From assembly GCA_017651265.1 (NCBI GenBank), contig JAGCDO010000047.1, positions 31,608 to 95,607 of the forward strand: a stretch of 64,000 nucleotides of DNA. Reading direction: 5' to 3'. The notes under the pieces are model-generated. The model was not told the DNA's origin and made no database searches. It worked only from the letters and a program-made list of their open reading frames with translations. The translations under genes and the position numbers were made by a program. The DNA is from Prevotella sp. (GTDB lineage: Bacteria; Bacteroidota; Bacteroidia; Bacteroidales; Bacteroidaceae). Below are positions 1-64,000 of this stretch, one piece after another; position 1 is the first letter of the stretch; every line of letters begins with the position of its first letter.

Positions 1-321
1 GTGGTGGGCATCGTTGTTTCGCACACGGCCGACAAGCTCATGGCGGGCGGGATGATCGTGATTCTGGTGGTGATGCTCCATAACCTGAGCGGATTGGCCA
101 TTGGCTACAGCATCGGCAAGCTACTCAGTTTGAAGCGCGAGAAACGCATCGCCCTGAGCATCGAGGTAGGCATGCAGAACTCAGGTCTGGCCTCCAGTCT
201 GGCGGTGCTCCACTTCGCCGCATACCCCCTTGCCACCATTCCCGGTGCCATCTTCAGCGTGTGGCATAACATCAGCGGGGCCCTTGCTGCACGACTGTAT
301 AGCGCGGGGTGCAAAGCATGA
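1..321 (+). CDS. Bile acid:sodium symporter (BASS) family protein, 3' fragment
   Basis: Only the last ~106 codons are in the window; the gene begins upstream, so the GTG at position 1 is not its start. The fragment is hydrophobic and carries the BASS C-terminal signature IEVGMQNSGLA, followed by HNISGALAARL. The same signature (IEVGMQNAGLA) occurs in the complete BASS gene at 17069-18043, which makes the family call firm. Family members are inner-membrane sodium-coupled carriers of organic anions; the substrate here cannot be told. The gene ends at TGA 319-321 and the next gene has its own promoter. Confidence 0.8.
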   Translation: MVGIVVSHTADKLMAGGMIVILVVMLHNLSGLAIGYSIGKLLSLKREKRIALSIEVGMQNSGLASSLAVLHFAAYPLATIPGAIFSVWHNISGALAARLYSAGCKA

Positions 322-387
322 TGAACAGGGAGTTCATTATGTGTAAACAAAACTGCCGAAACATTTGGTGACTTCAAAAGAAACCAT

Positions 388-395
388 TATCTTTG
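388..395 (+). promoter_or_regulatory. -7 promoter box (TATCTTTG) for the GT2 gene
   Basis: An exact TAnnTTTG Bacteroidetes -7 box lies 24 bases before the ATG at 420. A TTG in this box could open the reading frame at 393, but that codon lies in the promoter, so the ATG at 420 is preferred. Confidence 0.7.
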
Positions 396-419
396 CACTA
401 TCATTCATCAGAGATAGTC

Positions 420-1172
420 ATGAACGTTAGCGACAGTATTGTAATCATACCAACGTACAACGAGAAGGAGAACATCGAGAAAATTATCCGGGCCGTGTTC
501 GGACTGGAAAAGTGTTTCCATATTCTGGTTATTGACGATGGTTCGCCCGACGGTACGGCAGCTATCGTGAAACGACTGATGGCGGAGGAGTTTGCCGACC
601 GTTTGTTCCTCTTGGAACGCAGCGGGAAACAAGGTCTGGGTACTGCGTATATCACAGGCTTCAAATGGGCGCTGGAGCATACCTACGACTATATCTTCGA
701 GATGGATGCCGACTTCAGTCATGACCCGAACGACCTGCCCCGATTGTATGCTGCCTGCAAAGACGAAGGGTACGACTTGGCCATCGGCTCACGCTATATC
801 AGTGGCGTGAATGTGGTGAACTGGCCCATCGGCAGAGTACTGATGAGCTACTTCGCCTCGAAGTATGTCAGGTTCGTGACCGGATTCAAGGTTCATGATA
901 CCACTGCGGGATTCAAATGTTACAAACGGCACGTACTGGAGACCATCGAGCTCGACAAGATACGCTTCAAGGGCTACGGCTTCCAGATCGAGATGAAGTA
1001 CACGGCTTACAAGATCGGCTTCAAGATCAAGGAGGTGCCGGTAATCTTCGTGAACCGTCGCGAAGGGGTGTCCAAGATGTCGGGCGGCATCTTCGGCGAG
1101 GCCTTCTTCGGAGTGATGCGACTAAGGTGGGACGGATGGACGAGGAAGTATCCGGCCCTGCCGGAACTTTGA
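420..1172 (+). CDS. GT2 glycosyltransferase, polyprenol-phosphate mannosyltransferase-like
   Basis: The 250-residue product is a single-domain GT-A glycosyltransferase like dolichyl/polyprenol monophosphomannose synthase, which transfers a hexose from a nucleotide sugar to a lipid phosphate on the cytoplasmic face of the membrane. Visible motifs are IIPTYNE (about 9-15), VIDDGSPDGT (about 37-46), the metal-binding DAD within EMDADFSHDP (about 94-103) and a GSRY segment. There is no C-terminal membrane domain, as in soluble DPM1-type enzymes. A PlsC acyltransferase follows about 100 bp downstream, across a heptad-repeat tract; both would act on membrane lipids. The exact sugar and acceptor are unknown. 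Confidence 0.85.
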   Translation: MNVSDSIVIIPTYNEKENIEKIIRAVFGLEKCFHILVIDDGSPDGTAAIVKRLMAEEFADRLFLLERSGKQGLGTAYITGFKWALEHTYDYIFEMDADFSHDPNDLPRLYAACKDEGYDLAIGSRYISGVNVVNWPIGRVLMSYFASKYVRFVTGFKVHDTTAGFKCYKRHVLETIELDKIRFKGYGFQIEMKYTAYKIGFKIKEVPVIFVNRREGVSKMSGGIFGEAFFGVMRLRWDGWTRKYPALPEL

Positions 1173-1272
1173 ACTTTGAGCTTTGAACATTGAACTTTAT
1201 GATTACCTTTGACCGAATCCCTTTGACTTTTGACGTAACTATGAATTATGAACTTTGAACTATGAACTCTAT
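1166..1272. repeat. Heptad tract (GAACTTT / CTTTGAC / ATGAACT units)
   Basis: The spacer between the GT2 and plsC genes consists almost entirely of 7-bp units: AACTTTG repeated with variants, then CTTTGAC units, then ATGAACT units. It runs into the first codons of the longest plsC frame. The same unit types recur near 4638, 13291, 14217, 14325 and 27582, and the string TTTATGATTACCTTTGAC is shared with the tract before 14352. Confidence 0.8.
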
Positions 1273-1273
1273 C

Positions 1274-2032
1274 ATGAGAATACTATATTGCTTCTACCAG
1301 TTGTTTATTGCCGTTCCACTGTTTATCGTGTGGACCATTATCATATCGCTCACAGTGGTGGTGGGCTGCACCTTGGGAGGCGGTCATTGGTTTGGCTACT
1401 ACCCCGGTAAGGCATGGGGATGGCTATCGCTGAAGCTGTTCCTGCTGCCAGTGAAGGTGGAAGGTAGGGAGAACCTGAAAGAGGGGGAATCGTATGTCTT
1501 TGTGAGTAACCACCAAAGTATGTTCGACATCTTCCTGATATTCGGTCATCTGGGCCGACAGTTCAAGTGGATGATGAAGCACCAGCTGCGGAAGATGCCG
1601 TTTATCGGCTTTGCATGCGCCCGCTCGCACCAGATATTCGTGGATAAGCGCGGACCGAGTAAGATCAAGAAGACCTACGATGAAGCACGGAAGATATTAC
1701 AAGGGGGAATGTCGCTTTCGGTATTCCCCGAAGGAGCCCGCACGTTTACCGGTCATATGGGTGTGTTCCGCCGTGGCGCCTTTATGCTGGCTGATGACCT
1801 GCAGCTGCCGGTGGTTCCCATGACCATCAACGGCTGCTTTGATGTGATGCCGAGGATGCGCGACTACCGTTTCATCTCCTGGCACCCGCTCACGCTGACC
1901 ATTCATGCACCTATCTATCCTGAGAGTAAAGGACCGGAGAACATCAAGCGCATGATGGACGAGAGCTACGAGAAGGTGATGTCGGGACTGGTTCCTGAGT
2001 ATCAAGGATACGTGGAGAACCCTGATCAATAA
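1274..2032 (+). CDS. 1-acyl-sn-glycerol-3-phosphate acyltransferase (PlsC family)
   Basis: Lysophosphatidic acid acyltransferase family enzyme, acting at the inner membrane in phospholipid synthesis. It has an N-terminal membrane segment (about 5-35), the catalytic NHQSMFD box (NHx4D, about 79-85) and the FPEGARTF acceptor-binding box (about 151-158). An in-frame ATG at 1262 lies inside the heptad repeat; the ATG at 1274 (product starting MRILYCFYQ) is the more likely start. Length (252 residues) is normal for the family. The metallophosphoesterase gene converges on it with a 6-base gap. Confidence 0.88.
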   Translation: MRILYCFYQLFIAVPLFIVWTIIISLTVVVGCTLGGGHWFGYYPGKAWGWLSLKLFLLPVKVEGRENLKEGESYVFVSNHQSMFDIFLIFGHLGRQFKWMMKHQLRKMPFIGFACARSHQIFVDKRGPSKIKKTYDEARKILQGGMSLSVFPEGARTFTGHMGVFRRGAFMLADDLQLPVVPMTINGCFDVMPRMRDYRFISWHPLTLTIHAPIYPESKGPENIKRMMDESYEKVMSGLVPEYQGYVENPDQ

Positions 2033-2038
2033 GATCGT

Positions 2039-3217
2039 TTATTTCCCCTTTCTTAACGTCAGTACCACAATCTCTCCCGACATACCGAATCGGAAGGGAA
2101 TGAGGGCGCCCAAACCAGAGGTGACGAACATCGAACGACCGCTCTTCTCATACCACCCGGCCACATAATCGGTTTTCAGTGAGACAGGTGTCCACCCGAA
2201 GAGCTTGAACTGACCGCCATGGGTGTGACCGCAGAGGGTGAGCTGCGCCTTCAAATCGGGCACCAGCTCGGTAGCCCAGAGTTCTGGGTTATGCAGCAGC
2301 GCCACCGCAAAGGCATTGTCTTTCACCCCTTGCTGCGCTTTCGGCAGATCGCTGCGCCTTGTATATTTGCCAGTAAAGCCCAATGTGTTATCATCTATAC
2401 CCATCACCACGATGGAGTCGGAACCTCTACGCACCACCCTATTCTCGTTCAGCAGCACATCCCATCCCATACTGCGTTGCTTACTCTTGATGAGATTCTC
2501 GTTCAAAGCCTCTGTGGCAAAGTCGGCCTTGATGTAATTGGGGTAGTCGTGGTTGCCCATCACGGAATACACCCCGTCCTTGGCCTTGATGGTGGAGAGC
2601 AACGACTGTACCGGATCAAGCTCTGAAGGCTGCAGGTTCTGAAGGTCGCCCACGAAGACAACCATATCGCCCTGCTGTTCGTTAATCATCCGGATGTTCT
2701 TCTCCAGTACCTTCTCTCGTCCTCCAAGGTAAGAGCCTACATGAAGATCGCTGAAGAGTACGATGCGGTAGCCGTCGAACGATGCGGGCAGATCCTTACA
2801 CACAAACTCCTGCTCATTCACTTCGGTCTTGTTATACCCAATGGTGAAGCCATAGATGGCAATGAACAGCGTGATGAGCGCCAGACAGAAACCAACGAGG
2901 TTCCCCCAGTTCTGTCGTTTGTGCAGCAGCTTGCAGAAAAGGAGACCGATGACACTGCAGATGGCGAACACGGCCAAGGGGGCGACGATAATACCCAACA
3001 GGAACAGATAGAGGTACAGGATATTCATATCCGCAGGGGCAAAATCGCTTCCAGCCGACAAGCCTAAGGTATAGACCACCATGAGGGCGGCGGGTATCCA
3101 TATGAGGGTTTTCCACAATACCTGATGATGCTTGCGCCGATTCAGGTAATGACGGTGCAGGTAGATCACAGGGAGGGTGATAAGAATGATCAGGGGGATG
3201 AGGATTCGGGCTATCAT
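2039..3217 (-). CDS. Membrane-anchored metallophosphoesterase (calcineurin-like)
   Basis: The 392-residue protein has about four predicted membrane segments in residues 1-130, then a calcineurin-like phosphoesterase domain. Metal-ligand motifs are SDLH (about 157), GDLQ (about 193), GNHD (about 222) and the GHTHGG signature (about 330). It resembles the YkuE/YaeI group of periplasm-facing phosphoesterases; some members hydrolyse lipid A precursors or cyclic nucleotides, but the substrate here is not known. It is the last gene of a minus-strand run with pyrC and the methionine synthase activation protein, 21 bp downstream of the latter. Confidence 0.85.
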   Translation of the reverse strand: MIARILIPLIILITLPVIYLHRHYLNRRKHHQVLWKTLIWIPAALMVVYTLGLSAGSDFAPADMNILYLYLFLLGIIVAPLAVFAICSVIGLLFCKLLHKRQNWGNLVGFCLALITLFIAIYGFTIGYNKTEVNEQEFVCKDLPASFDGYRIVLFSDLHVGSYLGGREKVLEKNIRMINEQQGDMVVFVGDLQNLQPSELDPVQSLLSTIKAKDGVYSVMGNHDYPNYIKADFATEALNENLIKSKQRSMGWDVLLNENRVVRRGSDSIVVMGIDDNTLGFTGKYTRRSDLPKAQQGVKDNAFAVALLHNPELWATELVPDLKAQLTLCGHTHGGQFKLFGWTPVSLKTDYVAGWYEKSGRSMFVTSGLGALIPFRFGMSGEIVVLTLRKGK

Positions 3218-3221
3218 ATGT

Positions 3222-3253
3222 TAATTGAGAATTGAAAATTAGAGGTGAGAGGC
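3222..3253. repeat. Heptad tract (ATTGAAA / GTGAGAG units) at the 3' end of the activation-domain gene
   Basis: Seven-base units ATTGAGA, ATTGAAA, ATTAGAG and GTGAGAG run through the stop codon of the minus-strand gene and supply its last codons (LASHL). Confidence 0.6.
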
Positions 3254-4078
3254 GAGGAAACGACGGGCCAGCTCCACGGGAATGCCGCGCCGCAGGGAAT
3301 AGTCGTGTAACTGATCCTCCCCAATCTTACCTAAGTTGAAGTAACGTGCCTGGGGATGAGCTATCATGAAACCGCTGACCGATGCATGGGGCATCATCAT
3401 CCCACTCTCGGTGAGACGAATACCGATGTCCTTCATGCCAATCAGATCGGATATAATGAAGTTGATACTGGTGTCGGGAAGAGAGGGATAGCCGATGGCA
3501 GGACGGATGCCCTGGAAGGCCTCCACATGCAGCTGCTGCATGGAAAGGTGCTCATCGGGCGCATAACCCCAGTAGTGCTTGCGCACCTCTTCGTGCATAC
3601 GCTCGGCTGTAGCCTCAGCGAGTCGGTCGGCCAATGTCTGAGCCATCATCCTCGCAAACGGATCGTCTTCGGTATCGGTTTCCAAGGCATGATCAACGGT
3701 CGTGGCAAAGATGCCGATGGTATCGGTCTGTCCTGATGACAACGGACGGATGAAGTCGGAGAGGCATATATTCAGTTCTTCGCTCCCCACAGGGTGCTGC
3801 TGGCGCAGGAAGGGAATACGTATCTCAGAAACTTCCGAGTTATCTTTTCCTTCAGGCCACACCACCACATCATCGCCATCGCTGTTCGCCTCGAAGAGAC
3901 CGAAGACCGCATGGGTGTGATACTTACCATCGAGGTACGACAACCGCTGGTCGGCCTCCTGGCGCAGCTTCTCGCGCTCCATGCTCCCCTGATTCCCTAC
4001 GCCCCAGGCATAGTAGAAGTAGATCCAGTTCACATAGGGAACCAACGTACTGATGTCGTATGTGATTTGTTGTATCAT
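3239..4078 (-). CDS. Stand-alone vitamin B12-dependent methionine synthase activation-domain protein
   Basis: The 279-residue product matches the C-terminal reactivation domain of cobalamin-dependent methionine synthase (MetH), which binds S-adenosylmethionine for reductive methylation of cob(II)alamin. The signature GIRPAIGYPSLPD (about 187-199) and the late motif YFNLGKIGEDQ (about 251-261) are both present. In most bacteria this domain is part of a single large MetH; here it is a separate gene, and no catalytic MetH is in the window. Its start codon overlaps the pyrC stop by 4 bases (ATGA), so the two are translationally coupled. The last codons lie in a heptad tract. Confidence 0.8.
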   Translation of the reverse strand: MIQQITYDISTLVPYVNWIYFYYAWGVGNQGSMEREKLRQEADQRLSYLDGKYHTHAVFGLFEANSDGDDVVVWPEGKDNSEVSEIRIPFLRQQHPVGSEELNICLSDFIRPLSSGQTDTIGIFATTVDHALETDTEDDPFARMMAQTLADRLAEATAERMHEEVRKHYWGYAPDEHLSMQQLHVEAFQGIRPAIGYPSLPDTSINFIISDLIGMKDIGIRLTESGMMMPHASVSGFMIAHPQARYFNLGKIGEDQLHDYSLRRGIPVELARRFLASHL

Positions 4079-5421
4079 CTGAATGACAGTTCCTCGCCGT
4101 GATAATGCGCATCAAAATCTCCTTGGTTGTACAGGTGGTGACCGTTGCAGAAGGTGTGCTGCACCTTCCAGCGGTAGGTATGCCCGAGCATCGGACTCCA
4201 TTGGCACTTGCTCTGGATAATCTCCTTCGTGACGGTCCAGGGAGCATTGGGTCTGACAATAACGATGTCGGCCTTATATCCTTTCCTGATGAACCCGCGT
4301 TCGCGAACTTCGAACAACTGCGCCGGATGATGGCACATCAGCTCTACCAGTCGTTCAACAGACAGGACGCCTGCATCCACCAGTTCCAGCATGGTGACCA
4401 GCGAGAACTGGATCATCGGCATGCCCGATGTGGCCTTGGCTGCCCCACCGTGCTTGTCACTTAACTGATGTGGCGCATGATCGGTTCCAATGACTGCAAT
4501 CCGTCCGTCATTCAATGCACTACGCAACGCATCACGATCGACTTTGGTCTTAATGGCGGGGTTGCACTTGATCAATGCGCCCAACGTACCATAATCCTCA
4601 TCGCAGAAATACAAATGACTCACCGTCGCCTCAGCGGTAACATAACTATGAACTATGAACTCTGCACTTTGAACTCTCTTTAGGAGTTCAAGTTCCTTGG
4701 CGGTAGTGAGATGTGCGATGTGCAGATGGGCATGATATTTCTCGGCCAGTTCCACGGCCAGGCGCGAGCTTTCGTAACAAGCCTCCTCGCTACGGATTTC
4801 CGGATGATGGATGATATCAGGATCCTCGCCATAGCGCGCCTTCGCCTCAGTCATGTTCCTGTTGATGATGCTGGTATCCTCGCAGTGCGCCATGATGGGC
4901 AGCGGTGAGGTACGGAAGATCTCTTCCAGCGCCGCTTTCTTATCAACCAGCATATTCCCCGTGCTGCTACCCATGAACAGCTTGATGCCAGGGATGCGAT
5001 GAATATCCAACTGGGGGAAGAGATGAGCATTTCCATTGGTGGCGCCGAAGAAGAAGCTGTAGTTTACATGACTGCTTCGCTGTGCCAGCAGGAACTTCTC
5101 GTTGAGTGTTTCCAAAGAGGTGGTCTGAGGAACGGTATTGGGCATATCGAAATAGGAGGTGACACCCCCGAAGGCTGCCGCCCTACTCTCGCTCTCGATA
5201 TCGGCCTTCTGCGTGAGTCCTGGCTCACGGAAATGCACATGGTCGTCGATGATGCCCGGAAAAACAAAACACCCCGTGGCATCAACCGTCTGGTCGAACT
5301 GCCCCTGGGGTGCTGATGGTTTCTCAATGATGTCCGCAATACGATCGTCCTCAATAATCAGAGAACCTTGAAAGGAACGTCCTTCGTTGACGATGGTTGC
5401 GTGGGATATCAGTGTTTTCAA
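4075..5421 (-). CDS. pyrC: Dihydroorotase
   Basis: Amidohydrolase that closes carbamoyl-aspartate to dihydroorotate in pyrimidine synthesis. Metal-ligand motif DDHVHFREPG is at about 59-68, and the late GTDHAPH motif at about 312-318; further ligand histidines (HIAHL, HCED) are visible. At 448 residues it is class I-like. Residues about 248-259 (KRVQSAEFIVHS), just before the conserved TAEATVSHLYF helix, are encoded by a heptad tract and look like an in-frame insertion. It sits between the DUF4369 lipoprotein gene (13-base gap) and the activation-domain gene (4-base overlap). Confidence 0.93.
   Translation of the reverse strand: MKTLISHATIVNEGRSFQGSLIIEDDRIADIIEKPSAPQGQFDQTVDATGCFVFPGIIDDHVHFREPGLTQKADIESESRAAAFGGVTSYFDMPNTVPQTTSLETLNEKFLLAQRSSHVNYSFFFGATNGNAHLFPQLDIHRIPGIKLFMGSSTGNMLVDKKAALEEIFRTSPLPIMAHCEDTSIINRNMTEAKARYGEDPDIIHHPEIRSEEACYESSRLAVELAEKYHAHLHIAHLTTAKELELLKRVQSAEFIVHSYVTAEATVSHLYFCDEDYGTLGALIKCNPAIKTKVDRDALRSALNDGRIAVIGTDHAPHQLSDKHGGAAKATSGMPMIQFSLVTMLELVDAGVLSVERLVELMCHHPAQLFEVRERGFIRKGYKADIVIVRPNAPWTVTKEIIQSKCQWSPMLGHTYRWKVQHTFCNGHHLYNQGDFDAHYHGEELSFR
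4638..4684. repeat. Heptad tract inside pyrC (ATGAACT / TTTGAAC units)
   Basis: The plus strand reads as successive 7-bp units (ACTATGA, ACTATGA, ACTCTGC, ACTTTGA), the same repeat type as the intergenic tracts at 1166 and 13291. It keeps the pyrC frame open and codes for about 12 residues that interrupt a conserved stretch. Confidence 0.75.
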
Positions 5422-5434
5422 TGCTATTCGGTAT

Positions 5435-6226
5435 TTATTGCGCTGAATCGGTTGGCTGTGCCAGCTGATTGGGTGTAGGAACCTGCGGCAGCGGTGCTTG
5501 CGGAGCCGTTTGCGGAATGCCTGAAGGCTCAGCCATACCGTTCATGATGGCCTCGTTCTGCTTGGCTGTCTCGTAGTAGGTCTTCACATACGCATCGTTC
5601 TTGAAGTTATCGGTAGCCTTACTCATCAATGCCTCCACCCATGGGGAGAGCAGCGGCGTACGGTCGGCTGCCGTCAGCATGAAGAACACGCCCGGTCCTA
5701 ACACATTATCAAAGTTCTCCTCGATGAAGCCGGTAACGAGCTTATCCTCCTCATCGGCAATCCTTGCAGCCTCCTCGTTCAGACGCGCATTGGTTACGTT
5801 CTCGTCCTCACCGTCCATGATGGCCTGACTCTGCTTATGACCTAAGTCTTCCATCTTTCTCTGCAGCTGGTTGTATTCCTCGAGGAAGGCGGTCAGCTTA
5901 TCGTTCAGCGGCGTACCGCTTACTTTCTGCTCTGAGTTGTCGATCTTGATCAGGATCTCGCCACGCTCAATCACCACGGGCATGATGCTCTCATCATCCA
6001 TGAACAGCGTGGCCATCCTGGTGCTGTCAACCGTTCCGGTGAACTGGAATTTTCCATGAACAACATCGCACGAATCCACATTCTTCAGGTCACTGTTCTT
6101 GAAAACCTTCAGATAGAGCATTCGTCCGTCGAGCATCTGCACGTCGGAAGAGCCTTGGATATTGTAACTGTTAGCACACGATGTAAGCGCGGCCAGTGTC
6201 AGTAGTGCGTAGATGATTTTATTCAT
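5435..6226 (-). CDS. DUF4369 domain lipoprotein
   Basis: The 263-residue product starts with a lipoprotein signal peptide (lipobox LTSC, Cys about 17), so it should be anchored in the outer or inner membrane. The next ~100 residues match the DUF4369 beta domain of Bacteroidetes, usually found at the N-terminus of thioredoxin-like lipoproteins; here no thioredoxin CxxC is present. A charged helical region (about 90-150) follows, and the C-terminus is a Pro/Gln-rich tail. Function unknown. It is first in the run leading to pyrC and has its own promoter box at 6280. Confidence 0.75.
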   Translation of the reverse strand: MNKIIYALLTLAALTSCANSYNIQGSSDVQMLDGRMLYLKVFKNSDLKNVDSCDVVHGKFQFTGTVDSTRMATLFMDDESIMPVVIERGEILIKIDNSEQKVSGTPLNDKLTAFLEEYNQLQRKMEDLGHKQSQAIMDGEDENVTNARLNEEAARIADEEDKLVTGFIEENFDNVLGPGVFFMLTAADRTPLLSPWVEALMSKATDNFKNDAYVKTYYETAKQNEAIMNGMAEPSGIPQTAPQAPLPQVPTPNQLAQPTDSAQ

Positions 6227-6279
6227 AAAAAACTCGTATAACAGCTTATGTCGGTTTGTCTACCGGCACGAAGACTCTG

Positions 6280-6287
6280 CAAAAGTA
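6280..6287 (-). promoter_or_regulatory. -7 promoter box (TACTTTTG) for the DUF4369-pyrC run
   Basis: CAAAAGTA on the plus strand reads TACTTTTG on the minus strand, 54 bases before the DUF4369 lipoprotein start. Confidence 0.6.
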
Positions 6288-6346
6288 CAATGTAATCTTG
6301 AAGTATGGAAAAATTTTCATGCTATTTAAAACAAATGAGCATACTT

Positions 6347-6778
6347 TTAGGGTTTTTTTGCCTCTTTTTCCAATTCATGACTAATTCGGTGCGTGGTATA
6401 TACCTCAAGAATGGCAGCAACCAACAATAGCACTACCCATTTTCCCATGATATAAATAATGTATGCGTTCAAACCATTGGTGATATGGTTCTGGAAAAAC
6501 GGCAACAGGAAATTATAGGCATTCTCCACCATGAGCAACCCTGCCAGGATGAACAGGATATCGGCGAAGATCATGATGCGGCGCAGACGACGGATTACGA
6601 AGCTGTCGCCATTGTATGTCTGCAGTATCTGCATGGAAGAAAACAGCAGGGCGCCTACAAGGAAAACCCAGGATGCGGGATGACTGAATCCGAACACATA
6701 GAAGCCGGCACCGATGACCATCATGGCGCCGCCTATCAGGAACAAGATGTTCTGGAACCTATTCAGCTGTCTCATCAC
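6347..6778 (-). CDS. Small four-helix integral membrane protein, unknown function
   Basis: The 143-residue protein is mostly four hydrophobic helices (about 8-30, 34-50, 67-90, 105-130) with a charged C-terminal tail (ELEKEAKKP). I recognise no catalytic motif. Its start overlaps the end of the divIC-like gene by 20 bases, which indicates co-transcription with it. It is probably an inner-membrane protein. The second Met is an alternative start. Confidence 0.7.
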   Translation of the reverse strand: MMRQLNRFQNILFLIGGAMMVIGAGFYVFGFSHPASWVFLVGALLFSSMQILQTYNGDSFVIRRLRRIMIFADILFILAGLLMVENAYNFLLPFFQNHITNGLNAYIIYIMGKWVVLLLVAAILEVYTTHRISHELEKEAKKP

Positions 6779-7097
6779 CTTCCTCCTTTACCGGTTGTAA
6801 ATCATCACTCAGTACGAAGATATCCTCATCGTCGGCCTTCATGAAATATCGCTCACGGGCAATCTTCGTGATGGCTTTCGGATTGCGGCGCAACTCGCGC
6901 AACTGAGCCTCATCACGCTCATACTGCGCATTGTACTCCGCGATTTTCGTCTTCAGTTCCTCAATCTGCAGGTCGTACTTCACACGCTGGTAAAAGCTGT
7001 TCTCATCGAGCACACCCACAATCAGGACACCGACAATCAGCACAATCCAATATTTGTTGTGACTGAGAAAGGCATAGACAGGATTTGATTTACTCAT
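6759..7097 (-). CDS. FtsB/DivIC-family septum formation protein
   Basis: The 112-residue product has the FtsB/DivIC layout: short cytoplasmic N-terminus, one membrane helix (about 16-30), then a coiled coil (about 38-65). The segment RNPKAITKIARERYFMK (about 70-86) matches the family's conserved post-coil box. Proteins of this family form the FtsQ-FtsL-FtsB divisome subcomplex at the cell septum. It is divergent from dnaX; two promoter boxes lie back to back between them. Confidence 0.85.
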   Translation of the reverse strand: MSKSNPVYAFLSHNKYWIVLIVGVLIVGVLDENSFYQRVKYDLQIEELKTKIAEYNAQYERDEAQLRELRRNPKAITKIARERYFMKADDEDIFVLSDDLQPVKEEGDETAE

Positions 7098-7117
7098 ATT
7101 TTTTCCTTATTTGAGCG

Positions 7118-7125
7118 CAAAGATA
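7118..7125 (-). promoter_or_regulatory. -7 promoter box (TATCTTTG) for the divIC-like operon
   Basis: CAAAGATA on the plus strand is an exact minus-strand TATCTTTG box 20 bases upstream of the divIC-like start. Confidence 0.7.
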
Positions 7126-7147
7126 GCAATATTTATTGAAAAATTAC

Positions 7148-7155
7148 TATCTTTG
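7148..7155 (+). promoter_or_regulatory. -7 promoter box (TATCTTTG) for dnaX
   Basis: Exact TAnnTTTG box 20 bases before the dnaX ATG, divergent from the box at 7118-7125 with 22 bases between them. Confidence 0.75.
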
Positions 7156-7175
7156 CACGAAACTTTTCAATAATT

Positions 7176-8966
7176 ATGGAAGAATATATTGTATCAGCAC
7201 GCAAATACCGGCCGATGACCTTCGATTCGGTGGTGGGACAGGAGGCACTGACCACCACGCTGAAGAATGCGGTGAAGAGCGGAAAGCTGGCACATGCCTA
7301 CCTTTTCTGCGGACCGCGAGGCGTGGGAAAAACCACCTGCGCACGCATCTTCGCCAAGGCCATCAACTGTGAGACGCCCACCGAAGAGGGGGAAGCATGC
7401 AACCACTGCGAAAGCTGCCAGGCCTTCAACGAACAGCGGTCGTATAACATCTTCGAGCTGGATGCTGCCTCGAACAACTCCGTGGAGAACATCAAGGTGT
7501 TGATGGAGCAGACACGCATCCCGCCGCAGATAGGCAAATATAAGGTGTTCATCATCGACGAGGTGCACATGCTTTCCACTGCTGCCTTCAATGCCTTCCT
7601 CAAGACCTTGGAGGAGCCGCCAGCACATGTCATCTTCATCCTCGCCACGACCGAGAAGCACAAGATCCTGCCCACGATTATCAGTAGGTGCCAGATATAC
7701 GACTTTGAGCGTATGACTGTTCCCAATATCGTGAACCATCTGAAGATGGTGGCCGAGAAAGAAGGCATCACTTACGAGGAGGAGGCGCTGAACATCATTG
7801 CCGAGAAGGCTGATGGCGGTATGCGCGACGCGCTGTCGGTATTCGACCAGGTGGCTTCTTTCTGTCAGGGGAACATCACCTACCAGAAGGTGATAGACGA
7901 CCTGAATGTGCTCGATACGGAGAACTATTTCAACATCATCAACCTGGCGTTGGAGAACAAGGTGGCCGATATCATGGTACTGCTGAACAACGTCATCAAC
8001 AACGGCTTCGATGGCGGTCATCTCATCAGCGGACTGGCTGCGCATGTGCGTAACGTACTGATGGCGAAAGATGAGCAGACCATCCCGCTGCTGGAGGTGA
8101 GTCAGCGCCAACGCGACCAATACCGCGAGCAGGCTAAGAAATGCCCGCCCTCGTTCCTGTATAAGGCGCTGAAGATCATGAACGACTGTGATGTGAACTA
8201 CCGCCAGAGCAGTAATAAGCGACTGCTGGTGGAGCTCACCCTGATTCAGGTGGCGCAGATCACGCAGGAGGATGATACGCCTTCGGCGGGGCGCAGCCCT
8301 AAGCGATTAAAATCCCTGTTCAAGAAACTTGTCAAGAACGTTCAAGTCAAGGTTGCTCCACAGGGTGGCACCGAACGTTCCCAGAAAAAGAGCGGTGAGC
8401 CCACAGCGCCCGTCGTTCAACCTGCTGATACTGCTCCTGAAACACCGGCAGCACCTGAAACTCCTGCAGCACCAGCAACACCACAACCCCAGCAACGTGT
8501 GCGTCTTGGCTCGATTGGTATGACCTTCGCCAACCTGAGTAAGAGCGGGAAGAAACCTGTTTTCCAGAATGAGAATGAAGAGGAGGCGCAGACGGGCGAA
8601 CAACGGGTGTTCGACGAGGATATGCTGTTGATGCAATGGACGGCCATGTGTAACCGTATGCCGCAGCAGATGACTGCCATGGCCACGCGCATGAAGAACA
8701 TGACACCGGTCATTACCGAATTCCCCCATATCGAGGTGGTGATTGACAATGAGATTCTGCTCGATCAGATGAAGACCATCCAGAAACGTATCCGCAACAC
8801 CCTCGTCACGAATCTCCATAACAACGACATCACTCTTCACCTGCGTTTGGCCAAGCCCGATGAGGTGAAGAAGATTCTGAATAACCGCGAAATGCTGGAA
8901 GAGATGCGGACTAAACACCCCGCATTGGAACATTTGCTCGGAAAGCTGGAACTGGAGCTTGTATAA
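7176..8966 (+). CDS. dnaX: DNA polymerase III subunit gamma/tau
   Basis: Clamp-loader ATPase of the replisome (596 residues). Walker A GPRGVGKT lies at about 46-53, four cysteines of the zinc module at about 64-79, Walker B-type DEVHML at about 129, and the sensor SRCQ follows. The AAA+ lid and clamp-loader domain III run to about residue 360. A basic, then Pro/Ala-rich linker (about 370-440) leads to a tau-like C-terminal domain. I see no A AAA AAG slippery site; the longest A run in the linker is five bases, so a programmed gamma frameshift is not supported. Confidence 0.95.
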   Translation: MEEYIVSARKYRPMTFDSVVGQEALTTTLKNAVKSGKLAHAYLFCGPRGVGKTTCARIFAKAINCETPTEEGEACNHCESCQAFNEQRSYNIFELDAASNNSVENIKVLMEQTRIPPQIGKYKVFIIDEVHMLSTAAFNAFLKTLEEPPAHVIFILATTEKHKILPTIISRCQIYDFERMTVPNIVNHLKMVAEKEGITYEEEALNIIAEKADGGMRDALSVFDQVASFCQGNITYQKVIDDLNVLDTENYFNIINLALENKVADIMVLLNNVINNGFDGGHLISGLAAHVRNVLMAKDEQTIPLLEVSQRQRDQYREQAKKCPPSFLYKALKIMNDCDVNYRQSSNKRLLVELTLIQVAQITQEDDTPSAGRSPKRLKSLFKKLVKNVQVKVAPQGGTERSQKKSGEPTAPVVQPADTAPETPAAPETPAAPATPQPQQRVRLGSIGMTFANLSKSGKKPVFQNENEEEAQTGEQRVFDEDMLLMQWTAMCNRMPQQMTAMATRMKNMTPVITEFPHIEVVIDNEILLDQMKTIQKRIRNTLVTNLHNNDITLHLRLAKPDEVKKILNNREMLEEMRTKHPALEHLLGKLELELV

Positions 8967-8973
8967 AGCAGCC

Positions 8974-10011
8974 TTAAATCAGCGTCATTCCTAACTGATG
9001 ACATTCCTTGCGCATCTCATCCGGCCATATACTGGCCTGGATCTCACCGAGATGAGCTTTCTGGAGGAGTACCATACACAGACGACTCTGACCGATACCG
9101 CCGCCCACGCTGAGGGGCAGTTCGCCATTAAGAAGCTTCTGGTGGAAATACAGCTGGGCGCGATCCTGCTTACCGGTAATCTCCAACTGGCGGGTCAGAC
9201 TCTCCTGATCCACACGAATACCCATGGATGACAGTTCTACAGCACGCCCCAGCACAGGATACCAAATCAGGATATCACCGTTCAAGCCCTTCTTGCCATC
9301 ACCGCACTCTGTGGTCCAGTCGTCATAGTCGGGTGCACGACCGTCGTGGGGTTCTCCGTTGGCCAGCTTACCGCCGATACCTATGATGAAGACCGCTCCG
9401 TACTTCTTCGCAATCAGGTCTTCACGTTCCTTGACGCTCTTATCGGGATACATCGCCAGCAGGTCCTCACTGTGGATGAAATGAATCTCCTGCGGCAGGA
9501 AGGGGTTCAGCTTACAATAGCGTTCGCACACCAGGAACTCTGTGCGGAGGATGGCGGCATAGATTCGACGTACAATGTTCTTCAGGAAGTCGAGGTTACG
9601 CTGGTCGCGCGTAATCACAGCCTCCCAGTCCCATTGGTCAACATACAATGAGTGAAGGTTATCCAGCTCCTCGTCGGCACGGATGGCATTCATGTCGGTA
9701 TAGACGCCATACCCCGGCTCCACATGATACTCAGCCAAGGTGAGTCGCTTCCATTTCGCCAGCGAATGCACCACCTCTGCCTTGGCATCACCCAGATCCT
9801 TGATGGGGAAGGTAACAGGACGCTCCACACCGTTCAGGTCGTCGTTGATACCCAGTCCTTGGAGCACGAAAAGCGGTGCGGTTACACGGCGCAGACGAAG
9901 CTCCGTACTGAGGTTCTGCTGGAAGAATTCCTTAATCAGTTTAATGCCCTGCTCGGTCTGTCGCATATCAAGCACAGACTCATAGTCGATGGGCTTCATA
10001 ATCTTACTCAT
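8974..10011 (-). CDS. asnA: Aspartate-ammonia ligase (asparagine synthetase A)
   Basis: Ammonia-dependent asparagine synthetase related to class II aminoacyl-tRNA synthetases (345 residues, family-typical). Recognisable stretches are VTAPLFV near residue 45, GVERPVTF, SLAKWKR(L), VDQWDWE, and the C-terminal GGGIGQSRLCM motif 3. It makes asparagine from aspartate, ammonia and ATP in the cytoplasm. It converges on dnaX with a 7-base gap and has its own promoter box at 10049. Confidence 0.95.
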   Translation of the reverse strand: MSKIMKPIDYESVLDMRQTEQGIKLIKEFFQQNLSTELRLRRVTAPLFVLQGLGINDDLNGVERPVTFPIKDLGDAKAEVVHSLAKWKRLTLAEYHVEPGYGVYTDMNAIRADEELDNLHSLYVDQWDWEAVITRDQRNLDFLKNIVRRIYAAILRTEFLVCERYCKLNPFLPQEIHFIHSEDLLAMYPDKSVKEREDLIAKKYGAVFIIGIGGKLANGEPHDGRAPDYDDWTTECGDGKKGLNGDILIWYPVLGRAVELSSMGIRVDQESLTRQLEITGKQDRAQLYFHQKLLNGELPLSVGGGIGQSRLCMVLLQKAHLGEIQASIWPDEMRKECHQLGMTLI

Positions 10012-10048
10012 TGTCGTCTTTTATCTGTATTTTTGTCAAAACTGCCTG

Positions 10049-10056
10049 CAAAGGTA
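10049..10056 (-). promoter_or_regulatory. -7 promoter box (TACCTTTG) for asnA
   Basis: CAAAGGTA on the plus strand, 38 bases upstream of the asnA ATG. The 213-base spacer to 10224 otherwise holds A/T-rich sequence, a heptad hairpin (10141-10193) and a terminator-like hairpin (10198). Confidence 0.65.
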
Positions 10057-10140
10057 AGAAGAAAATATTAAAATGCAAGAGAATTTTTATATTTTTCTCG
10101 CATTTTGCAAGCAAAAATAGACAAAATATAGACAAAACGA

Positions 10141-10193
10141 CAAGAAGCAAGAAGCAAGAGCACTATTCTCTTGCTTCTTACCTCTTGCTTCTA
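10141..10193. repeat. Palindromic heptad element (AGAAGCA units in inverted arms)
   Basis: The left arm is built of AAGAAGC units and the right arm of CTTGCTTCT units. The inner arms AGAAGCAAGAG and CTCTTGCTTCT are perfectly complementary around a 7-base loop. Related AAGAAGC units are found in the 3' end of pth (47252). Confidence 0.75.
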
Positions 10194-10197
10194 AAAG

Positions 10198-10217
10198 TTT
10201 CGCATGCACATGCGAAA
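10198..10217 (-). terminator. Hairpin terminator candidate after the TMEM43 gene
   Basis: TTTCGCATG and CATGCGAAA are exact inverted repeats 2 bases apart, 8 bases past the TMEM43-like stop, with CTTTT following on the minus strand. Confidence 0.45.
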
Positions 10218-10224
10218 TTTAATT

Positions 10225-11586
10225 CTATACCTGCTGTATTTCCGGTTGCAAGTCTCTCTTCCGGGCCAGCTCCTTCAGTTTGTCCTTACCCTTGAAGGCG
10301 AATACCCAGATGAGGAAGGCTGCGATGGCCAAGAGGATAATTCCGATAATCGGACGGTAGAACAGCCAGGCAATGGCAATGATGATGAGCGACCATACAA
10401 TGCCGACCACCGTGCAAACCACACCAACGCCCCAGCCCACGATGTTGGCCACGAAGGGCACCACCTTGAGGACGGTAGAGAGAATATCGAAGATACCCTT
10501 CAGACCGGTGATTACGAGGATGACACCTAAGATACGAAGAACCCAAAGGAAGAGATGGTTCTGCGAGTGCTCGCTTTCGAAGATCTCGTCCATGTCCTGC
10601 TTACCCATGCGCACAACCGAGAAGGTCTTACCGTTCTTGGCCTTATACGACTTGAATGTATCGCCGCTCACCTTGGCCATGATGGTGATCATAGCGGGAA
10701 CCACCTTCTCGAAGGTGATACGCACATCACCCACCTGCGGACTGGTAGGCGACTGTCCGAAATACAATATGTTTCCTGCCTGATGCACAAAGTCGTAGTC
10801 TTTCTTGTTCTCCTGCGGCACACTGTCGGGCACGATGGTCTTCACCGAATCGGGAATAGCAGCCAGGGTGGAATCACCTACTACGGTGTTCACCACGTTC
10901 TGCACCACCTGCTGGGCAGTTGGCAGCGGACCGTTATAGCGTACGTGGATGTCCCTGCAGGCCTTGTCCCATGCCTTCAGCTGGTTGTCGGCCAGACTCA
11001 CCACCACGGGCTCCATGGAACGGATGCTGTGAATCTGACTCTCGTTCAGCTTATAGGCGCCGAAGGTGACATTCTCGGCCCACTGCGTGGCATTCTCGGC
11101 GGTTGTCAGCACATAGTTCTTCTGCTGATAAGCAGGATCGTGGAAGGTTGACGACTGCACCGGTCGGCTCACCCACTCCATGGTATAGGTATAGGTGGTA
11201 ACGGTTTCCTGCTTACCGCCCAGTTTGTCATGACTCTCACTCGAAGCATGCTCCACCCACTGGTAGTACTCCACGGTACGCTGCAATCCGATGGCACGCT
11301 CGCCCAGTCCGTACTCCTTATCCACCAGTGAATCCTGTGTGGTAGCCACTGCCGAGGCATGAATCAGCTCACCGTCGTATTCGGGGTTGATCTTGTTCAC
11401 GCTCTCCATTTCCACGGCCACTTTCTCCGCTTCGTTAAGCATCTTGTCGGTCTTCACCGCCCTACCTTCGTTCCACCACAGTAATGCGGTACCGATACAG
11501 AAGAGGATGAAGCCACCTCCGATTCCTTTGAACGAGCTACCCACACGTTGGCCATAGCTCCGAGTTGTTGTTTCTTGATAAGCCAT
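10225..11586 (-). CDS. TMEM43 (LUMA) family membrane protein
   Basis: The 453-residue product has one membrane helix near the N-terminus (about 20-40), a long extracytoplasmic domain (about 45-345) and a cluster of three to four helices at the C-terminus (about 345-430). This topology and segments such as WWNEGRAVKT and GDVRITFEKV match the TMEM43 family, known from animal nuclear envelope and ER membrane and found scattered in bacteria, where its role is unknown. It has its own promoter box at 11650. Confidence 0.8.
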   Translation of the reverse strand: MAYQETTTRSYGQRVGSSFKGIGGGFILFCIGTALLWWNEGRAVKTDKMLNEAEKVAVEMESVNKINPEYDGELIHASAVATTQDSLVDKEYGLGERAIGLQRTVEYYQWVEHASSESHDKLGGKQETVTTYTYTMEWVSRPVQSSTFHDPAYQQKNYVLTTAENATQWAENVTFGAYKLNESQIHSIRSMEPVVVSLADNQLKAWDKACRDIHVRYNGPLPTAQQVVQNVVNTVVGDSTLAAIPDSVKTIVPDSVPQENKKDYDFVHQAGNILYFGQSPTSPQVGDVRITFEKVVPAMITIMAKVSGDTFKSYKAKNGKTFSVVRMGKQDMDEIFESEHSQNHLFLWVLRILGVILVITGLKGIFDILSTVLKVVPFVANIVGWGVGVVCTVVGIVWSLIIIAIAWLFYRPIIGIILLAIAAFLIWVFAFKGKDKLKELARKRDLQPEIQQV

Positions 11587-11649
11587 ATTTATAAGTTTTA
11601 ATGATTGATGTCACACTGTTTTGCTCAGTTGGTTTTGCCAATTTGACGG

Positions 11650-11657
11650 CAAAGATA
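11650..11657 (-). promoter_or_regulatory. -7 promoter box (TATCTTTG) for the TMEM43 gene
   Basis: CAAAGATA on the plus strand, 64 bases upstream of the TMEM43-like start. Confidence 0.65.
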
Positions 11658-11763
11658 AATAAAAAGATGGAATAATCGTCGCCTTTTGTGCGAAAAAGTG
11701 TGGATTTGCGTACGAATCCATCAGTTTTTCTTGCAATTATGTAAAAATTTATCATTTTATGCT

Positions 11764-11771
11764 TATCTTTG
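11764..11771 (+). promoter_or_regulatory. -7 promoter box (TATCTTTG) for the GPH symporter gene
   Basis: Exact box 29 bases before the ATG at 11800. Its position rules out the longer in-frame start at 11686. Confidence 0.7.
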
Positions 11772-11799
11772 CGGCATCAATCATGAAGCTATCAGACAC

Positions 11800-13212
11800 A
11801 TGGAAAGTGCTATTAACGGATATTACAAACTCTCGTGGAGGGAACGCATCGGGTTTTGCTCAGGCGATTTGGCCCAGAACCTGATCTATCAGACAGTCAG
11901 CATCTGGCTACTGTTCTACTATAACAACGTCTTTGGATTGGATTCGGCTGTGGTGGCCGTGATGTTCCTTGTGGTACGTATCATCGACGTGATATGGGAT
12001 CCGATGGTGGGGGCCATGGTGGATAAGTCGCACCCGCGCTGGGGCAAATACCGCTCGTGGCTGCTGTTCGGTGGAATCCCTCTGGCAGCCTTCGCCATGC
12101 TGTGCTTCTGGAACGGGTTCAGCGGATCGCTGCTCTATGCTTATATCACATATGTAGGACTGAGTATGTGCTTCACACTGATCAATGTGCCGTATGGTGC
12201 ATTGGGTACTTCGCTTACGCGCGACACCGATGAGATTACCATCCTGACCAGTGTGCGCATGATCATGGCTAATCTCGCAGGACTGATCATCAAGACGCTC
12301 CCGCTGGTCATCGTTCTCTTCGCACCGAAGGTGCTGAACCCACAGACGGGACAGATGGAGGCGGTGTATAACACCCCTGAGGCAGGCCAGGCGTGGTTCT
12401 TCACCATGAGCATCTTCGCCGTGACCGGTTTGATACTGCTGCTTGTCACATTCTTTGAGAGTAAGGAGCGCATCGTGATGGATAAGAGCGAGACCGCCAG
12501 TGTCAAGGTGAGCGACCTCTGGATGGAGTTGGTAAGGAACCGTCCGCTCAGAATTTTGTCTATCTTCTTCATCATCGCATTCACCACCATGAGCATCAGT
12601 AATGCAGCCGACTCATATTTCATGACGTTCAATATGCATGCCACGCCGTTCATGACCACAGTGTTCATGTGGCTTGGCACCATTCCCGCATTCATCTTCC
12701 TACCCATGGTACCTGCCATCAAACGGAAGATCGGTAAGAACGGGATGTTCCGCCTGTTCCTCGGAATAGCTATTGCGGCCATGCTACTGATGTATCTCTG
12801 CTGCTCCATCCCCAGTCTGAAGACTTACGCCCCCTTGATCTTTGCGGTGCAGTTTGTCAAGAGCTCAGGTGTTGTGGTTGCCACGGGGTATATGTGGGCT
12901 CTGGTTCCCGAGGTGGTTACCTATAGCGAATATGCTTCGGGCAAGCGTGTGGCAGGCATCGTGAATGCACTGATCTGCATCTTCATGAAGGCAGGTATGG
13001 CGCTGGGTGGTGTCATCCCCGGACTGGTGCTTGCATGGGTTGACTTCAAGGCGGGTGAAACCGTACAGGCTCCGCTGGCTGAGCAGGGTATCCTCTGGCT
13101 CGTCACCTTGATTCCCGCCGTCCTGTTCGTTCTGGCCATCTACGTCATCGGTAAATACGAACTGAGTGATGAGAAGATGGACGAGATCAATGCTGCGGTC
13201 ACAAAACATTGA
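11800..13212 (+). CDS. GPH-family glycoside/pentoside/hexuronide:cation symporter
   Basis: The 470-residue transporter belongs to the MFS-related GPH family (MelB/YicJ type). The N-terminus (KLSWRERIGFCSGDLAQN), the segment WDPMVGAMVDKSHPRWGKYRSW (quoted in part: DPMVGAMVD, RWGKYR) and NVPYGALGTSLTRD are family hallmarks. About 12 membrane helices are visible. It should import a sugar or glycoside with Na+ or H+. Two enzyme genes follow in the same direction (an FMN-type 2-hydroxyacid enzyme and a TIM-barrel isomerase), suggesting a small sugar or sugar-acid utilisation cluster. Confidence 0.88.
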   Translation: MESAINGYYKLSWRERIGFCSGDLAQNLIYQTVSIWLLFYYNNVFGLDSAVVAVMFLVVRIIDVIWDPMVGAMVDKSHPRWGKYRSWLLFGGIPLAAFAMLCFWNGFSGSLLYAYITYVGLSMCFTLINVPYGALGTSLTRDTDEITILTSVRMIMANLAGLIIKTLPLVIVLFAPKVLNPQTGQMEAVYNTPEAGQAWFFTMSIFAVTGLILLLVTFFESKERIVMDKSETASVKVSDLWMELVRNRPLRILSIFFIIAFTTMSISNAADSYFMTFNMHATPFMTTVFMWLGTIPAFIFLPMVPAIKRKIGKNGMFRLFLGIAIAAMLLMYLCCSIPSLKTYAPLIFAVQFVKSSGVVVATGYMWALVPEVVTYSEYASGKRVAGIVNALICIFMKAGMALGGVIPGLVLAWVDFKAGETVQAPLAEQGILWLVTLIPAVLFVLAIYVIGKYELSDEKMDEINAAVTKH

Positions 13213-13297
13213 ACTTTTGGAGCAGCGAGTGTAAAACCAAGCTTGCTTGAGGTTTGCCGAGTCGTGACAAAAGTCATGGAACGGAGTGACATAACTA
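13209..13297. repeat. Intergenic repeat copy 1 (paired with 14241-14324)
   Basis: Begins TTGAACTTTTGGAGCAGCGA and ends with GAGTCGTGACAAAAGTCAT plus a short tail; both blocks recur in copy 2. Between them is a variable part that still forms a hairpin (arms AAACC..AAGC and GCTTGAGGTTT). It lies directly after the GPH symporter stop. Confidence 0.75.
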
Positions 13298-13334
13298 TGA
13301 ACTATGAACTATGAATTTTGAACTTTGAACTATA
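13291..13334. repeat. Heptad tract (ATGAACT / TTTGAAC units) before the 2-hydroxyacid gene
   Basis: Consecutive ACTATGA, ACTATGA, ACTATGA, ATTTTGA, ACTTTGA units lead up to the ATG at 13336. An alternative TTG start at 13318 lies in this tract. Confidence 0.75.
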
Positions 13335-13335
13335 T

Positions 13336-14217
13336 ATGCTGACATCAAATTCCGACAAGATCACGAGAGACTATTTCGACTCTCTGCTGATTGAGACACG
13401 TTACATGGATGCTGAGCTCCCGTCAACCGAGATGACGCTGTTCGGCGAAGTATTCCGCACACCGATAATGACCGCTGCCCTGTCGCATCTGCATAACTCC
13501 GCACGCAACGGTATGACCATCTATGCCCGTGCAGCTGCCCTGAGTGGTGCTGTGCATTGGGTGGGCATGGGTAGCGATCAGGAACTGGAGGACATCGTGG
13601 CCACTGGGGCCAGAACCATTAAGATTATCAAACCGCATGCTGATAACCGCGAGGTGTTCCGCAAGATTGAACATGCGGTCAAGGTGGGTTGTATGGCTGT
13701 GGGAATGGATATCGACCATGCCTTCAATTCCGAGGGTGGGTACGATAATGTGTTCGGACTTCCCATGAAGGCCAAAACCACTGAGGAGCTGACCGACTTT
13801 GTGCAGGCTGCTGGTGTGCCGTTCATCGCGAAAGGTGTGCTCAGTCCGCATGATGCCGAGAGGTGTTTGAAGGCTGGCTGTGCAGGTATGGTGGTGTCGC
13901 ACCATCATGGCATGATCCAATATGCCGTACCGCCGCTCATGGCGCTCCCGGATATTCTTTCTGTAACTGGTGGAGAAATACCGGTGTTTGTGGATTGCGG
14001 CATCGAAAGCGGAATGGATGCTTACAAGTGTCTGGCGCTCGGTGCTAAGGCCGTATCGGTGGGCCGTCATCTGATGCCGCTGCTCAAGGAAGGAGAAGAT
14101 GCTGTGTCGATTCGTATCAACGAGATGACCGCCGAACTGGCTGGTATCATGGCACGTACGGGCATCCCTGCGTTGGATAAGATGGACTCCACGGTTATTC
14201 ACAGGAGGGCTTTCTAA
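13336..14217 (+). CDS. FMN-dependent alpha-hydroxy-acid oxidizing family protein
   Basis: TIM-barrel protein of the lactate oxidase / L-lactate dehydrogenase family. Seen are MTAALSHL near residue 43, IIKPHAD, GMDIDHAF, PFIAKGVLSP (the Lys at the base of the barrel) and the FMN-phosphate region DCGIESGMDAYKCLALGAKAVSVGR (quoted in part: IESGMDAYK, GAKAVSVGR). It is short (294 residues against about 350-390). The usual catalytic SNHGGRQLD is replaced by SHHHGMIQYA, so the substrate or chemistry may differ. The start is the ATG after the heptad tract rather than TTG 13318. It sits between two copies of the same intergenic repeat. Confidence 0.75.
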   Translation: MLTSNSDKITRDYFDSLLIETRYMDAELPSTEMTLFGEVFRTPIMTAALSHLHNSARNGMTIYARAAALSGAVHWVGMGSDQELEDIVATGARTIKIIKPHADNREVFRKIEHAVKVGCMAVGMDIDHAFNSEGGYDNVFGLPMKAKTTEELTDFVQAAGVPFIAKGVLSPHDAERCLKAGCAGMVVSHHHGMIQYAVPPLMALPDILSVTGGEIPVFVDCGIESGMDAYKCLALGAKAVSVGRHLMPLLKEGEDAVSIRINEMTAELAGIMARTGIPALDKMDSTVIHRRAF

Positions 14218-14248
14218 CTTTGATCATTGAACTTTGAACTTTGAACTT
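14217..14248. repeat. Heptad tract (TTTGAAC units) after the 2-hydroxyacid gene
   Basis: AACTTTG, ATCATTG, AACTTTG, AACTTTG units begin at the gene's stop codon and run into intergenic repeat copy 2. Confidence 0.7.
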
Positions 14249-14324
14249 TTGGAGCAGCGAAGGCCATTGTACTTGTACATTTGGCTGAGTCGTGACAAAA
14301 GTCATAGAACGAAATGATATAACT
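14241..14324. repeat. Intergenic repeat copy 2 (paired with 13209-13297)
   Basis: Same flanking blocks as copy 1 (TTGAACTTTTGGAGCAGCGA; GAGTCGTGACAAAAGTCAT). The middle differs in sequence but again forms a hairpin (GCCATTGTAC / GTACATTTGGC around TT). Confidence 0.75.
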
Positions 14325-14351
14325 TTATGATTACCTTTGACTATTGACCAT
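14325..14351. repeat. Heptad tract (CTTTGAC units) before the isomerase gene
   Basis: TTATGATTACCTTTGACTAT matches the tract at about 1198-1215; the next gene's ATG follows at 14352. Confidence 0.6.
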
Positions 14352-15176
14352 ATGTATTTAGGTATTTCATCATCGTTGGAACATCACTCACCTGAGGAGT
14401 GGGCGGCGAAGCACAAGGCCCTCGGTCTCGACACCGTGAACTTCCCCGTTTGCTGTGACGACGGGGAGGATGTTTACATGGCGTATAAGAAGGCTGCCGA
14501 TCAAGCAAGACTCACCATTGCCGAGGTGGGGGTATGGCGCAACACCCTGGCTGCCGACCCCGATGAGCGTAAGCATTGGATTGACTATGCCGTGCGTCAG
14601 CTCCGTATGGCCGATGCTATCGGGGCCGACTGTTGTGTGAATGTGGTGGGCACACCCTACGGTCCGCGTTGGGATGGTGGTTATCGCGAGAACTTCAGTC
14701 GGGAGCTATGGAATATGGCAGTCAGCATGATTCAGCAGATCATCGATACGGCCCAGCCCACACATACCAAGTTCTGTATCGAGTCCATGCCGTGGATGAT
14801 TCCTAGCAGTCCCGACGAGTATCTGCGATTGATAGAAGATGTGGATCGTGAGATGTTCGGCACCCACCTCGATGTGGTGAACATGATTACCACGCCCCGC
14901 AGGTTTTTCTTCAATGATGAGTTCCTCGAGGAGTGTTTCCAGAAGCTACATGGAACCATTGTGAGCTGTCACCTGAAGGACATCCTGCTGAAGCCCGAAT
15001 ACACCTTCCAGCTTCAGGAGTGCGCTTGTGGCGAGGGCACCTTGAACCTGGAGCTATACGCCCAGTTAGCCACCGCCGAGAATCCCCACATGCCCATGAT
15101 CATCGAGCACCTCACCACCGATGAGGAGTACATAGCAAGTGTGAAATATGTGAGGGAGAGGTTTCGCCTTTCATAG
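14352..15176 (+). CDS. Sugar phosphate isomerase/epimerase (xylose isomerase-like TIM barrel)
   Basis: The 274-residue protein has the AP-endonuclease-2/xylose-isomerase-like fold: N-terminal SSSLEHHSPEEW, metal-ligand candidates in CIESMPWMIP, GTHLDVVNMI, SCHLKDI and IIEHLTTDEEY. Such enzymes isomerise or epimerise sugars and sugar acids. A TTG 15 bases upstream would extend the frame but lies in a heptad tract, so ATG 14352 is chosen. Together with the upstream GPH transporter and FMN enzyme it suggests a sugar or polyol pathway. The final codons (RFRLS) are part of a hairpin repeat that continues downstream. Confidence 0.8.
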   Translation: MYLGISSSLEHHSPEEWAAKHKALGLDTVNFPVCCDDGEDVYMAYKKAADQARLTIAEVGVWRNTLAADPDERKHWIDYAVRQLRMADAIGADCCVNVVGTPYGPRWDGGYRENFSRELWNMAVSMIQQIIDTAQPTHTKFCIESMPWMIPSSPDEYLRLIEDVDREMFGTHLDVVNMITTPRRFFFNDEFLEECFQKLHGTIVSCHLKDILLKPEYTFQLQECACGEGTLNLELYAQLATAENPHMPMIIEHLTTDEEYIASVKYVRERFRLS

Positions 15177-15290
15177 TTCCGAAGGGATAGGCTTTGCCTT
15201 TGTGTTTCCCCGTCGGGATTGGCTCTGCCGATCCCAGACCCTGCCACGGGCTGCTCTTTGATCCCGTTGGAATTGGCTTCGCCTTTCCCA
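15160..15290. repeat. Four hairpin-forming units (CCGnnGGGATnGGCTnTGCC type)
   Basis: Related units centred on GGTTTCGCC, GGCTTTGCC, GGCTCTGCC and GGCTTCGCC follow each other. The third unit is close to a full palindrome (GGGATTGGC TCT GCCGATCCC). The first unit is part of the isomerase coding sequence. A perfect 14-base palindrome GGCTGGCGCCAGCC follows at 15293-15306. Confidence 0.6.
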
Positions 15291-15319
15291 TAGGCTGGCG
15301 CCAGCCATCCTACAAAATC

Positions 15320-15375
15320 TTAAAAGGAGCTCTGAAAAGTTGAAAGCAAGCTTTCCTTTTCATTACTCCTTTTAA
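15320..15375. repeat. Nested inverted repeat, possible terminator
   Basis: Outer arms TTAAAAGGAG / CTCCTTTTAA enclose inner arms GAAAAG-GAAAGC / GCTTTC-CTTTTC around a 2-base centre. Located 7 bases downstream of the tRNA 3' end on the minus strand, so it could end tRNA transcription. The 364-base gene-free stretch 15177-15540 holds this, the hairpin units, the tRNA and its promoter. Confidence 0.55.
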
Positions 15376-15382
15376 TCTTTCG

Positions 15383-15456
15383 TGATCCCGAAGGGATTCA
15401 AACCCTTGACCTTCAGAACCGGAATCTGACGCTCTATTCAGCTAAGCTACGGGACC
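15383..15456 (-). tRNA. tRNA-Arg (anticodon CCG)
   Basis: The minus strand folds into a full 74-nt cloverleaf: acceptor GGTCCCG pairs with CGGGATC (one G-U), anticodon stem TCAGA/TCTGA with loop TTCCGGT (anticodon CCG, reads CGG), T stem AAGGG/CCCTT with loop TTTGAAT, discriminator A. CCA is not encoded. A TATCTTTG box lies 19 bases upstream. Confidence 0.93.
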
Positions 15457-15474
15457 TTTTTCTCAATTCGGGTG

Positions 15475-15482
15475 CAAAGATA
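15475..15482 (-). promoter_or_regulatory. -7 promoter box (TATCTTTG) for tRNA-Arg
   Basis: CAAAGATA on the plus strand, 19 bases before the tRNA 5' end on the minus strand. Confidence 0.65.
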
Positions 15483-15540
15483 CGAATAATTCGATTAAGT
15501 GAGAAGAAAATGAATAGATTTATTTTCTCGAACGTGAGAA

Positions 15541-15954
15541 TTACATCCAGAAGTGGAAGAAAAAGAAGACGGCTGCGTAGCGCATGGGAACTCCTTTTGC
15601 ATAACCGATGACGCTGTTGTTGCTGTTTCTAACGGTACCATCTGAGTCAACCTTCCCTAATAAGGAGTTGTTACTGTTCCTTACCGTTCCACTGCTCTCC
15701 ACCTTTCCTAAATAAGAGTTGTTGCTGTTTCTGATGTCACCGTTACTACCGATCTTTCCCAGCAGACGGTTGTTTCTGTCGCGTATATCGCCATTACTGC
15801 TGATTCGCGCCACCACCGAGTTATTACTGTTCCTGATAGTCCCGTCAGCATCAACCTTTGCTATCACCGAGTTGTTACTGTTACGAATGGTCTGAGCCGG
15901 GCACACCACAGCAAAGAACAACAGCACCATCATCAGTATCATCTTCCTTTTCAT
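15541..15954 (-). CDS. Secreted 5-fold beta-flower repeat protein
   Basis: The 137-residue product has a signal peptide (about 1-21, ending CPAQ) and then five to six 18-residue repeats of the type GTIRNSNNSVIAKVDADG, the pattern of the Bacteroidetes 5-fold beta-flower proteins. A short hydrophobic C-terminus (AAVFFFFHFW) ends it. The ATG at 15954 is chosen because TAGGAGGA, a strong Shine-Dalgarno-like site unusual in this window, lies 8 bases upstream; a longer frame from 16008 would lack it. Function unknown. Confidence 0.75.
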   Translation of the reverse strand: MKRKMILMMVLLFFAVVCPAQTIRNSNNSVIAKVDADGTIRNSNNSVVARISSNGDIRDRNNRLLGKIGSNGDIRNSNNSYLGKVESSGTVRNSNNSLLGKVDSDGTVRNSNNSVIGYAKGVPMRYAAVFFFFHFWM

Positions 15955-15973
15955 AAGCGTTCCTCCTATATTA

Positions 15974-16111
15974 TCACTTACGTTCTTTCCTTTTCTTCTT
16001 AATCTCATAGACCAAGGAGATGACAGCGATTACAACACCAATCACCCCCACTATTAGAGAAATAAACATAAAGTTCTCCTTTGCCCAAGTAATCACTGTA
16101 TCACACATCAT
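15974..16111 (-). CDS. Small membrane peptide (about 45 residues)
   Basis: Starting at ATG 16111 this encodes a peptide with one strong membrane helix (FMFISLIVGVIGVVIAVISL) and a very basic tail (EIKKKRKERK). Its stop is 19 bases before the beta-flower start, so the two are probably one transcript. A longer frame to 16294 exists, but a promoter box at 16160 lies inside that extension. I do not recognise the family. Confidence 0.5.
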   Translation of the reverse strand: MMCDTVITWAKENFMFISLIVGVIGVVIAVISLVYEIKKKRKERK

Positions 16112-16159
16112 ATACTCAAAACATTTATCACTTCCATTGAAATATACTCTTTGGCGCCA

Positions 16160-16167
16160 CAAAAATA
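16160..16167 (-). promoter_or_regulatory. -7 promoter box (TATTTTTG) for the small peptide and beta-flower genes
   Basis: CAAAAATA on the plus strand, 48 bases upstream of the small peptide's ATG. Confidence 0.5.
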
Positions 16168-16231
16168 GCAAATTAATGATAAACCACAAAGAATTAAGGG
16201 AAAAAGGTGTGGGAGATTCAGAAGAAAGCCG

Positions 16232-16239
16232 TATCTTTG
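16232..16239 (+). promoter_or_regulatory. -7 promoter box (TATCTTTG) for the AlbA_2 gene
   Basis: Exact box ending 7 bases before the ATG at 16247, so the transcript is expected to be leaderless or nearly so. Confidence 0.7.
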
Positions 16240-16246
16240 TAGAATC

Positions 16247-16870
16247 ATGGACGATAAGAAATACCTTCTTGATCTCATCCGTCAGGGTGAACATCAGCAG
16301 CAGGACTTCAAATACCGTGTTTCCGATGCCTGCAAGCTCGCCAAGTCGGTGTCTGCCTTTGCCAACACCGACGGGGGCCGACTATTGATCGGTGTTCGTG
16401 ACGACGGTCATCTCTCTGGGGTGCGTTCAGAAGAAGAGATCTACATGATGCATCAGGCCGCATATAAGTACTGCAAGCCGGAGCCGAGTATCCAGTTCGA
16501 CACGTTTCATGTAGATGGGCGAACCATTGTTGTTGCCACGGTACCCCCTTCAGACAAGAGACCCGTATGTGCCCAGACGGAAGAAGGGAAGATGCGTGCC
16601 TATATCCGTATCAACGACGAGAACATCATTGCCTCACCTGTTCACCTTGCCCTCTGGCGGGAATCTCCTAAACGGCAAGGGACTGTGATGACCTACGACG
16701 ATACTGTCCGCAAGCTCTTCGATACCTTGCTAGGTCGTATGACCCTAAATCAGCTTGTCCGCCGTTCATCCATTCCCCGTTACAAGGTCATCACCCTGCT
16801 GGCCCGTCTCATCCGTTTCGGCACCGTCAAGTGGGAATACGCCGACCAGCAGTTCCTATTCAGTCAGTAA
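16247..16870 (+). CDS. AlbA_2 (Schlafen-type) putative DNA-binding protein
   Basis: The 207-residue product starts with an AlbA_2 domain: the QQDFKYR motif (about 18-24), SVSAFANTDGGRLLIGVRDDG (quoted in part: AFANTDGG, LLIGVRDDG) and a second half ending in PVCAQTEEGKMRAYIR. The C-terminal ~60 residues look like a small winged helix (LGRMTLNQLVRRSSIPRYKV). Proteins of this family are usually annotated as transcriptional regulators or RNA/DNA-binding proteins; no target can be assigned. It is a single-gene unit on its own promoter. Confidence 0.8.
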   Translation: MDDKKYLLDLIRQGEHQQQDFKYRVSDACKLAKSVSAFANTDGGRLLIGVRDDGHLSGVRSEEEIYMMHQAAYKYCKPEPSIQFDTFHVDGRTIVVATVPPSDKRPVCAQTEEGKMRAYIRINDENIIASPVHLALWRESPKRQGTVMTYDDTVRKLFDTLLGRMTLNQLVRRSSIPRYKVITLLARLIRFGTVKWEYADQQFLFSQ

Positions 16871-16940
16871 CTCAACTTTCGCAAATTAACTCCATAACTA
16901 CTTAACTACAAAAAAGTTGAGCGTATGCGAAACTTAAATA
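16871..16940. repeat. Inverted repeat enclosing 8-bp TAACT units
   Basis: CAACTTTCGCA and the later AAAGTTGAG / TGCGAAACTT segments are inverted relative to each other. Between them TAACT recurs every 8 bases (three times). The rest of the spacer to the BASS promoter shows nothing else. Confidence 0.4.
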
Positions 16941-17052
16941 GCAGACTAAGCATTATGCTTTCCCATGACCAAGGAACAGGGCTCCCGTCATCACTTCTTG
17001 AAACATAGAAATAATCATCGATATATTTCTTTGAATAACCGAATAAAACTTG

Positions 17053-17060
17053 TACCTTTG
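17053..17060 (+). promoter_or_regulatory. -7 promoter box (TACCTTTG) for the BASS-PrsW pair
   Basis: Exact box, 8 bases before the ATG at 17069; a TTTG -33 element lies 19 bases upstream of it. Another candidate leaderless transcript. Confidence 0.7.
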
Positions 17061-17068
17061 CAGGCATC

Positions 17069-18043
17069 ATGAGAATAGCAGCTTTTCAAAAGATCAGTAG
17101 GTGGCTGGCGGCGAATGCTTCCTTGACGGTGATTGCCGTGGCCGTATTTACTTTTTTTGTACCTGATGCCTTTAACTGGGTGAGGGGGAATACGCAGACG
17201 GTGATTCTGGGAATCATCATGCTGACCATGGGACTTACGCTTACCACGCAGGACTTCCGTATTCTGGCGCATCGCCCGTGGGATATCTTCATCGGTGCCT
17301 GCGCGCAGTTTATCATCATGCCCTGTGTGGCCTATCTTCTGGTGCATGTGTTCCGTTTGGAGCCCGCCTTGGCCTTGGGTATTCTGCTGGTAGGCTGCTG
17401 CCCCGGCGGTGTATCGAGCAATATCATGTCATACCTCTGTCATGGCGATGTGGCCTTCTCAGTGGGAATGACCTGTGCCTCTACCCTGCTGGCACCTGTG
17501 ATGACTCCGCTGCTAATGGAGCTGACGGCTGGTGAGATTATCAAGATCGACACCATCGGCATGTTCCTCAATATACTCATCGTGACGATTATCCCTGTGG
17601 CCATCGGCTGTTTCCTGAACTACACCTATTCGAAGAAGGAGTGCTTTCCAACGATACAGTCGTTGATGCCCGGACTGAGCGTGATCTGTCTGGCCTGCAT
17701 CGTGGGCGGCGTGATCTCTACCGTGCATGATGACTTGGTGGCCCGCGGACTGATGCTGTTCCTCTGGACCTTTGCCGTGGTGTTCTGTCATAACACCTTA
17801 GGTTATCTAATGGGATGGCTGTCGGGAAGACTGGCGCGGTTCAACACGGCAAAGAAACGCACCATCTCCATCGAGGTGGGAATGCAGAATGCAGGATTAG
17901 CTACGGTGCTTGCCAGTACGTTCTTTGCTGCACAGCCTCTTGCCGTACTGCCCTGCGCCATCTCATGTGCCTGGCACAGCATCAGCGGTACGATACTCGC
18001 TGGTCTCTTCCAACAATATGACAAGAAAAAGGGTATTGCTTAA
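17069..18043 (+). CDS. Bile acid:sodium symporter (BASS) family transporter
   Basis: The 324-residue protein has 9-10 membrane helices and the BASS hallmarks GCCPGGVSSNIMSYL (about 110-124) and IEVGMQNAGLA (about 267-277), which form the substrate/sodium crossover region. It belongs to the bacterial sodium-coupled organic anion group (ASBT/YocS-like); the substrate is not evident. The partial gene at position 1 is a paralogue. The PrsW-like gene follows after 12 bases and is probably co-transcribed. Confidence 0.9.
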   Translation: MRIAAFQKISRWLAANASLTVIAVAVFTFFVPDAFNWVRGNTQTVILGIIMLTMGLTLTTQDFRILAHRPWDIFIGACAQFIIMPCVAYLLVHVFRLEPALALGILLVGCCPGGVSSNIMSYLCHGDVAFSVGMTCASTLLAPVMTPLLMELTAGEIIKIDTIGMFLNILIVTIIPVAIGCFLNYTYSKKECFPTIQSLMPGLSVICLACIVGGVISTVHDDLVARGLMLFLWTFAVVFCHNTLGYLMGWLSGRLARFNTAKKRTISIEVGMQNAGLATVLASTFFAAQPLAVLPCAISCAWHSISGTILAGLFQQYDKKKGIA

Positions 18044-18055
18044 CATCATCGAAGA

Positions 18056-18766
18056 ATGGAATTCCTGATCATCATCGCAGCTGCGCTACTGCCTGCTATT
18101 CTGTTTTGGGGGTATATCTGGAAAATGGACCGGAAAAAAGAGCCCACCCCATTACTCGTCAAAGCAACTTGCTATGGTGTGCTGATCTGTTTGCCTGTTG
18201 CCATGGTGGAATCGATGATCAGTGGGGTGCTTTTCGACGAGGGCGGACCCACCACCCTCTTCGGTGCAACGGTCGATGCCTTCATGGTGGCTGCCATTCC
18301 CGAAGAGGCATTCAAGCTGTTTGCCTTACATAGGATTCTGAAGAACAATCCGTATTTCGACGAGCACTTTGACGGTATTGTGTATGCGGTATGTGTGGGA
18401 TTGGGGTTTGCAGGACTGGAGAATATTCTGTATCTCTTCGATAACGCAGAAGACTGGCTGTCGGTGGCTTTCCTACGCTCGCTGATGGCAGTTCCCGGTC
18501 ATTATGCCTTTGCCGTACTGATGGGCTACTATTACTCTGTTTACCACTTTGTGAATCGCTCGCGCAGAACATGGGCGATGATTCTTGTGGCTCCGGTGTT
18601 GGCACACGGACTATACGACGCACTCCTCATGTCAGCCATGGTGAATGCGGCACTTGGCGGCATCTGCTTCTGCGGAGCCGTTTACCTTACCTACAGACTT
18701 CATATTTATGCCCGTAAGAAGGTGCTTGCCATGGTTAACAATGACAAGCAGAACCCTCTTACGTAG
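18056..18766 (+). CDS. PrsW-family intramembrane metalloprotease
   Basis: The 236-residue protein has about seven membrane helices and the family motifs: EEAFKLF (EExxK, about 82-88), GFAGLENILYL (ExxxY, about 120-130), HYAFAVLMGYYYS, and HGLYDALL (HxxxD, about 183-190). PrsW in Bacillus cleaves anti-sigma factor RsiW within the membrane; the target here is unknown. It follows the BASS gene at 12 bases. It converges on the PAP2 phosphatase gene with a 5-base gap. Confidence 0.88.
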   Translation: MEFLIIIAAALLPAILFWGYIWKMDRKKEPTPLLVKATCYGVLICLPVAMVESMISGVLFDEGGPTTLFGATVDAFMVAAIPEEAFKLFALHRILKNNPYFDEHFDGIVYAVCVGLGFAGLENILYLFDNAEDWLSVAFLRSLMAVPGHYAFAVLMGYYYSVYHFVNRSRRTWAMILVAPVLAHGLYDALLMSAMVNAALGGICFCGAVYLTYRLHIYARKKVLAMVNNDKQNPLT

Positions 18767-18771
18767 CGTGT

Positions 18772-19524
18772 TTATTCTTCCTTTCTGGCTTGTGTGAGTC
18801 GTTGGAACTCCGCGCGCGCCTTGGCCTGGTCTTCCAGGAACTCTGGATTGTTGTGGAGGGCAAGGACTGCCGCGCTACCGGCCAGACGACCCGCATCGAC
18901 ATCACTCTGCCAATGGGCACCTACAATGACACGACTGTCGCCATACATCATGCCACGGGCCAGGATGGTGTCGGCAGCTGCAGGATTGAGCTCTGCCAGT
19001 AACAGGGCGGCACTCCACCCACGGATGGTATGACCTGAGGGATAGGAACCGTTGTTGATCAGTCCTTCCTCCTCGTTACGGGTAAGCATATGCTCATTCA
19101 TTCGCATGAAGGGTCGCTTACGGCGGTAGAACCATTTTGCCCTGGTACCCATTTGATCACAGGTCTTGATACTCCTGATCAGGTAGTTGTAGATATCGGG
19201 AGTCTTAGCTTCGGAGATCTCCATTCCGAACGGCACGAAATACTCTGCCAAGGTGGAATCGATATTCCACACCGCATCGCGAATGGCGATGGCGGCACGT
19301 TCAGGATTGAGGCGCTGTTTTTTGCCCCACATATAACGCATGATGTCGTGGACAAATTCTTCGCTCGTGGTATCAGGAGGAGCGGGTAACCATTTCAGCA
19401 TGTTGGGCAAGTGTCGGGCTGACATGTAAGGACCGGGTTCCTTTTTTTCATTGTCTTGTGCCTGAACGGTCATGCCGCAGAAGAGTAGGATGACGATGAG
19501 CATCCAAAAGTTGTTCTTTTTCAT
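18772..19524 (-). CDS. Class A acid phosphatase (PAP2 superfamily), exported
   Basis: The 250-residue product has a signal peptide (about 1-22, VQAQ) and the full PAP2 signature: KWFYRRKRP (KX6RP), YPSGH and SRVIVGAHWQSD (SRX5HX3D). Overall it resembles PhoC/PhoN-type periplasmic non-specific acid phosphatases, which release phosphate from organic phosphomonoesters. It follows the LUD-domain gene on the same strand after a 54-base spacer containing a 9-bp repeat. Confidence 0.88.
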   Translation of the reverse strand: MKKNNFWMLIVILLFCGMTVQAQDNEKKEPGPYMSARHLPNMLKWLPAPPDTTSEEFVHDIMRYMWGKKQRLNPERAAIAIRDAVWNIDSTLAEYFVPFGMEISEAKTPDIYNYLIRSIKTCDQMGTRAKWFYRRKRPFMRMNEHMLTRNEEEGLINNGSYPSGHTIRGWSAALLLAELNPAAADTILARGMMYGDSRVIVGAHWQSDVDAGRLAGSAAVLALHNNPEFLEDQAKARAEFQRLTQARKEE

Positions 19525-19548
19525 TGTTGTATTGTTTTGATTGTTATG

Positions 19549-19578
19549 GGCTTAATGGGCTTGATGGGCTTGATGGGG
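19549..19578. repeat. 9-bp tandem repeat (ATGGGCTTN)
   Basis: Three to four copies of ATGGGCTTA/G in the spacer between the LUD and PAP2 genes. The 9-bp period differs from the 7-bp tracts found elsewhere. Confidence 0.65.
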
Positions 19579-20214
19579 TTAATAGCCTAAGTCTTCGCCG
19601 ACGAGCACCACGGTGTGGCGGCCCTTGGGGGAGTTGCGGAGGAAGTGCACGTAGTTGCAGATACTCTCGGGCGAGTTGCAGTTATGGCACACACCATCCA
19701 CCTGACAAGGGGTGTCGATACTGAAGCGGGCGGCATTGATGGGTGATGCCGTGGAACGGGCACGAGCCAGCGCAGCCTCCACATTCTGTGCCACCTTGTT
19801 CAGGCCGATGACGAAGATCACCTTCTTGGGTCCCCATGTGATGGCTGCCACACGATTGCCGTTGCCATCGATGTTCACAATCACACCATCCTCGGAGATA
19901 GCATTGGCACTCGACAGATAGACATCGGTGGTGAAGGCGCGGACATACATCTGCAGCTTCTCCTCGTCACCCTCAACCAGATCACGATCGAGCACCTCCA
20001 GCGTGCCACGCTCCTTGAGCGCCTGCGGGATACCCATATCGCGGATGGTCATGGTGCCGCCCCATGTCACACTACTGCCATCGGCAATCAGTTCAGAAAC
20101 TTTTTTTACAGCCTCTGCTGCCGTCTCGCAGTAGAAGGCCTCCATGTGGCGACGTTTCAGATTCTTGATCATCCGCTCCGCCAGTCGTTTGTTTCTTATT
20201 TCTTTAGGTGTCAT
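19579..20214 (-). CDS. LUD-domain protein (LutC/YkgG-like)
   Basis: The 211-residue protein matches the LUD (DUF162) family: GSSVTWGGTMTIRDMGI (about 46-62), SSANAISEDGVIVNIDGNGNR (quoted in part: NAISEDGVIVN) and VIFVIGLNKVA. Family members take part in L-lactate utilisation with LutA/LutB, but neither partner is in the window. A C-terminal cysteine cluster (CQVDGVCHNCNSPESIC) suggests a small iron-sulfur or metal site. Precise role uncertain. Confidence 0.8.
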   Translation of the reverse strand: MTPKEIRNKRLAERMIKNLKRRHMEAFYCETAAEAVKKVSELIADGSSVTWGGTMTIRDMGIPQALKERGTLEVLDRDLVEGDEEKLQMYVRAFTTDVYLSSANAISEDGVIVNIDGNGNRVAAITWGPKKVIFVIGLNKVAQNVEAALARARSTASPINAARFSIDTPCQVDGVCHNCNSPESICNYVHFLRNSPKGRHTVVLVGEDLGY

Positions 20215-20232
20215 ATCAATAAGTCTATTAGG

Positions 20233-21405
20233 TTATTTGAACAGATACTGTGCAAACTCATGCAGCGACTTGCGCCACACCTGCCACTCATGGTCGCCAG
20301 GATAGGAGTTGAACTTCACCTCCACCCCACCGTCGCGCATCTTCTTCACAATGTTACGGGTGTACTCTATGCGTGGATCCTGCTCGCCGCAGCTCATGAA
20401 GAACACGTCGAACTGTTTGTTGAAGGTCTTGGTATCGGTTAATATACCCGGCACCTCTTTCTCTAAATCGAAGTTCGAAGCACCCTGAATACCGCCGAAC
20501 ATACCTGTGGAGAACACGCCCACGTTGGCGAACACCTCAGGGTCGCGCAGACCGATATAGAACGATTGTCCGCCTCCCATAGAAAGGCCGCACATGGCAC
20601 GACTCTTACGGTCTTTCTTCACGCGGTAGGTCTTCTCGACAAAGGGAATGATATTGTCAACCATTTCGCTGCGGAAAGTCTGCATACCTTGCCAGCTGTA
20701 GCCACCGCCAAAGCCACCGTTACGTGAACGCACATTACTGTTCGAGCTCACCACAATCATCGGCACGGCCTTGCCTGCAGCAATCAGGTTGTCCATGATC
20801 TGAGCTGTCCTACCCTGCTCCATCCAACCGCGATGATCCTCACCGCCTCCATGCTGGATATACACCACGGGATAGTCCTGCTTACCTTCGTTGTAGCCGG
20901 CCGGGGTATAGACCATCAGGGGTCGCCACGACTCATCCACCTTACTATAATAATACACAGTACGTACCTCACCATGCGGCACATCCTGCACCTCGAAGAC
21001 ATCCATGCCTGCTTCCTTGATCTCGATGGCACTCGACCACCGACTACATCCGTAGAACGACTGACTGGCAGGGTCGGCTGTTGAAACACCGTCAACAATG
21101 AGCGAATAGTAGTGGTATCCTGGCACCTGTGGGTTGGTGGTCACGGTCCAGGCACCGTTATCCGACTTGTTCATATCATACTTTGTTCCGCACAGATCAA
21201 TCTGTACGTTCTGTGCCTGTGGGGCGTTCACACGGAACATCACACGGTTATCTGAAAGCACACGCGGATATCCGTTGATGTTAATATTGGTCACTGGTGA
21301 GTAGGAACCCTCCGGGAAACTCTCCCGCTGGAATCCCTGTGCTGCAAGCTGTGTGCAGCAAACGACTGACATCAAGGCGGTCAGCATCATTCCGGTAGTT
21401 TTCAT
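20233..21405 (-). CDS. Secreted carbohydrate-esterase-like alpha/beta hydrolase (CE1 type) with E-set domain
   Basis: Signal peptide (about 1-22, LAAQ), then an immunoglobulin-like E-set/CBM48-type domain (about 40-125) and an esterase-D type hydrolase domain (about 140-390). The nucleophile serine is in GLSMGGG, an acidic residue is near the CGEQDPR segment, and the histidine is in GDHEW. Prevotella and Bacteroides proteins with this layout are feruloyl or acetyl xylan esterases that trim plant polysaccharides; the substrate here is inferred only from that. It heads a minus-strand run with the LUD and PAP2 genes. Confidence 0.85.
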   Translation of the reverse strand: MKTTGMMLTALMSVVCCTQLAAQGFQRESFPEGSYSPVTNININGYPRVLSDNRVMFRVNAPQAQNVQIDLCGTKYDMNKSDNGAWTVTTNPQVPGYHYYSLIVDGVSTADPASQSFYGCSRWSSAIEIKEAGMDVFEVQDVPHGEVRTVYYYSKVDESWRPLMVYTPAGYNEGKQDYPVVYIQHGGGEDHRGWMEQGRTAQIMDNLIAAGKAVPMIVVSSNSNVRSRNGGFGGGYSWQGMQTFRSEMVDNIIPFVEKTYRVKKDRKSRAMCGLSMGGGQSFYIGLRDPEVFANVGVFSTGMFGGIQGASNFDLEKEVPGILTDTKTFNKQFDVFFMSCGEQDPRIEYTRNIVKKMRDGGVEVKFNSYPGDHEWQVWRKSLHEFAQYLFK

Positions 21406-21628
21406 ATTCTTACATCTTTGTTGTCACACTATTAAAAAATCGTTTGCGAAGATACAACAAATACTACAAACCACCAAAAAAACTTGAATATTGTTTGTGA
21501 TATATATGTAATTATTGTTCATTAGCAACATAATAGGGAATCCCCTATCATTATTTAGGGATTTCCCCACATGTTCGCAGTAAAAATATGTATAAATTTA
21601 CGGCGCTAATCACTATAATCGTTAAGTC

Positions 21629-22132
21629 ATGAAGAGGAATCTGATTTCAATGACGTGTGTACTCTTGACTTTGATAGTGCTCATGGGATGTGCGACATCA
21701 AAGGAGAAGACCGCGAGGAAGACTGAACAGGCAGATAGAGTGGAGTCTGCATTGGCTGAAAGGCACTACAAGATTGCAGTGAATATGATGATCGACCCGA
21801 GCGAAACCGAAGAAAAAGTAAATCAGCTTTTACCACAACCATATAGGTTAGAGGTGAGAAACGACTCGCTGTACTCATTTCTGCCGAAGAACGGAAATAA
21901 TTGGATCATGAATACGTTAGGTCAGGGGGGCCTGATACTCTTGGAACCCATCTGTAGTTACCAAGAGGTAATGACAAAGAAAGGCAAACGGCATATAGAA
22001 ATAGGCGTGGAAAATGTGGAGGACTCCTATACATTTTTGATTGATGTGACCGCCGATGGTAATTCATACATCAGTGTGTACCCCCGTAAGCGAGAACGCA
22101 TTTCGTATTATGGTAATTTGATACTTGATTAA
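21629..22132 (+). CDS. DUF4251-like lipoprotein
   Basis: The 167-residue product has a lipoprotein signal peptide with lipobox VLMGC (Cys about 21). The mature part contains RYKI-type beta strands, YRLEVRNDSLYSFLP and a C-terminal DSYTFLIDVTADGNSYISV, consistent with the Bacteroidetes DUF4251 family. Function unknown. The upstream spacer (21406-21628) is A/T-rich; I found no clear TAnnTTTG box in it. Confidence 0.65.
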   Translation: MKRNLISMTCVLLTLIVLMGCATSKEKTARKTEQADRVESALAERHYKIAVNMMIDPSETEEKVNQLLPQPYRLEVRNDSLYSFLPKNGNNWIMNTLGQGGLILLEPICSYQEVMTKKGKRHIEIGVENVEDSYTFLIDVTADGNSYISVYPRKRERISYYGNLILD

Positions 22133-22181
22133 CTTCCGTAAAAAAAGTGTTGTCAGATTTGTTTTATTGAAGTAAAAACCG

Positions 22182-22201
22182 TACCTTTGGCTTCGCCAAA
22201 T
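22182..22201 (+). promoter_or_regulatory. -7 box (TACCTTTG) within a hairpin, rluA promoter
   Basis: TACCTTTG at 22182-22189 overlaps a hairpin TTTGGC TTC GCCAAA (22186-22200). The ATG of rluA follows at 22208. The same arrangement recurs at 26672 and 51668. Confidence 0.65.
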
Positions 22202-22207
22202 GACTTC

Positions 22208-24064
22208 ATGAAACATTTCCATACCCTACAAACCAACATGGCACGACCGGAGCAGTTCAATGATCCGTTCGACTATGAGCCGCACCCGCTGAGCATCTTG
22301 GCGGCAGAAGAGGTGCAGCGGTATATCATGGAACACCCTGACATCAAGGAAGATGCCGATCAAGGGAAGATGTTCGGGGTGCTGGTGGTTTCTCTTCCGA
22401 GGAAGGACGAAGGAGGAAGGAGGAAGGAGATTGCCACTGAGATACAGAGTGAGGGTTCGGGAATTGGATTCTTGGCGGCGTATAGTGGATTGCTGGCTGG
22501 TAGGAACGACTGGGAGTGGTTTGTGCCGCCTGTGTTCGATGCACAAGATCCTAACGGGTACTTCAAGGTGCATGAGCGGGAGATAACCGAGATGAACCAC
22601 AAGGTGGAGTTGTTAGAGAAGGAATTGGATCATCTCTATCACCAACCCGACTACCTGAAGATGCTTCGTACCACGGAGGACCTGCTCAGTGAGCACGAGA
22701 AGAAGATGAAGACCGCTAAGGTGCTGCGCGACATGAAGCGTCTGCAACACAATATCTCGCCTGAAGAGCATGCGGAGCTGGTGCGAGAGAGTCAGTTCAT
22801 GAAGGCCGAGATGCGGCGCATCAAGAAGCGCTGTGAAGAACTAGAACAGCCGTGGAAGGAAAAGGAAGAAACACTCAAGAATGAGATTACCCGACTGAAA
22901 GTCCTCCGCAAGGAAGCATCTGACGACCTGCAGCGCTGGCTGTTTTCACAATACAAGATGCGGAACGCGCAGGGTGAAACCAAAGACCTCATCGAGATCT
23001 TCAACGATTATAACGGTCAGCTACCCCCAGCAGGGTCAGGTGACTGCTGTGCACCGAAACTGCTGCAGTATGCTTTTGAGAACAACCTCCAACCCCTATG
23101 CATGGCCGAGTTCTGGTGGGGCGCTTCGCCCAAGATGGAGATCCGTCATCACCTGAACTATTATCCCGCCTGCAGAGGGAAGTGCCTCCCGATTTTGGGG
23201 TGGATGTTATCGAGGAGGAAGGACGAAGGAGGAAGGACGAAGGAGATTACTTCTGAGATACAGGATTCGAAGGATTCTACACAAGATTCATATACACAAA
23301 ACATTTCTCCTTCCTCCCTCCTCCTTCCTCCTTCCTCGAAAAATATCCTCTTCGAGGATCCCTACCTCCTCGTACTGAACAAACCCGCTGGGATGCTGAG
23401 TGTGCCGGGGAAGACTGGGGAGGAGAGTGTGGAGAGCATGATGAGGGAATATCTGCATGACGATGTGAATCCCATCATCGTGCACCGACTCGATATGGAT
23501 ACCTCAGGACTGATGGTGATTGCCAAGACCAAATGGACTTACACGGAGCTGCAAAAGCAGTTCCTGGAGCATCAGGTAGAGAAAACATACGTGGCCCTAT
23601 TAGAACACATGCCCGAAGGGAAACCGCTCAAAGGCACCATCTCCCTTCCCCTTCGACCGGATATCTACGATCGTCCGCGACAGCTGGTGGATTGGGAGAA
23701 TGGAAAGGAAGCGATCACAGATTATTATATTACGAGGAAGGAGGAAGGACGAAGGAGGAAGGAGATTACTTCTGAGATTCTGGATTCAAAGAATTCTGTT
23801 CAGGACACATGTACCCAGTGCATTTCTCCTTCCTCCTTCGTCCTTCCTCCTTCCTCGATAAAAATTTTCCTCCGCCCCCAAACAGGGCGGACCCACCAAC
23901 TGCGCGTGCACTGCGCTCATCAAGAAGGATTAGGGGTACCGATTGTGGGGGATGCACTCTATGGACATCGGGCCGACCGCCTTTATCTGCATGCCGAGAC
24001 GCTGTCGTTCATTCATCCCAAGAGTGGGGAGCGCCTGCAATTCCACTGTCCTGCTCCCTTCTGA
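22208..24064 (+). CDS. RluA-family RNA pseudouridine synthase with N-terminal extension
   Basis: The 618-residue product has an N-terminal region (about 1-330) with a coiled-coil stretch (about 130-250), found in large RluA-like enzymes of Bacteroidetes and Proteobacteria. The catalytic domain follows: VHRLDMDTSGLMV holds the catalytic Asp, and GRTHQLRVH is also present. Three low-complexity insertions (near residues 64, 335 and 510) come from GGAAGGA-type palindromic elements read in frame, giving peptides such as RRKEITSEI and ISPSS..LPPSS. The TTG in the promoter is not the start; ATG 22208 is. It should modify uridines in rRNA or tRNA. Confidence 0.85.
   Translation: MKHFHTLQTNMARPEQFNDPFDYEPHPLSILAAEEVQRYIMEHPDIKEDADQGKMFGVLVVSLPRKDEGGRRKEIATEIQSEGSGIGFLAAYSGLLAGRNDWEWFVPPVFDAQDPNGYFKVHEREITEMNHKVELLEKELDHLYHQPDYLKMLRTTEDLLSEHEKKMKTAKVLRDMKRLQHNISPEEHAELVRESQFMKAEMRRIKKRCEELEQPWKEKEETLKNEITRLKVLRKEASDDLQRWLFSQYKMRNAQGETKDLIEIFNDYNGQLPPAGSGDCCAPKLLQYAFENNLQPLCMAEFWWGASPKMEIRHHLNYYPACRGKCLPILGWMLSRRKDEGGRTKEITSEIQDSKDSTQDSYTQNISPSSLLLPPSSKNILFEDPYLLVLNKPAGMLSVPGKTGEESVESMMREYLHDDVNPIIVHRLDMDTSGLMVIAKTKWTYTELQKQFLEHQVEKTYVALLEHMPEGKPLKGTISLPLRPDIYDRPRQLVDWENGKEAITDYYITRKEEGRRRKEITSEILDSKNSVQDTCTQCISPSSFVLPPSSIKIFLRPQTGRTHQLRVHCAHQEGLGVPIVGDALYGHRADRLYLHAETLSFIHPKSGERLQFHCPAPF
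22399..22460. repeat. GGAAGGA heptad element inside rluA, left half only
   Basis: An arm of GGAAGGA units (22399-22429) is followed by the core GAGATTGCCACTGAGATACA. The opposite C-rich arm seen in the other copies is absent. Confidence 0.75.
23211..23339. repeat. Full palindromic GGAAGGA element inside rluA (copy 2)
   Basis: Left arm of GGAAGGA/GGACGAA units, core GATTACTTCTGAGATACAGG, a variable middle, then a right arm of TCCTTCC units ending TCCTCGA. About 129 bp, entirely in frame. The terminal CGAGGA/TCCTCG are inverted. Confidence 0.85.
23733..23858. repeat. Full palindromic GGAAGGA element inside rluA (copy 3)
   Basis: Same layout as copy 2: CGAGGAAGGA arm, core GATTACTTCTGAGATTCTGG, variable middle, TCCTTCC arm ending TCCTCGA. 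About 126 bp, in frame. It interrupts the RluA catalytic domain just before the GRTHQLRVH region. Confidence 0.85.
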
Positions 24065-24172
24065 CGGGACAGTTTCTCTTCCGACAAGGTCTTAATATGT
24101 TCAGATTGTGTCAATATTGAAGAAATCCTTGTCAAAATGAGAAGAAAGTTTCATGGTCTCGAAAAAAAGTGT

Positions 24173-24180
24173 TTCCTTTG
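24173..24180 (+). promoter_or_regulatory. -7-like box (TTCCTTTG) for the ThiD-AraC gene
   Basis: One mismatch to TAnnTTTG, ending 5 bases before the ATG at 24186 (TTTGCACCCATG), so the message would be leaderless. Confidence 0.5.
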
Positions 24181-24185
24181 CACCC

Positions 24186-25148
24186 ATGAAGCAGAACAAC
24201 CAGCCTCTCATATTAACAATCACCGGTTCCGACGGCACTGGTGGCTCCGGGGTGCAGGCAGACATCAAGACCATCACCAGTCTGGGTGGCTATGCCGTTT
24301 CTGTCGTTACCTCGGTCACCATGCAGAACACATTGGGTATCCAGGAGTTTTACGACCTGCCCTGCGAGATTATCGCCAGACAGATCGAGGCCATCATGGA
24401 TGATGTGGTGCCCGAAGCAGTGAAGATTGGAATGCTGAGGAACGTGGAGACGGTGGAGGTGGTGACCCGATTGATTGAGAAATACCACCCGCAGTATATC
24501 GTCTATGATCCCGTCGTCACGACCGTTCGCGGTGAGCAGCTCATGAGTGACGAGGTGGTGAAAGCCATTGCCGAGCATCTGGTCCCTCTGTGCCATGTCA
24601 TTACCCGTCGCGGAGCCGATGAGGTGGTAGTGACTGCCGGTGGACGATCGTACCCGTTACCACAGCTCACCCATGCAAACAGTCATGGTCTGGGCGGTGC
24701 GCTCTCCTCAGCCATTGCCACCTATATGGCACAAGGTAACGGTTTTGAGGAAGCCATTCTGCAAGCCAACAGCTACGTGAACCGTCAGGTGGCCTACATC
24801 AGTAACCTCCAAGGCAGGAGCAGTGAGCTGTACAACGAATTCCTGAGTGAGCTCACCCTTCACCATGCCACCAATCGCGATGTCCATTTCTATGCCGATA
24901 TGCTGAATGTCAGTGCCCGCTACCTGGCTCAGGTCACCAAGCGCATTACAGGACAGTCGCCCAAGATGATTATCGACGAGTACCTGCTGAAGGAAATCAA
25001 GCTTTCCCTGATCAATACGAAAAAGTGCATTCAAGAGGTGGCCTATCAATACGGGTTCCACTCCCAGGCACAGTTCACGAAGTTCTTCAAGAAGCTCACA
25101 GGAGAGAATCCAACCCAGTTCCGTCACAAACACAGAAGAATAGAATAA
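24186..25148 (+). CDS. ThiD/pyridoxal-kinase-like domain fused to AraC DNA-binding domain; likely vitamin B6 regulator
   Basis: Residues about 1-215 resemble hydroxymethylpyrimidine/pyridoxine kinases (ThiD type: TITGSDGTGGSGVQADIKT, KIGML, YDPVV). The last ~95 form an AraC helix-turn-helix pair (VSARYLAQVTKRITGQSPK; IQEVAYQYGFHSQAQFTKFFK, quoted in part). The kinase part looks dead: the GTGC anion-hole motif reads GLGG, and about 35 residues between VIT and the GG(H/R) strand are missing. It lies 28 bases upstream of pdxS, so it probably senses a B6 vitamer or pyrimidine and controls pdxST and the nearby kinase gene. Start at ATG 24186, not the upstream GTG/ATG in the promoter region. Confidence 0.85.
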   Translation: MKQNNQPLILTITGSDGTGGSGVQADIKTITSLGGYAVSVVTSVTMQNTLGIQEFYDLPCEIIARQIEAIMDDVVPEAVKIGMLRNVETVEVVTRLIEKYHPQYIVYDPVVTTVRGEQLMSDEVVKAIAEHLVPLCHVITRRGADEVVVTAGGRSYPLPQLTHANSHGLGGALSSAIATYMAQGNGFEEAILQANSYVNRQVAYISNLQGRSSELYNEFLSELTLHHATNRDVHFYADMLNVSARYLAQVTKRITGQSPKMIIDEYLLKEIKLSLINTKKCIQEVAYQYGFHSQAQFTKFFKKLTGENPTQFRHKHRRIE

Positions 25149-25176
25149 ATCACAAACACAGTAGAATAGCATAAAA

Positions 25177-26052
25177 ATGAAAGAGAACAGACAAACCCTG
25201 AACCGCAACCTGGCACAGATGCTCAAGGGCGGTGTGATTATGGACGTGACAACACCCGAACAGGCCCGTATCGCCGAGGCTGCCGGAGCCTGTGCCGTGA
25301 TGGCCTTAGAGCGTATCCCCGCGGATATCCGTGCCGCTGGCGGTGTGTCCCGTATGAGCGACCCGAAGATGATCCGTGGTATCCAGGAGGCTGTCACCAT
25401 CCCCGTTATGGCCAAATGCCGCATCGGTCATTTTGCCGAGGCCCAGATCCTGCAGGCCATCGAGATTGATTATATCGATGAGAGTGAGGTCTTGTCACCG
25501 GCAGATGATGTGTATCATATCGACAAGACCCAGTTTGAGGTGCCGTTCGTTTGTGGGGCCAAGGACTTAGGTGAGGCTTTGCGTCGCATTGCCGAAGGTG
25601 CCACGATGATACGCACCAAGGGGGAGCCAGGAACAGGTGACATCATCCAGGCGGTGCGCCACATGCGGATGATGCAGAGTGAGATTCGCCGACTGGTGAG
25701 CATGAGTGAGGATGAACTGTATGAGGCAGCCAAGCAGTTGCGTGCCCCCTACGATCTGGTCAAATTCGTACATGAAAACGGTAAGCTGCCCGTAGTGAAC
25801 TTCGCCGCCGGCGGTGTGGCCACACCAGCCGATGCAGCCCTGATGATGCAGTTGGGTGCCGAGGGAGTGTTCGTGGGATCAGGCATCTTCAAGAGCGGCA
25901 ACCCCGCCAAGCGGGCTCAGGCCATCGTGAAGGCCGTTACCAACTACCGCGATGCGAAACTGTTGGCAGAGCTGTCGGAAGATCTCGGAGAGGCCATGGT
26001 GGGCATCAACGAGAGTGAGATCCAGCTGTTGATGGCTGAAAGAGGAAAGTGA
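25177..26052 (+). CDS. pdxS: Pyridoxal 5'-phosphate synthase lyase subunit
   Basis: PdxS/SNZ (291 residues) assembles PLP from ribose 5-phosphate, glyceraldehyde 3-phosphate and ammonia. Clear family blocks: [16 protein letters not shown] (about 15-30), [29 protein letters not shown] with the first catalytic lysine, [12 protein letters not shown] with the second, and the phosphate-binding [17 protein letters not shown]. It forms a dodecamer with the PdxT glutaminase encoded 1 base downstream, in the cytoplasm. Confidence 0.97.
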
Positions 26053-26053
26053 G

Positions 26054-26608
26054 ATGAGGATAGCGGTATTGGCATTACAAGGGGCATTTGCGGAACATGA
26101 GCAGATGCTGGAACGCATCGGTGTGGACTATTTCGAGGTGAGACAGGCAGCCGACTGGCAACAGCCGAAGGATGGTCTGATCCTTCCCGGTGGGGAGAGC
26201 ACCACGATGATGAAGCTACTGTATGATCTGGGGTTGTATCACGACATCCAGCAAGCCATACAAGAGGGGCTGCCCGTCTTCGGCACCTGTGCTGGTCTTA
26301 TCCTACTCGACCGCTCCCACTTAGGAACCATGGACATCGTGGCACGCCGCAATGCCTACGGACGACAATTGGGCAGCTTTCACACACTGGCACCGTTCAA
26401 AGGGATTCTCGATGAAGTGCCCATGACCTTCATCCGTGCACCCTATATCCAAGAGACAGGAGAGGAGGTGGAGGTGCTGGCAGAGGTTGATCACCATATC
26501 GTGGCAGCACGACAAGACCATCAGCTCGTCACCGCCTTCCATCCCGAACTCGATGAGGATCCCCGACTCCACCAGTACTTTATCAGCATGGTACATGATT
26601 CCGTTTAA
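26054..26608 (+). CDS. pdxT: Pyridoxal 5'-phosphate synthase glutaminase subunit
   Basis: Class I glutamine amidotransferase (184 residues) that feeds ammonia to PdxS. Motifs: [12 protein letters not shown] at the N-terminus, [10 protein letters not shown], the nucleophile in GTCAGLIL (Cys about 78), and the His-Glu pair in [16 protein letters not shown]. It starts right after the pdxS stop. The following 155-base spacer carries two promoter modules for the kinase gene. Confidence 0.96.
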
Positions 26609-26635
26609 CTTCGCCCAAGGTTCTCACACTCGGAA

Positions 26636-26755
26636 AAGCCCAAATATATTTGGCTTTTCACTCGTTTATTCGTACTTTGGCTTCGCCGAAGTTACTCCGT
26701 CTCAGCAAAAAAAGAAACAGTTTCTTTGTTTTGCGTTCGACTTTTCGTAACTTTG
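26636..26755 (+). promoter_or_regulatory. Tandem promoter modules before the pyridoxamine kinase gene
   Basis: Upstream module: inverted repeat AAAAGCC/GGCTTTT, then a TACTTTG box inside a hairpin (26672-26695: GTACTTTGGC TTC GCCGAAGTTAC). Downstream module: GAAACAGTTTC inverted repeat, TTTTGCGTTCG, and the consensus box TAACTTTG at 26748-26755. The ATG follows 8 bases later. Confidence 0.65.
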
Positions 26756-26763
26756 CAGCCGAT

Positions 26764-27582
26764 ATGGCAAAAAAGCAGATATTATTGATCAACGACCTTG
26801 CCGGCTATGGTAAGGTGGCCACGGCAGCGATGCTTCCCATCCTGTCGTATATGGGACATCCTGTGTATAACCTCCCTACAGCATTGGTATCGAACACCCT
26901 CGACTATGGGAAGTTCAATATCATGGACACCACGGATTATATAAAAGGTGTATTCCCGGTGTGGAAGGAACTTGGTTTCAGTTTCGATGCTATTGCCACT
27001 GGATTCATTGCCAGTGAGCGACAGGCACAGATTGTGGCTGCCTACTGTCGTGAGCAAGCTGCCAACGGTACGGTGATCTTCGTTGATCCCATCATGGGTG
27101 ACGAGGGAAAGCTGTATAATGGTGTTACGGAAGCGGCCGTGCAGAGCATGCGCGAGATGATCAGTGTGGCCCATCTGATTTTCCCCAACTACACCGAGGC
27201 CTGCTACCTTACCGACACCCCTTATCGGAAAGAAGGCGTGAACTGGCAGGAGGCCAAGGAACTGCTTGACAAGCTGCGCCAATTAGGAACAAAGTCGGCC
27301 TTGATCACCAGTCTGATGGTTGATGGGCAATGTGCGGTGGTGGGCTATAACCACTTCATCGGCGAGTATTTCCTACTGCCCTATACCGAGATCCCCGTCC
27401 ACTTCCCCGGTACCGGCGATATGTTCTCAGCCATTCTCATCGGTCATCTGCTCAACGACGAGCCGTTGAAACCCAGTACCCGTATTGCCATGGACGCTCT
27501 CTATCGTCTGATTGAGGTAAACAAAGACAATGAGGACAAGAACAGGGGTATCCCCATCGAGAACTGGCTCTCACTCCTTTGA
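26764..27582 (+). CDS. Pyridoxamine/pyridoxal kinase (PdxK/PdxY-like)
   Basis: Ribokinase-fold kinase of 272 residues; phosphorylates pyridoxal, pyridoxine or pyridoxamine for B6 salvage. The N-terminal ILLINDLAGYGKVATAAMLP is typical of Bacteroidetes and Clostridia pyridoxamine kinases, followed by MGDEGKLYNG, FPNYTEACYL and the catalytic GTGDMFSAIL with an intact Asp. This contrasts with the degenerate kinase domain of the regulator at 24186. ATG 26764 follows the promoter box; the longer frame from 26650 runs through both promoter modules and is rejected. Confidence 0.9.
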   Translation: MAKKQILLINDLAGYGKVATAAMLPILSYMGHPVYNLPTALVSNTLDYGKFNIMDTTDYIKGVFPVWKELGFSFDAIATGFIASERQAQIVAAYCREQAANGTVIFVDPIMGDEGKLYNGVTEAAVQSMREMISVAHLIFPNYTEACYLTDTPYRKEGVNWQEAKELLDKLRQLGTKSALITSLMVDGQCAVVGYNHFIGEYFLLPYTEIPVHFPGTGDMFSAILIGHLLNDEPLKPSTRIAMDALYRLIEVNKDNEDKNRGIPIENWLSLL

Positions 27583-27617
27583 CCAAATCCCTTTGACCTT
27601 TGACCGAGTCCCTCAGG
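27582..27617. repeat. Heptad tract (CTTTGAC units) after the kinase gene
   Basis: CTTTGAC, CAAATCC, CTTTGAC, CTTTGAC, CGAGTCC: the same series as in the 1166-1272 tract, starting in the stop codon of the kinase gene and lying between two convergent genes. Confidence 0.65.
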
Positions 27618-27619
27618 CA

Positions 27620-28312
27620 TCACTCATTGCGTTTGTCGATGATTTGATATCCCTGATACTTCTGTCGGGGAAAGACGAATAGGTCATCACTGATATTCCC
27701 ACTCTTGAAGTTGCTGATCTTCACTGTTGTGCTGAAGATTCCCAACTTAATACGAAGACTCAAAGGGTAGCGTGTCTTCTTATCAATTAAGGCATGTATC
27801 TCTTTGATGCCCTTCACTCCTTTCTTTGCTTTCAAGGTAATGATAAACCCTTCTTCACTATCAGCGATGCTGTATAGGAAGTTCTCGGGTTCGAACTTGA
27901 ACTTCGTGGCATACTTGTCACGTTTGTCGGAATTGGCATCATATATAGTAACCGTTTTCTTCTTCCGCTCCACCAGATAATAGGTGACGCCATCACTGAA
28001 AGCGTTATACTTCTCATCCACGAACTTGCTCTTCTTACCCTTATACCAGATTGTACCCTCGGTTTTGTAGATACCGATGATATTGACAGCATAATGCAAT
28101 GTGGAACCCTGAGCACCAAACACCATCTGATAGGTACGGTCAAAAATCTGCCGGGCCTGTCGGGCATTGGCCGACTGTTCCTGAGGGGCAGACTTTGCCT
28201 TTTTGGATTGAGCGGACGTCAGCTGGGGCGAAATAAGACCTACGACAATTAGCAGGAATAAAAATGCCCACCTCTTCCACACGATGATTGGGAATATATC
28301 AACTTTTCGCAT
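27620..28312 (-). CDS. LolA-like outer membrane lipoprotein carrier family protein
   Basis: The 230-residue product has a signal peptide (to TSAQ, about 35) and a LolA-type half-barrel: ARQIFDRTYQMVFGAQGSTLHYAVNI, TEGTIWYKGKKSKFVDEKYNAFSDGVTYYLVERKKKTV (quoted in part: GTIWYKGKKSKF). In Bacteroidetes these stand-alone LolA-like proteins are thought to move lipoproteins across the periplasm, but the assignment is by fold. ATG 28312 lies 8 bases after the -7 box on the minus strand, so the message may be leaderless; an internal GTG before WKRWAF is an alternative. Confidence 0.7.
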   Translation of the reverse strand: MRKVDIFPIIVWKRWAFLFLLIVVGLISPQLTSAQSKKAKSAPQEQSANARQARQIFDRTYQMVFGAQGSTLHYAVNIIGIYKTEGTIWYKGKKSKFVDEKYNAFSDGVTYYLVERKKKTVTIYDANSDKRDKYATKFKFEPENFLYSIADSEEGFIITLKAKKGVKGIKEIHALIDKKTRYPLSLRIKLGIFSTTVKISNFKSGNISDDLFVFPRQKYQGYQIIDKRNE

Positions 28313-28320
28313 ATCAGATA

Positions 28321-28328
28321 CAAAGGTA
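28321..28328 (-). promoter_or_regulatory. -7 promoter box (TACCTTTG) for the LolA-like gene
   Basis: CAAAGGTA on the plus strand, 8 bases upstream of the ATG at 28312. Confidence 0.6.
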
Positions 28329-28344
28329 CGAATAATCGCGGCAA

Positions 28345-28399
28345 AGGAGATAAAAATAATGAATTTATTTTGTATTGTCCTCATTTATTCGTATCTTTG
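28345..28399 (+). promoter_or_regulatory. Promoter module for pepT
   Basis: AATGAATTTATT inverted repeat, TTTTGTATTG -33 region, TTATTCG, then TATCTTTG at 28392-28399. It matches the downstream modules at 51700-51757 and 59735-59784 almost base for base. Confidence 0.65.
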
Positions 28400-28419
28400 G
28401 CTCCGCAAATTAATTAATC

Positions 28420-29652
28420 ATGATAAACATGACAATTACCGAAAGATTTTTAAACTACGTGAAGTTCGACACACAGTCGAGCGAAGAGAGTACAACCGTA
28501 CCAAGTACATCCAAGCAACTGATATTTGCCAAATACCTGAAAGAAGAGTTGGAACGCGAAGGCTTTGCCGACGTGGAGATGGACGAGATGGGATATATCT
28601 ATGCCACACTGAAATCGAACACGAAGAAAGATGTTCCAACCATCGGCTTTATCTCGCATTATGACACATCTCCCGACTGTAGTGGTGCTGATATCAAACC
28701 CAGTATCGTGAGCAACTACAACGGCTGTGATATCGAACTGTCACCGGGTATCATCTCATCGCCGAAGAAGTTCCCTGAACTGCTGCAGCATGTAGGTGAG
28801 GACCTGATTGTGACCGACGGAACCACGCTGTTAGGAGCAGACGACAAGGCTGGTATTGCCGAGATTGTGCAGGCTATGTGCTGGCTGCGCGACCATAAGG
28901 AGATTCCACATGGTGATATCCGTATGGGATTCAATCCCGATGAGGAGATCGGTATGGGCGCACATCACTTTGATGTGGAGAAGTTCGGCTGTGAATGGGC
29001 TTACACCATCGACGGCGGCGACTTAGGTGAGCTGGAGTTCGAGAACTTCAATGCTGCCAGTGCGAAGATCCAGATCAAGGGCGTGAGCGTGCATCCGGGC
29101 TATGCCAAGGGCAAGATGATCAATGCCAGCAGACTGGCTGCCGAGTTCATCATGATGCTGCCTGCCGATGAGATTCCTGAGGAAACGGAAGGCTATGAGG
29201 GCTTCTATCACATCACGGGCATGGAGGCATGTACAGAGAATGCCAAGCTGAGCTATATCATCCGCGATCACGACAGGGATACGTTCGAGGACCGCAAACG
29301 ACTCGTGCAGATCTGTGCCGATAAGATGAACGAGAAATATGGTGAGGGAACGGTGACGACAGAGATCAAGGACCAATATTATAACATGAAAGAGAAGATT
29401 GATCCGAACATGCACGTGATTGATGTCGTACTGAAAGCTATGCAGGAATGTGACGTTCCGCCACGGGTAAAGCCCATCAGGGGCGGTACCGACGGTGCAC
29501 AGCTCTCTTTCAAGGGTCTTCCCTGTCCGAACATCTTTGCCGGTGGCGTGAACTTCCACGGACCGTTTGAGTTCATCAGTGTGCAGGTGATGGAAAAGGC
29601 CATGCAAACCATCGTGAAGATCTGCGAACTCACGGCGGGATATAATGACTGA
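28420..29652 (+). CDS. pepT: Peptidase T (tripeptide aminopeptidase)
   Basis: M20 family zinc aminopeptidase removing N-terminal residues from tripeptides in the cytoplasm (410 residues, family-typical). Motifs in order: [17 protein letters not shown] near the N-terminus, the metal motif ISHYDTSPD (about 77-85), [12 protein letters not shown] (about 138-149), the catalytic [14 protein letters not shown], and [18 protein letters not shown] (quoted in part: GGTDGAQLS). It stands alone on its own promoter. Confidence 0.95.
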
Positions 29653-29654
29653 TG

Positions 29655-29722
29655 TCAATTGAGAATTGACAATTGAAAATTGAAAATTGAGAATTGAAAA
29701 TTGATAATTAATTCTTATTAAT
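29655..29722. repeat. Heptad tract (ATTGAAA units) between pepT and kefB
   Basis: At least six consecutive 7-bp units of the ATTGAAA/ATTGAGA/ATTGATA type run up to the TTG start of the antiporter gene. Confidence 0.8.
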
Positions 29723-31980
29723 TGGGCGAGCTACATTCACTGATCAAGGACCTGGCGCTTATCCTGATGGTAGCGGGTATTGTGACGCTGGTATTCAAAC
29801 GACTCAAGCAGCCGTTGGTGCTGGGGTATGTGGTGGCTGGATTCCTGGTGAGTCCGCACATGCCCTATGTGGCTTCTGTGGTTGACCAGGCGGATATACA
29901 CACATGGGCCGACATCGGTGTGATGTTCCTGCTGTTTTCCTTAGGACTGGATTTCTCTTTCAAGAAGATTCTGAAGATGGGGGCATCGCCCATCATCTCC
30001 ACCGTGACCATCATCTTCTGTATGATGATGCTCGGCATCGTGATGGGACATCTCTTCGGTTGGGGGAAGATGGACTGCATCTTCCTTGGCGGTATGCTCG
30101 CCATGAGTTCCACAACGATTATCTATAAGGCGTTCGACGACCTCGGGTTGCGACAGCAGCAGTTTGCCGGAAGGGTGATGAGCGTGCTCATCCTCGAAGA
30201 CATCCTGGCCATCGTCATGATGGTGATGCTGAGTGCCATTGCCAGCGGGAACAATCCTGATGGAGGACAGATGCTGGATGCGGTCATCAAGATCACCTTC
30301 TTCCTGATTCTGTGGTTCGTGGTGGGTATCTTTGCTATTCCGCTGTTCCTGCGCAGGATGCGGAAGCAGATGAACAACGAGGTGCTGTTGATCGTGTCGT
30401 TAGGACTTTGTTGCGCCATGGCCGTATTCTCCACGAAGGTGGGATTCAGTAGTGCTTTCGGTGCCTTCGTCATGGGTAGTATCCTGGCTGAGACCATCGA
30501 GGCGGATAAGATTATCCGACTGGTGGAGCCGGTGAAGAATCTCTTCGGGGCTATCTTCTTCGTGTCGGTGGGTATGCTCGTGGATCCGCACATCCTGGTG
30601 GAATATGCGCTACCGATTATTACCCTTGTCCTGACGATTCTTATTGGTCAGGCCATCTTCGGCTCCCTGGCCTTCATGTTGGGTGGCGAGACCATGAAGT
30701 CGGCCATCAAATGTGGCTTCTCCATGGCACAGATCGGTGAGTTCTCGTTTATCATCGCCTCCTTAGGACTGTCGTTAGGGGTGATCGGAAAGTTCCTCTA
30801 CCCTGTCGTCGTGGCCGTGAGTGTCATCACGACTTTCCTTACTCCATACATGATCAGGTTGGCTACACCCGCCTATAACCAGCTGGAGAAAAGACTGCCG
30901 CAGAAATGGGTGCGCTCGCTGAATCATCTCACCATGAGTCATCCGAACACCACCGAGCAGAGCAAATGGAAACGTCTGTTACTGCAGATGGGTAGGAACA
31001 CCTTAATATATAGTATCCTGTCGGCAGCCACCATTGCCCTGATGTTCACCTTTGTGCTTCCCTTTACAAGAAAACTGTTACCGGGATGGGAGCTGCACTG
31101 GTATGCGAACGCCATCACGGGCGTACTCACCGTGCTGTTCATCTCTCCCTTCCTGCGTGCCATGGTGATGAAGAAAAACCACAGTGAGGAGTTCAAGGCG
31201 CTATGGGCAGAGAGCAACATCAACCGTATTCCTCTGCTCTTCACCATTCTGGTACGACTGGTAATTGCCGTGGCCTTCATCTTCTATATCTGCAACTATC
31301 TCACCCGTTTCAGCAATGCCTTGATGATTACCATCGGGTCCATTGTCGTCATATTCATCATCTTATCCCGCTGGATCAAGAAACGAAGCATCCGACTGGA
31401 ACGGTTGTTCATCCTCAATCTCCGCTCACGAGATATCGAGGCTCAGGTACATGGACATAAGCGTCCGCTCTATGAGGGGAAGCTGCTTGACCGGAATATC
31501 CATATTGCCGACTTCGAGATTCCTGCCGACTCGCTCTGGATGGGAAAGACTTTGAAGCAACTGAACTTAGGAAAGAAATACGGAATCCATGTGAGCAGTA
31601 TCCTCAGGGCAAGTCACCGACTGAATATTCCCGACGGGGAATCGCTCATCTTCCCTGGTGACGTACTACAGGTGATCGGTAGCGATGAGCAGCTTGCTAT
31701 CTTCCAACAGGCCATTCAAGAAGAGGTGATGGAAGAGGATCATGAGCTGGAGAAACGGGAGATGAAACTGCGCAGTATCATCATCAGCGGGAACAGTCCG
31801 TTCATCGGTAAGACCTTACAGGAAAGCGGAATCCGTGATCAGTATAACTGTATGGTTGTCGGTATCGAAGAAGGAAAGGAAAACCTGTCACAAGTAAAGC
31901 CCTTGTACCGTTTCCAAAAAGGTGATATTCTTTGGATTGTAGGAGAGAAAGAAGACCTGCAGTTAATCTCTACACTCTAA
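29722..31980 (+). CDS. Cation:proton antiporter (CPA2, KefB type) with C-terminal TrkA_C domains
   Basis: The 752-residue protein has about 12 membrane helices (about 1-390) of the Na+/H+ exchanger fold, including KQPLVLGYVVAGFL, DIGVMFLLFSLGLDFSF and GAFVMGSILAET, and ends with two TrkA_C-type regulatory domains (about 595-665 and 680-752; e.g. IADFEIPADSLWMGKTL). Extra helices lie at about 425-540. No Rossmann TrkA_N domain is present, unlike Escherichia coli KefB. The start appears to be TTG 29722 (MGELHSLIKDLALIL), which borders a heptad tract; the next Met is at about residue 16. It likely exchanges K+ or Na+ for H+. Confidence 0.85.
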   Translation: MGELHSLIKDLALILMVAGIVTLVFKRLKQPLVLGYVVAGFLVSPHMPYVASVVDQADIHTWADIGVMFLLFSLGLDFSFKKILKMGASPIISTVTIIFCMMMLGIVMGHLFGWGKMDCIFLGGMLAMSSTTIIYKAFDDLGLRQQQFAGRVMSVLILEDILAIVMMVMLSAIASGNNPDGGQMLDAVIKITFFLILWFVVGIFAIPLFLRRMRKQMNNEVLLIVSLGLCCAMAVFSTKVGFSSAFGAFVMGSILAETIEADKIIRLVEPVKNLFGAIFFVSVGMLVDPHILVEYALPIITLVLTILIGQAIFGSLAFMLGGETMKSAIKCGFSMAQIGEFSFIIASLGLSLGVIGKFLYPVVVAVSVITTFLTPYMIRLATPAYNQLEKRLPQKWVRSLNHLTMSHPNTTEQSKWKRLLLQMGRNTLIYSILSAATIALMFTFVLPFTRKLLPGWELHWYANAITGVLTVLFISPFLRAMVMKKNHSEEFKALWAESNINRIPLLFTILVRLVIAVAFIFYICNYLTRFSNALMITIGSIVVIFIILSRWIKKRSIRLERLFILNLRSRDIEAQVHGHKRPLYEGKLLDRNIHIADFEIPADSLWMGKTLKQLNLGKKYGIHVSSILRASHRLNIPDGESLIFPGDVLQVIGSDEQLAIFQQAIQEEVMEEDHELEKREMKLRSIIISGNSPFIGKTLQESGIRDQYNCMVVGIEEGKENLSQVKPLYRFQKGDILWIVGEKEDLQLISTL

Positions 31981-31994
31981 TCACATTCCTCAAA

Positions 31995-34817
31995 TCAATA
32001 CCACTGTATGGCATTGGTATATCCACTGCGCTTATCGTATTTCAAGGCATCGGTAAGCGTGGCGGCATTACAGCGGAAGGAGAAGTTATAAGAGGTATAG
32101 GGAGCAATCACCACCGAGCATGACATGTTGAAGCAATGGAGATCGCGCGACAACGAAGCCGTAGTCATACTCAGCTTATGCATCTCAAAGTCGTAACCGC
32201 TGGAGAACGATATATTCCACCCGTCACTGATACGCACATTTCCACTGAAGTTCAGGTTCTGCGTGAACTTATACGGATAGCGCATGGTCTTGGTATTGAA
32301 GGTGCCACTTGTATTCTCGCGCATGGTAATACCATAGCCCACGGAGATTGACCACGGCAAGGAGAACGTCATATAGCCGTCGGCATCAGTCTCAGCCTTC
32401 CCTCCCGACGATTTCTTCGCACCGCGCTTACCGCGTTCCATGTCCTTGTCGATATTCGTCTCCACCTCATTATCCTCATCATCGTCGAATGAATCGTCAT
32501 CGTCTTTACTATGACCTATACCCCGTAACTTGTCCATCCACTTCTGGAAGGTCTCAGGACTAAGCGTAAACGACAGGTTCTGCGTCATTCCCTGGAATCG
32601 ACCGAAACGTCCATAGCCATATTCCGTATGGGTTCCCACATAGGGATGACCGTTTTCATCCAGTTCGTACGCATAGGTGGCGAACGATGAGTTCACATTG
32701 AAGGTGTAGTTCTTGGAAAGTTTCAGGCGCAGCTTAAAGCCTAAGTCGCTCCAAGGTCGTTCCTTGGCTGCCATGTTATACGACATATCCAGCGTAAGGT
32801 CGTCAATCAGGAATATTTTCTTCAACGAGTCATTATCACTCTTCGACCGCATCTTCATCTCCAGATTGTTCTGCAGCGTGAAGCCAATACTACCCGTCTT
32901 CCCCCTTGAAGGATAACCAAACATTCCGTTTTCATAAGGAGTATACTGCACCATCGTGACATTACCATTTGCATCCGTCTTTTGGTAAGACTTCCAGAAC
33001 CCGTAACGCTCGGCCCCGAAATCAGGCGTGTAGTTAAATGATATCGTTGGTGTTACTACGTGACGGATAAGTCCTACCCTACTACCGAACAATTTTTTCC
33101 AAGGTTGATAGAAACCATAGAGCTTCGTGGAGGCCGACAAGCCCACATTCCAGTTGTAGGCATTATAGAAGCCATAGGTGGTGTCGCACACCTCCTTCTG
33201 GTGTTCAGCATCCCACGACTTCTCCACACGATTGGTGTACATACGGTCGTAGAAGTTAAATTTGGGATTCAGGGTAATGGCATTGAACAAAGTGAAATTG
33301 GCCTGAATAGGAATGCTATGGTTGAAGCCGTTCCTCCAGTCTTTGATCAGATTCGAATGCAGCAGCTGATTTTCCTTGGCTACGATACGGTTGGATATTT
33401 CACCTGTATAACTCATGGAGATCTTCTCATACCAGCGCTCATCACCCACTGCCTTCTTCCGCTTAAACGGATAGAACTGTGAGACTGTAATGCTCAGTGA
33501 AGGCAAGGTCAAGTCGATGGTCGTATCGCGCATGTTCTGGTTCAGGTTCATGGTTCCGAAAAGCGACATTCCTATGCTGGAGAATGTGGTGTTCAAAGCA
33601 ACCGAAGAGGTTCGCGTACTCTGCGTCATTGCCTGCGGGTTATACAAGCTCGATAAGTTATTCCTTTCGTAGCTGGACGTGGAGAAATTCACACTGGCCG
33701 TGACCGAACGGAACGGATTTGCCTTGGGGTCCTGACGATGACTCCATTGGATCTTGAAACTCTCCTGCTCCGAGAAGTCGGGCATTCCCTTGTCACCATT
33801 CTTCGTATCCTGATAACTGATGTAGAAACTGCCTGAGTATCTATAGCGCTTGCGGTAGTTGCTGGCAGCGCTCAGGCCCCATGAGCCTTTGGTATAGATC
33901 TCTCCCAACAGCTTCAGGTCCCACTTATCGCTGAGAGCAAGGTAGTAACCACCATCGCGCAGGTAGAATCCACGGGAACTCTCATCACCATAGGTAGGCA
34001 TGATAAAACCACTGCTATAGCTCTTGGTAAAGGGGAAGAAACCATAAGGAATTGCCAAAGGAAGGGGTACGTCGCAAACTACCAGATAGGCAGGACCGAA
34101 CACTACATCCTTATTTGGACGCACCTTGGCTCTCGACAGGGCAATATAGAAGTCAGGATGATCAGCATCGCAAGTCGTATAACGCCCTTTCTCCAGATAA
34201 AGCACACCGGTGGAATCGCGCTTGGCATGTTTACTAAACAGGAATCCGTCTTCCTGCTCCGTATAGACGTCCTTGATAAAACCTTTCTTCGTCTTGATAT
34301 TGAACGAGATGGTGTCGTTCTCGTAGGTATCTGGTCCCATCTTGAACACCGGCTTACCTACCAGTTCCGTCATCGTGGAATCAGCATAGGAAGGTGTGGC
34401 ATGCACCAGATTACTGTCAAGACTCATATATATCTTATCACTCTTGAGATCCATGATCTGGTACTCCACATGAGCATCACCGAAGAGATGAGCCGTCTTC
34501 GAGGTGGCATCATAAATCAGGGAGTCCTTAGCTGTATATTTGATGGGAGCCTCTATAGCGTTCTTACGCATCTTGTTCAGACTGTCGGCACTGATAGAGT
34601 CATCCACAGCCTTGTTGTGACGAGCTATGGCCAACTGCAGGGAATCCATGGCGAGGGTATCGGGGATATCGCTGATGGAATCGCTGTCTTGAGAAAAAGA
34701 GAAACGATAGGTTCTATGGTTATTATGGGAACCATAAACCCTGTTCGCCATCATCCCAACGATGGCGAACAGGATCAGTAATATCAGTGTCTTCTTCCTC
34801 ATGAACCTATAAAACAA
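31995..34817 (-). CDS. lptD: LPS-assembly protein LptD (Bacteroidetes type)
   Basis: The 940-residue protein has a signal sequence (about 8-28), an LptA-like jellyroll N-domain (about 95-215: LIYDATSKTAHLFGDAHVEYQIMDLKSDKIYM, quoted in part LFGDAHVEYQ) and a long beta-barrel that begins with the hallmark PLPLAIPYGFFPFTKSYSSGFIMP (quoted in part: IPYGFFPF, SSGFIMPTYG). It should insert LPS or lipid A-linked glycans in the outer membrane. An acidic insertion (DDDDSFDDDEDNEVE) lies near residue 775. It has its own promoter box at 34841. Confidence 0.88.
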   Translation of the reverse strand: MFYRFMRKKTLILLILFAIVGMMANRVYGSHNNHRTYRFSFSQDSDSISDIPDTLAMDSLQLAIARHNKAVDDSISADSLNKMRKNAIEAPIKYTAKDSLIYDATSKTAHLFGDAHVEYQIMDLKSDKIYMSLDSNLVHATPSYADSTMTELVGKPVFKMGPDTYENDTISFNIKTKKGFIKDVYTEQEDGFLFSKHAKRDSTGVLYLEKGRYTTCDADHPDFYIALSRAKVRPNKDVVFGPAYLVVCDVPLPLAIPYGFFPFTKSYSSGFIMPTYGDESSRGFYLRDGGYYLALSDKWDLKLLGEIYTKGSWGLSAASNYRKRYRYSGSFYISYQDTKNGDKGMPDFSEQESFKIQWSHRQDPKANPFRSVTASVNFSTSSYERNNLSSLYNPQAMTQSTRTSSVALNTTFSSIGMSLFGTMNLNQNMRDTTIDLTLPSLSITVSQFYPFKRKKAVGDERWYEKISMSYTGEISNRIVAKENQLLHSNLIKDWRNGFNHSIPIQANFTLFNAITLNPKFNFYDRMYTNRVEKSWDAEHQKEVCDTTYGFYNAYNWNVGLSASTKLYGFYQPWKKLFGSRVGLIRHVVTPTISFNYTPDFGAERYGFWKSYQKTDANGNVTMVQYTPYENGMFGYPSRGKTGSIGFTLQNNLEMKMRSKSDNDSLKKIFLIDDLTLDMSYNMAAKERPWSDLGFKLRLKLSKNYTFNVNSSFATYAYELDENGHPYVGTHTEYGYGRFGRFQGMTQNLSFTLSPETFQKWMDKLRGIGHSKDDDDSFDDDEDNEVETNIDKDMERGKRGAKKSSGGKAETDADGYMTFSLPWSISVGYGITMRENTSGTFNTKTMRYPYKFTQNLNFSGNVRISDGWNISFSSGYDFEMHKLSMTTASLSRDLHCFNMSCSVVIAPYTSYNFSFRCNAATLTDALKYDKRSGYTNAIQWY

Positions 34818-34840
34818 CCTTTACAGTCGATTCCAAGGTG

Positions 34841-34848
34841 CAAAAGTA
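34841..34848 (-). promoter_or_regulatory. -7 promoter box (TACTTTTG) for lptD
   Basis: CAAAAGTA on the plus strand, 24 bases upstream of the lptD start. Confidence 0.6.
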
Positions 34849-34965
34849 CGAAAAAGAAATGAGATACCGCGCCCATTAACCGATAATTAACTTATTTAAT
34901 TGATTATTCGCACTCGTAAGGATGTCGTACAAAGGTTGCTGTGACTATTATCACAGGTCTGACTT

Positions 34966-35583
34966 TTATGCGAAAAGGGAGTGCCACTGCTGGAAGCGAC
35001 GCACTCCTTCCTCACCAAATTTGGCCAGACTACGTTCCGCCTGTTCCACTGTTTTTTCTATTTCGGGTCGTGTCTTGGAAAAGAACTTATCAGCATAGCA
35101 TATCAGTTGTTCTTCCAAGGTCTCGGGCAGGAAGGGCTCATATGTTGTGGAGTGTGGAGTGTGGGGTGTGGAGTGAGAACACTTCTGCGATACAGGAGAA
35201 ATGTTTGTGGATGGTGGTGGAATAGTGATAGGTAGATGTTGTGACTGGATCTCGGCAACGGTTAGGCCAGCTCCTGTATGACGCTCACAAACCCGCGCAT
35301 GACGGGGGAAGCCTTCTGATCGCATAATCTCTGCCCCTATCTGTCCATGACACACATATGGCTCGGTACCGAAGCATTCTATGCCTGGTGCGTCGCAGCG
35401 GAAGATGCCGATATCGTGGAGCATCGCCGCCTCTTCCACAAACTGACGGTCGAGGTGCAGTTCCGGATGAGCATCACAAATATGCAGAGCCTTATCTGCC
35501 ACTGCCCTGCTATGAACGAGGAGAATGCGTTTCAGCGCATTCTCCTCGGGATAATACTTATTAATGATACGATGATAATCCAT
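34966..35583 (-). CDS. HD-domain phosphohydrolase with repeat-derived insertion
   Basis: The 205-residue product carries an HD domain: HSRAVADKAL (first His), AAMLHDIGIF (HD pair), and CERHTGAG, typical of small HDIG hydrolases acting on nucleotides or related phosphates; substrate unknown. Residues about 121-145 (SPVSQKCSHSTPHTPHSTT) are encoded by a GTGGAGT heptad tract plus the element core and look inserted in frame. ATG 35583 sits 1 base after the stop of the upstream carboxylase gene; a longer frame from 35613 would overlap that gene. Confidence 0.8.
   Translation of the reverse strand: MDYHRIINKYYPEENALKRILLVHSRAVADKALHICDAHPELHLDRQFVEEAAMLHDIGIFRCDAPGIECFGTEPYVCHGQIGAEIMRSEGFPRHARVCERHTGAGLTVAEIQSQHLPITIPPPSTNISPVSQKCSHSTPHTPHSTTYEPFLPETLEEQLICYADKFFSKTRPEIEKTVEQAERSLAKFGEEGVRRFQQWHSLFA
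35149..35205. repeat. GTGGAGT heptad element with the common core, inside the HD gene
   Basis: Units GTGGAGT, GTGGAGT, GTGGGGT, GTGGAGT are followed by GAGAACACTTCTGCGATACA, which matches the core (CTTCTGAGATACAGGA type) of the GGAAGGA elements in rluA although the arm sequence differs. Confidence 0.75.
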
Positions 35584-35584
35584 A

Positions 35585-37360
35585 TCAATTCTCTGCACGC
35601 TCAATCCACGCAATGGTGTCGCCCTTGTTCACCTTAGCACCCTGCTTGGCTGTAATCTCTACGAGCTTACCGCCGAGAGCAGCGGGAATCTCCGTGATCT
35701 CACCCCAAGGTGTCTGGATGTAACAGAATGTCTGACCTTCTTTGTAGGTCTGACCGATGAACGGCTCCACACAAGGTGCGCACTCACCGTCGCCATTGAA
35801 CTCATAGTAGATCTGTCCTTTAACAGGTGACACGAGGGCATCGGCCTTGGCATGCTTGAACTCAGCAATCTTCTCAGGTGAGAGTTTTGCACCGAGGCGT
35901 GAATCCTTGATCTTCTGGATGTCAGCCAGTAGGTTCTTCTTCGCCATACCGCTCTTGAACGGACGGTACTGCTCGGGGTGCATAGCCAACTCATAAAGCT
36001 CTTCATCATCTGGTCCATAATCCCATCCGTTCTCGTCCATCTCCTTACGGAAGTCATCCAAGGCATTGGGAATGAGTGAGCGAGGATCTGCATCAGTGAA
36101 CTCACGACCCTGCTGCTTGGCAAGTTCCACGATCTCAGGAGCGATTGTTCCAGGAATCTTACCGCTCTTGCCGAGGATCATGCCCCACATAGCATCGTCC
36201 ATCATCACGAAACGACCCTTGCCCTGTGCCATGGTAAGCAAGTTCATCAAGGCGATGTTCTTCACATACTGACTGAACGGGGTTACCAGTGGTGGATATC
36301 CCACACGCGGCCATACGTAAGCCACCTCATCGAACAGTTTCACGAGCATATCGTCGGTAGAGAGCTCAGGTTCTCCCTTAGCCTTCAGCGTCTTATTGAT
36401 AATACTATGAATACCGGCAAGGTCGGCCATCATTGATCCCATCATACCGCCTGGGAGTCCGCAACCGAGGAGGAGTGACGACATGAGTTTGTTACCCGGG
36501 TTGATGAAATAGCCAAGCCAGTCGTCAATGAACTCCTGTGTCAAGGCACGGGCCTGCATATAAGCATTCATGTTGATTTCCTTCACTTCGAAGCCCTCAT
36601 GCTTCAGCATCGACTGAACGGAAATGATATCCGGATGCACCTTACCCCATGACAGCGGTTCGATAGCTGTATCAATCACATCGGCACCGTTGTTACAAAC
36701 CTCTAAGATGGAAGCCATTGACAAACCGGGACCTGAATGACCGTGATACTGGATGATTACATCAGGGTGCTTGGTCTTGATCGACTTGGTCAGGGCACCT
36801 AACAGGGCGGGCTGACCGATACCGGCCATGTCCTTCAAGCAGATTTCCTCAGCTCCTGCAGCAATCACCTGATCAGCGATATCTGAATAGTACTCCACCG
36901 TATGCACGGGAGAAGTAGTGATACACAGGGTAGCCTGTGGGGTCATGCCAGCGGCCTTGGCCCACTTCACGGAAGGAATGATGTTACGCACATCGTTCAA
37001 ACCGCAGAAGATACGAGGGATATCAACGCCCTGCGCATGCTTCACCTTGTATTGCAACTCACGGACATCATCGGGCACAGGATACATACGCAACGCATTC
37101 AGACCGCGATCGAGCATGTGTGTCTTGATGCCCACCTGGTTGAACGGTTTACAGAATGCCCTAACAGCAGCGTTTGGATTCTCACCTGCCAGCAGGTTCA
37201 CCTGCTCGAAGGCACCACCATTGGTCTCTACACGGTCGAACACGCCCATGTCGATAATGGCTGGTGCGATACGCTCCAACTGGTCTTTACGCGGCTGGAA
37301 CTTACCAGAACTCTGCCACATGTCACGATAAACAAGACTAAACTGGATTCTTTTCTTCAT
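35585..37360 (-). CDS. Oxaloacetate decarboxylase alpha / pyruvate carboxylase subunit B-like protein
   Basis: The 591-residue protein has an HMGL-like carboxyltransferase TIM barrel (about 1-290: YRDMWQSSGKF, LKDMAGIGQPALLGAL, YHGHSGPGLSMAS), the conserved carboxylase linker (about 300-470) and a biotinyl-like domain at the C-terminus (about 520-591). It would move CO2 between biotin and oxaloacetate or pyruvate. The biotinyl domain lacks the AMKM motif: the stretch CYIQTPWGEITEI has no lysine at the attachment site, so biotin must sit on another protein. The HD gene follows 1 base after its stop. Confidence 0.85.
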   Translation of the reverse strand: MKKRIQFSLVYRDMWQSSGKFQPRKDQLERIAPAIIDMGVFDRVETNGGAFEQVNLLAGENPNAAVRAFCKPFNQVGIKTHMLDRGLNALRMYPVPDDVRELQYKVKHAQGVDIPRIFCGLNDVRNIIPSVKWAKAAGMTPQATLCITTSPVHTVEYYSDIADQVIAAGAEEICLKDMAGIGQPALLGALTKSIKTKHPDVIIQYHGHSGPGLSMASILEVCNNGADVIDTAIEPLSWGKVHPDIISVQSMLKHEGFEVKEINMNAYMQARALTQEFIDDWLGYFINPGNKLMSSLLLGCGLPGGMMGSMMADLAGIHSIINKTLKAKGEPELSTDDMLVKLFDEVAYVWPRVGYPPLVTPFSQYVKNIALMNLLTMAQGKGRFVMMDDAMWGMILGKSGKIPGTIAPEIVELAKQQGREFTDADPRSLIPNALDDFRKEMDENGWDYGPDDEELYELAMHPEQYRPFKSGMAKKNLLADIQKIKDSRLGAKLSPEKIAEFKHAKADALVSPVKGQIYYEFNGDGECAPCVEPFIGQTYKEGQTFCYIQTPWGEITEIPAALGGKLVEITAKQGAKVNKGDTIAWIERAEN

Positions 37361-37406
37361 TGGTTTTTTTGATCATTATTTGGGTTCATAATATACTTTC
37401 ATTCTG

Positions 37407-37414
37407 CAAATTTA
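37407..37414 (-). promoter_or_regulatory. -7 promoter box (TAAATTTG) for the carboxylase gene
   Basis: CAAATTTA on the plus strand, about 46 bases upstream of the start at 37360. Confidence 0.5.
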
Positions 37415-37478
37415 TATCTTTTTTCCCAAACCCCCGCATTTTTTCCTGTCTTTTTTCTTAGTAGCGGAAAAAATCATG

Positions 37479-37486
37479 TATATTTG
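37479..37486 (+). promoter_or_regulatory. -7 promoter box (TATATTTG) for the lipoprotein gene
   Basis: Exact TAnnTTTG box about 27 bases before the ATG near 37513. Confidence 0.55.
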
Positions 37487-37512
37487 CAACCGATAAATCA
37501 AAGTACCATTAT

Positions 37513-38256
37513 ATGAGAAAACTATTAAGCATCGTAATAATCAGCATAATTATAGGAATAATCGCTGCCTGCCATTCGCGGGGCCCCATGAATGAGGAAG
37601 ATGTAAATGTAGGTACAAGCACTTCTATTGAAGGTGATTCTACGCTCTATGGACTGGCCTGCGATGGCTGTACCGATACTGTTCTGGTATTCCTACCAGG
37701 AAAGGGCGGCGACCCTATTACATACAATATCCTTGACGCGACAAAGAAGGGACGCATCATCGGTCGTCCTATGGTAGGCGACTGGGTGGCAGTGATTCTC
37801 AATAAGGAGGATACGATGGTGGCAGATATGGTTATCGACCTGGACCAGTTGAAGGGTACTTGGGTGGAACTGGTCTACCCCACCGTAAAGGAACGCATCA
37901 AGGAGGTTGCTATCGACGAAGAGATGCAGAAGCACATGGACTCCTTGGTACAAGCCATGATGAAACCTGTGGAGATGGGATTCTCCTTGAAGCGCCACTA
38001 CCAAGCACAGGCAGTAGGCATACGGCGCAATAGGACTCAGATAGATGAGAAGAGTCCGGTAATCTTCCCTGAGATGAAGCATTACACCAAATGGCACGTC
38101 ATCAACGGTCGTCTTGTGCTTACCTCACAAAACAGATCGCAGAACGATTCCGTTAGTCAAGAAGAGGTGAACGATACAGCAGATTTCATCTTCATGACAC
38201 GTGACTCCCTGCGCCTGCGTTTCAAGGATGGAGAAAAAGGGTTCTACCGAAAGTAG
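37513..38256 (+). CDS. Lipoprotein of unknown function
   Basis: The 247-residue product has a lipoprotein signal peptide (lipobox IAAC, Cys about 20). The mature protein shows two beta-rich parts: about 35-120 (LYGLACDGCTDTVLVFLPGKGGDP, quoted in part GLACDGCTDTV) and about 165-245, ending TRDSLRLRFKDGEKGFYRK (quoted in part DSLRLRF). The C-terminal part resembles DUF-type lipocalin-like beta barrels of Bacteroidetes, but I cannot assign a family. It has its own promoter and converges on queF with a 15-base gap. Confidence 0.6.
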   Translation: MRKLLSIVIISIIIGIIAACHSRGPMNEEDVNVGTSTSIEGDSTLYGLACDGCTDTVLVFLPGKGGDPITYNILDATKKGRIIGRPMVGDWVAVILNKEDTMVADMVIDLDQLKGTWVELVYPTVKERIKEVAIDEEMQKHMDSLVQAMMKPVEMGFSLKRHYQAQAVGIRRNRTQIDEKSPVIFPEMKHYTKWHVINGRLVLTSQNRSQNDSVSQEEVNDTADFIFMTRDSLRLRFKDGEKGFYRK

Positions 38257-38271
38257 TAGAACCCATCTTTT

Positions 38272-38730
38272 TTATAATGCGTGTCTGAGGAAACGCTCTT
38301 TTGCCATTTCCTCGTATTTCGTACCCGGACGACCGTAGTTGGCATAGGGATAGATGCTGATGCCACCACGGGGCGTGAACAATCCTATCACCTCAATATA
38401 CTTCGGATCCATCAGCTTAATCAGGTCCTTCATGATGATGTTCACACAGTCCTCATGGAAGTCCCCGTGGTTACGGAAACTGAAGAGATAGAGCTTCAAA
38501 CTCTTACTTTCTACCATCCGCTCCCCAGGAATATATAGGATTTTGATTTCCGCGAAGTCAGGCTGTCCTGTGATAGGGCACAAGGAAGTGAACTCAGGAC
38601 AATTGAACTGCACCCAATAGTCGTTCTCAGGATGTTTGTTCTGAAACGTCTCCAGCACCTCAGGGGCATAGTCCATCCTATACTCGGTCTTCTTACCGAG
38701 TGCCTGGAGCCCATCTTGTTCTCTACTCAT
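38272..38730 (-). CDS. queF: NADPH-dependent preQ0 reductase
   Basis: The 152-residue protein is a short-form QueF that reduces 7-cyano-7-deazaguanine to 7-aminomethyl-7-deazaguanine in queuosine synthesis. The catalytic Cys is in [12 protein letters not shown], and the NADPH and substrate motif [20 protein letters not shown] (about 86-105) with the late [18 protein letters not shown] segment are conserved. Its start overlaps the stop of the queuosine-precursor transporter gene by 4 bases, a functional pairing. Confidence 0.95.
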
Positions 38731-39416
38731 AACTTCAGAATTTTAAAGATGTTGTAACTGATGTCGCGGTCGAATACATCCTCATGGTCGTGCGCCTTCG
38801 TGAAGGCCACCACACGGATGGTAACAGGCAGTACGGCAATCTCATAGAGCGTCTTCAGTGTCACCTGTGAGATCATCAGTGAAGGCATCTCCTCCCAAGG
38901 AATAACACCACCCAATGCCAACGGGAAAAAGATGATGCTGTCCACACCCTCACCAAACACCGTACTCAAAACAGCTCGTGCAGAGAAGTTCTTTCCGTTA
39001 GAGTTCAGTTTCATGCGTGACATGATATAGGCATTGGTAAACGAGCCTGCTATGAATGCAATGAATGAGGCCATGGCAATACGTGGTGCCAGACCGAATA
39101 TTACATGGAATCCCTCATCACCATCCCAGTAGTCAGCACCAGGAATCCAGTCGGCTATAGCTCCCATCAAGACAAAGAAGAAGTTCATCGCAAAACCCAT
39201 CCAGATGAGCATACGCGTACGGCGATAGCCCCATACCTCACACACCACATCATTGATGATATAGCTCACCGGGAACACAATGATACCTGCCGTCAGATTG
39301 ATGGGTCCGAACGATAACTGCTTTGTCTCCAATACATTTGCCGTAATCAGGCATACACAGAACAGTGTGCCGAAAAGCATAAAGAGCACACTAACCTTTT
39401 GTCTATCTTTGTCCAT
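38727..39416 (-). CDS. Queuosine precursor transporter (YhhQ / DUF165 family)
   Basis: The 229-residue protein has about six membrane helices and the family signatures [19 protein letters not shown] (about 47-65), [13 protein letters not shown] and the Arg/Glu-rich [16 protein letters not shown]. YhhQ imports preQ0/preQ1; the 4-base overlap with queF supports that role here. The upstream antiporter's stop codon directly abuts its ATG (TAAATG), so the three genes form one minus-strand operon. Confidence 0.92.
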
Positions 39417-40349
39417 TTAACTATTAACGACTAACCATGTCATGTAGCCAATAAAGATCAGCGTGAGCACCACGCCTTCCCATCTGGCCACCTTGAATTT
39501 TGTATAACAGAACAGCCACAGCAGGATAATACCACCCATCATCACACTCAGATCAACGGTGGTAATGCCGTGTAGCTGCATGGGCAACACCAGTCCTGTG
39601 GCGCCCAGAATCATCAGAACATTGAATACATTACTGCCAATCACATTACCGATGGCAATAGCCGAACGCCCTTTCTTGGCTGCCACCACACTGGTAGCCA
39701 GTTCAGGAAGGGAAGTACCGCAGGCCACGATGGTCAGACCGATTACTGCATCGCTCACGCCAAGAGAACGGGCAACAGTGGTGGCACCATCTACGAACAC
39801 ATGACTGCCACCTACCAGACAAACAAGACCAAGGACAATGAGTCCGACTGCCTTCCAGGGATTCATGTCCTCTAACTTCACCACCTCCTGTTGTTCAAGA
39901 CGACCTGCTTTCGCCATACGGAGGGTGTAGTACATAAATAGCAGGAACCCGATGAAGAGCAAACCCGCATCCAGTCGCGAGATCTTCCCGTCCAAGCACA
40001 TCACCGTCAAGGCCACGGCAGCAGCCACGGCAAACGGGACATCTTTCCTCACGGTACTCTTACTGATGGTCATCGGGGCAACAATGGCGGTCACACCCAC
40101 AATCATCAAAGTGTTGAACACATTTGAACCGATGATATTACCTACGGCCATGTCTGAAGTTCCTTTGATGGCAGACATCAGTGACACAAAGAACTCCGGC
40201 ATCGATGTTCCCATAGCCACTACGGTCAGACCGATCACGATCTGTGGCACGTTCATCCGATGGGATAATGCCGTGGCGCCATCTGTCAGGCGGTCAGCTC
40301 CCCAGAGTACCAGCACGGCTCCCAAAATAATAAACACAATGCTTAACAT
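39417..40349 (-). CDS. Calcium/sodium antiporter (CaCA family, YrbG-like)
   Basis: The 310-residue protein has ten membrane helices built from two inverted repeats, each with an alpha-repeat: VAMGTSMPEFFVSL and GNIIGSNVFNTLMI in the first half, VACGTSLPELATS and GNVIGSNVFNVLMI in the second. It should exchange Ca2+ for Na+ or H+. ATG 40349 is 5 bases from the -7 box (TTTGCACCCATG), implying a leaderless mRNA; a longer frame from 40385 would start upstream of the promoter. Confidence 0.92.
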   Translation of the reverse strand: MLSIVFIILGAVLVLWGADRLTDGATALSHRMNVPQIVIGLTVVAMGTSMPEFFVSLMSAIKGTSDMAVGNIIGSNVFNTLMIVGVTAIVAPMTISKSTVRKDVPFAVAAAVALTVMCLDGKISRLDAGLLFIGFLLFMYYTLRMAKAGRLEQQEVVKLEDMNPWKAVGLIVLGLVCLVGGSHVFVDGATTVARSLGVSDAVIGLTIVACGTSLPELATSVVAAKKGRSAIAIGNVIGSNVFNVLMILGATGLVLPMQLHGITTVDLSVMMGGIILLWLFCYTKFKVARWEGVVLTLIFIGYMTWLVVNS

Positions 40350-40354
40350 GGGTG

Positions 40355-40480
40355 CAAAGGTACGAATAAGCAAGCACAAAAGCAAATAAAATCCTTTTTA
40401 TTTGTTTTGTCGAGCGAAAGTACTTTCGACGAAGTCAGAGTTCGAATAAGCGAGCACAAAAGCAAATAATAATTAGAATT
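40355..40480 (-). promoter_or_regulatory. Promoter modules for the antiporter-queF operon (one active, one decayed)
   Basis: Active box: CAAAGGTA 40355-40362 (minus TACCTTTG), with a CAAATAAAA/TTTTTATTTG inverted repeat behind it. A second, decayed minus-strand copy lies upstream: the 26-bp block CGAATAAGC.AGCACAAAAG at 40363-40388 recurs at 40443-40468, again next to an A/T inverted repeat. Confidence 0.6.
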
Positions 40481-40507
40481 ATTATTGCAAGTTTCCACTT
40501 TATTTTA

Positions 40508-40515
40508 TACCTTTG
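40508..40515 (+). promoter_or_regulatory. -7 promoter box (TACCTTTG) for the TPR-AraC gene
   Basis: Exact box 18 bases before ATG 40533. Confidence 0.7.
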
Positions 40516-40532
40516 CACTGAAAAATCGGAAT

Positions 40533-42185
40533 ATGAAACTTTTTCGGGCTCAACATATCATCCCTGCCATCCTATGCGCCACCCTGTTCTGCGCATGCAG
40601 ACAGCATTCTACAAGCTTATTGGAGCAACACCGCCAGTATGCCGACAGTGTGTATGGTGAAATCAAGGATCTTGACGTACTCAGACATCTTGAAGACAGT
40701 TTAGAGAAAGAAGACGATCACCAATCGCTTATCTTCCTGGAGAAGCAATTGGGTAAACAGCTGCGCAACAACAGTTGTTTCATCGAGGCATTAGATCATC
40801 ACAAGGAAGGATTGCTCTATGCTACCATGCTCAAGGATACGGTAGAGATGATCCGTGCCAACAACAACATCGCCACCGACTTCCGCCGTATGGGCATTCT
40901 CGACGATGCTGCTTCTAACCACTATACGGCACTGACACTATGCGAGCAATTCTCCGACAAGACATCTTTTGAAGCCAAGAAGAACCGCGTTACCTCGCTG
41001 AACGGATTAGGAAACGTTTACCTGACGATGAAAGACCTGGCCACAGCTGATAGTCTGTTCCGCCTTGCACTGGAAGATGAGAAGATACTGAACAGCGATG
41101 TAGGACAGGCCATCAACTATGCCAACATCGGAGCGATCTTTGAGCAGCAAGGTAAGTATGACTCGGCGTGGGTTTACTACAAGAGGTCGATGGAATATAA
41201 CCGGAAAGGGAAGTCAGACTTAGGTATCAGTCTGTGCTACACCCACTTCGGACAGCTCCACGAGAAGAACCGCCAATGGGACAAAGCGATCTCAGAATAC
41301 AAGAATGCGTATGAGATGATGGAGAAGTCGGGCGACCAGTGGCACTGGCTGGAGGCAGTCATTGCACTGGCCAACGTGAACATCTCGAAGGGCGACATGG
41401 ACGAGGCCCAACGTTACCTGCGCCAAGCTCAGGACATCGCCACGAGCATTCATTCCCTGGAACACCAGGCGCAAGTAGCCGAGCTCCAATACAAAATCGA
41501 AGAGGCAAAAGGTAACTACCATCAGGCACTCAGCTATTTCAAGCTCCGGAACAAACTGAACGACAGCGTGGCAAGTCCGGAGGATCTGCTGCACACGCAG
41601 AACTACCGTGTTCGCTACGTCAACGAGCGGCACCAGAATGAGTTGGATGCGATGAGACGTACGAACGAGGCCGAGCAAGGAGCACTACGCATGACCATCA
41701 TTGCCATTATTCTCGCTTTGGCACTGGCTGTTACTGTTATTGGCATCTTGTTCCACTCATGGCGAGTAAGGTCTAAGCGACTGAAGATGCTACGTGAGGA
41801 ATTCTCCAGGGCCATGCAAGAAGGCATGAAACCCGAAGCAAACATGAACATGAGCAAAGAGGAGAATGAATTCATCAACAAACTGGTGAACCAGATCTAT
41901 GAAGATATGCAATCAGGAGACATCTCGGTGGAGAAACTGTCAAAGGCCATGTATATCAGTCGTTCGCAACTGTCGAGGAAAGTATTGAACCTGACGGGTA
42001 TGAGCACCTCCGATTTTGTCATGCAGGTTCGTATGGGTAAGGCCAGACGCTTACTGGAAGATACGACAACCCCCATCACCGAGGTGGCAGTGAAATGTGG
42101 ATTCAACGATCCCTCCTATTTTACACGAATGTTCAAGAAAACGTACGATATTACGCCATCGCAAGCAAGAAAACGCTCAAAATAA
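40533..42185 (+). CDS. TPR-containing AraC-family membrane regulator
   Basis: The 550-residue protein has an N-terminal signal with lipobox-like FCAC (about 19-22), five to six tetratricopeptide repeats (about 60-350; e.g. ANIGAIFEQQGKYDSAWVYYKRSMEY, quoted in part GAIFEQQGKYDSAW), one membrane helix (about 388-408) and a C-terminal AraC domain (about 440-550: SVEKLSKAMYISRSQLSRK, ITEVAVKCGFNDPSYFTRMFKK in part). This is a common Bacteroidetes design in which periplasmic TPRs sense a signal and the cytoplasmic domain binds DNA. The target genes are unknown. ATG 40533 is downstream of the promoter. Confidence 0.88.
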   Translation: MKLFRAQHIIPAILCATLFCACRQHSTSLLEQHRQYADSVYGEIKDLDVLRHLEDSLEKEDDHQSLIFLEKQLGKQLRNNSCFIEALDHHKEGLLYATMLKDTVEMIRANNNIATDFRRMGILDDAASNHYTALTLCEQFSDKTSFEAKKNRVTSLNGLGNVYLTMKDLATADSLFRLALEDEKILNSDVGQAINYANIGAIFEQQGKYDSAWVYYKRSMEYNRKGKSDLGISLCYTHFGQLHEKNRQWDKAISEYKNAYEMMEKSGDQWHWLEAVIALANVNISKGDMDEAQRYLRQAQDIATSIHSLEHQAQVAELQYKIEEAKGNYHQALSYFKLRNKLNDSVASPEDLLHTQNYRVRYVNERHQNELDAMRRTNEAEQGALRMTIIAIILALALAVTVIGILFHSWRVRSKRLKMLREEFSRAMQEGMKPEANMNMSKEENEFINKLVNQIYEDMQSGDISVEKLSKAMYISRSQLSRKVLNLTGMSTSDFVMQVRMGKARRLLEDTTTPITEVAVKCGFNDPSYFTRMFKKTYDITPSQARKRSK

Positions 42186-42322
42186 AAATGGACAAACTGT
42201 TTAGCTGATTATCAACAACTTACAAGGTAAATATGCGTGATTTGTCCTATTTTACCACTTCATTTCGCACCATATAGTCCAATGTTTGGTCGTATAGTCC
42301 ATTCATTTTTGGAGTTATTGTG

Positions 42323-42396
42323 TATCTTTGCACCCGTGATTTGTGCAGCCCGTCTGCACATCCACCCAACACGCAATATATATTTTTGAGAGAACA
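42323..42396 (+). ncRNA. Candidate small RNA (orphan promoter plus hairpin)
   Basis: A consensus TATCTTTG box at 42323-42330 faces no plus-strand gene. It is followed by GTGCAG CCCGT CTGCAC (42343-42359), an exact 6-bp hairpin, then about 35 A/T-rich bases and the strong hairpin at 42397. No good open frame is present on the plus strand here. The spacer 42186-42448 holds only this and the terminator. Confidence 0.4.
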
Positions 42397-42428
42397 AACG
42401 GCCGACTCCTGTGAAGGAGCCGGCCGTT
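42397..42428 (-). terminator. Terminator hairpin after coaE
   Basis: 14-bp arms around a GTGA loop. The one irregular pair is A-C on the plus strand but G-U on the minus strand, so it folds better as minus-strand RNA, about 20 bases past the coaE stop. TTTGTTCTCTC follows on that strand. Confidence 0.7.
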
Positions 42429-42448
42429 ACGTGTTATTGGAGTTGTGA

Positions 42449-43471
42449 TTATTCGCTCTTACGGTCATCAATATTGTCGCCTTCCGTAGGCTTCATCTCC
42501 TCCTCAAAATCCGTGATGCCGTTCTTGACAAGGATATTATACCATGTCAGGAGCTTGCGGATATCACTGTCGTGCACGCGGTCACGATCGAAGTCAGGCA
42601 GGATCTCGGCGAAATATGCACGCAGTTCTTTACTTGAAGCCTTCTTGAAGGCAAAGGATATTTCTTTTTTCTCTTCCTTGTCACGTATGGATGCCAGGAT
42701 CGTCATCAGGGGCACATCCTCTGAATCAGTGAACATGGCAATGTCTGCCAATGAAGTAATTCTGTCAGTAGCAAAGGCCGGCATACGCTTATGCGTCTCA
42801 TCAAGCGCCTCTACTATCAGGTTCATCTTACCTCTTGACACGAGTTTGTAAAGTCCCGGTTTACCGGCAATAGATAGGATTGTCTGTTCCATTTTTCTTG
42901 ATTGCTTATTATTCTTTATTAGTTGAACGATTTGATCTAATTGTTTATCGATATCAGCACGACCATCATTGATGATCTGCGCATCACTCCGTCGCACCAC
43001 CTCTTCCTGAAGCATCTGTTTATTGATCCATTCCATGGTGAGCTCACGGGAGATTCCATCACGTTCCATCACCCTTTGGATACGCGTTTCCAACGGAGCG
43101 GTCACGCAGATAATCCAATCGAAGTGTGTTCTGCGGTAGAACCCGCTATCGAAGAGGATGGCACTCTCCAGCCAGTCCTTGCCCGACTGCTCGAAGTCGC
43201 GTGCCACGGCAGGATGCACCACAGCATTCACTGCCTGTTTGTTTTCTTCCGACTGCAACAGGAAGGTCGCCAGTAACGGTTTGTTCAACTCGGTACCTTG
43301 ATACACCTCCTCGCCCACCAGCGACTGCAGTCCTTGTCGAATCTCCATTGATTCGCGCATGAGTCGTTTGGCCTCACGGTCACAATCATACACCTGGATG
43401 CCTCGTGCCTCCAGACGTTTGCAGACATAGCTCTTCCCGCTGCCTATACCACCTGTAATCGCGATCTTCAT
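42449..43471 (-). CDS. coaE: Dephospho-CoA kinase fused to a DUF5606 domain
   Basis: Residues about 1-190 are dephospho-CoA kinase, the last step of CoA synthesis: P-loop ITGGIGSGKS (about 4-13), YDCDREAKRLM, VVHPAVARDF, and the ATP lid region RVMERDGISRE. After a short linker (KNNKQSRK) the frame continues into a ~145-residue domain (EQTILSIAGKPGLYKLVSRG; RMPAFATDRITSLADIAMF; PDFDRDRVHDSDIRK) that is normally a separate Bacteroidetes gene (DUF5606). No stop separates the two; an ATG at the junction (KMEQTI) could also give a free second protein. It overlaps the ybbR-like gene by 4 bases. Confidence 0.88.
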   Translation of the reverse strand: MKIAITGGIGSGKSYVCKRLEARGIQVYDCDREAKRLMRESMEIRQGLQSLVGEEVYQGTELNKPLLATFLLQSEENKQAVNAVVHPAVARDFEQSGKDWLESAILFDSGFYRRTHFDWIICVTAPLETRIQRVMERDGISRELTMEWINKQMLQEEVVRRSDAQIINDGRADIDKQLDQIVQLIKNNKQSRKMEQTILSIAGKPGLYKLVSRGKMNLIVEALDETHKRMPAFATDRITSLADIAMFTDSEDVPLMTILASIRDKEEKKEISFAFKKASSKELRAYFAEILPDFDRDRVHDSDIRKLLTWYNILVKNGITDFEEEMKPTEGDNIDDRKSE

Positions 43472-44451
43472 TGTGCTTCAACAAGATAATCCACACGATC
43501 GGGTTCAGGATGGGCATTACGAACACCGTAGGGAGCTGCGACCAAGGAAACCGGACATTTATCGGAGGGGTGCGACTGTATCTCCCAATAGTCAACCTCC
43601 ACGCGGAACTGGTCAGGATGAATGGTTCTGAACTGACTGGCACCTGTAGTGAATAGCACCTTCACTCGCGAGGGGAAGGTACGGAGCACCTTTCCTTCTG
43701 GCATATTGACAGCAGTGATGGGCACCTCCACGCTCTCTTCGGTCAGCACATCAGGATAAACCGTCATGGTAACCTTCGAGGGAATACATTTCACCCCAGT
43801 GATCTTACTGAGCATCACCTCCTGAACAACCGTATCGGTTACATTCGTCAGTTTCACTTGTTCGGTGAAGATGGCCAACAGACTGTCGAGCTTTTCCTGA
43901 CTGGCATAGGCGGTAACAGTCTCGGGCGAGAACGCTACGTTAGCCAGATAATAGCTCTTTCCTGGAGTAATACTACCTTTCAGTCGTACTGGCAGCAGTT
44001 TGCTATTACCATAATTATATAGGTACTCAAACTTGTCGGGTTTGATGCTCACGATGCGCGATGACTTGAACAGCTGCTGATAGATCAGCTTCTGAAGATC
44101 GGCAGCTTGCACACTACCATGTCCCTTACCTTTATTATATGTATTGAAGTTGATGTGTAACGACTTGCGGTTTTGTCCATACATATAGGTAAAGAGAAGA
44201 TAACCACGGTCGCGTATCGTCACCCGCAACGTATCCTCCTCATTGGACGTTACGATCACCTTACTGGGAATGCCCTCCAGGTGAACAGGAATCTTAATCT
44301 CCCGTTCGTATGTTTCGTTCAGCGTCATGACGAGCCAGAATGCTCCACTCAATAAGAGAAAGAACAAAAAGATCAGGAACTCCTTATTAAACATACTAAA
44401 AAGGAGATTCCTGAAGATGCTGGCTAAGCGAGATGACTGCCGTTCTTCCAT
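43468..44451 (-). CDS. YbbR-like domain protein (CdaR-like)
   Basis: The 327-residue protein has a cytoplasmic N-terminus, one membrane helix (about 24-45) and repeated YbbR-type beta domains outside the membrane (KIPVHLEGIPSKVIVTSNEE; VRLKGSITPGKSYYL; VEVPITAVNMPEGKVLRTFP, each in part). YbbR/CdaR in Firmicutes regulates the cyclic-di-AMP synthase CdaA; the partner here is unknown. It is embedded in the nusB-yajC-ybbR-coaE operon: 2 bases after yajC, and 4-base overlap with coaE. Confidence 0.85.
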   Translation of the reverse strand: MEERQSSRLASIFRNLLFSMFNKEFLIFLFFLLLSGAFWLVMTLNETYEREIKIPVHLEGIPSKVIVTSNEEDTLRVTIRDRGYLLFTYMYGQNRKSLHINFNTYNKGKGHGSVQAADLQKLIYQQLFKSSRIVSIKPDKFEYLYNYGNSKLLPVRLKGSITPGKSYYLANVAFSPETVTAYASQEKLDSLLAIFTEQVKLTNVTDTVVQEVMLSKITGVKCIPSKVTMTVYPDVLTEESVEVPITAVNMPEGKVLRTFPSRVKVLFTTGASQFRTIHPDQFRVEVDYWEIQSHPSDKCPVSLVAAPYGVRNAHPEPDRVDYLVEAQ

Positions 44452-44453
44452 TA

Positions 44454-44783
44454 TTACTTCTGGGGCTGTGCAGCTGAAGAAGACGCGTCGGCGAAGACAT
44501 AGCCTCGGTCAACACGGAGCGTCACGCCTTTTCCTACCTCCACCTCTACAATGTTCGAAGCAAGGTCGATACGACGTACAACACCATGGATTCCTCCACC
44601 GGTAATTACTTGGGCTCCTTCTGCCAGATTGTTCTGGAAGTTACGGATTTCCTTCTGTTTCTTCTGCTGCGGACGAATCATCGTAAACCACATGATGGCG
44701 AAAATAGCCACCATCATGATCAGGAAACTCATATTACCTGCGCCCTGACCGGCTGCCTGGGCTGCCAAAAATACTGTTGTCAT
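44454..44783 (-). CDS. yajC: Preprotein translocase subunit YajC
   Basis: The 109-residue protein has one membrane helix (about 18-40) followed by the YajC signature IRPQQKKQKEIRNFQNNLAEGAQVITGGGIHGVV (quoted in part: MIRPQQKKQKEI, GAQVITGGGIHG). It is an accessory subunit of the SecDF-YajC complex at the inner membrane. The gene is 19 bases downstream of nusB. Confidence 0.93.
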   Translation of the reverse strand: MTTVFLAAQAAGQGAGNMSFLIMMVAIFAIMWFTMIRPQQKKQKEIRNFQNNLAEGAQVITGGGIHGVVRRIDLASNIVEVEVGKGVTLRVDRGYVFADASSSAAQPQK

Positions 44784-44802
44784 ACTATTAATGTTTTATG
44801 TT

Positions 44803-45837
44803 TTATTCGGGGTTATCGGTCTTCGGCTCTTCCGGCTGACCTTCATTGTTCTGAGCAGTCCATCGTTTCCCTGCCCGTTTCTGCTCCATTTTCACCTTAC
44901 GGGGATTCTCTCCCATCGGCTTGAGCAGCGTTCCTTCTTTGATCAGATAGCGTGCAATCGAATCGAGCATGCCATTGATATAGCTTCCGCTCTTCGGCGT
45001 ACTGTAGATCTTGGCCAGGTCAACGAACTCATTGATGGTTACGCTGATGGGGATGGCGGGGAAGGTGAGCATCTCGGCGATGGCAATCTGCATGATCACC
45101 ACATCCATATAGGCCAGACGAGAGAAGTCCCAGTTGCGCGAAGCATCGCTCATATACCGCTGATACTGGTCGGCATTCATAATTGTGGCGCGGAACAGAC
45201 GACGGGCGAAATCCTTGTCCTCCTCGTCCTTATACTCCGGCAGCAGTTCCTGGTTCTTCTTGTTCTTCGGATCGAAGCGCTTGATGGTTTTGAGCACGAA
45301 GGTGTCAACCACCTCCTTGTCGTCGTTCCAATACAGACTCTTGTCCTCGAGCAGACTGCTCAGGTCGTCGTTTTCCACCACCAATGCCTTGTACAGCTGG
45401 CGCCACACCTCACGGTCGGTCTCATAGGAATCATCCTGATTCTCCATGTAGTCGCGATAGATATCGCTCTGCGTAATCTGTCCGTACAACCTTCTGATGA
45501 ACTCCACATCGTCATCCCACGTCTGCTTCTGCGTTTCCACGAACTCCTGCAGCATCTTGTTTTCTTCCAGCTGCATGGCGAACTTGTTGTAAGCAAACTT
45601 GTCGGAAGGCGGTTCGGTCCCTTCGCGTTTTGCACGAGTCGTCAACACCTCAACCTGATGGCGTGCTTCTTTCGTTACCGCTATAATCAGCAGCAACAAA
45701 TAGTTATACAAATGATAGGCCTTGGATAGGCTGAACAGCAATTCCTTTTCAGCGCTGTCCATGTTCTTGTTTCCGTTTTGATAGTATGCGTAGGTTAACT
45801 GAACTATCTTTATTCGGATTAATTCTCTATTAATCAT
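44803..45837 (-). CDS. nusB: Transcription antitermination protein NusB (long Bacteroidetes form)
   Basis: The 344-residue product has a NusB domain at the C-terminus (about 205-310: SRLAYMDVVIMQIAIAEMLTFPAIPISVTINEFVDLAKIY, quoted in part AIAEMLTFPAIPISVTINEF) preceded by a ~200-residue helical extension that is usual in Bacteroidetes. NusB with S10 supports rRNA antitermination. It is the first gene of the nusB-yajC-ybbR-coaE operon. Confidence 0.92.
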   Translation of the reverse strand: MINRELIRIKIVQLTYAYYQNGNKNMDSAEKELLFSLSKAYHLYNYLLLLIIAVTKEARHQVEVLTTRAKREGTEPPSDKFAYNKFAMQLEENKMLQEFVETQKQTWDDDVEFIRRLYGQITQSDIYRDYMENQDDSYETDREVWRQLYKALVVENDDLSSLLEDKSLYWNDDKEVVDTFVLKTIKRFDPKNKKNQELLPEYKDEEDKDFARRLFRATIMNADQYQRYMSDASRNWDFSRLAYMDVVIMQIAIAEMLTFPAIPISVTINEFVDLAKIYSTPKSGSYINGMLDSIARYLIKEGTLLKPMGENPRKVKMEQKRAGKRWTAQNNEGQPEEPKTDNPE

Positions 45838-45876
45838 CTTTTATTGTGTTACGTTATATACGTCGATTTATCGATG

Positions 45877-45884
45877 CAAAATTA
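45877..45884 (-). promoter_or_regulatory. -7 promoter box (TAATTTTG) for the nusB operon
   Basis: CAAAATTA on the plus strand, 40 bases upstream of the nusB start. Confidence 0.55.
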
Positions 45885-45967
45885 TACAAAATAAACATGC
45901 CATGCAAGAAAAACATCTTTTTTCTGCTTTTTTTATGAGAAAAATTGCGAGATTGGGGAAAAAGTGA

Positions 45968-45975
45968 TACCTTTG
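45968..45975 (+). promoter_or_regulatory. -7 promoter box (TACCTTTG) for the rplY-pth operon
   Basis: Exact box 80 bases before the rplY ATG at 46055. The 217-base divergent spacer 45838-46054 shows nothing else besides the nusB box. Confidence 0.65.
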
Positions 45976-46054
45976 CACCGCTTTTCACAAAGCATGCACA
46001 AGTGTGATGGTGAATTAAGCAAATTATTAATCACTTAATTTAGAGTAACACATT

Positions 46055-46660
46055 ATGAAAGAAATTAATGTAGCAGGTCAGAAGAGAAGCGAGACCGGTA
46101 AAAAGGCTTCTAAGTTGATGAGAAAAGAGGGTTTGGTACCCTGTAACCTCTACGGTGAGAAAAAAGGTGAGAACGGACTTCCCGAGGCATTGTCCTTTGC
46201 TGTTCCCATGACAGAGCTCCGCAAGGTGATCTACACCCCGCACATCTATGTCGTTAACCTGAACATCGATGGCGCTGAGCACAAGGCTATCATCAAGGAG
46301 TTGCAGTTCCATCCCGTGAAGGACACCCTTCTTCACATCGACTTCTATGAGATCAACGAGCAGAAGCCTATCACTATCGGTATCCCCGTGAAGCTGAACG
46401 GTTTGGCACAGGGTGTTCGCGATGGTGGTCGTCTGGCACTGATCGTACGTAAGGTAAATGTAACAGCCAAGTACCAGGACATTCCTGAGACTCTTGACAT
46501 CGATGTTACCGACCTCACCATTGGTAAGAGCATCAAGGTGGGCGACCTGAGCTTCGATGGTCTTGAGATGGCTACCAGCAAGGAGGTTGTTGTTTGCACC
46601 ATCAAGGCTACACGTAAGTCTAACGCTGCTGCTCAGGCAGAAGAGGCTGCAGAGGCTTAA
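46055..46660 (+). CDS. rplY: 50S ribosomal protein L25/general stress protein Ctc
   Basis: The 201-residue protein matches the long L25 (TL5/CTC) form: an N-terminal 5S rRNA-binding domain (about 1-95: VAGQKRSETGKKASKLMRKEGLVPCNLYG, in part) and a C-terminal beta domain (about 96-185: GIPVKLNGLAQGVRDGGRL). An Ala/Glu-rich tail (AAAQAEEAAEA) ends it. It belongs to the 50S subunit at the 5S rRNA. The pth gene follows after 30 bases, a widely conserved pair. Confidence 0.95.
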   Translation: MKEINVAGQKRSETGKKASKLMRKEGLVPCNLYGEKKGENGLPEALSFAVPMTELRKVIYTPHIYVVNLNIDGAEHKAIIKELQFHPVKDTLLHIDFYEINEQKPITIGIPVKLNGLAQGVRDGGRLALIVRKVNVTAKYQDIPETLDIDVTDLTIGKSIKVGDLSFDGLEMATSKEVVVCTIKATRKSNAAAQAEEAAEA

Positions 46661-46690
46661 TCTCCCCCTCACTGATTAACATCAGAAGCG

Positions 46691-47335
46691 ATGGACAAGT
46701 ATCTGATTGTTGGCTTAGGTAACCCTGGTGATGACTATGCGGAGACCCGCCACAATACGGGCTATATGGTATTGGACGCTTTTGCGAAGGCGTCCAATAT
46801 TGTTTTTGACGACAAACGATATGGCTACGTGGCGGAAACCATGCTGAAAGGCAGGAAGATCATCCTCCTCAAACCCACCACCTACATGAACCTCAGCGGT
46901 AATGCTGTGCGCTACTGGTTACAGAAGGAGAATATCGACCAACAGCACATGCTCGTCATCGCCGATGAGATTGCTCTTCCCTTGGGTACTGGCCGATTGA
47001 AAGCAGCTGGCAGTAATGGCGGTCATAACGGACTGGGCCATATCCAGCAGCTCATCGGTCAGCAGTATCCGCGCCTGCGCATCGGCATTGGTAACGAGTT
47101 CATTCGCGGACATCAGGTTGACTGGGTATTGGGTAAGTACGACGAGGAGGAGAAGGAGATTCTCCAACCTGTCATCGACACGTCTATCGACATCATCAAA
47201 AGCTTTGTGCTGGCAGGTATCGATATCACCATGAACCAGTATAACCGTGCTTTGAGGAAGAAGCAAGAGACAAAAAGCACTAAGCAAGAAGGAAGCGAGA
47301 ACCAAATCGACAAAGGAGATGGAGGCGAGAATTGA
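46691..47335 (+). CDS. pth: Peptidyl-tRNA hydrolase
   Basis: Pth (214 residues) recycles peptidyl-tRNA. The catalytic His is in VGLGNPGDDYAETRHNTGYMV (about 6-26; in part NPGDDYAETRHNTG), with the conserved YMNLSG, AGSNGGHNGLGH and RLRIGIGN segments. The C-terminal ~26 residues (RKKQETKSTKQEGSENQ..) are poorly conserved and coded by a heptad tract. It overlaps the S4-domain gene by 17 bases. Confidence 0.95.
   Translation: MDKYLIVGLGNPGDDYAETRHNTGYMVLDAFAKASNIVFDDKRYGYVAETMLKGRKIILLKPTTYMNLSGNAVRYWLQKENIDQQHMLVIADEIALPLGTGRLKAAGSNGGHNGLGHIQQLIGQQYPRLRIGIGNEFIRGHQVDWVLGKYDEEEKEILQPVIDTSIDIIKSFVLAGIDITMNQYNRALRKKQETKSTKQEGSENQIDKGDGGEN
47252..47300. repeat. Heptad tract (AAGAAGC units) at the 3' end of pth
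   Basis: Reads AAGAAGC, AAGAGAC, AAAAAGC, ACTAAGC, AAGAAGG, AAGCGAG: 7-bp units related to the palindrome at 10141. It codes for the tail of Pth. Confidence 0.7.
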
Positions 47336-47738
47336 CAAATGGCTTTGGGCCGCCCGCATTTTCAAGACACGAAGCATTGCTGCTGATGCGTGCAAGAACG
47401 GTCGTGTCACCATCAAGGGAGTGAATGTCAAGCCTTCACGACCGTTGAAAGTGGGCGAGGTAGTGGATGTCAAGAAACCACCTGTCACCTATTCCTTCAA
47501 AGTACTGAAATGCATCGAACAACGAGTAGGAGCCAAGCTGCTGCCAGAGATCTACGAGAACGTCACCGACCCCAAGCAGTATGAGATCCTGGAGATGAGT
47601 CGCATCAGCGGATTCATCGACCGTGCCCGCGGCACCGGACGACCCACCAAAAAGGACCGCCGTGCCATGGAGTCGTTTGTAGAGCCGGCCCTTTTCGGCT
47701 TTGATGACGACGATATGTTCGATGATGACGATCTATAA
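47319..47738 (+). CDS. S4-domain RNA-binding protein (Hsp15/HslR-like)
   Basis: The 139-residue product begins with an S4 domain (RIDKWLWAARIFKTRSIAADACKNGRVTIKGVNVKPS, about 4-40; quoted in part DKWLWAARIFKTRS), as in heat-shock protein Hsp15, which binds 50S subunits with stalled nascent chains. The C-terminus is acidic (FDDDDMFDDDDL). Its start lies in the end of pth, so the two are translationally coupled; this fits a joint role in rescuing stalled peptidyl-tRNA. Confidence 0.88.
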   Translation: MEARIDKWLWAARIFKTRSIAADACKNGRVTIKGVNVKPSRPLKVGEVVDVKKPPVTYSFKVLKCIEQRVGAKLLPEIYENVTDPKQYEILEMSRISGFIDRARGTGRPTKKDRRAMESFVEPALFGFDDDDMFDDDDL

Positions 47739-47773
47739 TCATTTCGCATTCAACATCATTCCACATTAAAGAC

Positions 47774-48343
47774 ATGACCAACATCGCTATTTTCGTATCA
47801 GGCAGCGGCAGTAACTGCGAGAACATCATCAAGTATTTCTCCTCATCTGCCGACATCCATGTTTCCCTGGTCATCAGTAACAAGGCTGATGCCTACGCCT
47901 TGGTGCGTGCCAAGAAACTGAATGTGCCCAGTGTGGTGATTTCCAGAAAGGAATTACAGCAGGAGGAAATCGTGATGCCACTGCTCCAACAGTACGACAT
48001 CCATTTCATCGTACTGGCAGGTTTCCTGGTGATGATTCCCGATTATTTGATCCAGACATACGACCGTCGTATGATCAACCTCCACCCTGCCCTGCTTCCC
48101 AAGTATGGCGGCAAAGGCATGTGGGGTCATCATGTGCATGAGGCCATCAAGGAAGCGGGAGAGACCGAGACGGGCATGACCGTTCACTACGTCAGTAACG
48201 TATGCGATGGTGGTGAGGTGATAGCGCAGTTCAGCACACCACTTTCTCCTGACGATACCGCCGACGATATCGCAGCCAAGGAGCATGAACTGGAGATGAA
48301 ATACTTCCCCAAAGTTATTGAGGATGTGATCCGAAAGTTATAA
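47774..48343 (+). CDS. purN: Phosphoribosylglycinamide formyltransferase
   Basis: GAR transformylase (189 residues) of purine synthesis. Motifs: IAIFVSGSGSNCENII near the N-terminus, VISNKADAYAL, and the catalytic segment NLHPALLPKYGGKGMWGHHVHEA (Asn, His) with GMTVHYVSNVCDGGEVI. It follows the S4 gene after 35 bases. Its stop codon lies in the first unit of a 22-bp tandem repeat. Confidence 0.94.
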   Translation: MTNIAIFVSGSGSNCENIIKYFSSSADIHVSLVISNKADAYALVRAKKLNVPSVVISRKELQQEEIVMPLLQQYDIHFIVLAGFLVMIPDYLIQTYDRRMINLHPALLPKYGGKGMWGHHVHEAIKEAGETETGMTVHYVSNVCDGGEVIAQFSTPLSPDDTADDIAAKEHELEMKYFPKVIEDVIRKL

Positions 48344-48412
48344 GCCTAGTTACTACCAGTTATAAGGCTGATTAGTGGTCGTTATAAGGCTGGTTAGGAC
48401 CACTTATCAGCC
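48336..48412. repeat. 22-bp tandem repeat and long inverted repeat after purN
   Basis: Three 22-bp units beginning GTTATAAG(G/C)CT follow each other, the first spanning the purN stop. GGCTGATTAGTGGTC (48366-48380) and GACCACTTATCAGCC (48398-48412) are complementary at 14 of 15 positions with a 17-base loop, which could end transcription of purN. Confidence 0.65.
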
Positions 48413-48463
48413 TTCCAGGAATCAGTTAGTGACTTTCCACGAAAAACAATATATCAAAATAGA

Positions 48464-48491
48464 AACAGGGTGGCCACTTGGCCACCCTGTT
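48464..48491 (-). terminator. Terminator hairpin between purN and the barrel-protein gene
   Basis: AACAGGGTGGCC and GGCCACCCTGTT are perfect 12-bp arms around ACTT. On the minus strand it is followed by TTTCTATTTTGATATATTG, so it most likely ends the barrel-protein transcript; it may also work on the plus strand. Confidence 0.75.
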
Positions 48492-48542
48492 CGTTTGTTA
48501 TAGATTCTTGTAGTATAGTCGATATATAAGCTGTTATTATCT

Positions 48543-51500
48543 TTATCTTCCGCCGCCGAAGCCACCGAAACCACCGCCCATCGGACGTCCACCTCCGAAG
48601 CCTCCGCCGCCCATCGGACGACCACCACCGGCTGGTCTGCCACCGCCCATACCTCCAGGAGGCATACCACCAGGCATCATACCGGGCATCATACCGCCCA
48701 TACCGCGCATCATCTGACGAGCCTGACGACCGCCGAATGCATTGATACGGTAGATCAGATGTACCATAGCATAGCTGTTGATGCTGTTGTACTCAGTATC
48801 TGAACGCTGCATAGCTGTGATAGAACGACTGAAGTTACTCATCTCGTGCAGGATGTCATAGAACTGGAGAGATACGGTAAGTGCATTACCCTTCAGGAAG
48901 CCCTGAGAGATCTGAGCGTTCCATATCAGCTCGTTGGTGTTCATAGAGTTGTCGTTGTAACCTCTACGGCTCTGGTTATGCAAGTCGGTTGACAGACTGG
49001 TTCCCCAAGGAGCGAAGATGTTAATGCTACCACCATAAGAGAACTGCCATGTATCGAGGTCGCTTGCGCTCTGCAACTTGTTGCGTGCATGTGTGTAGTT
49101 AACATTACCGTCGACTGCAATCTCGAACCAGTCCTTACGGTAGCTGGCCTGCAGACGCTCCATGATCATGGAGTTCTTTGTGGTATTCTTCAAAGATTGC
49201 TTTACCTTGTTGTCGAACAGGTAACCTACGTTGTTGCTGTGGTTCACCATGGTGAAGGTGTTCACGTTCCATACACCGGCGCTGTCGATGGCAGTATTGA
49301 ACATAAAGCCTAAGCTACCATTCCAGTTACCGTTGATATTCTCAGGACGTGTAGTCTGTCCACCAGTCGTTGTATCGTATGTCACCATGTTCGAGATGGA
49401 GTTACGGGTATTGCTGAAGTTACCGAACAGCATCACGGTGCGCATGTGATCCTGCATGAATGTGTTGTAGTTCACCTGCAGGTTATTGGTAAACGAAGGC
49501 TTCAAGCCAGGGTTACCCTTGGTGATGTTCAGCGGGTTGCTGTCATCGGTGATATCAAGCAGGTCGCTCATCTGCGGCTGCTGGGTTGTTCCACGATAGG
49601 TCAACTGCAACTGTGTTGTATAGTTCGGACGATAACGGAAGTCGATCGTCGGAGTTACGTTGAACACGGTACGTGCAGTGTCCGTATATACATGCTGATA
49701 GTTCTGGATGAACTTCGAGCGCTGCGGCTGGAACATCAAACCAGCATTGAACTGGTAGTTGTCGCGGATCTTGCGGTACACCACGTTGAACTCATGGATG
49801 TAGTTCTTATATTCAGAGAAACGGCTCAGGCCATCCTCGTAGTACTCAGGAGCGAAGGGGTTCGACACGTGAGAGAAATAGTTATCGAATCCACCATATA
49901 CCGGCTTGATAGCGCTGGTATAGAAATCAGGAACCCTACTATAGTCATAGGTAGAGCGGTCGCTCTTGTTATAGCTATATCTGAACTGATAGCTGAACTG
50001 CAGGTAGGTACGATCGGCGATCGGCTCACTATAGGTAACCTGTCCTGAATAGTTCCAGTTCTTGGTAGGAGTAAGGTTATAGCGGTTTGTATAATAAGTA
50101 GAGTCGCCTGATGCTACCTTATACTGATGGAGAATTACCTCAGAGAGTGACAAGCTCTTGCTGTCCTGGTCGCCATAGCTAACATTACCTATTACAGTAA
50201 TATTTCTACCGTTATCGCTCAGTCGGCGGTTCACCTGCAGCATGGCACTGGCGTTGGTGTTATCATTATTGCTCAGAGAGCTGCTCTCCTGGTGGTTCAC
50301 CACGAGGTTATCTTCTGCCAGCTGTGCAATGGAAGCCTGATCGAACGGATCGGCCACGTAGAGATAGGGATCTTCCTTGAACGACAGAGAGCTACCTGTA
50401 CTGGTATTGTCGCTCTTGGTAATTCGCAAGTTAGGACGGAACATGATGTTCCAGTAATCATCCGGTCTCCACTCCAAACGCATCTGGAAGTTATAGTTAT
50501 TAGAACGACTGAAACTCTGGTTGAGTCGGTTAGAGAACAAGGAAGTACCGAAGCTCTCGGTAGAGCTCTTCGACCATGTATCGCCATCGCTGTGGTTCCA
50601 ACGTGCACTGGCATCCAGTTCCAACTTTTCGTCGGTGCTGGCGTAGTTGTAGTTCAAACCAGTCATCTTATTGGCTGTAAGACCGCTCATACCGCCAAAG
50701 CGGGCACCACCGCCACCGCCGGGGAATCCCATGTTATTGGTGTTGTTGGCGTTGAACATACCAGTGAGTCGCATATTGCTGTTCTGGTAAGAACCCATGA
50801 TACGACTTGAATAGCGATCCTTCGTACCAATACCGATATCGGCATTACCGAAGAAACCTTTGTTCATACCTGGCTTAATACCGAAGTCGAGCACAGTCTC
50901 CTCATTACCGTCCTGAATACCAGTAACACGTGCCAGGTCACTCTGCTGATCATAAGCACGGATATTATTGATAATGTACGTAGGCAGGTTCTTCAATGCA
51001 GTCTCGGTATCACCGGTCATGAACTCCCTACCGTCAACGAGGATCTTACGCACCTGCTTACCATTGATGGTAATCTTACCATCATCGTCCACCTGTGCAC
51101 CCGGCAACTTCTTCACCAGTTCCTCAGCAACGCTTCCCTCTGGGGTACGATAGGCAGCTGCATTGTAAATAAAGGTGTCTTTCTTGACGGTCACCTTTGC
51201 AGCCTGACCGGTAACGGTTGTTCCTTTCAGCATGATGGCATCGGCATTGAACACGATTTGACCAAGGGCGGTATCCTTTCCGTCCTTGATATCAAGGTTC
51301 TTCGTGTAAGTCTTGTAGCCAACACTACTGATTTTGACGATGTACTTGCCGTCTTCCGGGGCTGTCATACTGAACGTTCCATCTTCTGCGGAAAGTGTAC
51401 CAGCCACGAAGGTACTGTCTGTTTTCAACAACTGGACCGTAACTTGCATCACGGCCTCTTTCGTATCACGATCGATAATTTCGCCCGTAATTTTTCGATC

Positions 51501-51560
51501 TTGGGCATAAGAGAATGCTGATATCGTCATCAGCATAAACAATAATAATGCTTTTTTCAT
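48543..51560 (-). CDS. TonB-dependent-receptor-like outer membrane beta-barrel protein with carboxypeptidase-like domain
   Basis: The 1005-residue protein has a signal peptide (about 1-19, SYAQ), a carboxypeptidase-regulatory-like domain (about 20-110: KITGEIIDRDTKEAVMQVTVQLLKTDSTFVAGTLSAEDG, in part), a plug-like region (about 120-220: LVKKLPGAQVDDDGKITINGKQVRKILVDG, in part) and a long barrel of the OMP_b-brl_3 type. The C-terminal ~55 residues are extremely Gly/Met/Pro-rich (MMPGMMPGGMPPGGMGGG). No SusD partner is adjacent. The substrate is unknown. It has a terminator downstream at 48464. Confidence 0.88.
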   Translation of the reverse strand: MKKALLLFMLMTISAFSYAQDRKITGEIIDRDTKEAVMQVTVQLLKTDSTFVAGTLSAEDGTFSMTAPEDGKYIVKISSVGYKTYTKNLDIKDGKDTALGQIVFNADAIMLKGTTVTGQAAKVTVKKDTFIYNAAAYRTPEGSVAEELVKKLPGAQVDDDGKITINGKQVRKILVDGREFMTGDTETALKNLPTYIINNIRAYDQQSDLARVTGIQDGNEETVLDFGIKPGMNKGFFGNADIGIGTKDRYSSRIMGSYQNSNMRLTGMFNANNTNNMGFPGGGGGARFGGMSGLTANKMTGLNYNYASTDEKLELDASARWNHSDGDTWSKSSTESFGTSLFSNRLNQSFSRSNNYNFQMRLEWRPDDYWNIMFRPNLRITKSDNTSTGSSLSFKEDPYLYVADPFDQASIAQLAEDNLVVNHQESSSLSNNDNTNASAMLQVNRRLSDNGRNITVIGNVSYGDQDSKSLSLSEVILHQYKVASGDSTYYTNRYNLTPTKNWNYSGQVTYSEPIADRTYLQFSYQFRYSYNKSDRSTYDYSRVPDFYTSAIKPVYGGFDNYFSHVSNPFAPEYYEDGLSRFSEYKNYIHEFNVVYRKIRDNYQFNAGLMFQPQRSKFIQNYQHVYTDTARTVFNVTPTIDFRYRPNYTTQLQLTYRGTTQQPQMSDLLDITDDSNPLNITKGNPGLKPSFTNNLQVNYNTFMQDHMRTVMLFGNFSNTRNSISNMVTYDTTTGGQTTRPENINGNWNGSLGFMFNTAIDSAGVWNVNTFTMVNHSNNVGYLFDNKVKQSLKNTTKNSMIMERLQASYRKDWFEIAVDGNVNYTHARNKLQSASDLDTWQFSYGGSINIFAPWGTSLSTDLHNQSRRGYNDNSMNTNELIWNAQISQGFLKGNALTVSLQFYDILHEMSNFSRSITAMQRSDTEYNSINSYAMVHLIYRINAFGGRQARQMMRGMGGMMPGMMPGGMPPGGMGGGRPAGGGRPMGGGGFGGGRPMGGGFGGFGGGR

Positions 51561-51639
51561 GAATAGTATAATTGATTTTTTGCTTTGTTTGACGAAAAAG
51601 AAGCAAAGAGGTTTAATAGAGATTAAATAAAAAAAAACA

Positions 51640-51757
51640 AAATTCTTGCATTTTCGCTGAACTATTAGTACTTTTGGCTTCGCCGAAGGTACTTACGTTC
51701 AACAATAAAAATAAATTAGGATTTATTTTGTATTGTGCTCACTTAATCGTACCTTTG
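51640..51757 (+). promoter_or_regulatory. Tandem promoter modules for aroB
   Basis: Upstream module: TACTTTTG (51669-51676) inside the hairpin GTACTTTTGGC TTC GCCGAAGGTAC (51668-51692). Downstream module: AATAAATTAGGATTTATT inverted repeat, TTTTGTATTG and TACCTTTG at 51750-51757. The aroB ATG follows 33 bases later. Confidence 0.7.
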
Positions 51758-51790
51758 TAAACTAAAAAGAACAAATCCTTAACAATTCGT

Positions 51791-52852
51791 ATGAAACAGA
51801 GAGTGATTATATCGCAGAACATTGAGGAAGAGTTGGCCATGGCCATTGCCGAATGTGAGCACGATAAGATATTTGTGCTGACCGATGAGAACACGGCAAA
51901 ATGCTGCTGGCCCGTAATCCAGTCGTTCCTAAGTCTGAAAGGAGCGAAGCTCATTACCATCCCTGCCTCTGATACGCATAAGGATATAGACAGTATGGCA
52001 CAGGTGTGGACGGCCTTAGGACAGGGCGGAGCCACACGTCACTCTTTGCTTATCAACTTAGGTGGCGGAATGGTAACCGACTTAGGTGGCTTCGCAGCTT
52101 CCACCTTCAAGCGGGGCATCAACTTCATCAATATCCCCACCACCCTGCTCGCTATGGTTGACGCCAGTGTGGGCGGTAAGACGGGCATTAACTTCAACGG
52201 ATTGAAGAATGAGATCGGTGTGTTCAACGAGTCGAAGTATGTCATTCTCGACACCTGTTTCCTCAACACACTCGACCATGAGAACCTCCTTTCAGGCTAT
52301 GCTGAGATGCTGAAACATAGTCTGATTGCCAACGAGAAGATGTGGGCAGAGCATGTTCGTTTCGACTGGCACAGTAATAACCTCTCACTTCTTACCTCCC
52401 AGCTCTCACCTCTTGTAAAGATGAGCGTGGAGGTGAAGGAACGTATCGTGACCGAAGATCCGTTGGAAAAAGGTATCCGCAAGGCCCTGAACGTGGGACA
52501 TACCGTAGGTCACGCCTTTGAATCGTTCGCTATGAAAACGGGCAGACCCATCCTTCATGGATATGCTGTTGCCTATGGTATCATCTGCGAGCTGTATCTG
52601 TCGGTAGCCAAGACCGGATTCCCCGTAGATCAGATGCGCCAAACGGTCAGCTTCATCCGCGAACACTACGGCACCTTCGATATTACTTGCGACGATTATG
52701 ATCAGTTGATTGAGCTGATGACGCACGACAAAAAGAACACTTCGGGCATCATCAACTTCACGTTATTGGGCGGCATCGGGGATATCCGCATCAATCAGAC
52801 CGCCACGGCTGAAGAGATCAAGGAAGCACTTGACTTCTACAGAGAGGGATAA
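51791..52852 (+). CDS. aroB: 3-dehydroquinate synthase
   Basis: NAD-dependent shikimate-pathway enzyme (353 residues) converting DAHP to 3-dehydroquinate. Motifs: LGGGMVTDLGGFAASTFKRGINFINIPTTLLAMVDASVGGKTGIN (about 87-131, in part PTTLLAMVDASVGGKTG), GYAEMLKHSLI, and the metal ligands in GHTVGHAFES and LHGYAVAYG. A stretch near residue 200 (SNNLSLLTSQLSPLVK) is coded by a CTCTCAC heptad tract. Its 3' end overlaps mutY (convergent) by 35 bp. Confidence 0.95.
   Translation: MKQRVIISQNIEEELAMAIAECEHDKIFVLTDENTAKCCWPVIQSFLSLKGAKLITIPASDTHKDIDSMAQVWTALGQGGATRHSLLINLGGGMVTDLGGFAASTFKRGINFINIPTTLLAMVDASVGGKTGINFNGLKNEIGVFNESKYVILDTCFLNTLDHENLLSGYAEMLKHSLIANEKMWAEHVRFDWHSNNLSLLTSQLSPLVKMSVEVKERIVTEDPLEKGIRKALNVGHTVGHAFESFAMKTGRPILHGYAVAYGIICELYLSVAKTGFPVDQMRQTVSFIREHYGTFDITCDDYDQLIELMTHDKKNTSGIINFTLLGGIGDIRINQTATAEEIKEALDFYREG
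52378..52420. repeat. Heptad tract (CTCTCAC units) inside aroB
   Basis: CTCTCAC, TTCTTAC, CTCCCAG, CTCTCAC, CTCTT: 7-bp spaced units coding for LSLLTSQLSPL. The opposite-strand equivalent (GTGAGAG) occurs at 3240. Confidence 0.65.
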
Positions 52853-53834
52853 GACGTTCAATCAAACGGGACAGCGCATAGTGATCCATGCTGTCCTCAT
52901 CCACCCAAACATACGTATCTGGCAGGGAGGGACGTTCTGTTGTCTCCCACAGATAGCAATCTGCCAACAGGATACGGTGCGTGAGCACATGCTTCACGTT
53001 CTGGCACACCAGTTTTAGTTCCCCTTCGGGAACCGACAACTGCACCTGTTCCATATCCACCGGCTCCCATAGTCCTTGCCAGATATCCCCTGCTTCACGA
53101 CGATGGATGGCGGTCTGACCCTTACACCTTATATATAAATACGTAAGACGTCGCGTCTGAATCTTCAACGTGCGCTTCTTCACTGGTAACAACTCCACCT
53201 TTCCTGTCCGCAAGGCCTCACAGGTCTCGGTCAGCGGACAAGTCATGCAACGTGGTGAAGAGGGTGTACACTGCATGGCACCGAAGTCCATCAATGCCTG
53301 ATTGAAAGCAGAAGCCTCATCCTTGGGCAACAGTTCTTGTGCCAAGGAGGTAAAAACCTTCTTTCCCTCTGTGGTATTGATGGGCGTATCCATCCCGAAA
53401 TAGCGCGCCAGCACACGATACACATTTCCATCCACAGCTGCCGCCGGTAGCCCGAAAGCAATCGATCCGATGGCAGCCGCCGTATAGTCGCCCACCCCTT
53501 TCAGGTGCTTGATTCCTTCCAAGGTATCTGGGAAACGACCGGCTTCCACGATCTGCTGGGCAGCCTTATGCAGGTTGCGTGCCCGACTATAGTAACCCAG
53601 TCCTTGCCACAGGCGTAATACCTCATCCTCACTGGCAGCTGCCAACGCCTCCACCGTTGGGAACCTTTCCATGAAGCGTTCCCAATAGGCGGTACCCTGC
53701 TGGATGCGCGTCTGCTGAAGAATAATCTCGCTCAGCCAGATGGCATAGGGATCGTTGGTTTCCCGCCAAGGCAAATTGCGCCGGTTCTCAGAGAACCAGC
53801 GCAATATTGTTATAGTGAAAGGATGATAAGTCAT
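52818..53834 (-). CDS. mutY: A/G-specific adenine glycosylase
   Basis: Base-excision repair glycosylase (338 residues) removing A opposite 8-oxoG. N-terminal LPWRETNDPYAIWLSEIILQQTR (in part), the HhH motif with catalytic Asp in LKGVGDYTAAAIGSIAFG, and the 4Fe-4S ligands C-X6-C-X2-C-X5-C (CTPSSPRCMTCPLTETC) are all present, followed by a NUDIX-like 8-oxoG recognition domain. It lies 9 bases downstream of the SLC13 permease gene, and its end overlaps aroB. Confidence 0.95.
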   Translation of the reverse strand: MTYHPFTITILRWFSENRRNLPWRETNDPYAIWLSEIILQQTRIQQGTAYWERFMERFPTVEALAAASEDEVLRLWQGLGYYSRARNLHKAAQQIVEAGRFPDTLEGIKHLKGVGDYTAAAIGSIAFGLPAAAVDGNVYRVLARYFGMDTPINTTEGKKVFTSLAQELLPKDEASAFNQALMDFGAMQCTPSSPRCMTCPLTETCEALRTGKVELLPVKKRTLKIQTRRLTYLYIRCKGQTAIHRREAGDIWQGLWEPVDMEQVQLSVPEGELKLVCQNVKHVLTHRILLADCYLWETTERPSLPDTYVWVDEDSMDHYALSRLIERLIPLCRSQVLP

Positions 53835-53843
53835 GTATTCCTT

Positions 53844-55349
53844 TTATAGCAAACCGGATTTCCCGATGAAGTACATCAAGCCATAGCCGAGAACCATGCT
53901 GATGATACCCACGATGACACCGATCTTCACCATATCCTTCTGCTGCACGAGATTCGTGGAGAAAGCCAAGGCATTCGGCGGGGTACTTACAGGAAGGATC
54001 ATCGCACTCGAAGCAGCGACGGCTACACCAATCAAGATAGTAGGTGTACCACCGATGGCAGCCAGCTTGTCACCCATAGCCGTACATACCACGGCGAGGA
54101 TGGGCATGAGCAATGCGGCTGTTGCCGAGTTACTGATGAAGTTCGACAAGATGTAGCAGATAAGACCGGAAATCACCAGGATCAGAAGCGGTGAGAAGTC
54201 ACCAAAGGGAATCGTCTTCACGGCATTCTCTGCCAAGCCAGAGGCGTTCAGTCCGTAGCCGAGGGCGAAACCACCGGCCACCATCCAGAGCACACTCCAG
54301 TTGATTTCCTCAAGGTCGTATTTGGTAAGCACACCCGTCATGGCGAACACGCCCACAGGGATAAGTGCCACAGTATTACTGTTGATACCTGTTACACTAT
54401 CAGTGAGCCAGAGCAGGACCGTAATGATGAAGGTAATAATCACGATGGTGGTATTCTTTCCCTTCTTCATCTCACCCTCGATCTCCAGATCAACGGTCTT
54501 CTGTGAGAACGGGAAGAGCACCTTGAGCAGTCCCCAGCTGATAAACAGCAGGACAGCTACCAGCGGTACCATGATCAACATCCACTCACCGAAACCCAGT
54601 GCGAGATTCAGTCCGTCGGGATCATTCAGGTACTTCAAGGCAATATTGTTCGGCGGTGTACCGATAGGTGTACCCATTCCACCAAGGTTTGCAGCCACGG
54701 GGATGGACAGTGCAAGGGCGATACGTCCTTTTCCTTCGGGTGGCAGCTGCTTGAATACAGGGGTAAGGAAAGCCAGCATCATAGCCGCCGTGGCGGTGTT
54801 ACTGACGAACATGGAGAACAGACCAGTTACGAGGATGAATCCCAAGAGCACATTCTCACTCTTCCTACCGAAAGGCTTCAACAACGCTTTTGCCAGATAA
54901 GCATCCAAGCCGGTCTTGGCAGCAGCAATGGCCAATACGAAACCACCGATGAAAAGCATGATGACAGGATCGGCGAACGAAGCCATGATACTCTTATGCG
55001 ACAGGGGAGTACCTACATTGTCGCCCGTCATCATAAACTTAATACCACTGTCGGAAGTGCACAGCAACATCAGTACGATGATGCCCAATGAAGTTGCCCA
55101 CGACGAAACCACCTCCATCACCCACATCAGTGTGGCGAAGGCGAAGATGGCAATGATTCGCTGCTGGATAACGGTCAGACCTTCAATACCATAGAACGAT
55201 GAAGGTACGTTCCACAAAAACAAGGTTACGATGGCAACGATGAGTGCCTTAGCGAACTTCTTCTCAACAGTACTGGGATGATACTTGTGGTCGTGGTGTG
55301 CCTGATGGTACGCCTCCACAAGATGGAATCCATGAAAACTCTTAAACAT
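53844..55349 (-). CDS. SLC13/DASS-family sodium:dicarboxylate (anion) symporter
   Basis: The 501-residue protein has about 11-13 membrane helices and both DASS substrate/Na+ motifs: SNTATAAMMLAF (about 186-197) with IGTPPNNIAL, and SNSATAALLMPIL with TPPNALAFST near the C-terminus. The N-terminal cytosolic part is His-rich (VEAYHQAHHDHKYHP). It likely imports succinate, malate, citrate or sulfate; the substrate cannot be told. Promoter box at 55408. mutY follows, so the two may be co-transcribed. Confidence 0.9.
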   Translation of the reverse strand: MFKSFHGFHLVEAYHQAHHDHKYHPSTVEKKFAKALIVAIVTLFLWNVPSSFYGIEGLTVIQQRIIAIFAFATLMWVMEVVSSWATSLGIIVLMLLCTSDSGIKFMMTGDNVGTPLSHKSIMASFADPVIMLFIGGFVLAIAAAKTGLDAYLAKALLKPFGRKSENVLLGFILVTGLFSMFVSNTATAAMMLAFLTPVFKQLPPEGKGRIALALSIPVAANLGGMGTPIGTPPNNIALKYLNDPDGLNLALGFGEWMLIMVPLVAVLLFISWGLLKVLFPFSQKTVDLEIEGEMKKGKNTTIVIITFIITVLLWLTDSVTGINSNTVALIPVGVFAMTGVLTKYDLEEINWSVLWMVAGGFALGYGLNASGLAENAVKTIPFGDFSPLLILVISGLICYILSNFISNSATAALLMPILAVVCTAMGDKLAAIGGTPTILIGVAVAASSAMILPVSTPPNALAFSTNLVQQKDMVKIGVIVGIISMVLGYGLMYFIGKSGLL

Positions 55350-55407
55350 GACGTTTTAAAATGTATGATTGATACCTATATGATTTTACAGGGTTGAAAA
55401 ACAGCGG

Positions 55408-55415
55408 CAAAGGTA
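55408..55415 (-). promoter_or_regulatory. -7 promoter box (TACCTTTG) for the SLC13-mutY unit
   Basis: CAAAGGTA on the plus strand, 58 bases upstream of the SLC13 start. A plus-strand TATCTTTG at 55421-55428 faces no plus-strand gene. The rest of the spacer to 55550 shows nothing clear. Confidence 0.6.
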
Positions 55416-55550
55416 CAAATTATCTTTGATTCGGGAAAACGAAACCGAAGGTTTTACGATCGTTTTCCATCTTTAATCAGTACATTTTTCTTTCGTTGGG
55501 TTGAACCCACTTCCTTTTGCAAACTCGGGTTATCAGAATGGGGTATTATC

Positions 55551-56654
55551 CTATTGCTCCAATAATTTACATGCCAACTCCTCCGCCTCCTTCCGCGCCG
55601 GCTTCCCCGTAGCGGTCATGGGGAGGTGATCAACGGTGAGGATGTGACGGGGGAACCAATATTTGGGAAGGGACGAGGAAGGAGGAAGGAGGACGGAGGA
55701 AGGAGATATGCCTTGAGAATCGGGGATACGGGGGTACGGGAGTACGGTGGTGCGAGAATTGATCCTGAAATCCTGTTCCTCAGAACTATTCTCCTTCCTC
55801 CTTCCTCCTTCCTCTTTCCTCGAAATAATCAGTACCCCTACCTCTCCGAACTTCTCGTCCTTCACCTTGGTTACCATAAACGGAACGGGGATATAGGGTT
55901 TCAGTAAGCGCTCCAGTTCTTCAATCTGGATCTTGATGCCTCCGGAGCAGATCACATTGTCCTTTCTGCCTAAGATGCGGAAGCAGCGACCGTCAGGACC
56001 GAACTCAGCAATATCGTTCGTAACGATGGTCTCTTCACATACAAGAGAGGCATGGATTACAAGACAACGTTCATCATTCAGCAACACATCCACACCATCA
56101 AAGGGAACATAATAGTTACTGGCCTCAGAACCATTCAGTCGGCGTAACGCAATATGCGAGAGTGTTTCCGTCATCCCGTATGTACTCCACACAAAATGAG
56201 GGAAGTCTTTCAACGCCTGCGCCAGGTCATCATCAATGGAACCGCCACCGATAATCAGGTGTTTGATACGCATCAGCTTGTCCCTTTCTTCTGGAACTTG
56301 CAAAGCGTTATACACCTGCATAGGCACCATGGCGGCAAAGTCGATGGGTTGTTCCACACTGGCCAACGGATGACCGCTGGGGTCCACAGCGATCAGTCTC
56401 ATCTTACGTTCCAAGGCTCGTACCACCATCATCTTCCCCGCGATAAAATCGGTAGAAAGACAAAGCAAGGCTGTATCCCCTTCCTTGAGTCCGAGGAAGT
56501 CGCACGTGATACGGGCAGAGGCCAACATGCGCCGTTTCTCCACCCACAACGGCTTGGGCTTTCCCGTAGAGCCGCTGGTGTGCACAAGGACCTTGTCGCT
56601 GGCATCGTTCCACGCAGCAAGAAAACGATTAACTGTATCCGAAGCCATTGTCAT
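55551..56654 (-). CDS. menE: o-Succinylbenzoate-CoA ligase
   Basis: Adenylate-forming ligase (367 residues) of menaquinone synthesis; activates OSB with ATP and CoA. The P-loop-like HTSGSTGKPKPLWVEK (about 26-41), WSTYGMTETLSHIA, GRCFRILGRKDNVICSGGIKI and the C-terminal lysine in MTATGKPARKE are present. A ~50-residue stretch (about 275-328) between VLII and the YWFPRHI segment comes from an in-frame GGAAGGA palindromic element (RKEEGGRRKENSSEE ... ISPSSVLLPPSS). The gene follows the CDF transporter gene by 12 bases. Confidence 0.9.
   Translation of the reverse strand: MTMASDTVNRFLAAWNDASDKVLVHTSGSTGKPKPLWVEKRRMLASARITCDFLGLKEGDTALLCLSTDFIAGKMMVVRALERKMRLIAVDPSGHPLASVEQPIDFAAMVPMQVYNALQVPEERDKLMRIKHLIIGGGSIDDDLAQALKDFPHFVWSTYGMTETLSHIALRRLNGSEASNYYVPFDGVDVLLNDERCLVIHASLVCEETIVTNDIAEFGPDGRCFRILGRKDNVICSGGIKIQIEELERLLKPYIPVPFMVTKVKDEKFGEVGVLIISRKEEGGRRKENSSEEQDFRINSRTTVLPYPRIPDSQGISPSSVLLPPSSSLPKYWFPRHILTVDHLPMTATGKPARKEAEELACKLLEQ
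55674..55823. repeat. Full palindromic GGAAGGA element inside menE
   Basis: Plus-strand left arm of GGAAGGA units, right arm of TCCTTCC units, both ending in CGAGGA/TCCTCG. Read on the minus strand the core GTTCTGAGGAACAGGATTTC matches the core of the rluA copies. About 150 bp, in frame. Confidence 0.85.
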
Positions 56655-56666
56655 TACTCTTAACGC

Positions 56667-57548
56667 CTATTTTGGTTCCACGTGCACCGCCACATGGGTA
56701 TCTTCTCCATAACGGTTGCGTAGCATATCCTCCACCTCAGAGGCTTTGTCGTGCGACTCCCTGAGGGACATGTCACCATCCATCCGAATATGTAGTTCAA
56801 TGGCATAATGATTCCCAATGCGACGTGTACGCAGGTCGTGCGGTTCCACCACACCAGGTATCGCTTCCACCATCTGCAACATCTCCTCTTCCACGGCGTC
56901 GGGCAACGACTGTTCCATCAAATCGCCGATACCCCTGCGAAGCAGATCAATGGCCACCTTCACGATGAACATGCCCACCACGACCGATGCGATGGGATCA
57001 AGTACCGTCCACCGACGTCCCAAGAAGATGGCACCGCCAATACCGATGGCTGTACCCAACGACGAGAGGGCATCGCTGCGGTGGTGCCACGCGTTGGCTT
57101 CCACAGCCTGGGAGTTCAGTTCCCGGGCTTTCACCATTGAATAGCGATACACACTCTCCTTCAAAACAATGGACAACAGGGCAGCCCATAGTGCCAACAT
57201 CCCAGGAGCCTCCAGGTCAGTACCGTTGGCCCAGTCGATGATCTTGGTCATTCCGCTATATACGATTCCGATGGCTACCACCAGCAGAGCCAATCCGATA
57301 ACGGTCATGGCCAGCGTTTCGTATTTCCCATGACCGTAGTCGTGCGACTTGTCCTTCGGTTTGCCACTGATATGTACGAAAACCAATACGATGACATCGG
57401 TCACGAAATCAGACAACGAGTGAACAGCATCGGCCACCATGGCAGCACTGTGCCCCACGATGCCTGCTACGAATTTGAAGAGCAGCAACACTACGTTTAC
57501 TGCTCCTCCGACCATTGTCACCTTATAGATTTCCTTATTTCTTTCCAT
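56667..57548 (-). CDS. Cation diffusion facilitator (CDF) family transporter
   Basis: The 293-residue protein has six membrane helices and a cytoplasmic C-terminal domain. The metal-site motifs HSAAMVADAVHSLSDFVTD (about 32-50) and HHRSDALSSLGTAIG (about 155-169) are of the HxxxD type. It would export Zn2+, Fe2+, Mn2+ or similar using the proton gradient. It sits inside the men cluster but has its own promoter box (57567); the longer frame to 57569 would start in that box, so ATG 57548 is used. Confidence 0.92.
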   Translation of the reverse strand: MERNKEIYKVTMVGGAVNVVLLLFKFVAGIVGHSAAMVADAVHSLSDFVTDVIVLVFVHISGKPKDKSHDYGHGKYETLAMTVIGLALLVVAIGIVYSGMTKIIDWANGTDLEAPGMLALWAALLSIVLKESVYRYSMVKARELNSQAVEANAWHHRSDALSSLGTAIGIGGAIFLGRRWTVLDPIASVVVGMFIVKVAIDLLRRGIGDLMEQSLPDAVEEEMLQMVEAIPGVVEPHDLRTRRIGNHYAIELHIRMDGDMSLRESHDKASEVEDMLRNRYGEDTHVAVHVEPK

Positions 57549-57566
57549 TGTGAATAATGTTGGGTG

Positions 57567-57574
57567 CAAAATTA
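57567..57574 (-). promoter_or_regulatory. -7 promoter box (TAATTTTG) for the CDF-menE pair
   Basis: CAAAATTA on the plus strand, 19 bases upstream of ATG 57548. Confidence 0.55.
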
Positions 57575-57590
57575 AGAAATAATCTTGAGA

Positions 57591-58684
57591 TTACCCCTGT
57601 TTATACCACAATTTGTCTCCTATTATCTCCAACGGCATAGGGATATTATCGGTGAACAGCTGACCCGTACCCAAGCCCTGCGGACGCTGGATGTTCGGAC
57701 CGTAAAGATAGGCCGTGAGGTGAGCGATGGCATTCAGACCGACATTGCTCTCCAAGGCACTGGTAATCCATGAGCCGATATGGCGGTCGTCGGCCAGATC
57801 AATCCACTCTTTTGTACCAGCCATTCCTCCATGAAGAGAGGGCTTCAGAATAATATAGGCTGGCTTGATGATGTCGAGCAACTGGCCTTTTGTATATGAA
57901 TCGTTCACACCGATGAGTTCCTCGTCGAGGGCGATAGGTATTGGTGATTCTCTACAAAGGAACGCCATGTCGCCCCACTGTCCTTGACGAATAGGCTGCT
58001 CAATGGAGTGAATATCGTACAACGACAACTGTTCCAGCTTCTGCAAGGCATCATCGGGCGAGAACGCACCGTTGGCATCAACACGCAGTTCGATCTCACT
58101 GCGACTGTAACGACTCCTGATCTTCTTGAGCAACTCCAATTCCTGATTGAAATCAATGGCTCCGATCTTCAGTTTGACACAATGGAAACCCTGCGCCAAC
58201 TTCTGCTCTATACGCTCTCGCATCTCCTCAAATGAACCCATCCAAACGAGTCCGTTAATGGGAATCCCTTCTTCTCCCCTACCGAAAGGAGTGTCGAAAA
58301 GCATCGTGGAACCAACTTGCAAGTTCAAGAGTGCTGTTTCCAAACCGAAGAGCATGGAAGGGTAATCTTGAGGAGTGTGGAGTGTGGAGTGAGAATACTT
58401 CGAGGAAGGAGGAAGGAGGAGGGAGGAAGGAGATTAGCTGCTGAGAGATTGGATATGTAGGATTCGCAGAAGGTAGAGAGTTTTTCTGCATAGTCGGGAA
58501 TATCGTCGCACGATAGATTCGGTAAGGGCGCACACTCCCCAATGCCCTGCCGACCATTCTCATCGGTCAGGGTGATAAACCAGGAACGACGGGTGGTGTA
58601 AGTACCACGGGATGTTCCGGCAGGCTGCTTGAAGTGCAGCACTTTCTCGGTTATGGAAGTCCGAAGAATTGATTCTTTAGACAT
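57591..58684 (-). pseudogene. menC: o-Succinylbenzoate synthase, split by a frame change in a heptad tract
   Basis: The N-terminal third (58684 down to about 58440; start MSKESILRTS) and the C-terminal two thirds (from 58355 or earlier; DYPSMLFGLETALL) of MenC lie in different frames. The C-terminal part keeps the enolase-fold catalytic residues: VKLKIG (KxK), RVDANGAF, IEQPI, ALDEEL and LKPSLHGG. The shift is in 58366-58440, a GGAGTGT tract joined to a GGAAGGA tract. Adding one 7-bp unit (or losing two) would join the halves. So this may be a phase-variable gene, a recent pseudogene or a sequence error. It dehydrates SHCHC to OSB when intact. It lies 12 bases after menB. Confidence 0.85.
58366..58440. 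repeat. Composite heptad element (GGAGTGT plus GGAAGGA) inside menC
   Basis: GGAGTGT units (58371-58391), the linker GAGTGAGAATACTTC also seen in the HD-gene element, then a GGAAGGA arm (58401-58432) and the start of the common core. It looks like two element types joined, and is the point where the menC frame changes. Confidence 0.8.
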
Positions 58685-58696
58685 AAGAAATAAGAT

Positions 58697-59554
58697 TTAC
58701 GGCAATATGGGATACTTGTCAAAGTCAGGTTTTCTTTTCTCCAGAAAAGCCTTTCCACCCTCCTGGGCTTCATCCAGATAGTAGTAAAGCATCGTGGCAT
58801 CGCCTGCCAGTTGCTGAATACCTGCCTGACCGTCGAGTTCGGCATTCAATCCGGCCTTGATCATACGCAGAGCCAGTGGTGAGCGTTCCATCATGATCTC
58901 CGCCCACTCCACACAGGTGTCCTCCAACTGGTCTATCGGCACCACCTTGTTCACCATACCCATCGCCTCAGCCTCCTGGGCAGAATACTGTTTGCAGAGG
59001 AACCAGATCTCGCGTGCCTTCTTCTGTCCCACCATCCGTGCCAGGTAGCTACTACCGAAGCCCGCATCGAACGAACCCACCTTCGGTCCGGTCTGTCCGA
59101 ACACCGCATTCTCAGAAGCGATGGTCAGGTCGCACACCACATGCAGCACATGACCTCCACCGATGGCGTAGCCGTTCACCATGGCAATGACAGGTTTCGG
59201 CAGACGACGGATCTGCATCTGAACATCCAGTACCGAAAGACGCGGCACACCCTCTTCATCCACATAGCCGCCACGACCTTTCACATGCATATCACCGCCA
59301 GAGCAGAAAGCATGCTTCACGTCAGCCAGCGTCTTGCCCTCAGGCACCTCGCTCATCGCTCCAGTCAGTAACACCACACGAATGCGCTGCAACTCGCGGC
59401 ATATCGCAAAGGCTTCGCTCAACTCCTGGGTGGTCTTCGGAGTGAACGCATTCCGGTAGCGTGGTCGGTTGATGGTAATCTTAGCAATGCCGTTATACTC
59501 TTCGAAGAGAATCTCCTCGAACTTCCTGATTTCTTTCCATTCCCTGTTTGTCAT
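58697..59554 (-). CDS. menB: 1,4-dihydroxy-2-naphthoyl-CoA synthase
   Basis: Crotonase-fold enzyme (285 residues) of menaquinone synthesis that closes the second ring. Conserved features: [72 protein letters not shown] (in part [28 protein letters not shown]) and a C-terminal ARxxF-like helix. No heptad insertion is seen in it. It is the first gene of the menB-menC unit, with promoter box TATATTTG at 59584. Confidence 0.96.
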
Positions 59555-59583
59555 ATCTTTATTCTTCTCTAAAAATGATTTGG

Positions 59584-59591
59584 CAAATATA
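59584..59591 (-). promoter_or_regulatory. -7 promoter box (TATATTTG) for menB-menC
   Basis: CAAATATA on the plus strand, 30 bases upstream of the menB start. Confidence 0.6.
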
Positions 59592-59599
59592 CAAAGTTT

Positions 59600-59675
59600 T
59601 TTTTACTTATCACTTTACACACTCACTTTCTTTCGTTGCGGCAACAAAATTTTCACTCTTCACTTTCCACTTTTC
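59600..59675. repeat. Heptad tract (TCACTTT / TTCACTC units) around a hairpin
   Basis: Two short runs of 7-bp spaced units (TCACTTT, ACACACT, CACTTTC; TTCACTC, TTCACTT, TCCACTT) flank GTTGCGGCAAC. It lies directly upstream of the first promoter module of the nucleoside kinase gene. Confidence 0.5.
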
Positions 59676-59784
59676 GCTAAAAATAGCTAACTTTGCGAAT
59701 TCATTCGCGAAGTTACAATGCACTCGGCAATGCAAAGAAAAACAAGCTTTTCTTTTGCATTGCTCTCGTTTTTTCGTAACTTTG
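59676..59784 (+). promoter_or_regulatory. Tandem promoter modules for the nucleoside kinase gene
   Basis: First box TAACTTTG (59688-59695) is one arm of an inverted repeat TAACTTTGCGAAT TC ATTCGCGAAGTTA (59688-59715). The second module has an AAAACAAGCTTTT inverted repeat, TTTTGCATTG and TAACTTTG at 59777-59784. The gene starts at 59817. Confidence 0.7.
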
Positions 59785-59816
59785 CAAACAAGAACAAAAC
59801 CTTCTATAGCACAACT

Positions 59817-61502
59817 ATGCTTCAGATTCGCTGTAAAAACAATAACATGACCAAGAGTTTCCCTGAGGGGACCTCATTATTGGATGTGTATCAGGAATTT
59901 GCCGACGACATCAAGCTACCCTACCCCGTAGTCTCGGCTAAAGTGAATAACGCCTCACAAGGACTGAAGTTCCGTCTCTATCAGAACCGCGACGTGGAGT
60001 TCCTCGATGCACGCGAGGGCTCAGGGCATCGTGTCTATGTACGCTCTCTCTGCTTTGTGCTCTATAAGGCTACGCAAGACCTCTTCCCGGGTTCCAAGCT
60101 CTTCATCGAACACACCATCTCACGGGGCTACTATTGTAACTTCAAGAAGAAGGGCTACGAGCCGATGGTCGAGGGCGACGTGGAAAGAATCCGCGAACGC
60201 ATGCAGGAGATTATCAACCTCGACATGCCGTTCCGTCGAAACGAGGCAACCACAGAGGAGGCCCTCCGCGTGTTTGCGGAGAGAGGACTGACTGACAAGG
60301 TGAAACTCCTGGAAAGTAGTGGACAGATTTACAGCGACTATTATATGCTAGGCGACACGGCAGACTACTACTATGGACCATTGGTGCCTTCTGCTGGCTA
60401 TCTGACCGTGTGGGGACTGGAAACCTATCACGACGGTATGCTGTTAAGAGTGCCTGATTGGAACAACCCTACCCAACTGGCGGAGAAGGTGGATATGCCC
60501 AAGACCTACGAGATGTTTGCCGAGAAGACGAAGTGGGACATCATCATGCGCCTGTCGAATGCCGGTGATGTGAACAAGGCCATCCTGAAGGGACATGCGT
60601 CGGAACTGATTCAGGTGAGTGAGGCACTGCAGGAGAAAAAGATCGTGCAGATAGCCGAAGAGATTGACCGGCGTTTCCACGATGAGGAGAACCCGGTACG
60701 AATGGTACTCATCACTGGTCCTTCTTCATCGGGTAAGACGACATTCTGTAAACGACTCAGCGTGCAACTGCTTGCCTGCGGACTGCGCCCGCTGTCGTTC
60801 TCTACCGATGACTATTTCGTGAACCGCCTGGATACGCCGAAACTGCCTAATGGCGACTACGATTTCGACAATATCGAGACCGTGGAGTATAACCTGCTCG
60901 AAGACCATCTGCTACGACTCATGAAAGGGGAACGGGTGGAGATTCCTGAGTATAACTTCGTGACGGGTAAACGGGAATGGAACGGAAAGAAGCTGAAGCT
61001 GGCCGGCGATACCGTACTGATTATTGAAGGTATCCATGCCCTGAACCCGTTGCTGACGAAGAAGATTCCCGACTCACTGAAATACAAGATCTACATATCG
61101 GCGCTTACCAGTATCTCGCTCGATGACCATAACTGGATTCCTGTACGCGACAACCGCTTACTGCGCCGCATCATACGCGACTACAACAAAGGGGCTTATA
61201 CGGCTCAGCAAACCATTGCTCAATGGAAGAATGTGTGTGAGGCTGAGGATCAGTGGATCTTTCCCTTCCAGGAAACGGCCGATGCCATGTTCAACTCTGC
61301 CCTGAACATCGAGTTTGCGGTACTGCGCACCCATGCCGAGATTATCCTGGCCTCCGTACCCAAGAACTGTGATGAGTATGCCGAGGCACACCGTCTGCTG
61401 AAATTCCTGCGCTATTTCATTCCCATCAGCGATAAGGAGATTCCACCCACCAGTATTATGAGAGAGTTTGTGGGTGGATCAAGCTTTAAGTACCCAAGAT
61501 GA
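59817..61502 (+). CDS. Nucleoside kinase (uridine kinase-like) with ThrRS-like N-terminal domains
   Basis: The 561-residue product has a TGS-like domain (about 1-65), a threonyl-tRNA synthetase second-additional-domain-like region (about 70-200: LFIEHTISRGYYCNF) and a C-terminal P-loop kinase (about 280-490: LITGPSSSGKTTFCKRL, STDDYFVNR, DNIETVEYNLLEDHLLRLMKG, IIEGIHALNP in part). This arrangement is annotated as nucleoside kinase in Bacteroidetes and Firmicutes; the kinase resembles uridine kinase. The start is ATG 59817 after the promoter; a longer frame to 59718 would cross both promoter boxes. Confidence 0.88.
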   Translation: MLQIRCKNNNMTKSFPEGTSLLDVYQEFADDIKLPYPVVSAKVNNASQGLKFRLYQNRDVEFLDAREGSGHRVYVRSLCFVLYKATQDLFPGSKLFIEHTISRGYYCNFKKKGYEPMVEGDVERIRERMQEIINLDMPFRRNEATTEEALRVFAERGLTDKVKLLESSGQIYSDYYMLGDTADYYYGPLVPSAGYLTVWGLETYHDGMLLRVPDWNNPTQLAEKVDMPKTYEMFAEKTKWDIIMRLSNAGDVNKAILKGHASELIQVSEALQEKKIVQIAEEIDRRFHDEENPVRMVLITGPSSSGKTTFCKRLSVQLLACGLRPLSFSTDDYFVNRLDTPKLPNGDYDFDNIETVEYNLLEDHLLRLMKGERVEIPEYNFVTGKREWNGKKLKLAGDTVLIIEGIHALNPLLTKKIPDSLKYKIYISALTSISLDDHNWIPVRDNRLLRRIIRDYNKGAYTAQQTIAQWKNVCEAEDQWIFPFQETADAMFNSALNIEFAVLRTHAEIILASVPKNCDEYAEAHRLLKFLRYFIPISDKEIPPTSIMREFVGGSSFKYPR

Positions 61503-61563
61503 TGACATCATAACAGGAAAGACATAAGAACATATAAAAGGTCAAAGACAGTAGAGAACAGAG

Positions 61564-63129
61564 ATGTATTGCAATAAAGAGAATGTCAATATACTGACGG
61601 CGTTACTGGTAGCACATGGTGTAGATCATGTAGTGGTTTGTCCAGGTAGTAGGAATGCGCCTATCGTGCATAACCTTCATGAGTGCCCGGATATTCAGTG
61701 CTACCCTGTTACCGATGAGCGCTCTGCCGGTTTCTATGCTTTGGGCATGGCACAGGCGTTGAATAAGTCTGTGGCAGTATGCGTCACGTCGGGTACGGCA
61801 TTACTCAACCTCGCTCCTGCCGTGGCAGAAGCCTATTATCAGCATGTACCTCTCGTTGTTATCTCAGCCGACCGCCCTCCGCAGTGGATTGACCAGTTGG
61901 ATGGTCAGACGCTTCCGCAACCAGATGCCTTGGGACGCTTCGTGAAAAAAGCGGTTACGCTACCAGAACCGCATGATGCAGAAGAACACTGGTATTGCAA
62001 CAGGTTGGTGAACGAGGCACTGATAGAAACCCGTCATCAAGGGGATGGACCCGTACACATCAACGTGCCCATCAGTGAGCCCTTGTTCAACTTCTCCACC
62101 CCTGTCTTACCTTCTGAAAGAAAGATTGAACTGTTGCAGGCCGACATTCCCGATAAAACTCTCAGTCATGTATTGAACGCCTTCATGCAGGCCAAGAAAC
62201 CGATGCTCATCGCTGGTCAGCCGATGAATCCCAATCTCGACGAAGCCGTATCCTTAGTAGAAGATGACGAACGTTATCTGCCTGATTTCGTATTATATGC
62301 CAGTGGGTCCATCGTCAGTAAGCGTGTAAAGCGTTTCCTGAGGAAAGCTAAAACGTTGTGGGCAGTGAATGGAACGGGTGAGGTAAACGATACCTTCATG
62401 AATCTTACGCAAGTAATACAAGGGGATGAGACTGTGGTCATCGATCAGATCCGTTGCATGCTCGAACAGCAGCCCCATCCTTTCGTGCAGTTGTGGAACG
62501 AGTTGTTGGAACGTGTACGACAGCATACCGAATACTATGAGCCCTGTTATTCTCAGATGGCAGCGGTCAAGGCTCTTGAAAAACAACTGTCTGTAGCACA
62601 ACAAGGTCAATCGTTCCATGTCCACTATGCCAACAGCACCCCCATCCGTCTGGCGAATATCTTTGCCCGGCATTCTTTCTATTGCAATCGTGGTGTGAAT
62701 GGCATTGAGGGTTCCCTCTCAACCGCAGCAGGTTTCTCATGTGTAACCGATGAGAACGTGTTTTGTGTCATTGGCGACCTGAGTTTCTTCTACGACCAGA
62801 ATGCGCTGTGGAACCAGAACCTGAAGGGAAATCTCCGCATCCTGTTGCTGAACAACGGCTGTGGCGGTATCTTCAATACGTTGAAAGGCTTGGAAGGGAG
62901 TCCTGCTCGCAGCAGATTTGTAGCCGCCGAGCATCATACCACAGCCGAGGGCATCTGTCAGCAGAACGACGTGGCTTATCTTCAAGCTAAGAACATGGAT
63001 GAGATGCAGCAGGGCATCGATACCTTATTAAGTATAAAGAGCAATCGCCCCGTACTTCTTGAGGTCTTTACAGAAGCGCAAACCGATGCACAAGTCATCC
63101 AAGACTACTATTCAACGCTCCATCGTTGA
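61564..63129 (+). CDS. menD: SEPHCHC synthase (2-succinyl-5-enolpyruvyl-6-hydroxy-3-cyclohexene-1-carboxylate synthase)
   Basis: Thiamine-diphosphate enzyme (521 residues) joining isochorismate and 2-oxoglutarate in menaquinone synthesis. Seen: VVVCPGSRNAPIV, the glutamate in VTDERSAGFYALGMAQ, TSGTALLNLAPAVAEAYYQHVPLVVISADRPP (in part), and the ThDP motif GDLSFFYDQNALWNQ..NLRILLLNNGCGGIF. It is shorter than the usual ~550; the middle domain seems to lack ~35 residues between NPNLDEAVSLV and ERYLPDFVLY. It converges on menF with a 35-bp overlap. Confidence 0.94.
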   Translation: MYCNKENVNILTALLVAHGVDHVVVCPGSRNAPIVHNLHECPDIQCYPVTDERSAGFYALGMAQALNKSVAVCVTSGTALLNLAPAVAEAYYQHVPLVVISADRPPQWIDQLDGQTLPQPDALGRFVKKAVTLPEPHDAEEHWYCNRLVNEALIETRHQGDGPVHINVPISEPLFNFSTPVLPSERKIELLQADIPDKTLSHVLNAFMQAKKPMLIAGQPMNPNLDEAVSLVEDDERYLPDFVLYASGSIVSKRVKRFLRKAKTLWAVNGTGEVNDTFMNLTQVIQGDETVVIDQIRCMLEQQPHPFVQLWNELLERVRQHTEYYEPCYSQMAAVKALEKQLSVAQQGQSFHVHYANSTPIRLANIFARHSFYCNRGVNGIEGSLSTAAGFSCVTDENVFCVIGDLSFFYDQNALWNQNLKGNLRILLLNNGCGGIFNTLKGLEGSPARSRFVAAEHHTTAEGICQQNDVAYLQAKNMDEMQQGIDTLLSIKSNRPVLLEVFTEAQTDAQVIQDYYSTLHR

Positions 63130-64000
63130 AAGATCCCTCCAACAGCGAGCGCATCGTTTCCAGCTTCGCCTCGGTCTCTTCCCATTCCTGATCTTCCTCG
63201 CTGTCCCTCAACAAGCCACCGCCCGCATAAAGACAATAACAGTCGTCCAGGATCTGCATACAACGCAGAGACACAAAAAGGTGTGTATCCACTTCAGGGT
63301 TAAAAGGACCAGAGAAGCCGCTGTAATACCGTCGTGATTGCGACTCATTCCTTCGGATGAAATCGAATGTCTGCTGCTTCGGCAGTCCGCAGACCGCCGG
63401 TGTGGGATGCAGCGCCCTGATCAGTTCACCGATCCTGCGTGTATCCTCCAATACGAAGTTAAAGTCGCTCCGCAGATGTACCAGGTTCGCAGCCCGCGCA
63501 GTGTACGGTCCTTCCTCGGAAATCTGACTGGAGAAATGCTCCAGGCACTCCATCAGATAGGTGGCCACATACCGTTGTTCCTGAATATTCTTCGTTGTCC
63601 AAGCGATGTCAGACAAACGTGCTTCCCCCTTTACAGGTGGTGAATCAAACGACAGCGACTCTCCCTCCAGCTTCATTGTTCCTGCAAGCGCGATGGTATG
63701 CCAGTCGTTCCCCCCTCCTTCCAAAAGAATCTCCGGTGTTGCCATCAGCCACATCCCGCTTTGTGGGGTATAGACCAGCGAAATGAACATTCGTGGATAA
63801 AGCTCGCATGCCTTCTGGAACAAGGCCATCGGCAGCTGCTCCTCTTTCCTCGGCTCCTGAACGCAACGTGACAGCACTATCTTCTGAAACTCCCCGTTTA
63901 ACAGGTTGGAATGGAAGTTGGAGAAATCGATGTGATAACGTTGGCGGGAGGAGAGCGAAGATTCTTTCGAGGAAGTAGGAAGGAGGAAAGAGGAAGGAGA
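63095..64000 (-). CDS. menF: Isochorismate synthase (chorismate-binding enzyme), 5' end beyond the window
   Basis: Frame is open to the window edge, so the N-terminus is missing. Family motifs: NLLNGEFQKIVLSRC (from ~63920 down), PEILLE, IALAGTMKLEG, the metal-binding EEGPYTARAANLVHLRSDF region, LHPTPAVCGLPKQ and YYSGFSGPF (conserved in MenF/EntC/PabB). It converts chorismate to isochorismate, the first step of menaquinone synthesis. Near the window edge the codons SPSSFLLPTSSK come from a GGAAGGA heptad arm, as in menC and menE. A GTG at 63877 is not the real start, because the preceding codons are conserved. Confidence 0.9.
   Translation of the reverse strand, partial: SPSSFLLPTSSKESSLSSRQRYHIDFSNFHSNLLNGEFQKIVLSRCVQEPRKEEQLPMALFQKACELYPRMFISLVYTPQSGMWLMATPEILLEGGGNDWHTIALAGTMKLEGESLSFDSPPVKGEARLSDIAWTTKNIQEQRYVATYLMECLEHFSSQISEEGPYTARAANLVHLRSDFNFVLEDTRRIGELIRALHPTPAVCGLPKQQTFDFIRRNESQSRRYYSGFSGPFNPEVDTHLFVSLRCMQILDDCYCLYAGGGLLRDSEEDQEWEETEAKLETMRSLLEGSFNDGALNSSLG
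63965..64000. repeat. GGAAGGA heptad arm inside menF (runs off the window)
   Basis: CGAGGAAGTA, GGAAGGA, GGAAAGA, GGAAGGA units read in frame with menF on the minus strand. Only one arm is visible. Confidence 0.75.

Follow-up and report, generated by a model that had tools for sequence, protein, structure and literature searches.

The window (the whole 64,000-nt stretch of Prevotella DNA that was analysed) contains an rluA-type gene with three insertions of a palindromic element and a menE-type gene with one, together with further tracts of tandem 7-nt units (heptads):

22208..24064, + strand: rluA-type gene carrying three element insertions (start at 22208 inferred from sister MAGs)
22399..22450, + strand: rluA insertion 1, a half element limited to the left heptad arm and the left core, in frame (RKDEGGRRKEIATEIQ)
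23211..23340, + strand: rluA insertion 2, a full element with GGAAGGA arms and a 61-nt core
23732..23858, + strand: rluA insertion 3, a full element with arms identical at 29/29 positions
55551..56654, - strand: menE-type gene (AMP-binding enzyme), limits from a crude gene caller
55669..55824, - strand: menE insertion, a full element with GGAAGGA arms and an 85-nt middle, in frame (SRKEEGGRRKENSSEEQ...GISPSSVLLPPSSS)
55721..55756, + strand: octad (period 8) half-arm within the middle of the menE element
58368..58432, + strand: GGAGTG-class arm, then GGAAGGA-class arm with core start; intergenic, incomplete
63970..63999, + strand: GGAAGGA-class arm where window and contig both end
35144..35175, + strand: GGAGTGT-class arm, intergenic
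1163..1270, no strand assigned: TTTGAAC-class and TATGAAC-class heptad tracts, intergenic
4643..4668, + strand: TATGAAC-class tract within a gene called at 4075-5421 (- strand)
13291..13333, + strand: TATGAAC-class heptad tract, intergenic
29656..29712, + strand: TTGAAAA-class heptad tract

The site of the tract at 29656..29712 has no heptads in RGIG7613, UBA3294 or RUG11392. Rfam at gathering cut-offs gave one tRNA and no rRNA over the whole window, which rules out a known Rfam family for the elements.

The preliminary description had reported three palindromes in rluA and one in menE; all are real and in frame, but copy 1 is only half an element, with no inverted right arm downstream. Secondary-structure prediction, proposed there as a check, folds rluA copies 2 and 3 and the menE copy, both as single-strand DNA (z = -4.3 to -10.9) and as RNA (z = -6.0 to -11.0), while copy 1 does not fold (z = -0.9 as DNA, +0.9 as RNA). 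The octad half-arm in the menE element is read as the remnant of a nested element, an intact counterpart of which is found at C2:103663-103888. A 607-aa piece of RluA (22241-24064) was used for searches and structure modelling; PseudoU_synth_2 covers its residues 375-560, and the inserts are low-confidence loops in the predicted model. In an alignment of 20 RluA ORFs (our own and 19 relatives), the three insert sites are variable-length loops, with other inserts in a few relatives, and none of the relatives shares our insert at any of them. More distant orthologues lack the insert peptide, so ancestral protein sequence is ruled out as an explanation. At the site of insertion 1, UBA3294 has a full GGAGTG-arm element and RGIG7613 has none; at the site of insertion 3, RUG11392 and UBA3294 have the GGAGTGT arm class instead. 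In rluA, RUG11392 and UBA3294 are 88% and 80% identical to our genome, respectively.

The elements are not a product of chance: GGAAGGAGGAAGGA with at most two mismatches occurs 29 times in the window versus 0.40 expected, and the arm plus core pattern with at most three mismatches occurs 25 times in the genome versus 0 for its reverse. The suggested search of the genome and its relatives for core and arms found many further copies; with the peptide missing from distant orthologues as well, neither result named in the preliminary description as a refutation came about. Inverted arms of 7-nt tandem units occur genome-wide in this rumen Prevotella, with 136 heptad clusters in 829 kb and many unit classes (GGAAGGA, GGAGTGT, GCAAGAA, TTTGAAC, GTTGACA, and others). 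The short form consists of an arm, a core mostly of 53-61 nt and the inverted arm; in the long form, an arm and its inverse, both made of short tandem units (mostly 7 or 8 nt), enclose an ORF. In the GGAAGGA/GGAGTG/GCAAGA group, the typical arm is a short end followed by four heptads and a G. The core is not tied to GGAAGGA, since other arm classes carry the same core, and the preliminary description had understated the phenomenon in this respect and in the number of unit classes. Both arms are of one class in 73 of the 74 short core-bearing elements. Arm identity is 0.64 among 28 element pairs whose cores are at least 85% alike and whose arm classes differ, and 0.90 among 98 same-class pairs (element pairs are not independent in this comparison). 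The core recurs with the same boundaries at dozens of sites in several species, related genomes holding further copies of the element, and its range within the genus is narrow, a small clade (5/150 genomes). The core tree, which is poorly resolved, shows at least 12 arm-class changes, only one of them forced by the starred branches.

One fixed site can carry different unit classes in related Prevotella MAGs. We compared our genome with Tb501 and RUG047, which are mostly 87-98% identical to it in the mapped stretches. Heptads are kept in Tb501 at 48 of 54 mapped sites, so turnover is slow; 5/54 sites in Tb501 and 8/33 in RUG047 fall below the heptad threshold, including near-empty sites, sites with another repeat and sites with shorter tracts. 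A different class was scored at ten sites in Tb501 and five in RUG047, where three of the ten (12, 114, and 123) and one of the five (12) involve TATGAAC versus TTTGAAC, one base apart. For example, at C23:62225 the same flanking bases are followed by AAAGTTC units in our genome and by GTCAACT units in Tb501. A differing arm class often goes with a differing core subtype, and the number of heptad units differs between orthologous tracts. Hybrid tracts exist (site C2:16898), and at C23:97867 a second-type core (TTTTGGAGCAGCGAG...) lies within a GCAAGA tract in Tb501 where our genome has a plain tract. We saw no transposition event, most mapped sites being common to Tb501, and no clean target-site duplication: clean empty sites are few, and the cleanest (C19:15333 compared with RUG047) shows none.

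Similar peptides had been noted in unrelated enzymes in the same frame; this holds beyond RluA (three copies) and MenE, as elements with the recurring peptide are also in frame in an M16 peptidase, a TonB-plug protein and a GlcNAc 2-epimerase-like protein. Six full elements with this core lie in genes with well-supported calls, and all six share strand and reading frame, while two in-gene palindromes with other cores, at C67:52011 and C2:17599, are read differently. Tracts are rarer in genes (53/201) than the share of sequence called coding (0.78) would predict. Element length is 1 modulo 3 in 7/7 in-gene copies versus 10/23 others (p = 0.0096), two of these 23 having no gene call and one of the two (C32) lying in a 737-codon open frame. 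This length bias largely reflects survivorship, since a copy that broke the frame would escape an in-gene call; the in-frame status of copies in called ORFs is likewise partly survivorship. Pure arrays of GGAAGGA, GGAGTGT, GGAATGT, and GCAAGAA/G are free of stop codons whichever of the six frames is read and, since 7 = 1 mod 3, the three frames of one strand encode an identical repeat peptide; both properties make survival inside genes easier.

The same kinds of arms flank PF05635 genes. Our genome has six PF05635 genes above the cut-off; each of the five full-length ones (L253-L257) is enclosed by inverted heptad or octad arms, which fall into five unit classes, and has only protein-like sequence as neighbours. 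Four of these classes are also classes of dispersed tracts, and the fifth, the octad AATTGAAG/A, resembles TTGAAAA heptads. In a related MAG, a GGAAGGA arm, a PF05635 ORF and the inverted arm follow one another within about 0.5 kb. Among 31 PF05635 loci of our genome and the genus, 27 have an inverted-arm score of at least 12 versus 2/62 shifted controls, and 21 score at least 15 versus 0/62. Elsewhere in Bacteroidota the figures are 16/30 versus 2/60 and 10/30 versus 0/60, with 14/30 loci outside the genus scoring below 12. The shifted windows replaced a first flank control built from cross-paired loci, which included an outlier at 137 and whose 99th percentile was exceeded by 0/35 loci. All 14 plasmid PF05635 genes that we looked at (13 cyanobacterial, one from Gemmatirosa) have arms, with scores of 14-31; in sliding windows on two of these plasmids, 1/305 reached at least 14 and 0/305 at least 17. 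The cross-paired plasmid control has its 95% point at 16 and its maximum at 25, and 11 of 13 loci are above the 95% point, with two (14 and 15) below. Given these associations, a view of the palindromes as having no known affinity is not supported. We found no paper linking heptad palindromes to the four-helix-bundle (PF05635) element.

Short and long forms share inner arm boundaries: AATAC/ATTAC after GGAAGGAG, and TTATGATTA, which follows 7 of 25 TTTGAAC arrays versus 20 occurrences in the whole 829 kb (both strands). Beyond arms and boundary, there is no visible similarity between the short core and the ORF-bearing element. There is no correspondence between heptad abundance and the number of PF05635 copies: in G028, 15 PF05635 matches go with no period-7 tract in 20 kb, and in G004 six matches likewise go with none. 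Phage carriage is ruled out, since no viral contig has the exact core pattern and no phage record has a tblastn match to the PF05635 protein.

In our view the palindromes are likely to be MITE-like derivatives, devoid of an ORF, of a mobile element that encodes the 23S rRNA intervening-sequence (IVS) / four-helix-bundle protein (PF05635, TIGR02436, S23), because arms flank PF05635 genes in the genome, the genus, the phylum and cyanobacterial plasmids, which suggests such an element as their parent. A candidate for the autonomous parent of the short elements is the PF05635 form that shares their arms. Copies would be mobilised, probably in trans, by the four-helix-bundle protein and a putative partner enzyme, perhaps via a hairpin RNA; they would land mostly between genes, less often in protein loops, and be kept if the frame stays intact. 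Different unit classes swap at fixed sites, and therefore the arms change in concert; whole-element conversion, nested insertion and deletion, or re-synthesis could each bring this about. Of the original interpretation, dispersed palindromes entering genes in frame where orthologues lack them are supported; the idea of a distinct Prevotella family, marked by GGAAGGA arms or lacking known affinity, is not: arm sequence is no stable family trait, since in related species very similar cores come with other heptads.

Several other explanations were weighed. Whole-element ectopic gene conversion (or exchange with other strains) could by itself account for class switching, with the elements as immobile relics kept as sites; slow turnover and the core subtypes that often differ along with arm class fit this, but classes of little similarity swap after the same flanking bases at C23:62225, and some sub-threshold sites are near-empty, so we regard conversion alone as unlikely. 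It is less likely still that the heptad tracts are landing pads, slippage-born repeats that four-helix-bundle ORFs and short cores later entered. Nesting is common, and the second-type core in the GCAAGA tract and the hybrid tracts speak for it; however, a direct tandem-repeat target would leave direct rather than inverted flanks, and the arms are inverted and of one class in nearly all short elements, and inverted in most ORF loci. Plain simple-sequence repeats expanded by slippage, with palindromes arising by chance or hairpin correction and no mobile element, seem very improbable: heptamer repeats are over-represented in several bacteria, with slippage proposed (PMC4692102), and unit number does vary among orthologous tracts, but a core with constant boundaries at so many sites, arms that match within elements and a PF05635 association above controls are all against it. 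Slippage is a possible origin for lone AT-rich tracts, whereas these results speak against it for the arm-core-arm elements.

We give little credence to MITEs of a conventional transposase, with heptad terminal inverted repeats by coincidence and the PF05635 ORF as a passenger. Size, terminal inverted repeats and dispersion would suit such MITEs, and the transposase search covered Y1 only; but Y1_Tnp (PF01797) has 0 matches in the genome (assembly 94% complete; matches in 5/14 control genomes), which rules out a RAYT/REPIN system, and a transposase between arms is ruled out in 1.59 Mb of own and related sequence. There, nine arm pairs are spaced by 130-6000 nt, and four of them enclose an ORF of at least 145 codons: one is a PF05635 element, two are the same gene, with internal arms, from two genomes, and the last has arms of different classes. 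Furthermore, the same ORF family lies between arms of unrelated sequence in three phyla. A new family of the Rickettsia palindromic element (RPE) type, a selfish peptide-coding repeat selected to enter ORFs, appears very improbable; the shared strand and frame of the six in-gene elements and the loop position of the inserts in the structure model agree with it, but the depletion of tracts in genes argues against selection for ORFs, palindromes with other cores are read differently, and in-frame status is partly survivorship.

If the palindromes do derive from a PF05635 element, two things each described without an agreed function, the heptad repeats of cyanobacteria and other bacteria and the four-helix-bundle IVS protein, would gain a testable identity as components of a single mobile element, which we saw in three phyla. 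We would go further only tentatively, to a generalisation that we hold to be rather less probable than not: most bacterial heptanucleotide repeats (cyanobacterial, Beggiatoaceae TAACTGA, Xanthomonas GGGAATC, and rumen Prevotella) may be arms or remnants of one ancient class of hairpin element encoding the IVP/S23 protein, whose arms, rather than being simply inherited, would be built anew one unit (7 or 8 nt) at a time; the two arms of an element, and many copies per genome, would thereby share a unit "dialect" that is swappable at a fixed site. The elements may also be a further example, after Rickettsia, of in-frame palindromes that make enzymes longer, and related species with a different insert or none in the same loop are available for comparison. 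That arms change in concert at one and the same site is curious in its own right and open to study in natural sister genomes.

Several known systems share parts of this organisation. Like REP/REPIN with RAYT and MITEs, the elements are small non-autonomous palindromes in high copy; unlike them, they have tandem-unit arms, and no transposase was found between the arms. Enterobacterial RU-1/2/3 elements are small repeats found as in-frame ORF fusions, in different hosts, and the portion of their description available to us mentions no heptad arms (PMC2759123). The PF05635 protein is a remote relative of the DGR Avd protein (NCBIfam Avd model, E = 8e-5, under the cut-off), a resemblance noted in PMC10053308, but no arms surround the single Avd gene examined. 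The heptanucleotide repeats described from cyanobacteria (Calothrix repeats), Beggiatoaceae (TAACTGA) and Xanthomonas (GGGAATC) are dispersed and tandem, with some inverted pairs (PMC4679880, PMC4692102); the relevant passages of these papers do not link them to a PF05635 protein, and those of PMC4679880 do not mention S23, intervening or helix-bundle. In the plasmid-borne loci sampled here, cyanobacterial PF05635 genes similarly have heptad or octad arms. RPEs are palindromes of about 150 bp that occur in frame in unrelated genes with a conserved peptide (PMC10969869). Our elements resemble them in behaviour, through in-frame entry into unrelated genes with a recurring peptide, and differ from RPEs as described in their tandem-heptad arms of interchangeable class, their mostly intergenic position and their link to PF05635. 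In published IVS elements (Coxiella, Leptospira), terminal inverted repeats form a long stem whose loop holds an S23p ORF, and in Coxiella GACAGAT heptamers lie upstream of the ORF (PMC4990558). The full-length form here likewise has a PF05635 ORF in its loop, the short window copies being without it, and terminal inverted repeats forming a stem, as the arm scores and the folding of copies 2, 3, and menE indicate; unlike an IVS, the elements here have arms of 7-8 nt tandem units and many ORF-less derivatives, and occur in intergenic DNA and protein genes, not in 23S rRNA. Since the window copies lie in protein genes, the window has no rRNA, and our own PF05635 loci stand beside protein-like sequence, the elements are IVS-like rather than 23S rRNA IVSs.

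All three rluA copies and the single menE copy of the palindromic element with heptad arms (tandem 7-nt units) named in the preliminary description are present in the window, with the correction that rluA site 1 holds a half element only:

22399-22450, plus strand: half element that does not fold, rluA site 1
23211-23340, plus strand: full palindrome, rluA site 2
23732-23858, plus strand: full palindrome, rluA site 3
55669-55824, minus strand: full palindrome with an octad half-arm (8-nt units) within its middle, menE

Allowing at most two mismatches, the window contains 29 occurrences of GGAAGGAGGAAGGA (0.40 in shuffles), and the further genome copies that had been expected were recovered: arm plus core gave 25 matches at up to three mismatches, and the reversed pattern gave 0. 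Secondary structure was likewise borne out for the full copies, whose z values are -4.3 to -10.9 when folded as DNA and -6.0 to -11.0 when folded as RNA; for the half copy in rluA (22399-22450) neither form folds. Searching the whole window with Rfam at gathering cut-offs gave a tRNA at 15383-15456 as the sole match.

Matching the core against this genome and related sequence yielded 74 distinct copies. The short element consists of an arm (typically CGA, four heptads, and G), the core, and the inverted arm, and both arms are of the same unit class in 73 of the 74 copies; mean arm identity is 26.6/29, and 16 copies have perfect arms. Regardless of class, the five letters past the arm are A[AT][AT][AT][GC]: 45/51 after GGAAGGAG, 12/15 after GCAAGAG, and 15/20 after GGA[AG]TGAG. 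Some copies are nested (for example, C2:103663-103888 and C23:65471-65647, on two other contigs of the genome). We also observed a second dispersed core of about 70 nt, TTTTGGAGCAGCGAG...GGCCGAGTCGTGACAAAAGTC, embedded in heptad tracts, whose presence varies among related metagenome-assembled genomes (MAGs):

C23:97867: site in this genome; second core in the MAG Tb.RUG.501
window 4643: site in this genome; second core in the MAG RUG047
C12:2851-3195: second core

In an alignment of 20 RluA ORFs (ours and 19 relatives; 10 of 30 loci were left out, as only plus-strand ORFs were read), the same insert is found in 0 of the 19 relatives, and the three sites are loops of variable length; one of the aligned ORFs, from genome G014, contains heptad-type inserts of its own. 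A different insertion, which does not resemble the heptad inserts, was seen in the RluA of G030 (L104): a long repeated peptide (EASTDN..SKIILQESLA) ahead of the PPSGSGECC motif. The AlphaFold2 model of our RluA with 23 relatives has a mean pLDDT of 80 and a pTM of 0.50; pLDDT reaches at least 70 in 483 of the 607 residues and falls below 50 at residues 57-71, 298-301, 325-365, and 501-534, and three of these four ranges match inserts. Seven complete core-bearing elements lie within called genes: the six in well-supported genes all share strand and frame (the ENSTEI type), and the seventh, C19:14548, has a weak gene call. In-gene palindromes with other cores (C67:52011 and C2:17599) have a differing reading. 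Outside called genes, 10 of 23 copies keep the common frame open (two of the 23 have no gene call, and one of these, on contig C32, lies within a 737-codon open frame). The insertions suggest some frame preference, in a small sample whose in-gene copies are survivors.

Heptad tracts extend well beyond these genes. In an 829 kb sample (stretches of contigs C2, C46, C1, C23, C66, C67, C12, and C19, plus the window), whose tract density is not unbiased because the contigs were taken from hit lists, we counted 201 period-7 tandem tracts; other periods from 4 to 15 gave 4 to 61 each, except the harmonic 14 (173). Periods 8 and 9 are also elevated (24 and 61 tracts), which, with the octad arms in the menE middle and at locus L256, suggests that unit length itself varies. 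Heptad classes include GGAAGGA, GGAGTGT/A, GGAATGT, GCAAGAA/G, TTTGAAC, TTGAAAA, GTTGACA, TATGAAC, and GAGGTGA. The tracts avoid genes, since 148 of the 201 are intergenic (40 are gene-internal and 13 at gene 3′ ends) while a coding fraction of 0.78 was called by a crude gene caller. Contigs C17 and C19 start, and the window ends (63970-63999), within GGAAGGA arms; therefore draft assemblies probably undercount copies.

The exact core pattern matched six Prevotella or Prevotellaceae MAGs at 26 loci in total; several of these MAGs bear rumen names. With at most two mismatches it occurs in 5 of 150 genus genomes, and is abundant only in ours (31) and G124 (29), which shares its contig coordinates with Tb.RUG.501 and so is probably the same genome. 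Period-7 tracts per 100 kb number 24 in our genome, 23 in G006, and 0 to 2 in G016, G024, and G010; among small samples, G009 (11 in 20 kb), G019 (4 in 20 kb), and G014 (7 in a 12-kb stretch picked for its rluA) are heptad-rich, and the remaining 17 stretches have 0 or 1 tract each.

The arm class at a given site switches between genomes. In rluA, the arms of site 3 are GGAAGGA in our genome, Tb.RUG.501, and RUG047 and GGAGTGT in RUG11392 and UBA3294; RGIG7613 has a native linker there. The arms of site 2 are GGAAGGA in four genomes and GGAGTG in UBA3294. Site 1 is occupied by the half element in four genomes and by a full element of the GGAGTG class in UBA3294, and is empty in RGIG7613. At site 2 of RGIG7613 (L159), and in L019, a third type of repeat, GGAACCAACGGTCGGCGCCTACGGGGAAAGCC, lies in frame and has GGAATG units. 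Stretches of Tb.RUG.501 and RUG047 mapping to our sample are mostly 87-98% identical, some lower. Of our 136 heptad clusters, 54 could be placed through both flanks within the sequence retrieved from Tb.RUG.501 (48 heptad-bearing, 1 partial, 5 below threshold), and 33 sites map in RUG047 (22, 3, and 8, respectively), where "below threshold" covers near-empty sites, other-repeat sites, and a few where the heptads are shorter or interrupted. The arm class is the same as ours at 34 of the 48 sites, overlapping at 4, and different at 10; for the 22 RUG047 sites the counts are 17, 0, and 5 ("different" includes TATGAAC/TTTGAAC, one base apart, in 3 of the 10 and 1 of the 5). For example, at C23:62225, within an aminotransferase gene, AAAGTTC units in our genome correspond to GTCAACT units in Tb.RUG.501, and the preceding bases are identical. 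Where the cores of two copies are at least 0.85 identical, arm identity is 0.64 for 28 different-class pairs versus 0.90 for 98 same-class pairs; the pairs are not independent. The core tree implies no fewer than 12 changes of class, compared with a mean of 25.7 after shuffling, although it is poorly resolved and its starred branches force only one. In a TonB-plug gene (C2:93555-93673), our GGAAGGA element corresponds to a palindromic CCCCTCCCTGTGAGGGAGGGG-type repeat in Tb.RUG.501 (C38) and RUG047 (C26).

A search for long arm pairs led to a locus of RUG11392 where an ORF lies between a GGAAGGA arm and the inverted arm, all in about 0.5 kb. The ORF encodes a PF05635 protein (23S rRNA intervening-sequence protein, E 2.8e-32), with a weak bAvd match below cut-off; its homologue in our genome is a TIGR02436 four-helix bundle, and 2gsc (XCC0516) is the sole relative in the PDB at E 0.001. 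The species of 2gsc is Xanthomonas campestris, named for a solved S23p in the consulted part of PMC4990558; the same species also has published GGGAATC heptad repeats. PF05635 has seven matches in our genome, six above cut-off. Five are full genes between inverted arms (GCAAGAA, GGAAGGA, GTTGACA, octad AATTGAAG/A, and TTTGAAC). The remaining gene above cut-off is an 80-aa fragment with no arms, and the seventh match, which is below it, falls within a 251-codon frame of a different kind.

We scored arms by comparing the 230 nt upstream with the reverse complement of the 230 nt downstream, at loci that were the best search matches, about one per genome, not selected by flanks. Our genome and the genus gave 31 loci (6 of our own and 25 of 30 fetched; a 3,100-nt length filter removed five, three of which reached at least 12 in separate scoring): 27/31 scored at least 12 and 21/31 at least 15, versus 2/62 and 0/62 for shifted windows. 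Across the phylum the counts are 16/30 and 10/30 (controls, 2/60 and 0/60). PF05635 is above cut-off in 80/100 genus and 153/198 phylum genomes. A plasmid protein search matched 20 records, 19 of them cyanobacterial; arms are found at 14/14 PF05635 copies examined (13 of the 20 records and one further copy met by chance), scoring 14 to 31. The cross-paired control has a mean of 9.2, a 95% point of 16, and a maximum of 25, so 11 of 13 plasmid loci beat its 95% point; sliding along two plasmids gave at least 14 in 1/305 and at least 17 in 0/305. The Avd gene of a DGR has an arm score of 9. Four-helix-bundle elements lie between cas6 and cas4 in plasmids of Pseudanabaena (L324) and Anabaena 90 (L329), with differing heptads, and between cas10 and a Cmr3-family gene in a Picosynechococcus plasmid.

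Against a PF05635 parent of the short form count the 14/30 phylum PF05635 loci without clear arms and a short core that cannot be recognised as part of the long form; heptad density also does not track PF05635 copy number (G028 has 15 matches and 0 tracts in 20 kb). The element is real and in frame in rluA and menE, as first described, and it is distributed in the manner of a mobile element; counting against this, no target duplication was found among the mapped sites, few of which are clean empty sites, and no movement was observed between the compared genomes. A REPIN identity was rejected for the heptad-armed element. The likeness to Rickettsia palindromic elements (RPE) holds for behaviour, and is limited to that.

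Heptads are present in the Nostoc tRNA-Leu intron. In the parts of the literature consulted, GGGNATC heptamers are described in Xanthomonas and Nostoc (PMC4692102), TAACTGA heptamers without evident mechanism (PMC4679880), and RU elements in ORFs (PMC2759123); RPE and MITEs are treated in PMC10969869, Avd is said to resemble PF05635 (PMC10053308), and in the excerpt of PMC10910872 the four-helix-bundle protein is named only in a figure legend. Among the matches listed in the open-access literature, no paper joins heptad arms with a PF05635 protein. We place the element among the IVS-like four-helix-bundle elements, as a new variant; it is not a 23S rRNA IVS, since it does not lie inside 23S rRNA. 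Excerpts of PMC4990558 describe the Coxiella IVS as having terminal inverted repeats, RNase III excision, and an S23p ORF, with tandem GACAGAT heptamers upstream of that ORF, and its authors cite the idea of a mobile element.
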